From: a virus
IMG/VR virus record: IMGVR_UViG_3300007038_000014
Span: 1-23,248 of that record
Direction: 5' to 3' (one strand)
Length of the DNA stretch: 23,248 nt
Shown: positions 1-23,248 of the stretch, piece by piece
Numbering within the stretch: the stretch's first letter is position 1
Layout: every line of letters starts with the position of its first letter
The notes under the pieces: model-generated
Seen by the model: the letters and a program-made list of their open reading frames with translations, nothing else
Told to the model about the DNA's origin: nothing
Databases searched by the model: none
Program-made: the position numbers and the translations under genes

Positions 1-201
1 AACTTGACGAGCGTTTTCGGTATTTGAAATGGAATCGTAATCATTTCCACCACTCGATTCGCCAGTTGAAACCAAAGGCTCGGAAGGTGTAGTGCCTTCT
101 TTTTTTTTTAGGTATTTGTTAGGGTTGAAGCCGGACTTAGTCTCATCCTTATCCTCTTTGCCTTCTTTCCCTTTCATGTATTTGTTGGGGTCAAATGTCA
201 T
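1..201 (-). CDS. N-terminal part of a virion-associated protein with tandem F-x-P-x-K-Y motifs (runs off the left edge)
   Basis: Open frame of 67 codons from an ATG at 201 to the window edge with no stop, so the gene is incomplete. The visible part is hydrophilic and rich in Lys, Glu, Ser and Thr, with no domain I recognise. Residues 3-9 (FDPNKYM) and 25-31 (FNPNKYL) are two copies of one short motif, each followed by Lys/Glu-rich residues; a third copy (FKPTKYM) lies near the N-terminus of the preceding gene. The start overlaps the stop of the preceding gene by four bases (ATGA), which suggests translational coupling. In crAss-like phages the genes after the muzzle and first cargo proteins encode large proteins packed in the virion, including an RNA polymerase. 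By position this could be the start of one of them, but that is inference. Confidence 0.75.
   Translation of the reverse strand, partial: MTFDPNKYMKGKEGKEDKDETKSGFNPNKYLKKKEGTTPSEPLVSTGESSGGNDYDSISNTENARQV
94..195 (-). repeat. Two copies of an F-[DN]-P-N-K-Y-[ML] coding motif, 22 codons apart
   Basis: Codons 3-9 and 25-31 of the leftmost gene encode FDPNKYM and FNPNKYL, each followed within five residues by Lys and Glu-Gly (K-x-K-E-G). The similarity is at protein level and the two DNA copies differ, so this is an old or selected repeat rather than a recent duplication. Confidence 0.6.
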
Positions 202-1727
202 ATATAATCTTTTAATTTTGGATAATCTTCAAGAACTGCATCTATAACTTCTTGGTCTGACTGACTTTTTATGAAACTTAACGCCTCTGCCTCTTCGGAG
301 TTTAATGTTTCCTTATCTGTGTTGTTGCCTTTTTGCTCGCTACTACTTCTTGCACCTGTTACCCTTTTAAAGTATTCGTCGAAACCCATTTCTTTTACTT
401 CACTTCCAAGGCTTTCTTTTAAACTGCCTATCTGACCATCTTTTAATTTTATTAAATTCTCAGCCCATATATCTTGACCAGACTTCCTGATTCCCTTTAC
501 CAAAGCGTAATAGTCACCCTTGTCATCTTTATACAACCTCTCAACGCTTGCATCGGCGACTTCCACCTTACTCCCTGTATCATCAGTAAAGTCTGCCTCG
601 CTAACATTTATTTTATGCTTACCTTCCTCTAAAGCTATTGCCTTGCTTTGGACATTTTCAGGTAAAAGCGCTTTGCCTATATCATCAGCCTCTCCAGTTG
701 TCGAGCCGGGGCCAGAAACATTTCTTTCTTTTAAAGTGAAAGCGGAGCCCGGTAAACCAGAGACCGTTATGTCATCACCCTCTTCATCATCACCGCCATA
801 ATCTGTCTTGACAGTTCTTTGAGCTATTTTTTCAAAATTTTCATAATACTTTTCAGCGGTTTTGTTTATCTTTCCGTTTTTATAGTCCCTCTGCATTTTG
901 TCCCATAACACATCTGCCTCTTGGTCGCTGCCGCCCTGTATTTGTTTGTAGTATTTTTTAAAGGCCCGCTCGTGAGGAGCTGTCCCGTATTCCAGAGTAA
1001 AGGTCTCCCAGTTGTCACGCAATTTACCTCTATCTAACCCGTCTTTTGTTACAGGAATGTGCATAATTTCTCCGTTCTCCACTTCTTTTTCAAAGTTAGC
1101 GGGAGATATTTGATACACCTCACGGTAGTCCATGTACTCGGGAAGGGATTTTGCATCAACCCCAGGAGCACTAAACCTAAGTTTACCCTCGTCATTAAAA
1201 TCAACCTCTGCCTTTCCTAAAGGGTCTCCAGAGTAAACATTTATAGCCTGCAATATGGACTTTAAATTTTGAGCCTTGGCTTTTCCTTCATTTCTTTCTA
1301 TGTATGCCTGCGGGCGCATGTTAATGTCATTCTTCTCTACAAATTCCTGAAGGTCTTTTTCAGCGTTTTGTAATTTTTCCCCCATTATACTTGCGTCTTC
1401 AGAAACACCAGCTATTTCCATTTTCATGTTAACCATTTTTTGGCGTCTTTTAGCAAACTCCTCGCGGGACAAGTCTCCTTGCTCCGCCAAAGCAATGGTT
1501 TCATTACGAAATTTTGTAAAAGATTGAAAAGCTTGGCCGGCAACGTTTCTCCAGTTCTCTGAATATTTACCTAACTCCGCCTCTGGTAAACTGCTGATTA
1601 GTTGCTTAGCCTTTTCCATCTTGCGGTTAGCCTCAAGCTCTTTGCGCTTGCCTAAAGCCTCGACAAAGTTCATGTACTTCGTGGGTTTAAAAACCACGTC
1701 AGGTACGCCCCGTGGGTCTCTTGCCAT
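198..1727 (-). CDS. Putative internal (cargo/ejection) virion protein, 509 aa
   Basis: No family is recognised with certainty. The protein is strongly hydrophilic. About the first 150 residues are Glu/Lys/Ala-rich and look helical or coiled-coil, followed by a mixed middle and a stretch at about residues 285-340 rich in Asp, Gly and Thr. The C-terminal part again alternates Lys and Glu/Asp. There is no signal peptide or membrane segment. Residues 13-19 read FKPTKYM, the motif that occurs twice at the start of the next gene. It lies directly after the muzzle gene and the 240-residue hydrophobic protein, where podoviruses keep proteins stored in the head or barrel and ejected with the DNA, and I infer that role. 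It ends in TGA, overlapping the next start (ATGA). A non-structural assembly factor is a possible alternative. Confidence 0.8.
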   Translation of the reverse strand: MARDPRGVPDVVFKPTKYMNFVEALGKRKELEANRKMEKAKQLISSLPEAELGKYSENWRNVAGQAFQSFTKFRNETIALAEQGDLSREEFAKRRQKMVNMKMEIAGVSEDASIMGEKLQNAEKDLQEFVEKNDINMRPQAYIERNEGKAKAQNLKSILQAINVYSGDPLGKAEVDFNDEGKLRFSAPGVDAKSLPEYMDYREVYQISPANFEKEVENGEIMHIPVTKDGLDRGKLRDNWETFTLEYGTAPHERAFKKYYKQIQGGSDQEADVLWDKMQRDYKNGKINKTAEKYYENFEKIAQRTVKTDYGGDDEEGDDITVSGLPGSAFTLKERNVSGPGSTTGEADDIGKALLPENVQSKAIALEEGKHKINVSEADFTDDTGSKVEVADASVERLYKDDKGDYYALVKGIRKSGQDIWAENLIKLKDGQIGSLKESLGSEVKEMGFDEYFKRVTGARSSSEQKGNNTDKETLNSEEAEALSFIKSQSDQEVIDAVLEDYPKLKDYI

Positions 1728-1738
1728 ATTAATCTATC

Positions 1739-2461
1739 TTAAAATGCTGTGTTTACGCCTTGACTTATCATGTTGGCGTAGTTTTGCCTCATCATGTTTT
1801 CATGAGCATTTAGACCACCCGTGTAGTCAACAACACCCATGCTACCGCTTTGCTGGGTAGAAAACCCCCTTGTGTCAGGTGCGGTAACATTAGGAGCAGG
1901 ATCCCTTTCCCCCGTGGTTTCCTTACCAGAAAAGTAGCCCATCATGTCACCCAGAGCTATTTGTTGACCAAACTGCCCTACGCTCTCCGCTGCGCCCATT
2001 ACATTAGTACTCCCAGCGTTCGCCAAGTTTTGTGCAGCCCCTAGCTTTTGCTGGTAGCGTTGTTGCTGGCGGCGTTGGGTGGTCATGTCGGCCTCTGCAA
2101 GTGCGCCTAAAGCCCGGTTGCGCTCTTGGTCTACCATAGCTTGCGTCTGCCGCTCAAACTGTCGCTCTTCGTCAAGCACACTGTTCAAGCCTCCCAAAAT
2201 AGCGCGAGTACCTCCGCTTTGCAGTGCTCCCACGCTTTGCCCTGTACGCCTTTGTGCGCCTTCTTGCATAGAGGCAATCTGGCTTTCCGCGACGGGTTCT
2301 ATTACGCGCTGACGAAATGCAGAGGGGGTGTATATATCAGGTTCTTTACCCTCAAGGTCTTTAAGAGCTCGCTTGCCTGCTATCATTTGCATAATACCAG
2401 TTCCCGTTTTCATTACATTGGGAACGGCACTTGCTGCTAATCCTATTGCTGCTAAAGACAT
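1739..2461 (-). CDS. Putative internal/ejection protein rich in Ala, Gly and Gln, 240 aa
   Basis: The first 30 residues are hydrophobic and rich in Ala, Gly, Ile and Met (start MSLAAIGLAASAVP) and could insert in a membrane. Residues from about 60 to 160 form a Gln/Arg/Ala-rich, probably helical segment with several Q-R-R and Q-Q runs. The C-terminal 80 residues are rich in Gly, Asn, Met and Gln. This make-up, a hydrophobic N-terminus plus a long Ala/Gln helix of about 200-250 residues, is typical of small podovirus internal core/ejection proteins such as the T7 gp14 type; I see the resemblance in composition and position, not in a signature motif. A promoter box lies 20 bases upstream of the ATG, so the gene can start its own transcript. 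The next gene follows after 11 bases. Confidence 0.75.
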   Translation of the reverse strand: MSLAAIGLAASAVPNVMKTGTGIMQMIAGKRALKDLEGKEPDIYTPSAFRQRVIEPVAESQIASMQEGAQRRTGQSVGALQSGGTRAILGGLNSVLDEERQFERQTQAMVDQERNRALGALAEADMTTQRRQQQRYQQKLGAAQNLANAGSTNVMGAAESVGQFGQQIALGDMMGYFSGKETTGERDPAPNVTAPDTRGFSTQQSGSMGVVDYTGGLNAHENMMRQNYANMISQGVNTAF

Positions 2462-2481
2462 AATTCAATTCTTTTGTTATA

Positions 2482-2489
2482 CAAATTTA
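2482..2489 (-). promoter_or_regulatory. Promoter box TAAATTTG before the internal-protein genes
   Basis: The minus strand reads GTAAATTTGTATAAC here, containing TAAATTTG, which fits the Bacteroidota -7 consensus TAnnTTTG. The box lies 20 bases before the ATG of the 240-residue gene in the 47-base gap after the muzzle gene. A TTG lies 22 bases upstream as a possible -33 element. The 15-base core nearly equals the one before the portal gene. Confidence 0.55.
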
Positions 2490-2508
2490 CGAATAAACGC
2501 AAACACTT

Positions 2509-5500
2509 TTACAAGTGGTGAAGGTTAGACTGTTGCTGTAAGACACTAATGCTGTAAATTTCTTGCTGGTCTGAGTTTTTAGCAAAAAACCTTGCTTTTA
2601 AGAAGTAGCCCCTTAGCTCATCTCCATCTATAAAAGATGGCTTTTCTGCAAAAATAAAGTCCCCTTGGTTTATGCCACTAGCGGTGCTTAGTGTTACATT
2701 GTCCTTGCCTATTGCAGTGATGCTGCCTATATTCTGGTCATTCCCATTGCTCACAAGGTCTCCTATATTCAAGCCTAATATATCGGTGTCTAAGCCTGAA
2801 ACGAATACCTGATTGCCTACCCGAGAACTCACAATACCCAAACCTATCGCTGCACTTGTCCCACTTATGTCCGTTGTCCTTGGTAAGTCAGCTCGCCAAA
2901 CGCCCTCTTTTTTCTTGAAAAGATCTTCAGAAAGCGTTGTGCTGTTTAAGTTAGTATTCAATGATACATCCCAACCCGCAGATGCTTCACTGTCGCTGTT
3001 TTCTGATGTTGCTAACCCAAGCGTTCTAAATCGCTTCACACTATTTCGGGGCTGGTTAAATATGGTCTCAAACGTAGCTACGGGAGATATGGGGTAACTA
3101 TTGCCTGAATTTAACTTAAACATTTGACCATCATTGAAATTGAAGACAGAGTAATTTATGTTGGTGAAATGTTCGGGAGTGAAAGAGTAAAAAGAAACCC
3201 ACCTATTTGCCTTGTAGTTATAGCCAAGAACAAACCCGTCGTAGTTTATACTGTTTCCAGCTAAAGATAAGTTACCACTACTTTGTGTTGTCGGAATAGT
3301 AACCTGCCCGCTTCCTAAGTTAACCGTGGCGTTTATTGTTACATTACCGCCAGAAGAAGGCATGTTTAGCTGCAAATTTTTAGTCCCACTTGTGAGTTTG
3401 CCCCCTCCGTACTTTACATTCCCTGTTCGCACCACGTTGTTCAGGCTTTGAGGAACGGTAGAGGGGTTAGAAAGAGGGTAAGTGTATCCACTCAAAGGAG
3501 CTTGTAAGTTAGATAGCTTTAAATTACCTGATTTAGAGTTCTGAGGCTTAGTCTTAAATACAAGGTTGCTGCCATTCGAGGATATACCAGGCACATAGCT
3601 ATTAGAAGAACCAACCGAACCAGAAACAATGTTATCAGCTCCTTTGCTCTTTGTGCCAAATAAAACCTTATCATTCTCCTTGTCAATGCCCACACTCATG
3701 TCAATAAAGTTATGGAAGGAGACAAGCTCTTTACTATCTTCGTCAAAGTGGCTTTGCACTTTGAACTCTGAAATGAGAGTGTGCCCTTGGCCGTTTATCT
3801 CCCACGCTTTGCCTCGCTTTATATCGTATCCATAGAACCTTCCATCAATGGCCGCAAACATGTCCTTGTTTGTAAGCCCATATCCCGCTGCGTAGTACCG
3901 CTCTTGGTTTATCACGTCATCGCTAAGGGTTAGACTATCTTGTTGGTCAGAAGTGCTTATGATGCGATTGTTTATAGGCACACGGGCAACGTCATTCTCC
4001 TGGAAAACCATAAGGAAGTTCCCATTATTCCATAATCGGTGAATGGGGCCGCTGTCAAAGGGGTATGCTTTAAAGTTTCCTTTGGCTATGTTAAAGGAGC
4101 TAAGGCCATTGAAGTCTACGTCTTGGAAGTATGGTTCGCTGTATGTTATGGCTGATCGCCGCTCCCGCTCTTGCGCTAATGGGTCGTAGGCGTTGGCTCT
4201 ACCTTTGCTCCATGCTTCATAAGGTATGAAGTCGCTAGCTTTTAAGTCGTAAACAGGGAACTCTTCAAAGGTTGCGTCAAAATTTATACCATCATTATTG
4301 TCATTTCGCATGGGGCGGAGCCTGTACCAAACGTCTCCTTGTTCAATAGTTCCAGCAGAACGTTTCTCAGTTAAAAAAATCTGATTAGCCCCTTGAAACG
4401 CTTTATTCACATAAACAAAACTAAAGTCACCAATTTTTATAATGTCAATGACAAAACTAAATCCCAAAAAATTATTGGAGGCATCTTTTGCCTCAATAAC
4501 ATCGCTTACAACAAATTTAGTGTCACCAGGCACTATGTATGCCTCATTTCCTTGACTAGAGGATATGCTATTCACAGAGTATGAAAGACTTTCACTTGAC
4601 TCCCTGAACTCGCTTTCAAACCGACCATTAACGACCTCCTTTAACCCCCCTATTTCATAGTAAACTTCGTCTCTTTCTAACCCAGCCCCGCGTGGGCGAA
4701 AAATCTCTACCACAACAAGACCACCACTATTATTCCATTTACTGTTTCCGCTAGATATGGCCGCTCTATCATATCCCTCGGCATCCCTATCTTGTACTTT
4801 TAATAAATATCCTGTGGTTTGAATTTTTGAGGCATCAGATGTGTCATCATAAATAGGGCTGTCTGTACCTTCATAAAATTGAGCTTCTAAAATCTCAAAA
4901 TCAAAGTTGTTTTCTGAAAAGAAAGTGTCACCATTGCCATCCATACTACCTATTACTCGGACAATATCACCTTTCGTGAAAGCCGGGTCAATGTCCGCAC
5001 CTGAGCTTTCAATATAGCTGTCTTCTTTCCCCGTTAAACTCCTAAGGTTTAAATAAAAAGCATTAGGGTCATTTGGTGTATTAGATGAATTAGCTTCATA
5101 AGCCCCGCATACGGTATAAGTTAAATGTTTGCTTTGCGATAAATTTTCTGTTATAGCAAAACTCCAAAACTTTGTTCGGGGTAAAGGAGTAACAGTATTC
5201 GCTATTCTGTAATCAATTTTTACCCGCCCTTTTTGGCGATTATTTGTGGGTATAACAGCGTCTTTAGGATAAGGTACAGAAATGTCACCACTTGGTATTT
5301 TCCGAATAGTAGAAGCCCTTATGGCTTCGTCGTACTCAATTATACCAAGCTTGTAACTACCACCAGGCTTTAAAGACTCACCTGTATCTACCCCTTTCAA
5401 TCTTGTGGCTTCCACAATGTCTAACTGAGGTGTGGAACCGCCTGAAGAAAAATTATAGATATGTTTTATTTTTACTACAATATTGTTTGTAGAATTGTAA

Positions 5501-6828
5501 GCATTTACATTTTCTATCTCTATTTGATTTATTTCAGTTGTTGTACTTATATCTGTTGCTAAAGCATTAACAATATCCGCATTAGAATCCCCATCCTTCA
5601 CAAGGTAACTAAAAGTCTCTCTCCAAATAACATTTGAAGCTAAAACTTCTTTTATGTTAAATCTAATAATGTCTCCTTTTTCATAGCTTAGTGATGGAAT
5701 ATCAATAATTATGGTATAGGTGTCTATATTGTCCGAAGCAGTATTTACAGGTATGTTTGTATTTGAAACCTTAGGTATCTCTACGTAAGTAGGTGTAATA
5801 TTTATATCTGAAGCATCCGCTTCTTCTATGCTTGGATTGGCATCATAACCATCCACGTAATTACCTATAAATAGCCTGTTAGATACAACGCGCAAGCTTT
5901 CTGCCTGAATAGGAACATTGTCAAAATACTTGTTTGTTTGCTCTGGGTTAGCAGCGGGGTAGCCACCCTCATTTTTAAAATCAAAAGTTATAGTAGAATC
6001 ATTAGTGTTGTTATTAATTTCCTTTATAACAAACCACTCTCCTTCATTCCCTAATCGTGCAATAACCTCTATTTTATCAAAAATACTACTCCCGGTAGGT
6101 ACGGTTATTTCTATATTATTAAATCTATTAACAAACCCAAACTCGCCTTTTTCTAATCGGCTTTTAACTAAAAAAGGAGGGTAAGCTAATTTTGATAGAT
6201 AACTATATGATGAGTAAGAACCATCTAACCCTAAATACCTACACCTAAACTGAAACACTTTTCCATCCAAGTCATTTCTGTTATAGTTTTTATCTGTGGT
6301 ATATTTAAAGCTGGGCGCTTGTGAAGGCTGATACCGTATGAGGCTTATCTTCTCCTGGTCTATCGTCCCATAGCCTCCATCTTTTGCCCGCTGCACATTT
6401 ATTTGCCGTATCGAGCTTAAATTGTCGGTGAAGAACAGCAATATCTCGTTATCCCCAAAACCCCTAACGGCATCACCTACCACGTTGCTGTACTCCGTGA
6501 AGTTTAGCTCGCTACTCTCCATCACTAGCTCGGTGACTTCGTACTGGTCGTTGTACTCGTATATGCGGTGATTCTGGTTAGAGTTGTAAATAAATATGTA
6601 GATGTTGTTGACCTGCTCCGACACTATTGTGTCTATGCACTTGTTGTCCCCAGAAGGCAGGGTGTAGTCTACCAGCACGGGGTCTTTGCTTTTCTCTAAA
6701 GCACCAATGTCGTCGTCATAAGACGTTGCGGTTTCAACGTTAATGGCATACCGCATGTCAGACGGTTTAAGCAGTCGCTCGTCGTCGTCTAAGTTTAGAA
6801 ATAATGGACGTGTTCTTGTTACCTGCAT
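2509..6828 (-). CDS. Muzzle / tail stabilisation protein (crAss-like, P22 gp10-type), 1439 aa
   Basis: A very long beta-rich protein that probably forms the distal tail tube or 'muzzle' of the podovirus tail. Features seen: an N-terminal region with a run of hydrophobic beta strands, F-F-T-D-N-L-S-S-I-R-Q-I-N-V at residues 132-145, and a F-x-F-R-x-R-Y-x-x-x-D-G-x-x-S-x-x-S segment near residues 193-210. In crAss-like stabilisation proteins I know similar 'FTDN..P..I' and 'YR..Y.DGE.S..S' patterns, and comparable length. Near residues 930-1060 and 1195-1230 there are short repeated strands (for example NRWVSFYSFTPEHF) that suggest a beta-propeller. Between them, about residues 1064-1193, lies an S/G/N/T-rich stretch that looks like an insertion. 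The gene follows the ring protein gene directly: the TAG stop of that gene touches this ATG in the same frame. Confidence 0.85.
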   Translation of the reverse strand: MQVTRTRPLFLNLDDDERLLKPSDMRYAINVETATSYDDDIGALEKSKDPVLVDYTLPSGDNKCIDTIVSEQVNNIYIFIYNSNQNHRIYEYNDQYEVTELVMESSELNFTEYSNVVGDAVRGFGDNEILLFFTDNLSSIRQINVQRAKDGGYGTIDQEKISLIRYQPSQAPSFKYTTDKNYNRNDLDGKVFQFRCRYLGLDGSYSSYSYLSKLAYPPFLVKSRLEKGEFGFVNRFNNIEITVPTGSSIFDKIEVIARLGNEGEWFVIKEINNNTNDSTITFDFKNEGGYPAANPEQTNKYFDNVPIQAESLRVVSNRLFIGNYVDGYDANPSIEEADASDINITPTYVEIPKVSNTNIPVNTASDNIDTYTIIIDIPSLSYEKGDIIRFNIKEVLASNVIWRETFSYLVKDGDSNADIVNALATDISTTTEINQIEIENVNAYNSTNNIVVKIKHIYNFSSGGSTPQLDIVEATRLKGVDTGESLKPGGSYKLGIIEYDEAIRASTIRKIPSGDISVPYPKDAVIPTNNRQKGRVKIDYRIANTVTPLPRTKFWSFAITENLSQSKHLTYTVCGAYEANSSNTPNDPNAFYLNLRSLTGKEDSYIESSGADIDPAFTKGDIVRVIGSMDGNGDTFFSENNFDFEILEAQFYEGTDSPIYDDTSDASKIQTTGYLLKVQDRDAEGYDRAAISSGNSKWNNSGGLVVVEIFRPRGAGLERDEVYYEIGGLKEVVNGRFESEFRESSESLSYSVNSISSSQGNEAYIVPGDTKFVVSDVIEAKDASNNFLGFSFVIDIIKIGDFSFVYVNKAFQGANQIFLTEKRSAGTIEQGDVWYRLRPMRNDNNDGINFDATFEEFPVYDLKASDFIPYEAWSKGRANAYDPLAQERERRSAITYSEPYFQDVDFNGLSSFNIAKGNFKAYPFDSGPIHRLWNNGNFLMVFQENDVARVPINNRIISTSDQQDSLTLSDDVINQERYYAAGYGLTNKDMFAAIDGRFYGYDIKRGKAWEINGQGHTLISEFKVQSHFDEDSKELVSFHNFIDMSVGIDKENDKVLFGTKSKGADNIVSGSVGSSNSYVPGISSNGSNLVFKTKPQNSKSGNLKLSNLQAPLSGYTYPLSNPSTVPQSLNNVVRTGNVKYGGGKLTSGTKNLQLNMPSSGGNVTINATVNLGSGQVTIPTTQSSGNLSLAGNSINYDGFVLGYNYKANRWVSFYSFTPEHFTNINYSVFNFNDGQMFKLNSGNSYPISPVATFETIFNQPRNSVKRFRTLGLATSENSDSEASAGWDVSLNTNLNSTTLSEDLFKKKEGVWRADLPRTTDISGTSAAIGLGIVSSRVGNQVFVSGLDTDILGLNIGDLVSNGNDQNIGSITAIGKDNVTLSTASGINQGDFIFAEKPSFIDGDELRGYFLKARFFAKNSDQQEIYSISVLQQQSNLHHL

Positions 6829-7650
6829 CTACTCGTAAAGGATTTTAGGGGTGGCTTGATTGCGTCGGTTTATCTGCTGGGCTATCTCCCCTTTGGTTGG
6901 TAGCACTTTCCTGAAATTGGCTTCCCGCAAGGCGTTGTAAAAGTTCCGCTGGGCTACTAACTTATGATTGGCGGGTACATTTTGCTTGAACTCTACTATT
7001 CGCATATACAAGTACAGCCTCGCTGCCTCCTCGACTACTCTTGGTAGCTTGGGGTCATCTACCATAGAGGCGTCAGCTACGTACTCTAATATGATGTAGT
7101 CGTACGCTATCTCTGTGCCAAAATCAATTCGGTTATCGGCTTCGTTTATGCGGTAGTAGCCTCGCTTGTTGTTGCCTGTCTCTACTCCGTAAAGCTTTCC
7201 ATACATATTCCCATAGCTATACCCATAAAAGCAATCCCCGAGGTTTACGCTTCCGTCATCTACGCTGGTTTGAAACTCACTCTCGCTAAGTAATTCCCGA
7301 CCAAAACTATCAAGAAGCTTGTTTCCGCTACTGTCTAAAATGTAGTCTCCCGATATGTTTATCTTGTTACTCTTGCCTAATATCTGTACGCGCCCATGTT
7401 CATCTAATACGCCTATCTTGGTGTAGGCTAAGTAATCATTAGGTAGTTCGGCAGTGTAGAGGTCTTTGTCTATGGGAATACGAACGGAAGCTAAATAACC
7501 ACCAACTTTGGGAGCTACATGTTGGCGTATAAACTCCTTGCCTATAAGCATAAGCTGGTTGGCATTGACGCCTTTGGTGTAGTCACTCTCGCTTTGGAGG
7601 GCTAAAAAGTTGTTTACTATGTTAGATAGGTTGGTGTAGTTACGAGCCAT
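6829..7650 (-). CDS. Ring / head-tail adaptor protein of crAss-like type, 273 aa
   Basis: Probably one of the dodecameric ring proteins that join portal and tail. Seen in the sequence: an N-terminal helical region (residues 1-45, with 'QLMLIGKEFIRQHVAPKVGG'), a central beta-rich part with many Tyr, Gly and Asp (about 55-190), and a C-terminal helical segment (from about 200, 'EAARLYLYMRIVEFKQNVP') that ends in a basic tail. This helix - beta - helix layout and the gene's place just before the muzzle gene match crAss-like ring proteins. It begins right after the previous ring gene (TAA TAG ATG) and ends in TAG immediately followed by the muzzle ATG. Signature residues are not known to me, so the exact ring number cannot be given. 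Confidence 0.75.
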   Translation of the reverse strand: MARNYTNLSNIVNNFLALQSESDYTKGVNANQLMLIGKEFIRQHVAPKVGGYLASVRIPIDKDLYTAELPNDYLAYTKIGVLDEHGRVQILGKSNKINISGDYILDSSGNKLLDSFGRELLSESEFQTSVDDGSVNLGDCFYGYSYGNMYGKLYGVETGNNKRGYYRINEADNRIDFGTEIAYDYIILEYVADASMVDDPKLPRVVEEAARLYLYMRIVEFKQNVPANHKLVAQRNFYNALREANFRKVLPTKGEIAQQINRRNQATPKILYE

Positions 7651-7653
7651 CTA

Positions 7654-8385
7654 TTATAGGTTTTCTTGGTTGTTTTGCTGCTGATCCGCTTCATTCATTT
7701 GAAAAAGTGCATTGTCCCTTGTCTCTGTTGCTGCCATTGTCAAAATACGCTGTACAAGACGAGGCTCTATGTGCTTAGGCAACTCAAAGTTAATACTGTT
7801 GGTTGTGTCAAACACCGCTTCCCCATTTACTGTTTGATATGCCCACTTAGGTTGGGAGCTTGTCTTATTCCCCGTTGTAGTTACACCCTGGGGCTGCTTG
7901 TAGTAAGAAAGAGAAATAGGGTCGGTAATAGTATCGGGAAGCACTTTTATGTTTGTTTGGTTAAGCACCGCTACTGGAAAAGTTGAGGTTATGGTGCTGT
8001 CCTCACTCCTTCCGTAGAACCTATACCGCTCTCCTTGCAACAGTGTAATGGGGTTACTCCCTATGTTTACATCTATGAAGTGCATGTAGTCATTAGGGAA
8101 AGGATATACGCTTCCGCTTTTCGTCACAGAGGCATCAATTACTTCAAGTGGACGTAGGTTATCAGCTACTTGCTCAATGCCTTCAAAGCTATCTCTGTTG
8201 TACTCTAAATAGCGATACTTGTTGGCAAGGTAAAGTTTGTACTTGGCCATTAAGCTTTCTACTTCTTGCTGCTGCGCTAAAGGAGCGTAGTAGTTGTAGT
8301 CGGATGGACTTACAAAACCTTGCTCTTGTTTGGCCGCTTGGCGCTTTACGTTTTGATAAACGGTGTTTACGGATGCGTACTCCAT
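7654..8385 (-). CDS. Ring / head-tail connector protein, 243 aa
   Basis: Probable connector that docks on the portal. The N-terminal third is helical (residues 1-65, rich in Gln, Tyr and Lys). A hydrophobic strand region follows with 'YPFPNDYMHFIDV' (about residues 94-106), a form typical of structural connectors in which a Leu/Phe-Pro-x-Asp-Tyr motif precedes a beta sheet; the neighbouring ring protein has the parallel 'ELPNDYLAYTKIGV'. The C-terminus has a helix (about 207-225) and ends Gln/Asn-rich. The shared P-N-D-Y motif suggests that the two ring genes are distant relatives. A promoter box lies 23 bases upstream and a terminator lies before that, so this gene heads a new transcript with the second ring and the muzzle. 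Confidence 0.75.
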   Translation of the reverse strand: MEYASVNTVYQNVKRQAAKQEQGFVSPSDYNYYAPLAQQQEVESLMAKYKLYLANKYRYLEYNRDSFEGIEQVADNLRPLEVIDASVTKSGSVYPFPNDYMHFIDVNIGSNPITLLQGERYRFYGRSEDSTITSTFPVAVLNQTNIKVLPDTITDPISLSYYKQPQGVTTTGNKTSSQPKWAYQTVNGEAVFDTTNSINFELPKHIEPRLVQRILTMAATETRDNALFQMNEADQQQNNQENL

Positions 8386-8408
8386 GCGTTGATAGCTTTT
8401 CTAATAAA

Positions 8409-8416
8409 CAAAATTA
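8409..8416 (-). promoter_or_regulatory. Promoter box TAATTTTG before the ring/muzzle genes
   Basis: Minus-strand TAATTTTG fits TAnnTTTG. It lies just downstream of a terminator hairpin and 23 bases before the first ring-protein ATG, the right place to restart transcription. No clear TTG element lies at the usual distance upstream. Confidence 0.5.
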
Positions 8417-8443
8417 CAAAATATGCTACTTAGTTTATTGAAC

Positions 8444-8474
8444 AAAAAAGCCCCGCTGCATTTAGCAACGGGGC
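8444..8474 (-). terminator. Rho-independent terminator after the 277-residue gene
   Basis: On the minus strand a 10-bp stem (GCCCCGTTGC with GCAGCGGGGC, one G-U pair) closes a five-base loop and is followed by six T. It lies between two genes of the same direction, about 60 bases past the stop of the 277-residue gene. Confidence 0.88.
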
Positions 8475-8485
8475 CAAAACAAACA

Positions 8486-8505
8486 CAAACTAAAGTCAAA
8501 CTAAA
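8486..8505. repeat. Direct repeat of CAAACTAAA with 11-base spacing
   Basis: The plus strand has CAAACTAAA at 8486-8494 and again at 8497-8505, so the copies are one helical turn apart. They lie between a stop codon and the terminator. This could be a protein binding site or simply part of an A-rich trailer; nothing decides between these. Confidence 0.4.
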
Positions 8506-8534
8506 TATTTTATGCTAATGGTTTCCCTAACGGT

Positions 8535-9368
8535 TTACCCTAGCATTCGGTCAATCTCATCACCTACACGAGAGGCTTTGGGATTATCACTCAATAGGAA
8601 CTTAGCCATTTCTTCTACTGGGTCTTTACCAGGAGTGAGGTTCATTATCACATCTCCCGCTACCCACTTAATGGCGTCATCACTGTGTTCAATAACACCT
8701 TCGCGCATAGATCGTTTAACCTTGTACTTGGCCTGTACAATTTCATTGTCAAACATGCTAAGGAAACGATCTGGGTTTTGTTCAGCTTGTTTTAGCGCAA
8801 ACACTTTCACGGAGTTGTCACCAGCGGTTTCATCTCCACCCAGAACCGAAACAACAACTTTGAGGTCTTCAATGTTTGTTGTGCGGGCTTTCTGCATAGC
8901 ATCTGAACGTTTCTCAATGATGCTTAGGTCTTCTTGTGCCTCTCGCTCCCGATCGAGTAAACGGAACTCTTTGTTGTAGTCGGGGTGGGCAAAGATGTAG
9001 TCAAGCGCTTGCGGATAGTCATTAGGAATACGTAGAAGCCCTTCTTCCATCGCAAGGTAGTCTAGCGTGTTTCCATTTTGCTGGTCTACGTAAATGCTTG
9101 CGTCATCGCTGCAAAGACGAATGGGAACGGTGTCAAACCTATTCTTTTGAGGGTTCCAGCGCGAACCTCGTGCGCCTGAAGGTTTAATTGTGTACACCAC
9201 ACCGCCTCCGTTGCCTATCTTCTCAAAGTACCACTCATTACGAGTGCTGTAATCTTCTGGGCAATCAGGGTTGTTGAAAGGAGGGAGCTTGGGCTTTTTG
9301 CCTACGGGCGCTTCTTTCTTGGTTGTCTGAGCCGGACGTCCCGGCTTCTTAGTTGTCTCTGTTGACAT
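8535..9368 (-). CDS. Structural-region protein of unknown function, 277 aa
   Basis: I do not recognise the family. The N-terminus (residues 1-35) is Lys/Pro/Thr-rich and probably disordered ('KKPGRPAQTTKK' resembles an AT-hook-like basic stretch). A compact region follows (about 40-110) with Trp, Tyr and Gly and an 'SGARGSRWNPQ' turn. The rest is mostly helical and charged, including a Glu/Arg-rich helix around residues 135-160, and ends 'DEIDRMLG'. There are no membrane or secretion signals. It lies between the head genes and the ring genes, as a head-tail joining or minor head protein would, which is inference. Unusually it sits alone between two terminators, and no TAnnTTTG box is visible in front of it, so it may depend on read-through from the capsid genes. 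Confidence 0.75.
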   Translation of the reverse strand: MSTETTKKPGRPAQTTKKEAPVGKKPKLPPFNNPDCPEDYSTRNEWYFEKIGNGGGVVYTIKPSGARGSRWNPQKNRFDTVPIRLCSDDASIYVDQQNGNTLDYLAMEEGLLRIPNDYPQALDYIFAHPDYNKEFRLLDREREAQEDLSIIEKRSDAMQKARTTNIEDLKVVVSVLGGDETAGDNSVKVFALKQAEQNPDRFLSMFDNEIVQAKYKVKRSMREGVIEHSDDAIKWVAGDVIMNLTPGKDPVEEMAKFLLSDNPKASRVGDEIDRMLG

Positions 9369-9399
9369 GGTTATCTATATTTAGATGGTTATTGAAATG

Positions 9400-9434
9400 A
9401 AAAAAAAGCAAGGGAGAACTTAATCTCCCCTGCT
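9400..9434 (-). terminator. Rho-independent terminator closing the capsid unit
   Basis: The minus strand has AGCAGGGGAGA, a six-base loop, then TCTCCCTTGCT, an 11-bp stem with one G-U pair, followed by eight T. It begins ten bases after the stop of the 164-residue gene. It should limit transcription of downstream genes after the highly expressed capsid gene. Confidence 0.88.
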
Positions 9435-9443
9435 CTGGTTAAT

Positions 9444-9938
9444 CTAGCTTGCGACTGCCTTGTGGGCGGTCTGAATGGAAGTAGGAACACTGCCACCAGT
9501 AGGGGCACGTTCAACCTCTTCCCGAAGGCTGCGCATGTCAGCCTCAGACGCTACATCGACAGTAACGGTATCAGAACCTGTTCCACCACTAAAGGTGAAA
9601 ACGGCTTTCTTCGCATTGGTCAAAGACACAGTTTCCAAAGTCTCAACGTTCTTGTCAAGCTCTTTAGAAACATCAAACGAATCAGAAGTACCGTTGGTGC
9701 TTATTCTTGCACCTTGCGCTCCCCACAGCTCAATACTGGAGCTATTGGAGACCGCCAGCATCCCGTAACGGTCGGCAATGTCCTGAGCATGCTCAGTGAC
9801 AAAGTCAGTCACGGTTTGAGAAGCGGTGCTGTTGTAAGCGGCGCTGAAGGTCTTACCTTCAATGGTCACTTCGAGCGGCTGGGAAGTTCCCGCTGTCGCA
9901 CTAAAGTTTCCACCGCTGTTGAATTTAATTAAAGCCAT
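9444..9938 (-). CDS. Small head-region protein following the capsid gene, 164 aa
   Basis: Unrecognised family. The protein is rich in Ser, Thr, Ala, Gly and Val, with alternating strand-like segments ('KKAVFTFSGGTGSDTVTVDVAS', split here as KKAVFTFSGG and TVTVDVAS) typical of small beta-sandwich virion proteins. A helical portion lies at about residues 43-60 and a short Glu/Arg helix near 135-145. No signal peptide or membrane span is present. It follows the major capsid gene after 29 bases and shares its transcript up to a strong terminator, so an abundant capsid-associated (decoration or auxiliary) protein is likely. That function is inferred from position and composition only. Confidence 0.7.
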   Translation of the reverse strand: MALIKFNSGGNFSATAGTSQPLEVTIEGKTFSAAYNSTASQTVTDFVTEHAQDIADRYGMLAVSNSSSIELWGAQGARISTNGTSDSFDVSKELDKNVETLETVSLTNAKKAVFTFSGGTGSDTVTVDVASEADMRSLREEVERAPTGGSVPTSIQTAHKAVAS

Positions 9939-9967
9939 TTTTCTTCTTTTTTTAAGTTCTACTTTTC

Positions 9968-11320
9968 TTAGCCTCCGCGTTGGATGACGTGACGGTTAGC
10001 TGCACGGGTAACAAAGTTGTACTCGCTACGTGCAACGATGGTCTGGCGGTCGCCTCCATCAATGTACTCGCCGTTCACACCAGACTGGCTGATGAAGAAC
10101 TCTTTCCAACGACGCTGGCCTCCGTGGTAGCTCTTAACAAACATCTGCAAAGAGGGGACTTGAATGTTGCTCTTAGCGTCTGTCACCTTATCCAAGGGGG
10201 TCATTACACCTTTGTAATACTCGGTTTGCCCTCCCCAAGTAGGGTCTTGAAGCACTTGAAGCTTCTTGTTGTGCCAAGTCCGACCACCACGACTAAAGGA
10301 CTTAAAGCCAAGCTTGATGGCCATGTCTTCGCCAGATGCTCCTGTGTTCGGGAACGCTCCGTAAGAGGGCTGCTCTCCACCTTGGGCGGCAGAAACTAGG
10401 TTACTAAAGTTGGTGCATCCATTAGTGTTCTGGAACCAGCCATACTCGCTTGCTCCACCCTGCTTGTCAAGGATGTTGGTCAGGTAGTCAAGCTCTGTAA
10501 GAGAGGTGATGTAACCGTTCCAAACGATGCCTCGGTCTTCCACGGTGGAAAAGTAGCCGTCAAATCCATCTACCTGGTCGGAGATGCTTTGGTTTCCTAC
10601 TTTTTCACCAAAGAGGGATTGGGCTTCCAGCTTGTTCTCATAACGCTTGTAGAAGTCTTCCAACCCTACAATGTCGTAGTAGAACTGACCTGTCTCGGTG
10701 TCTTTAAACCAAGACTTGTTGCCCATTTGGCTACCAGTGATTGGGTGCGCATCAGCGGCAATAGCAAAAGGTTGCTCGTAACGAACAATGTTGGAAAGCT
10801 CGCCTGTTTTAGGGGCGTCAGCACCTTGCTCAAACAAGCTACCGATAACCTGAGCTTTCACAAACTCACTTGCCGCAAAGGATACGCCAAAACCACCAGA
10901 CCTCATAGCCTGAACAGTATAGGTCTTAGCGCCAGTAGACTTAGCAAAGCAGCGAACTTTACCGTTCAAAAGAACTATGTCGTTGTCTTTTACGTTGTGG
11001 TCATTGACCGTGGTAATGGTCTTAGTACCTGTATCACCGGGGCTGGTAGCTTGGATAGTACCGTTGGGCACTGCGTGCAAACGGGGTTTCTCCCAGTAAA
11101 AAACAGAGTCTGCTTGACCTTTATCCACGGGCACTCCCATGATGGAGGTAAAAGACATGGGGCCAGAGATTAGCTGGTCGCCATACGTTTCCGCGATGTC
11201 TTCAAGGTGGTGAGGTTTGTTAACGGAGTCGATAAACGCAGGCTCCGCCATGTACTTGCCGGGTTTTTCGCCGCGTTTTACCGCTGCAATTTCTGCGTTA
11301 TTTAATTGTACAAATGCCAT
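9968..11320 (-). CDS. Major capsid protein (HK97-fold, crAss-like), 450 aa
   Basis: Probable building block of the icosahedral head. The length of 450 residues, position right after an acidic scaffold protein, and general composition fit crAss-like capsid proteins. Residues 1-50 form a charged N-terminal arm; about 85-140 is a small beta domain (TITTVNDHNVKDNDIVLLNG) that looks like an inserted Ig-like or strand-rich loop; residues 175-240 contain a basic and aromatic stretch with 'GNKSWFKDTETGQFYYD' followed by a long helix ('YKRYENKLEAQSLFGEK'), as expected for the E-loop/spine-helix part. The C-terminal half has many Gly and aromatic residues. There is no separate protease gene in the window. 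Residues 20-24 are PGKYM, close to the motif in the internal proteins. Scaffold and capsid genes share the promoter before the scaffold gene. Confidence 0.85.
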   Translation of the reverse strand: MAFVQLNNAEIAAVKRGEKPGKYMAEPAFIDSVNKPHHLEDIAETYGDQLISGPMSFTSIMGVPVDKGQADSVFYWEKPRLHAVPNGTIQATSPGDTGTKTITTVNDHNVKDNDIVLLNGKVRCFAKSTGAKTYTVQAMRSGGFGVSFAASEFVKAQVIGSLFEQGADAPKTGELSNIVRYEQPFAIAADAHPITGSQMGNKSWFKDTETGQFYYDIVGLEDFYKRYENKLEAQSLFGEKVGNQSISDQVDGFDGYFSTVEDRGIVWNGYITSLTELDYLTNILDKQGGASEYGWFQNTNGCTNFSNLVSAAQGGEQPSYGAFPNTGASGEDMAIKLGFKSFSRGGRTWHNKKLQVLQDPTWGGQTEYYKGVMTPLDKVTDAKSNIQVPSLQMFVKSYHGGQRRWKEFFISQSGVNGEYIDGGDRQTIVARSEYNFVTRAANRHVIQRGG

Positions 11321-11349
11321 TTTCTTTTAGCTTTTTGGGTTATTTAATG

Positions 11350-12480
11350 TTAGCCTCCAAAGCCCATTTTGTTGCCTTTTGCTTGTCTAAACACTTTTAG
11401 AGTGTCTTTAAGCCCAGGTTCATCGTTCTGCGGGGGCTTGCTGCTTCCTTCTAAGTCTTGGTTGTAGCGGTCTTTTTTAATGTTTTCCCGCTCCAAGCTC
11501 TTTCCATGTTCAATGGCGGCTTGGACAAACTTTTCAGGGTCGTTAGCAAACACCCGTGCTTTGTTGAACTTTGTAAAGTCAAAGGACTTGCCGTCTTCCT
11601 TCATGAACATCTCTCCAAGGTTCTTGGGTATCTTTTGGGCTACCTCGTCCTTTACGTGGTACTTAAAGTCTCCTTCTTGAAAAGCAAGGGAGTCTTTGAA
11701 GGTTTTCTCAACCTGTTGGTTGAACTGCTGCACTTCCTCTTCTGAGGGGCCTTGCTGCTCCTGTTGTTGGGGCGGCTGGTAAGGCTCATCAATTTTGGCT
11801 TGCAGCTCTTGCTTACGATTGAGGTATTGCTTACGTGCTTTTTCAGCGTCCATAGCAAGACGGGTCTTGCCTACGTTCATCTCACGTTCGCTGTACTCGT
11901 CCTCGTCCAGAGCATAATGGTCGTTAATGTAGCTGTCAATCTGCTCTTTTGTGAGGTTCGGGTACTCCTCTTTCTTTTGCATGCGTACAAGTTCCAAACC
12001 GTCCATGTTCTCAAAGTCGGTTTGCTTGTACTTAATATAGTCGTTAATGTCACCCTCTCCCTTCTTGATGAACTCGTTAATCTCCTTAACGGCATCCGTG
12101 GCAAAGGGGCTTTCATTAGCCGACTTTAATTTCTCCGCAAGGTCGTCAATGCTCTCAAAGTTTGCGTCAACACCTCTTTCCGAGAGTTGCTCTTTGATAA
12201 GCTCTGCATAGTCCTGCGGGGAAGCTTGTTGCTCTTCTTCTTCACCAGAAGGTTGCTGACCTCCCTCTGGCTGTTCTTGCTGATTTTCCTGACCACCACC
12301 TTCTTCTTGGTTTTCCTCCGAAGCTGGGTCGGTTGGTTGGTCAGCTTGTTCCTCCGAGACTTGCTGGGTACTTGATGGGTGGTTGGAGGGTTCTTGAGGG
12401 GTCTGTTGCTCTTCCGCGCCTTGTGGTGCGTCAGTTTTATTTTCCTCTTCTGGTTTTTGTAGAAAGTCTGTAATTGCCAT
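11350..12480 (-). CDS. Capsid scaffolding protein, 376 aa
   Basis: Probable internal scaffold that directs assembly of the capsid shell. Residues 1-95 are a low-complexity acidic region made mostly of Glu, Gln, Pro and Ser. The middle (about 95-240) is a charged helical region with many Glu/Lys pairs. A second Gln/Pro/Glu patch lies at about 233-250. The C-terminal part (about 255-376) is helical with 'FTKFNKARVFANDPEKFVQAAIEHG' kept in two pieces: FTKFNKARVFANDP and EKFVQAAIEHG, ending in a basic tail with 'KGNKMGFGG'. An acidic N-terminus with a basic helical C-terminus, directly before the capsid gene, is typical of phage scaffolds. A promoter box lies 87 bases upstream. There is no Ser/His/Asp protease motif that I can see. 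Confidence 0.8.
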   Translation of the reverse strand: MAITDFLQKPEEENKTDAPQGAEEQQTPQEPSNHPSSTQQVSEEQADQPTDPASEENQEEGGGQENQQEQPEGGQQPSGEEEEQQASPQDYAELIKEQLSERGVDANFESIDDLAEKLKSANESPFATDAVKEINEFIKKGEGDINDYIKYKQTDFENMDGLELVRMQKKEEYPNLTKEQIDSYINDHYALDEDEYSEREMNVGKTRLAMDAEKARKQYLNRKQELQAKIDEPYQPPQQQEQQGPSEEEVQQFNQQVEKTFKDSLAFQEGDFKYHVKDEVAQKIPKNLGEMFMKEDGKSFDFTKFNKARVFANDPEKFVQAAIEHGKSLERENIKKDRYNQDLEGSSKPPQNDEPGLKDTLKVFRQAKGNKMGFGG

Positions 12481-12491
12481 TTCTTTCTTTT

Positions 12492-12563
12492 TTACTTATG
12501 AATATTTTTATACATCATTTGCCCAAAGTTTCGTTTTCCGATGTTTAGCGCAAGTGTTTTCAT
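12492..12563 (-). CDS. Possible 23-residue leader ORF before the scaffold gene
   Basis: An ATG with 23 codons and TAA lies between the promoter box and the scaffold gene; its product is basic (start MKTLALNIGKR). The ATG falls within a few bases of the expected transcription start, so it would need leaderless translation. It may be a leader peptide or just open sequence in an 80-base leader. Confidence 0.25.
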   Translation of the reverse strand: MKTLALNIGKRNFGQMMYKNIHK

Positions 12564-12567
12564 GTCA

Positions 12568-12575
12568 CAAAGATA
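12568..12575 (-). promoter_or_regulatory. Promoter box TATCTTTG before scaffold and capsid genes
   Basis: Minus-strand TATCTTTG fits TAnnTTTG exactly, in the 116-base gap before the scaffold gene. Transcription would start near 12562 and leave a leader of about 80 bases. It fits a strong promoter for the scaffold - capsid - 164-residue unit, which ends at the terminator at 9400-9434. Confidence 0.6.
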
Positions 12576-12596
12576 AAACATGTAAAAATTAGTTTT

Positions 12597-12842
12597 TTAC
12601 ACTTTTGCTTTGCTCCAAAACTTATTCCAGTAGATACGGAAAGCTTTGCCTCTGTCGTCTTTTGCGTTAAGAGATTTTTCGTGACGGCTTTTTGCTTTTT
12701 GAGCTTGTTCTTTGCTCTGGTTTATCTCCACACCAGACTGACCAAAGTGATGCCACTTGCCGTTGTAGTAAACCATTGCGCGTTTGCCGTCACGGGTGCT
12801 TTCCTTTATCGTACCGTTTTTAGGCTTTTTCTTCTCTGCCAT
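12597..12842 (-). CDS. Small basic virion-region protein, 81 aa
   Basis: A small basic protein with a Lys-rich start (KKKPKNGTIK), a central 'VYYNGKWHHFGQSG' and a helical C-terminal half with 'AKSRHEKSLNAKDD' and 'FRIYWNKFWSK'. Its overall pattern (Y-x-G-K-x-x-x-F-G, then basic residues with R-H, then an aromatic W-x-x-F-W ending) resembles a widespread family of small virus proteins known from other dsDNA viruses, of unknown function and often encoded near capsid genes; I note the likeness without a search. It precedes the capsid promoter and follows the 35-residue gene by only three bases. A DNA-binding or capsid-lining role is inferred from charge and position. Confidence 0.7.
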   Translation of the reverse strand: MAEKKKPKNGTIKESTRDGKRAMVYYNGKWHHFGQSGVEINQSKEQAQKAKSRHEKSLNAKDDRGKAFRIYWNKFWSKAKV

Positions 12843-12845
12843 TAT

Positions 12846-12953
12846 CTAATAGCCTTTTTTTACTTTTTTCTTGGCAGAGCTTTTCTTTTTAGAGCCTCCT
12901 TTTTTCGTTCCTTTAGACTTCATGTCTTTTGACTTGTAACCTGACTTTTTCAT
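12846..12953 (-). CDS. Lysine-rich 35-residue histone-tail-like peptide
   Basis: ATG at 12953 to TAG at 12846. Sixteen of the 35 residues are Lys, with Ser, Gly and a single acidic residue; it starts MKKSGYKSKDMK and has K-K-K runs. Such a composition cannot form a normal fold and suggests binding to nucleic acid, like a histone tail or protamine. The gene lies tightly between two other basic genes (three bases before the next ATG, 19 bases after the preceding stop), which supports it being real despite its length. It could condense the packaged genome, or neutralise charge inside the head; both are inference. Confidence 0.65.
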   Translation of the reverse strand: MKKSGYKSKDMKSKGTKKGGSKKKSSAKKKVKKGY

Positions 12954-12972
12954 CTTTACTTGATTTTACTGT

Positions 12973-13182
12973 TTAACTTGAACTCAAAAAATTGTAAGGA
13001 GCTATTCCTTCTTCTATATCCCTTACAATGTCTTCCGCTGCTACATCGCACCCCATTACTTCTCCGTCGTTCAATTCTATATAGCAGCTAACGTCGTCAA
13101 TTTCGTTAATGTGTTTAACAGAGTGATATGGCACATGACCGAACCAAACTCCTCTGTTTTTCTTTCTAATGTTAGGAACATA
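12973..13182 (-). CDS. Small acidic protein with no normal start codon (about 65 aa)
   Basis: Minus-strand frame open from just after a TAA at 13183-13185 to TAA at 12973. The translation looks protein-like, with 'RGVWFGHVPYHSV', then 'SCYIELNDGEVMGCDVAAED' and 'IVRDIEEGIAPYNF', acidic toward the end, but no ATG begins it. Possible starts are ATT at 13170 or GTG at 13134, or the ATG at 13181, which is in a different frame and would join it only if one base were added in the A5 run at 13157-13161. A sequencing or replication error in that run, a slip, or a non-standard start would each explain this. The gene fills the space between two basic small genes with the same spacing rules as its neighbours. 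Function unknown. Confidence 0.5.
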   Translation of the reverse strand, partial: YVPNIRKKNRGVWFGHVPYHSVKHINEIDDVSCYIELNDGEVMGCDVAAEDIVRDIEEGIAPYNFLSSS

Positions 13183-13187
13183 TTATT

Positions 13188-13436
13188 TTACTTCCTTTTT
13201 TTGCGTGACTTCTCGTTAGCACTACGGTTGGCGTAGGAGCTAATAAACTTTCCTGTGCGGTGGTCGTAGTCTTTGCCTTTTACGTTCTGGCCTTTACGCT
13301 TAGCTTCTCTACGCTTCTGATTGGCCTCTGCTCTTTTTTTCTTTTGCTCAGGACGGGCGTTTATATTTTTGTCTTCTTTTAGCTTCTTAGCGTAAGACTT
13401 TTTATTCTTGCGGTAGTGTTTGGCTGTATTTTTCAT
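13188..13436 (-). CDS. Highly basic DNA-binding-type protein, 82 aa
   Basis: About 32 of 82 residues are Lys or Arg, and only about eight are acidic. It begins with 'HYRKNKKSYAKKLKED', continues with a long Arg/Lys helix, and has a C-terminal 'GKDYDHRTGKFISSYANRS' and ends K-S-R-K-K-R-K. The D-H-x-x-G...N-R-S pattern recalls the small HNH-like basic proteins that some phages keep beside head genes, but the full catalytic set is not visible, so nuclease activity should not be assumed. It is the first of four small genes before the scaffold. A genome-condensing or capsid-internal role is the simplest inference. Confidence 0.75.
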   Translation of the reverse strand: MKNTAKHYRKNKKSYAKKLKEDKNINARPEQKKKRAEANQKRREAKRKGQNVKGKDYDHRTGKFISSYANRSANEKSRKKRK

Positions 13437-13446
13437 TGTAAATCAA

Positions 13447-14538
13447 TCACAAAACACTCCAGTTAGTGCCATTCCACATGATAGTTAAACTTTCGTAATT
13501 GTTTGTTAGTGTAACAGATGCGTTTCCGTCTATGTCAGAGCCAGTGGTTACGTTTATGAATAAACTGTTATTGGGTGATGTTTTCTTAAAATGAAGAATT
13601 TGATTTCTAAGAGGAGTGTGAAGCTCTATCGTTACATTTTGTGAATCCGTATCCGCTAAAATCAAGAAATCATCATCAGTAGTTGTATAGTCTATTGAAG
13701 TTGTTTTAACTTCCCCAGTGTTATTCACATCTAAAGTGTAACCTTTGTCAACCAAAGATCTGTCTGTAAACTCAGAAGAATGATCGCTGCTATAAACTAT
13801 CCCCTCAAAATTACCTCCTGAAGGTTTTACACTTATATGATTAGGGTCATAGGTGTTTAACCCCGCGCCTGTGTTTTCATACAATGACCAACTACCTGTA
13901 TTTAGCTCTAATATAGTGCTATTGTTACCAGCTGACATCCACATACCCTGGGCAGCATCAAACTCAAAATAATTGTTATAGTCTATACTCCTTGGGTTTA
14001 ACGTTTCTATTATTGAAAACTCTGGAGATGCCTGAAAGACATTATTGAAGTTAATTAAAGTGTCAACTTCTTCTCTGTTGTACATGCGATCTTCACGCAA
14101 AAGAACGCTGTCTTTATAGATTTGAAATGGAACCGTAAAGGAGCTGTCTAAAAATCTAAATGTAAAAGGATTGATATTATTCACGTGCTGGAAAAAGGTA
14201 GGATACCTTCCGTTGATTATAAAACTAGCTGTATCACCTCCCCCTGACGTAGTTAGCATGTTTATCCCATGCCTATTCCTTGTGGTGTGATACCTATTGT
14301 TGAAACCAGCCTTAAGCATAAAATGCCCAGAGTCTAAATAAATCCCCTCGCGGCTTATGTTTATGTTGGGGTTTGTTATAATGTTGCTTTTTACGGTGTC
14401 TTTTACGTCTATGTTTTTATCAAATGTCTGCGGCTTTAGCCAGTTGTACTGAAACTGGTTGTCCACTTGGGCTGTCACAAAATGTGACACCATGCTAAAA
14501 ATTAAAAGTATTAGTAAAACCTTGTCTTCTCTTTTCAT
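13447..14538 (-). CDS. Fibre-like protein with a Sec signal peptide, 363 aa
   Basis: Residues 1-24 form a clear signal peptide: basic start (MKREDK), hydrophobic core (VLLILLIFSMV) and a cleavage site before Gln (HFVTA-Q), the usual pattern of exported Bacteroidota proteins. The remainder is beta-rich with many Asn, Asp, Ser and Thr. Near residues 255-275 is 'SSEFTDRSLVDKGYTLDV', a segment I know from phage fibre and appendage proteins just before their tip domains, and the C-terminal 90 residues look like a beta tip ('LTNNYESLTIMWNGTNWSVL' at the very end). It follows the portal and a small structural gene, where crAss-like phages encode head fibres. A virion fibre with a Sec signal is odd: it may be delivered to the cell surface instead, or attached to virions from outside. 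Stop TGA. Confidence 0.8.
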   Translation of the reverse strand: MKREDKVLLILLIFSMVSHFVTAQVDNQFQYNWLKPQTFDKNIDVKDTVKSNIITNPNINISREGIYLDSGHFMLKAGFNNRYHTTRNRHGINMLTTSGGGDTASFIINGRYPTFFQHVNNINPFTFRFLDSSFTVPFQIYKDSVLLREDRMYNREEVDTLINFNNVFQASPEFSIIETLNPRSIDYNNYFEFDAAQGMWMSAGNNSTILELNTGSWSLYENTGAGLNTYDPNHISVKPSGGNFEGIVYSSDHSSEFTDRSLVDKGYTLDVNNTGEVKTTSIDYTTTDDDFLILADTDSQNVTIELHTPLRNQILHFKKTSPNNSLFINVTTGSDIDGNASVTLTNNYESLTIMWNGTNWSVL

Positions 14539-14542
14539 TTCT

Positions 14543-14893
14543 TTAAGCTATTACGAAAATTATTTCTCCAGTGAACGGGGTGAAAGCATTGTCAAAGGCA
14601 ACTTCCCCCGTTGCATCATTAAAGCTGCTTATCATACCTCCTGTTTTTATTTCTTGACCTTGTGTAAACCCATAGATGTCATTGGCGTTGATGAAGTCAT
14701 TGTTCTGATAACTGGAAGCATTGTTAAGAGTAACAATCTTAACTTGCTTCCCATCAAGGAGCGCTTTAATAGCGCGTATAGGAAACGTGCGTGTTTGCCC
14801 CGTGGAAGCAACCGTTCCTATTAAAAAGTCATCAAGGGCTATATTGACCTCGCTTACATTGGGGTACTCCCCTGTGTTGCTTATCTTAGGCAT
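14543..14893 (-). CDS. Small structural protein, possible fibre base, 116 aa
   Basis: The N-terminal half contains 'ALDDFLIGTVASTGQTRTF', split into ALDDFLIGT and TGQTRTFPIRAIKAL, a pattern (D-x-L/F-x-G-T ... T-x-x-F/Y ... helix) that I know from the N-terminal ends of phage fibre and baseplate-like proteins, where it mediates attachment. The second half is beta-rich ('IVTLNNASSYQNNDF', 'GEVAFDNAFTPFTGEIIFVIA') and resembles a small sandwich domain. No signal peptide or membrane segment. It lies between portal and the signal-peptide fibre protein with four bases to the latter, so the two are likely to work together, with this one as base or anchor. Inference from motif and position. Confidence 0.7.
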   Translation of the reverse strand: MPKISNTGEYPNVSEVNIALDDFLIGTVASTGQTRTFPIRAIKALLDGKQVKIVTLNNASSYQNNDFINANDIYGFTQGQEIKTGGMISSFNDATGEVAFDNAFTPFTGEIIFVIA

Positions 14894-14924
14894 TACGTGC
14901 CGTTTTGCTATTAATGTTGTGCAT

Positions 14925-17351
14925 CTACTCTTGGGCGTTAGTCATGTTTTTTACCAACTCGCTAAACTTGTCTTCTTCGCCAATGTCATCTGGATTGGCT
15001 TCCTTTTGTTTGCCGTCCTTTATCTTTATCTTCTGCTCATCGGCTTCTAAGCCTGCCCGCTTCTCTAAGAGAACCCTGTCGTCTTTGGCCTTTTCTTTTA
15101 GCTTGTCGGCCTCTAAGCGGTTGCCCGTCTCCAGTTGTGAAATAGCGTATTTTTGGGTAAACTCTTGCTGGCTAAGTTGGCTTTTAAGGTTGTACTCCAT
15201 TTGTAGCTTTTGAAGCTCTGCCCTCGCTCTAATTTGCTCCTCTTGTATGTCGTACTGGCCACGAACACTTTCTTCAACTTTCTGCACGTTAGCTTTAGCC
15301 TGCTCTTCTTGCATTTTAAGCTGGCTCTGCTGCTGCTGAAGTTGCATTTGCTCTTGCTGGATTTCTTTCTGGCGCTTACTACGACGGAAGGACAAGTAGT
15401 CATAAGCCACGTTGGGGCTAAGACGCTCTGCTATCTCTCGTGCTTTAGCACCGTCTTCTATGGTGATTTCCTTTTGCGTTAGGCTGCGCTCTATGTCACG
15501 GTTTAAGTTGAGCTTTGTTTCGTTGTCTATTTTCATGTGAACGAAAACGCCTAACTGGCGCATGGTCATGTCTTCAAGGGTCTTTAGCATGTCCAGGTCA
15601 AAGTCACCAACCATCTCCGCATACTGATTGATTATCTTGCTATTGGCGGGTAGGCTTTGAGCTAGCCAGACGGTGCTTTGAATTACTCGCTTAGTGATGT
15701 CCTGAACACTACGGGAAATAAAACGTGTGGCATTTCGAGACGTGTCACGAGCAATCTCCATAGTACCTATGAGTTGCTTGTCTTGGATTTGCCCTTCACG
15801 TTGCGGAGGGAAACCTAATACCTCCCGTATCATCTGCATGTGAAAGTTGATGGCTCCAATGTAAGGCTCTATGGGTACGGCGTTATTAAAGGTGCGAACG
15901 GGGTCTTGTATTTGTTGTCCCTGCTCGTCAGTTCCTTTTTTGTAGATAATACCCGTAGCGTCGTAAATGTCTTGTAATTCTAAGGGGTCATACTCTTTCT
16001 CCCCTATAGAAAGCTCTGCCCAAGAGCTAATGTCAATGACCGTAACCTCGGGGTGGCTATTCATTAGCACTTGCTGCATTTTAAGCAATGCTTTGTCAAT
16101 AGCGTCCACGTTAGGAATGATATGTTCCAACATGGACTTCTGTGTATGGTTGTACTGGGAGGGTATGATGAGCTTGTACGGCAACTCTACGTCGTGCATA
16201 CTACCATGAGGACGTTCGAGGTTTTTCTTTTCACCGTAGTTGAATATATAATCAGTCTCCGCTATGTAGTACCCCGAAAGAACGCTTTCGTAGTAGTCTT
16301 TTTCTATCTTGTAGTTGTCGCTTTTGTACTCGTCTTTTTTGCGCTTAACTCTTTTCCCGTAAGGCCCTTTCTTAGTGGCTATCTTGTCCCAAAAAAAGGT
16401 TTTGTAGTGAAACTTAACAACGGGGATAGTCATGTCGTCAAACTCTCCGTCGTAGTAGAAAGGTTGCCCGTCTTTTTGAAAATGGCTGTTCCAGTCTATG
16501 TCAAGGTGGTCATTGCCGTAGCGACTATGGAACTTTTTGGCTAAGTCCCGAATGTCGTTGTCGCTCATGTTGGTGGTTTCTATCATAGATAGCACCTCAC
16601 CCAACGTGTAATACTTTAACTCAGCTCCCCACGGTATATTCTTACCAGTAGTGTCATTTGTTTCTCCGTAAACAAAATTCTCTACATCTACATATCGCTG
16701 AATAACACCCTTGCCGGGTACTAAATCAACTTCCGCGCAAGCTTTACCACTTTCTACTATATCTCTTGTTAAAAGGTAACGCACTTCCTCGGGGAAGTTG
16801 TTAAACTCTAATATAGCTTTCGTTATTTCGTAAGCGGCGTTCTCTACACTCGTTCGATAGTCAAGGGTCATAGCCATGCGAATGTCTTCCATGTCCTCTG
16901 GAATCATTTCGCTTTCTGGCACTTTAATGTCAAAAGTTTCCTCGAAGTTTTGAATAAACTCCTTGTCCTGTAAGTTGGCTATGAGTTCATCTTTTACCGA
17001 TGCTTTTTCGCTTTTTGATAGCTTGTCAACAGCGTCAATCTCGTAGCTAAACTCTCCAAACTCGTCTTCTGTTATGGCTCGCACAAACTTAGGAGCAATG
17101 GGCGCGGGAGTAAAGTCCAGATTTACGTGAGAGTTGTCACCCGTGGCATTGAAGGCTTGCATGAGGCCCTCTGTACTTTGGTTTCCTTGCGCATAGGCGC
17201 GGCACATTTGTATGCGGTCACGTTCCGCTGAAAAACGAGAAGTGGTTTTATATCCAAAACCCTTTTCCTGGATATACCTACCAATCTTAACCCCGTAATC
17301 GGAGCTTAGTTTTTCTCTCTTTGTCACTAATGGGTCTGGTTTACCTGCCAT
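14925..17351 (-). CDS. Portal protein, 808 aa
   Basis: Forms the dodecameric channel at one vertex through which DNA is packaged and leaves. At residues 53-58 'YAQGNQ' follows an Arg-rich helix, as in many portals (Y-x-x-G-x-Q), and 'APKFVRAITEDEFGE' follows near 87-100. A middle region near residue 510 has 'LGFPPQREGQ', then a long helix (about 525-565) that would line the channel. Residues about 660-775 form a Gln/Glu/Lys/Arg coiled coil, so the C-terminal tail is very long. Total length is longer than classic portals (400-700) but similar to crAss-like portals. The gene follows terminase by 51 bases, with a promoter box in that gap. It ends in TAG. No fusion or frameshift is seen. Confidence 0.85.
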   Translation of the reverse strand: MAGKPDPLVTKREKLSSDYGVKIGRYIQEKGFGYKTTSRFSAERDRIQMCRAYAQGNQSTEGLMQAFNATGDNSHVNLDFTPAPIAPKFVRAITEDEFGEFSYEIDAVDKLSKSEKASVKDELIANLQDKEFIQNFEETFDIKVPESEMIPEDMEDIRMAMTLDYRTSVENAAYEITKAILEFNNFPEEVRYLLTRDIVESGKACAEVDLVPGKGVIQRYVDVENFVYGETNDTTGKNIPWGAELKYYTLGEVLSMIETTNMSDNDIRDLAKKFHSRYGNDHLDIDWNSHFQKDGQPFYYDGEFDDMTIPVVKFHYKTFFWDKIATKKGPYGKRVKRKKDEYKSDNYKIEKDYYESVLSGYYIAETDYIFNYGEKKNLERPHGSMHDVELPYKLIIPSQYNHTQKSMLEHIIPNVDAIDKALLKMQQVLMNSHPEVTVIDISSWAELSIGEKEYDPLELQDIYDATGIIYKKGTDEQGQQIQDPVRTFNNAVPIEPYIGAINFHMQMIREVLGFPPQREGQIQDKQLIGTMEIARDTSRNATRFISRSVQDITKRVIQSTVWLAQSLPANSKIINQYAEMVGDFDLDMLKTLEDMTMRQLGVFVHMKIDNETKLNLNRDIERSLTQKEITIEDGAKAREIAERLSPNVAYDYLSFRRSKRQKEIQQEQMQLQQQQSQLKMQEEQAKANVQKVEESVRGQYDIQEEQIRARAELQKLQMEYNLKSQLSQQEFTQKYAISQLETGNRLEADKLKEKAKDDRVLLEKRAGLEADEQKIKIKDGKQKEANPDDIGEEDKFSELVKNMTNAQE

Positions 17352-17381
17352 TAAATGCTACGGTTTAGCTAAATTGCTATG

Positions 17382-17389
17382 CAAATTTA
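17382..17389 (-). promoter_or_regulatory. Promoter box TAAATTTG before the portal gene
   Basis: The minus strand reads GTAAATTTGCATAGC, containing TAAATTTG (TAnnTTTG). It lies in the 51-base gap between terminase and portal, 30 bases before the portal ATG, and matches the box at 2482-2489 in 13 of 15 bases. A clear -33 TTG is not visible. Confidence 0.6.
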
Positions 17390-17402
17390 CTATTTATTAA
17401 AC

Positions 17403-20036
17403 TTATTTTTTTCGCCAATCTACGGGTATTGTTTTGTTACCTTGTCGCTTGTATGTTCTTACGGGAGGACGTTGTAGTTTTACTTTTTGTTCCGCTTTCT
17501 TTTTAACGGGTGCTTTGGCTGCGGCAAGGGCAAATCCAGAGGATATAGAGGCGTCATACTTTGTTCTGTTGGACGGTTCAAATTGCTTCCAGTCCTCAAG
17601 GGTTCTTTCAAAAAGGATTTTTTCCTGCATATTGTTTTCTTCGTCATAGCCTACATACTGACTAGTGTACGCTTGCAAAGCGTAGTAAATTGATGTGTTT
17701 AGCTTTGCCCTACTGTTTGCCCCTTTTTGCCTTTTCCTTTGGTTTGTGTTACTCTTATATCCTTCTGGGCAGTCCATTAAAAACTCCCATTTACCCGCTC
17801 TCTGAAAGTGGCCTTCAATTTCGTTTTTGTCTCGTTCGTGAAATATCGGCATACCTAAAAACTCTGCCGCCATTAAAGCATCATCAAAGAATATCTCTAT
17901 TTCTTCTGGGCGATGTATATATTCCATTATAAATTTGTTGGAAACACTGGGGTAAAGCGCGTTTTCTTTTCCAACGAAATGAATAGAGCCTTTTGATCCT
18001 CTCCCGTCCGAAGTTTGACTTGTGCCATAAGGGTCAAGGCCACCTACTCCAAGCCAGTCATTACCTGGGCCTTCTTGCCCGTAAACTCTTTTCTTTTTGT
18101 TTTGAAGTTCTTTTGGGGGAAACCACGAAAAGACAAACTTTCCATTTTCGTCTGGTGCAAACTCTACAGGGTCGTCGGGGTTTCCGTTTTTCCTGTATAA
18201 GTTTCCCCGTGTTACTTTCGAGTTGTTGTCATTGCTTTTTCTGAACCCAAAGAGATAATTCATTTGGTCGGCAATGTTCTCCACATTTAAAGAGCTATTC
18301 GCGTTAGAACTTCTTAGCGCATGTTCAATAGTCATGGGGTGGTTGCGGAGGTAGTTGTATAAAACGTCTTGGCCTTCTCGCTTCTTGCTTTGAATTACAC
18401 TTTCGTAATATTTTACCGCCCCTACCTTTATAGGTTCACCCGTTGATGCGCATACCGTCCCTTTTGGGGGTTTTTCCTTATGGCAAACACCATACTTATC
18501 GGTGTGTATTCTTGAGTTCTCTTGTATAGGCATAAAATACCTGTACAGCCCCGTATCAGTTCTACCTGTTATTTCGTTACGCTCATTGGGGTCACTGGAC
18601 TTCCATAAAGGGGAGGCAGCCTCTCCACCTTCTCCCTCGTCTCCCACGGTGGAACCCAACCATGCCTTACCAACTATATAGCCGTTCTCGTCCATTGTTG
18701 GTGATACCATATCCCAATGAATTAAGAAGTTCTTACCCGCTCCCCACTTTAAGTTCTCATCAGCAAGGTAGTCATTAAGTTTAACCCCGTCGTAAGCGCC
18801 TTCGGTTGTTGTCCTTATGTCACTTATAGTGTTAAGGTAGTCGCTAAGGTCATTTTCTTTTTCTTTCTTTGCTTTCTTAGACGCGTTGGAGGGCTTACTG
18901 AACTCTATGCCTACGTTACTGTCTTCCCTCCCCTTTACCACGGGCTTAAAAAAGAAGGGCAAATTGCCAAAGGCATATTGCTTCTTTTTAAAAGCAGCCT
19001 TTACGTCCGTCTCTGTTTTGGAGGTCATGCCACTGTTGAAGTGGGAGGTCATGGTTTCAAGGTTCAGCTTTCTGGCAAGCTTTTCTAAAGTAAACCCCGT
19101 ACGCCTTGATTTCACAAAATACTGCCCTAAACACCTTTTGTCTACCTCACATGCCTTAGTGTGGTAGGATAGCTTGCACTGTGCATACCTGAAGTTGGAA
19201 TACTCTCCGCTGTCCACGTCTTTGTACCATTGTAGCCAGAAGTACATGTGCCCCGTTAAGTACACGGGGTAGCCATTATTCATAAACCAAACGCCATAAA
19301 CTCTGCGCCTGTACTCTTCTTTTATGTAATCGGCAAATGCCTCTTCGTTGTCTTTTGTGCAGCCTTTAGGCACTGGGGTGCGTCGCCAATACTGCTCTTT
19401 CACAGGCTTGTCAGAAAACAGCATTTCTTTTTTTGGGGGTTGTTGGGGTAGTTGCACCCTAAGCCCTTGAAGTTCTATTATGTCCCCCTCCGTTCCGTCT
19501 GGGCATATCTTTATGGCGTCCTCTTTAGAGTTGTACCAGTCTTTGTGCAGCTTTGAGGTGTCTATGACTTCACCACGGGCAAACCGCTCTGGGTAGCCTA
19601 TCTTAAACTCTTTGTCCTTCAGGTTTATTTCCTCGCTTTCTATCATTGATTCTAACTCAATGATGTAGCTATTGAGGTTCATTATACTTTCAAGAATGAA
19701 GGGCTTGGCACTTGCTATGTCTGCGTGTTTGTACTGATCAAGGTCTTCGTAATCAAACTCCTTAGACAAGGCCGCTCGCATCATGGTCATTGCGTTGTTA
19801 CCGCCTTTTATAAAGCGCTTAACATACCTAACGATGGTTTTTTCCGCAGGTGCATTAGGGCTGTCCATCCAGCGCTGCAAAATGGCTTTACCGCTGTTAA
19901 AGCTATCCACCTTGCCCTTCACAACTTTTTTGAGTTCTGATGGCTCTATGCCATCTAAGATTATTTCGTATTCTAAGTTGTTTATAAGGTCATCAACAGA
20001 CGCTTTTATGTCCTTAGATAGCCCTTCTATTGCCAT
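17403..20036 (-). CDS. terL: Terminase large subunit (packaging ATPase and nuclease), 877 aa
   Basis: Packages DNA into the empty head. ATPase: an atypical Walker A, VKSRRTGFT (about residues 308-316), and Walker B NDYLADE (421-427). Nuclease, RNase H-like: Asp668 in G-V-G-G-L-D-P, then the second acidic motif in 'FFDDALMAAEFLGMP' (717-730), with a candidate third site in the C-terminal region. Residues 511-529 contain H, C, H and C (for example C518, H519 and C529), which could bind zinc. The usual length is 450-700; this protein has about 300 extra residues before the ATPase, helical and charged in the first 130. No separate small terminase was recognised. It starts with a TAATG overlap at the stop of the GroES-like gene, so the two are co-translated. 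Its C-terminus is Lys/Arg-rich (ends W-R-K-K). Confidence 0.88.
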   Translation of the reverse strand: MAIEGLSKDIKASVDDLINNLEYEIILDGIEPSELKKVVKGKVDSFNSGKAILQRWMDSPNAPAEKTIVRYVKRFIKGGNNAMTMMRAALSKEFDYEDLDQYKHADIASAKPFILESIMNLNSYIIELESMIESEEINLKDKEFKIGYPERFARGEVIDTSKLHKDWYNSKEDAIKICPDGTEGDIIELQGLRVQLPQQPPKKEMLFSDKPVKEQYWRRTPVPKGCTKDNEEAFADYIKEEYRRRVYGVWFMNNGYPVYLTGHMYFWLQWYKDVDSGEYSNFRYAQCKLSYHTKACEVDKRCLGQYFVKSRRTGFTLEKLARKLNLETMTSHFNSGMTSKTETDVKAAFKKKQYAFGNLPFFFKPVVKGREDSNVGIEFSKPSNASKKAKKEKENDLSDYLNTISDIRTTTEGAYDGVKLNDYLADENLKWGAGKNFLIHWDMVSPTMDENGYIVGKAWLGSTVGDEGEGGEAASPLWKSSDPNERNEITGRTDTGLYRYFMPIQENSRIHTDKYGVCHKEKPPKGTVCASTGEPIKVGAVKYYESVIQSKKREGQDVLYNYLRNHPMTIEHALRSSNANSSLNVENIADQMNYLFGFRKSNDNNSKVTRGNLYRKNGNPDDPVEFAPDENGKFVFSWFPPKELQNKKKRVYGQEGPGNDWLGVGGLDPYGTSQTSDGRGSKGSIHFVGKENALYPSVSNKFIMEYIHRPEEIEIFFDDALMAAEFLGMPIFHERDKNEIEGHFQRAGKWEFLMDCPEGYKSNTNQRKRQKGANSRAKLNTSIYYALQAYTSQYVGYDEENNMQEKILFERTLEDWKQFEPSNRTKYDASISSGFALAAAKAPVKKKAEQKVKLQRPPVRTYKRQGNKTIPVDWRKK

Positions 20037-20689
20037 TACGCCATTTCCACCTTTTTAGAAACTATGTGGTCTGCCATTATGCGAATGAACTTAGCTCCTT
20101 CTATTTCTTGCTCAACGCCGATCTGGGGGCGGTAGTAAATCTCATCGCCAACCTCAAAGTCATGGTCAAGTATGTCCTGCCTGTTGGCAAAAACTACCTT
20201 ACCGGCTTCTTTCTTGGGCTTTTGCTCCCCGCTGGCGTAAAAGTGGTCGTCTATGTTTTCTACGAGTACAAGGCCGCTTTTGCTTTTGTTTACCTCTTCG
20301 TAAACCTCTTGCAAAAACACATGACCACGAAAAGGAACGAACTTACCTTCGTTTACGTAGCCGTAGCACATACTCGCACCTGGGTCTTTTTCGTTGAAGG
20401 GAACTTTGAAGTACCCTGGGTAAATCTCTTGGTCGTTGTTGGCAAGGCTGTTGGTTACTCGAAAGTTGAATATCAAGTACCCTCCAACGGCTTCCTCGAA
20501 TCCTTCTGGTGCTGCTACAATCTCCGCTTCTTTGTAAGTGTTGTGAGCATCGTTCCATGTGGCGGGATAGTGCAACAGCTCGCCGTCATGCCCCTTGATG
20601 TCTAAGGTCTCTTTATGTCGGCTTTTGCTAAACACAATAAAGTGGCCTACGCCTTTTTTAAACTTGTCGTGGTGTTCTGGTTTGTTCAT
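20036..20689 (-). CDS. Probable tandem GroES-like co-chaperonin, 217 aa
   Basis: Residues 121-212 line up with GroES: 'RGHVFLQEV' (like 'DRVLVKRL'), acidic residues, then KSKSGLVLV (residues 135-143), matching the mobile loop with its S/G-G-[IL]-V-L motif that grips the chaperonin ring, then G-K-V-V (163-166), E-V-G-D-E-I-Y-Y (179-186), and A-K-F-I-R-I-M-A-D-H-I-V (199-210). Residues 14-129 show a second, weaker copy: G-H-F-I-V-F, E-I-V-A-A-P (56-61), V-G-G-Y-L-I-F-N-F (68-76), and a final S-M-C-Y...R-G-H-V strand shared with the second copy. Phages T4 (gp31) and RB49 (CocO) are known to encode single GroES-like proteins for capsid folding, so a head-protein role is plausible. The first copy lacks a clear I-V-L loop. 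It lies directly before terL with overlapping stop and start. An unrelated beta-barrel protein is an alternative. Confidence 0.65.
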   Translation of the reverse strand: MNKPEHHDKFKKGVGHFIVFSKSRHKETLDIKGHDGELLHYPATWNDAHNTYKEAEIVAAPEGFEEAVGGYLIFNFRVTNSLANNDQEIYPGYFKVPFNEKDPGASMCYGYVNEGKFVPFRGHVFLQEVYEEVNKSKSGLVLVENIDDHFYASGEQKPKKEAGKVVFANRQDILDHDFEVGDEIYYRPQIGVEQEIEGAKFIRIMADHIVSKKVEMA

Positions 20690-20691
20690 CG

Positions 20692-21783
20692 CTAATTATT
20701 AAATAAATATGGATATACTTCTCTGCACTCTCCGTAACTGTGAAATACAAAGCCCCTTTGCCCTTTCTTGTAGTTTGTTTGCACGTACTCACTGGAAGGG
20801 CTTAATGCTGGGTAGCAAAAGTAGTCGAAGTGCTGACTGGTAGCATAGTCAAATATGTATTGATGGGTGTCGCCTTTGCTTACTTCTATCACTTTGTTCG
20901 GAGAAATAAGGTCTTGCTCTATAAGCCAGTTTTTAATCTTTTCTTCATTGGCTGCATCTAACTTAGCAGGCATGGGGCGCTTGTTGTGTTTTGTATCTTT
21001 ACCGTGCATGATGGGAATTATAATTCTTCCCATTTCATAGTAGTCTATAATGTTGGTGTAGTTATACACCTCCACGTTAGCAAGCATTATTTCTGCGGTT
21101 ACTTTTACTGCTTGGTTTACCACGTAGTCAAAGTCCCCTCCATGGTTAGAGTTACACACGTTGTTGGATATAACCTTGTCGTAAAAAGGAGCTAACAGAA
21201 GCAACAAGTTGGTCTTGAAAAGAACCCCTTGGTCATAGGCTTCTTGGTTACTCATGTTCTGGGGTAGTTCGTGGCCGCCTCTAGTTGTGTAACCGTTCCA
21301 CCCGTCCATGAAGTCGCCTAAGTCGTCTATAACAAGGGTGTCGCTCTTACGGTACTTTAACACCCAACGCACCATTTCATTTAAAGTGTCGTGAAGGTCT
21401 TCGATATTCCAGGTAGTAGGGTACATGGCTGCACCGTCTTTATTAGGCTCCATGCCTATGTGGGTGTCTGTGTACACAAGCCTGTCAAAAGAATTGGTCT
21501 TTTCCTTGGGCTTGCTGGGTATTTTTACTTTTTTTACCTTTTTTTCAAGACCTTCAAAAACACTTTCAAAGTCTAAGTCTTCTTTCTGCTTGCTTTCGGC
21601 TAAAGGATTGGTAAAACGAAGAGAGTGCTTAGAGGACTTTAGCCAACCGTCTTGAACATGCTTTAAGTCTACGCCAGCCTCATTGACTGCTTGTATTACT
21701 CCCTCGTTTTCGTTTCTGAACTTCTTGACAACTCCCCATTCGGTGGGGGTTAATCTTTTGCGAATCTCGCGTTTTTCCGCCAT
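20692..21783 (-). CDS. Calcineurin-like metallophosphoesterase with N-terminal helical region, 363 aa
   Basis: Two-metal phosphoesterase core: D106-T-H108 (motif I), G156-D157-x-x-D160 (motif II), N213-H214 (motif III, in S-N-H where G-N-H is usual), H260 (M-H-G-K-D), and G304-D-T-H307 where G-H-x-H is usual. The last motif has Asp305 in place of the first His. The N-terminal 60 residues (start with 'LTPTEWGVVKKFRNENEG') look like a helix-turn-helix followed by 'DGWLKSSKHSLRF', so they may bind DNA or a partner. This family includes SbcD/Mre11-like nucleases and many phage enzymes of unknown substrate. Its place between lysis and packaging genes does not identify the substrate. TAG stop is two bases before the next ATG. 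Confidence 0.8.
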   Translation of the reverse strand: MAEKREIRKRLTPTEWGVVKKFRNENEGVIQAVNEAGVDLKHVQDGWLKSSKHSLRFTNPLAESKQKEDLDFESVFEGLEKKVKKVKIPSKPKEKTNSFDRLVYTDTHIGMEPNKDGAAMYPTTWNIEDLHDTLNEMVRWVLKYRKSDTLVIDDLGDFMDGWNGYTTRGGHELPQNMSNQEAYDQGVLFKTNLLLLLAPFYDKVISNNVCNSNHGGDFDYVVNQAVKVTAEIMLANVEVYNYTNIIDYYEMGRIIIPIMHGKDTKHNKRPMPAKLDAANEEKIKNWLIEQDLISPNKVIEVSKGDTHQYIFDYATSQHFDYFCYPALSPSSEYVQTNYKKGQRGFVFHSYGECREVYPYLFNN

Positions 21784-21834
21784 GATTTTTATGTAAATGG
21801 TTCATGGGTGGCTAATATACAAATAATTACTTGA

Positions 21835-22068
21835 CTACTTGTTCTTTTGGTCGTAGCCTCTGTTTATTCCGTCACGCCTATCGTTTTTTCGCCACACAAA
21901 CTTTCGGTACTCTATGTAAAACTTCCAAGCAATATAAATAACCGTTACTATGGCAATTAGTAACCTTACCACTAATGTAAGTTCCTCTATAAAAGTTATA
22001 CCTGCTCCAAAAAGGGCTGCTAAAAGGCTTTTCATAAAACTGCCGTAATTGTCCAACACTTCGTTCAT
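21835..22068 (-). CDS. Small two-span membrane protein, possible second holin or holin regulator, 77 aa
   Basis: A short N-terminal stretch is followed by two hydrophobic segments at about residues 12-27 and 30-52 (SLLAALFGAGITFI and TLVVRLLIAIVTVIYIAWKF), then a strongly basic tail (RRKND..R..GYDQKNK-type). This is a size and layout seen in small phage holins with two spans. The start overlaps the preceding stop by one base (TAATG), so it is tightly linked to the 3TM-type holin. It could be an antiholin, a second holin or an unrelated membrane protein; sequence alone does not decide. Stop TAG. Confidence 0.65.
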   Translation of the reverse strand: MNEVLDNYGSFMKSLLAALFGAGITFIEELTLVVRLLIAIVTVIYIAWKFYIEYRKFVWRKNDRRDGINRGYDQKNK

Positions 22069-22505
22069 TACTTATTCTTTGCTTTACTAACTAAATTCTT
22101 TACACCTTCTTTAATGTTAGTTGTGCTTGCAATTTTTTCAGCGGAACGACCAAATACATAGCCTCCTACACCTACTTTCAAAAGACCCCAGAAGTCCGTG
22201 GTTAGCTCCGTTCGGGGCAAACTGAACATAAGAGATATAGCTTCATTGTACATAACAATAAAAGCAAAACAAAGCATTACCACGGGTCGCCAGCTACGTT
22301 GGAGCCAGTTTCCCGTGGCCTCTGCTTTGATAATTTCAGCCTGCATCTGACGCAACTCATTAAGGCTGTCTTCAAGGTACTTCTTGATTTCATTCTTTTT
22401 CTCCAGCCGTTCCTCTTCCGAGGTAAAGTTCTGGTCAAAAGCATTGCCAACATTCTTAACTATGTTGCCAGCGGTATTACTAAATATCTTGTCAAGCCAT
22501 TTCAT
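22068..22505 (-). CDS. Holin of the 3TM type, 145 aa
   Basis: Forms the membrane lesion that lets the endolysin reach the cell wall. The N-terminal 65 residues are a charged helix, probably coiled-coil ('TSEEERLEKKNEIKKYLED'). The core reads N-W-L-Q-R-S-W-R-P-V-V-M-L-C-F-A, a typical signature of the 3TM phage holin family, followed by hydrophobic segments at about residues 73-95 and 105-120 with 'VGGYVFGRSAEKI'. The C-terminus is basic (ends K-A-K-N-K). It lies between an endolysin and a second small membrane protein. A TAnnTTTG box lies 29 bases upstream in the end of the endolysin gene. Confidence 0.8.
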   Translation of the reverse strand: MKWLDKIFSNTAGNIVKNVGNAFDQNFTSEEERLEKKNEIKKYLEDSLNELRQMQAEIIKAEATGNWLQRSWRPVVMLCFAFIVMYNEAISLMFSLPRTELTTDFWGLLKVGVGGYVFGRSAEKIASTTNIKEGVKNLVSKAKNK

Positions 22506-22526
22506 TATAAACGGATTTTTTTCGTT

Positions 22527-23000
22527 TTACACGTCAAATTTATACACCTTGGGGTTGTCGGGTTCATCGCATACATCTAAATGCACCCAAGATATATAGC
22601 TTCCGTTGTACTTGCGCTCTAAGCGTATCTTATAAGGCAACTCATTAGCGTGGTCTTTGAGCCATTGCCGCACTTCATTAGCCGTCATGCCCTCTACATC
22701 AAAATCAAAGGCTGCCCCTAAGGTGTGTGCTGACAAATAAGGGCGTCCTTTGCCTCGCACCATTGGTGCATCGTTGTCACGAAGACCCCGCTCGTCTAAG
22801 TTGCCACCCCAAGCGTAGTTGTTAATAGTAATGGGGCCTAAACGCTCTCTTATGAAAAGCATTGTTTCTAATAGACGTGGGTCAAAGCGACTAAGCAAAA
22901 GGTTAGTATTCCGACCGTACTGAATAAGCACGTCCTCTCGAACAATCTCTTCGAGGGAAAAGTAATTTAAAAAGCCGTTGAATAGTTCTTTACTGTCCAT
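22527..23000 (-). CDS. M15-family peptidase, probable endolysin, 157 aa
   Basis: Zinc peptidase that probably cuts peptidoglycan cross-links for release of the phage. The M15A pattern S-x-H-x-x-G-x-A-x-D is present as S90-A-H92-T-L-G95-A-A97-F-D99, and W138-V-H140-L-D142 supplies the last zinc ligand; Glu128 or Glu118 are candidates for the catalytic acid. There is no signal peptide, so it needs the holins next door. I chose the ATG at 23000: a longer frame from 23093 runs into the previous gene in another frame and has a poor N-terminus ('GCLLWWEQPRAKAC'). The start is 11 bases past the previous stop. The family is usually 120-200 residues in phage, so this is complete. Confidence 0.85.
   Translation of the reverse strand: MDSKELFNGFLNYFSLEEIVREDVLIQYGRNTNLLLSRFDPRLLETMLFIRERLGPITINNYAWGGNLDERGLRDNDAPMVRGKGRPYLSAHTLGAAFDFDVEGMTANEVRQWLKDHANELPYKIRLERKYNGSYISWVHLDVCDEPDNPKVYKFDV
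22535..22542 (-). promoter_or_regulatory. Promoter box TAAATTTG inside the end of the endolysin gene
   Basis: The minus strand reads TATAAATTTGACG at the endolysin C-terminus; TAAATTTG fits TAnnTTTG and is identical to the boxes before portal and the 240-residue gene. It lies 29 bases before the holin ATG. Because it is within codons for K-F-D-V, it may be chance; the match in both sequence and distance argues for function. Confidence 0.4.
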
Positions 23001-23011
23001 TATATGTCTGT

Positions 23012-23248
23012 TTATAAATCTGTATTTAGATGCCAATACACACGCTTTGGCGCGGGGTTGCTCCCACCAAAGTAAGCACCCGATGGCAGCCAATAGCTAA
23101 ACCATGTAAGGTCTAAGTCCTTCCACCAACCCTCAGTAGCTACTTCTTTCTCATGCCAAAAAAAGTGGTTGTTTTCCCTAACATATTTTGCTATTTCAAA
23201 TTTATGATTGTAGTATCGCCAAACCCAAAACTGCTCAAACCTTCCAAA
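23012..23248 (-). CDS. C-terminal part of an unknown protein (runs off the right edge)
   Basis: Frame open from the window edge to TAA at 23012, giving the last 78 residues. It is rich in Trp, Phe, Tyr and His ('FWVWRYYNHKFEIAKYV', 'FFWHEKEVATEGWWKD', 'WFSYWLPSGAYFGG'), which is unusual for a soluble protein but has no membrane-length hydrophobic run. No family recognised. It sits 11 bases before the endolysin gene and is probably in the same transcript. The long frame in the other register at 23001-23093 is a shadow of this gene. Confidence 0.6.
   Translation of the reverse strand, partial: FGRFEQFWVWRYYNHKFEIAKYVRENNHFFWHEKEVATEGWWKDLDLTWFSYWLPSGAYFGGSNPAPKRVYWHLNTDL

Follow-up and report, generated by a model that had tools for sequence, protein, structure and literature searches.

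A tandem GroES-family protein encoded beside the large terminase gene in a marine bacteriophage fragment and its relatives

Does the gene directly upstream of the terminase large subunit gene (terL) in a marine bacteriophage encode a doubled GroES, and which role could such a protein undertake? The question arose from the window analyzed here, a 23,248-base IMG/VR virus record classed as linear, which is probably a fragment of a phage genome. A preliminary description of this DNA had proposed two GroES domains fused in tandem and coupled to terL, without giving a strand. The open reading frame was found on the minus strand (Table 1), and the GroES landmarks quoted for it were all present, including SGLVL at residues 138-142. 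The coupling was also borne out, as the TAA stop codon of the gene shares 1 base with the ATG of terL (gcgTAATGgca), giving a 1-nt overlap at the TAATG junction. Both genes belong to a collinear late cluster running from endolysin, holin and a phosphoesterase-like protein through the tandem GroES, terL and portal genes to more virion proteins. The product of the gene just upstream of the tandem GroES (20692-21783) resembled the phage DNA-repair exonuclease family phrog_704 as well as a calcineurin-like phosphoesterase of Cellulophaga phages, and is an odd neighbor for a late cluster.

Table 1. Coordinates of the features discussed, in the window unless another record is named.
Feature	Position	Strand	Size or basis
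Tandem GroES-type co-chaperonin gene	20036..20689	(-)	217 aa, ATG to TAA
N-terminal domain, residues 14-116, very probably a divergent GroES fold	20342..20650	(-)	hhalign, model, VIA-align
Loop of N-terminal domain, residues 24-44, holding ETLDIKGHDGELLH	20558..20620	(-)	Model secondary structure
C-terminal GroES domain, residues 117-212	20054..20341	(-)	Pfam Cpn10, hhalign, VIA-align
Predicted disordered mobile loop, residues 134-156	20222..20290	(-)	pLDDT, motif table
Terminase large subunit (TerL), 877 aa	17403..20036	(-)	phrog_6681, E 7.5e-119
N-terminal helical extension of TerL, residues about 48-158	19563..19895	(-)	hhalign probability 91.9% (against the ~95-aa ORF of relatives)
Portal protein, operon neighbor	14925..17351	(-)	phrog_6547, E 1.6e-100
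Phage GroEL with GroES adjacent or near, genome also with tandem GroES	NC_055852 25450-27263
Phage GroEL with GroES adjacent or near, genome also with tandem GroES	NC_021796 2251-4374
Phage GroEL with GroES adjacent or near, genome also with tandem GroES	MW202828 40671-42561

Profile searches placed the protein in the GroES family. Pfam Cpn10 (PF00166) scored 24.6 bits (E 2.7e-5) over residues 117-211, above its cut-off of 21.1, and PHROG 13932, a 200-aa profile named 'co-chaperonin GroES', matched residues 12-209 (E 1.7e-8). The NCBIfam GroES equivalog gave 19.1 bits against a cut-off of 128, the 217-aa protein not being of single-domain length. When the window protein itself was compared with phage records by BLAST, no match emerged, and relatives were therefore gathered through TerL. 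The variability of their aligned GroES sequences precluded a pattern scan; individually, 47 of the 61 aligned family members matched Cpn10. With the window protein left out of its construction, a family profile recovered that protein across both halves (residues 14-212) at 42.4 bits, and none of 200 shuffles exceeded 7.4 bits. The AlphaFold2 model, a monomer like the other AlphaFold models used here, had a pLDDT of 82.8 and a pTM of 0.77 and consisted chiefly of short β-strands arranged in two halves. Its best viral structure match was phi18:3 cpn10 (E 1.8e-13). Among solved structures, the top match to the whole model was 7ekq_R, the Cpn20 of Chlamydomonas, which superposed 163 residues within the 8-214 span of the model (Z 9.4, rmsd 4.2) and agrees with the likeness to Cpn20 drawn in the preliminary description; the next PDB matches were single GroES proteins covering the C-half. 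With Pfam, PHROG, hhalign and structural matches in agreement, the product is a GroES-family protein carrying two GroES-fold domains in tandem. The 7ekq_R chain belongs to a complex in which Cpn11/20/23 cap the chloroplast ClpP of Chlamydomonas (PMC8889267), and its rank as the top whole-length match would suit a ClpP-capping factor; 7ekq may merely be the tandem Cpn20 structure at hand, and we give this function hardly any credence.

The two halves were examined separately for a different fold, which the preliminary description had named as the result that would speak against it; the C-half proved firmly and the N-half moderately GroES. The C-terminal domain is certainly a GroES domain: hhalign of the family's C-halves against bacterial GroES reached 98.4%, and VIA-align superposed this half (about residues 115-215) on many single-domain GroES chains with Z 7.3-9.3. 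Bacterial GroES shares its fold, mobile loop and family profile, and is half as long as the window protein. The GroES-like SGLVL (20264-20278) lies inside the loop of this domain, and model pLDDT fell below 50 at residues 134-136 and 139-156, a low confidence that fits a mobile loop. In a close relative (L003), SGLIL replaces SGLVL, and a dN/dS of about 0.15 between the two proteins over the C-half indicates, at the level of sequence, that the tandem GroES is under purifying selection.

The N-half is the more divergent. The 61 N-halves aligned to bacterial GroES with an hhalign probability of 78%, collinearly across the whole of GroES, and the controls stayed far below (at most 0.34% in 20 column shuffles, 0.11% for the reversed profile). 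Modelled alone, this half reached a pLDDT of 80. VIA-align on Foldseek candidates placed Cpn10/GroES chains in all of the top 11 rows (Z 4.5-6.0), one of them a Cpn20 chain, and the rows below were mainly oxidoreductases of GroES-like fold (Z 3.8 and below); because these Z values are modest, we take the superposition as support short of proof. Could GroES be limited to the C-half, with an unrelated beta-rich domain in front of it? Pfam and PDB sequence profiles matched the C-half only, none of them the N-half, and Foldseek against the PDB with the N-half model alone gave no match at E below 1, both as such an arrangement would predict. It is contradicted by the hhalign result with its clean controls, by the 11 best structural rows, by the span of the 7ekq_R alignment over nearly both halves of the model and by the GroES-like N-loops of relatives (KTESGLEL, SNGLIL), and we consider it improbable. 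The weaker first copy that had been proposed is thus supported by hhalign and VIA-align together, and the N-half is very probably a divergent GroES domain. The profiles of the two halves matched each other weakly (hhalign probability 5.7%), and we therefore do not claim a recent internal duplication.

The loop of the N-terminal domain occupies the place of the GroES mobile loop in sequence order and was modelled as two short strands. In relatives it reads KTESGLEL (phi18:3), SNNSSNGLIL (elemoA) or TKEIGGIEFIV. A loop with the hydrophobic tripeptide (NKSKSGLVLVEN) was found in the C-domain only of the window protein. The proposal that a clear gripping loop is confined to the second copy therefore describes the window protein and does not extend to the family, several relatives having the clear loop in their first copy.

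The integration of TerL-based sampling with gene order enabled an analysis of this neighborhood across relatives, the loci being picked by TerL alone, with GroES playing no part in the choice. The tandem gene lay at most 1.5 kb from terL in 106 of the 108 loci having at least 900 bases upstream, and, in a wider set, upstream of terL within 3.2 kb in 155 of 165 loci; some of the misses in the latter had little upstream sequence, and Gundel_1 was without a tandem GroES gene. Members in cultured and named phages (phi18:3 gp096, phi13:2 gp096, phi38:1 gp089 and elemoA gp33, with PHROG 13932) belong to the same family, measure 180-200 aa and share 16-21% identity with the window protein, their loops varying by lineage; they are labelled plain GroES or cpn10, with the RefSeq name 'co-chaperonin GroES' in Elemovirus, phi38:1, phi13:2 and phi18:3. 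Hence, of the preliminary interpretation, the tandem build, the likeness to Cpn20 and the position beside terL stand, and the suggestion that such a gene would be unusual for phages falls, the same gene being present upstream of terL in nearly all relatives examined. Its GroES annotation in related phages is already known. The RefSeq and PHROGs labels do not mention the tandem build, and in open-licence papers we found no description of the tandem build or of a three-part chaperonin set, none of C-loop shortening with a phage GroEL and no biochemistry on any family member. The double build, and its pairing with a phage-made GroEL in some relatives, seem to have gone unremarked so far.

This pairing was seen in the complete relatives Elemovirus (elemoA), phi38:1 and ctfjg026, which combine a phage GroEL, an adjoining or nearby single-domain GroES and the tandem GroES by terL. 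GroEL and single GroES also occurred together in four IMG/VR records (G006, G007, G012, G017) and two MAG contigs (those of L116 and L096). A second, single-domain GroES elsewhere in the genome was frequent among relatives, and most of the aligned copies had a canonical loop; Pachyviridae had a single GroES and no GroEL. The tandem gene stood alone in ten contigs of 48-72 kb, where the absence of the other two is unproven because IMG/VR contigs may be incomplete; it was also the only co-chaperonin gene seen in the 23-kb window fragment. The length of the C-loop segment was bimodal, with 14-23 residues in 66 of 152 members (about 40%) and 26-37 in the other 86, the E. coli GroES segment having 29 residues when counted by eye. 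A C-loop of 14-23 residues makes it unlikely that the C-domain grips GroEL in those relatives. Among long records, a phage GroEL was present in 7/7 with a short C-loop vs 2/17 with a long one (Fisher p 1e-4, ignoring kinship). Only two changes of loop state are needed on the TerL tree, and very few independent events therefore lie behind this pattern. In the window protein, whose lineage stands apart on a long branch, the C-loop is canonical and of the long class, its segment counting 37 residues. By the loop pattern, the window phage is weakly predicted to lack its own GroEL and single GroES.

The almost invariant position directly upstream of terL, the terL overlap in the window's lineage and the short C-loop of many relatives would also suit a GroES fold repurposed as a packaging or assembly partner of TerL or portal, such as a ring adaptor or a small-terminase-like factor, instead of a GroEL lid. 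Sequence comparison pointed to another candidate for the small terminase. Most relatives have a separate helical-looking ORF of ~95 aa between the tandem GroES and terL (e.g., L006:3679-3963), often ending in GFAERxSK. The N-terminal extension of the window's TerL appears homologous to it, so that this ORF was fused or split in the window's lineage, and it may be a better small-terminase candidate than the tandem GroES. A GroES-like loop is moreover kept in one or the other domain in many lineages, and phi18:3 gp096 is absent from the genes marked as MS/MS virion proteins, among which portal and others are marked. The repurposed fold is accordingly unlikely in our judgment. The lack of a virion mark on gp096 fits a non-virion chaperone and, together with the terL-side location, a morphogenesis chaperone. 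A mis-annotated structural gene was considered too and was lowered in rank, given that the phi18:3 proteomics mark the neighbors and not gp096.

We therefore regard the window gene as probably encoding a tandem, Cpn20-like phage co-chaperonin that docks as a lid on GroEL for late phage proteins. The two GroES barrels of each chain would form the lid, either alone or mixed with a single-domain GroES of the host or phage, and the SGLVL mobile loop of the C-domain would dock on the GroEL apical domains, closing the folding cage. Likely clients would be late phage proteins, above all the major capsid protein, TerL and portal. Where a relative encodes both a GroEL and a single-domain GroES, its tandem subunit is probably matched to the phage GroEL, and host GroEL would be the working partner in relatives that encode neither. 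The enlarged GroEL cage suggested in the preliminary description is unsupported, nothing in the sequence pointing there. Ring formation, stoichiometry and mixed rings are equally part of this model, and an even number of domains per chain mismatches a seven-fold ring unless a partner or a gap makes up the difference. T4 gp31 and RB49 CocO are, like the window protein, phage-encoded GroES analogues; both are single-domain, and neither gene is known to lie beside terL. For T4 gp31, host GroEL is the partner and the capsid protein the substrate (PMC5780408).

The even-numbered lid, which could mismatch the seven-fold ring, might instead mark a decoy or modulator that occupies host GroEL or unbalances GroES rings, thereby redirecting or blocking host folding. 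Tandem-only phages indeed retain a full-length C-loop, which in several of them includes a canonical SGI motif expected to bind host GroEL. However, the gene has terL and portal as neighbors, both here and in relatives, and phages themselves often need GroEL. Chloroplast and Plasmodium Cpn20 share this mismatch and function as co-chaperonins (PMC3542282, PMC5780408), and we hold a decoy to be slightly more improbable still than a GroES confined to the C-half. In chloroplasts, Cpn20 works with single-domain Cpn10 in active mixed oligomers and the symmetry mismatch of the tandem lid is tolerated (PMC4242682, PMC5780408). The Cpn20 of chloroplast and apicoplast has two GroES domains head to tail like the window protein; 7ekq_R shares 14-16% identity with it over aligned residues and the hosts differ, and the phage tandem GroES probably has a separate origin. 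Tentatively, and with less than even confidence, we suggest that phages evolved a Cpn60/Cpn10/Cpn20-style system with mixed lids independently of chloroplasts, in which the grip domain is swapped according to the presence of an own GroEL and the clients are packaging or capsid proteins.

Until now, tandem co-chaperonins have been regarded as peculiar to plastids and as a symmetry puzzle, an even lid on a seven-fold cage. The phage tandem GroES, reached from a marine bacteriophage window, adds a second and very widespread case. It also suggests that assembly in a widely distributed group of aquatic phages includes a conserved folding step. The group has cultured members (phi18:3, phi38:1, Elemovirus), some of them encoding the complete three-part set within about 60-73 kb of genome, and offers a small system in which to test for mixed rings.

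The TerL of the window forms a long and unsure branch in the TerL tree, for which reason the window phage is given no named genus. A 1439-aa protein (2509-6828) carries a crAss-type muzzle C-terminal domain (Pfam PF25729, E 2.8e-6), which by sequence ties the window's phage group to crAss-like tail modules. In two relatives (L126 and L119), tandem GroES and terL lie within larger Flavobacteriaceae contigs (106.8 kb and 451.6 kb), and some members may therefore be prophages; a single-domain GroES is also encoded on the L126 contig, about 11 kb away. The contigs of L093-L095, L098, L101, L104, L108 and L110 were binned in Woesearchaeota, Euryarchaeota and Aliivibrio MAGs, and the placement of these contigs of the phage group most likely reflects binning errors, not hosts.
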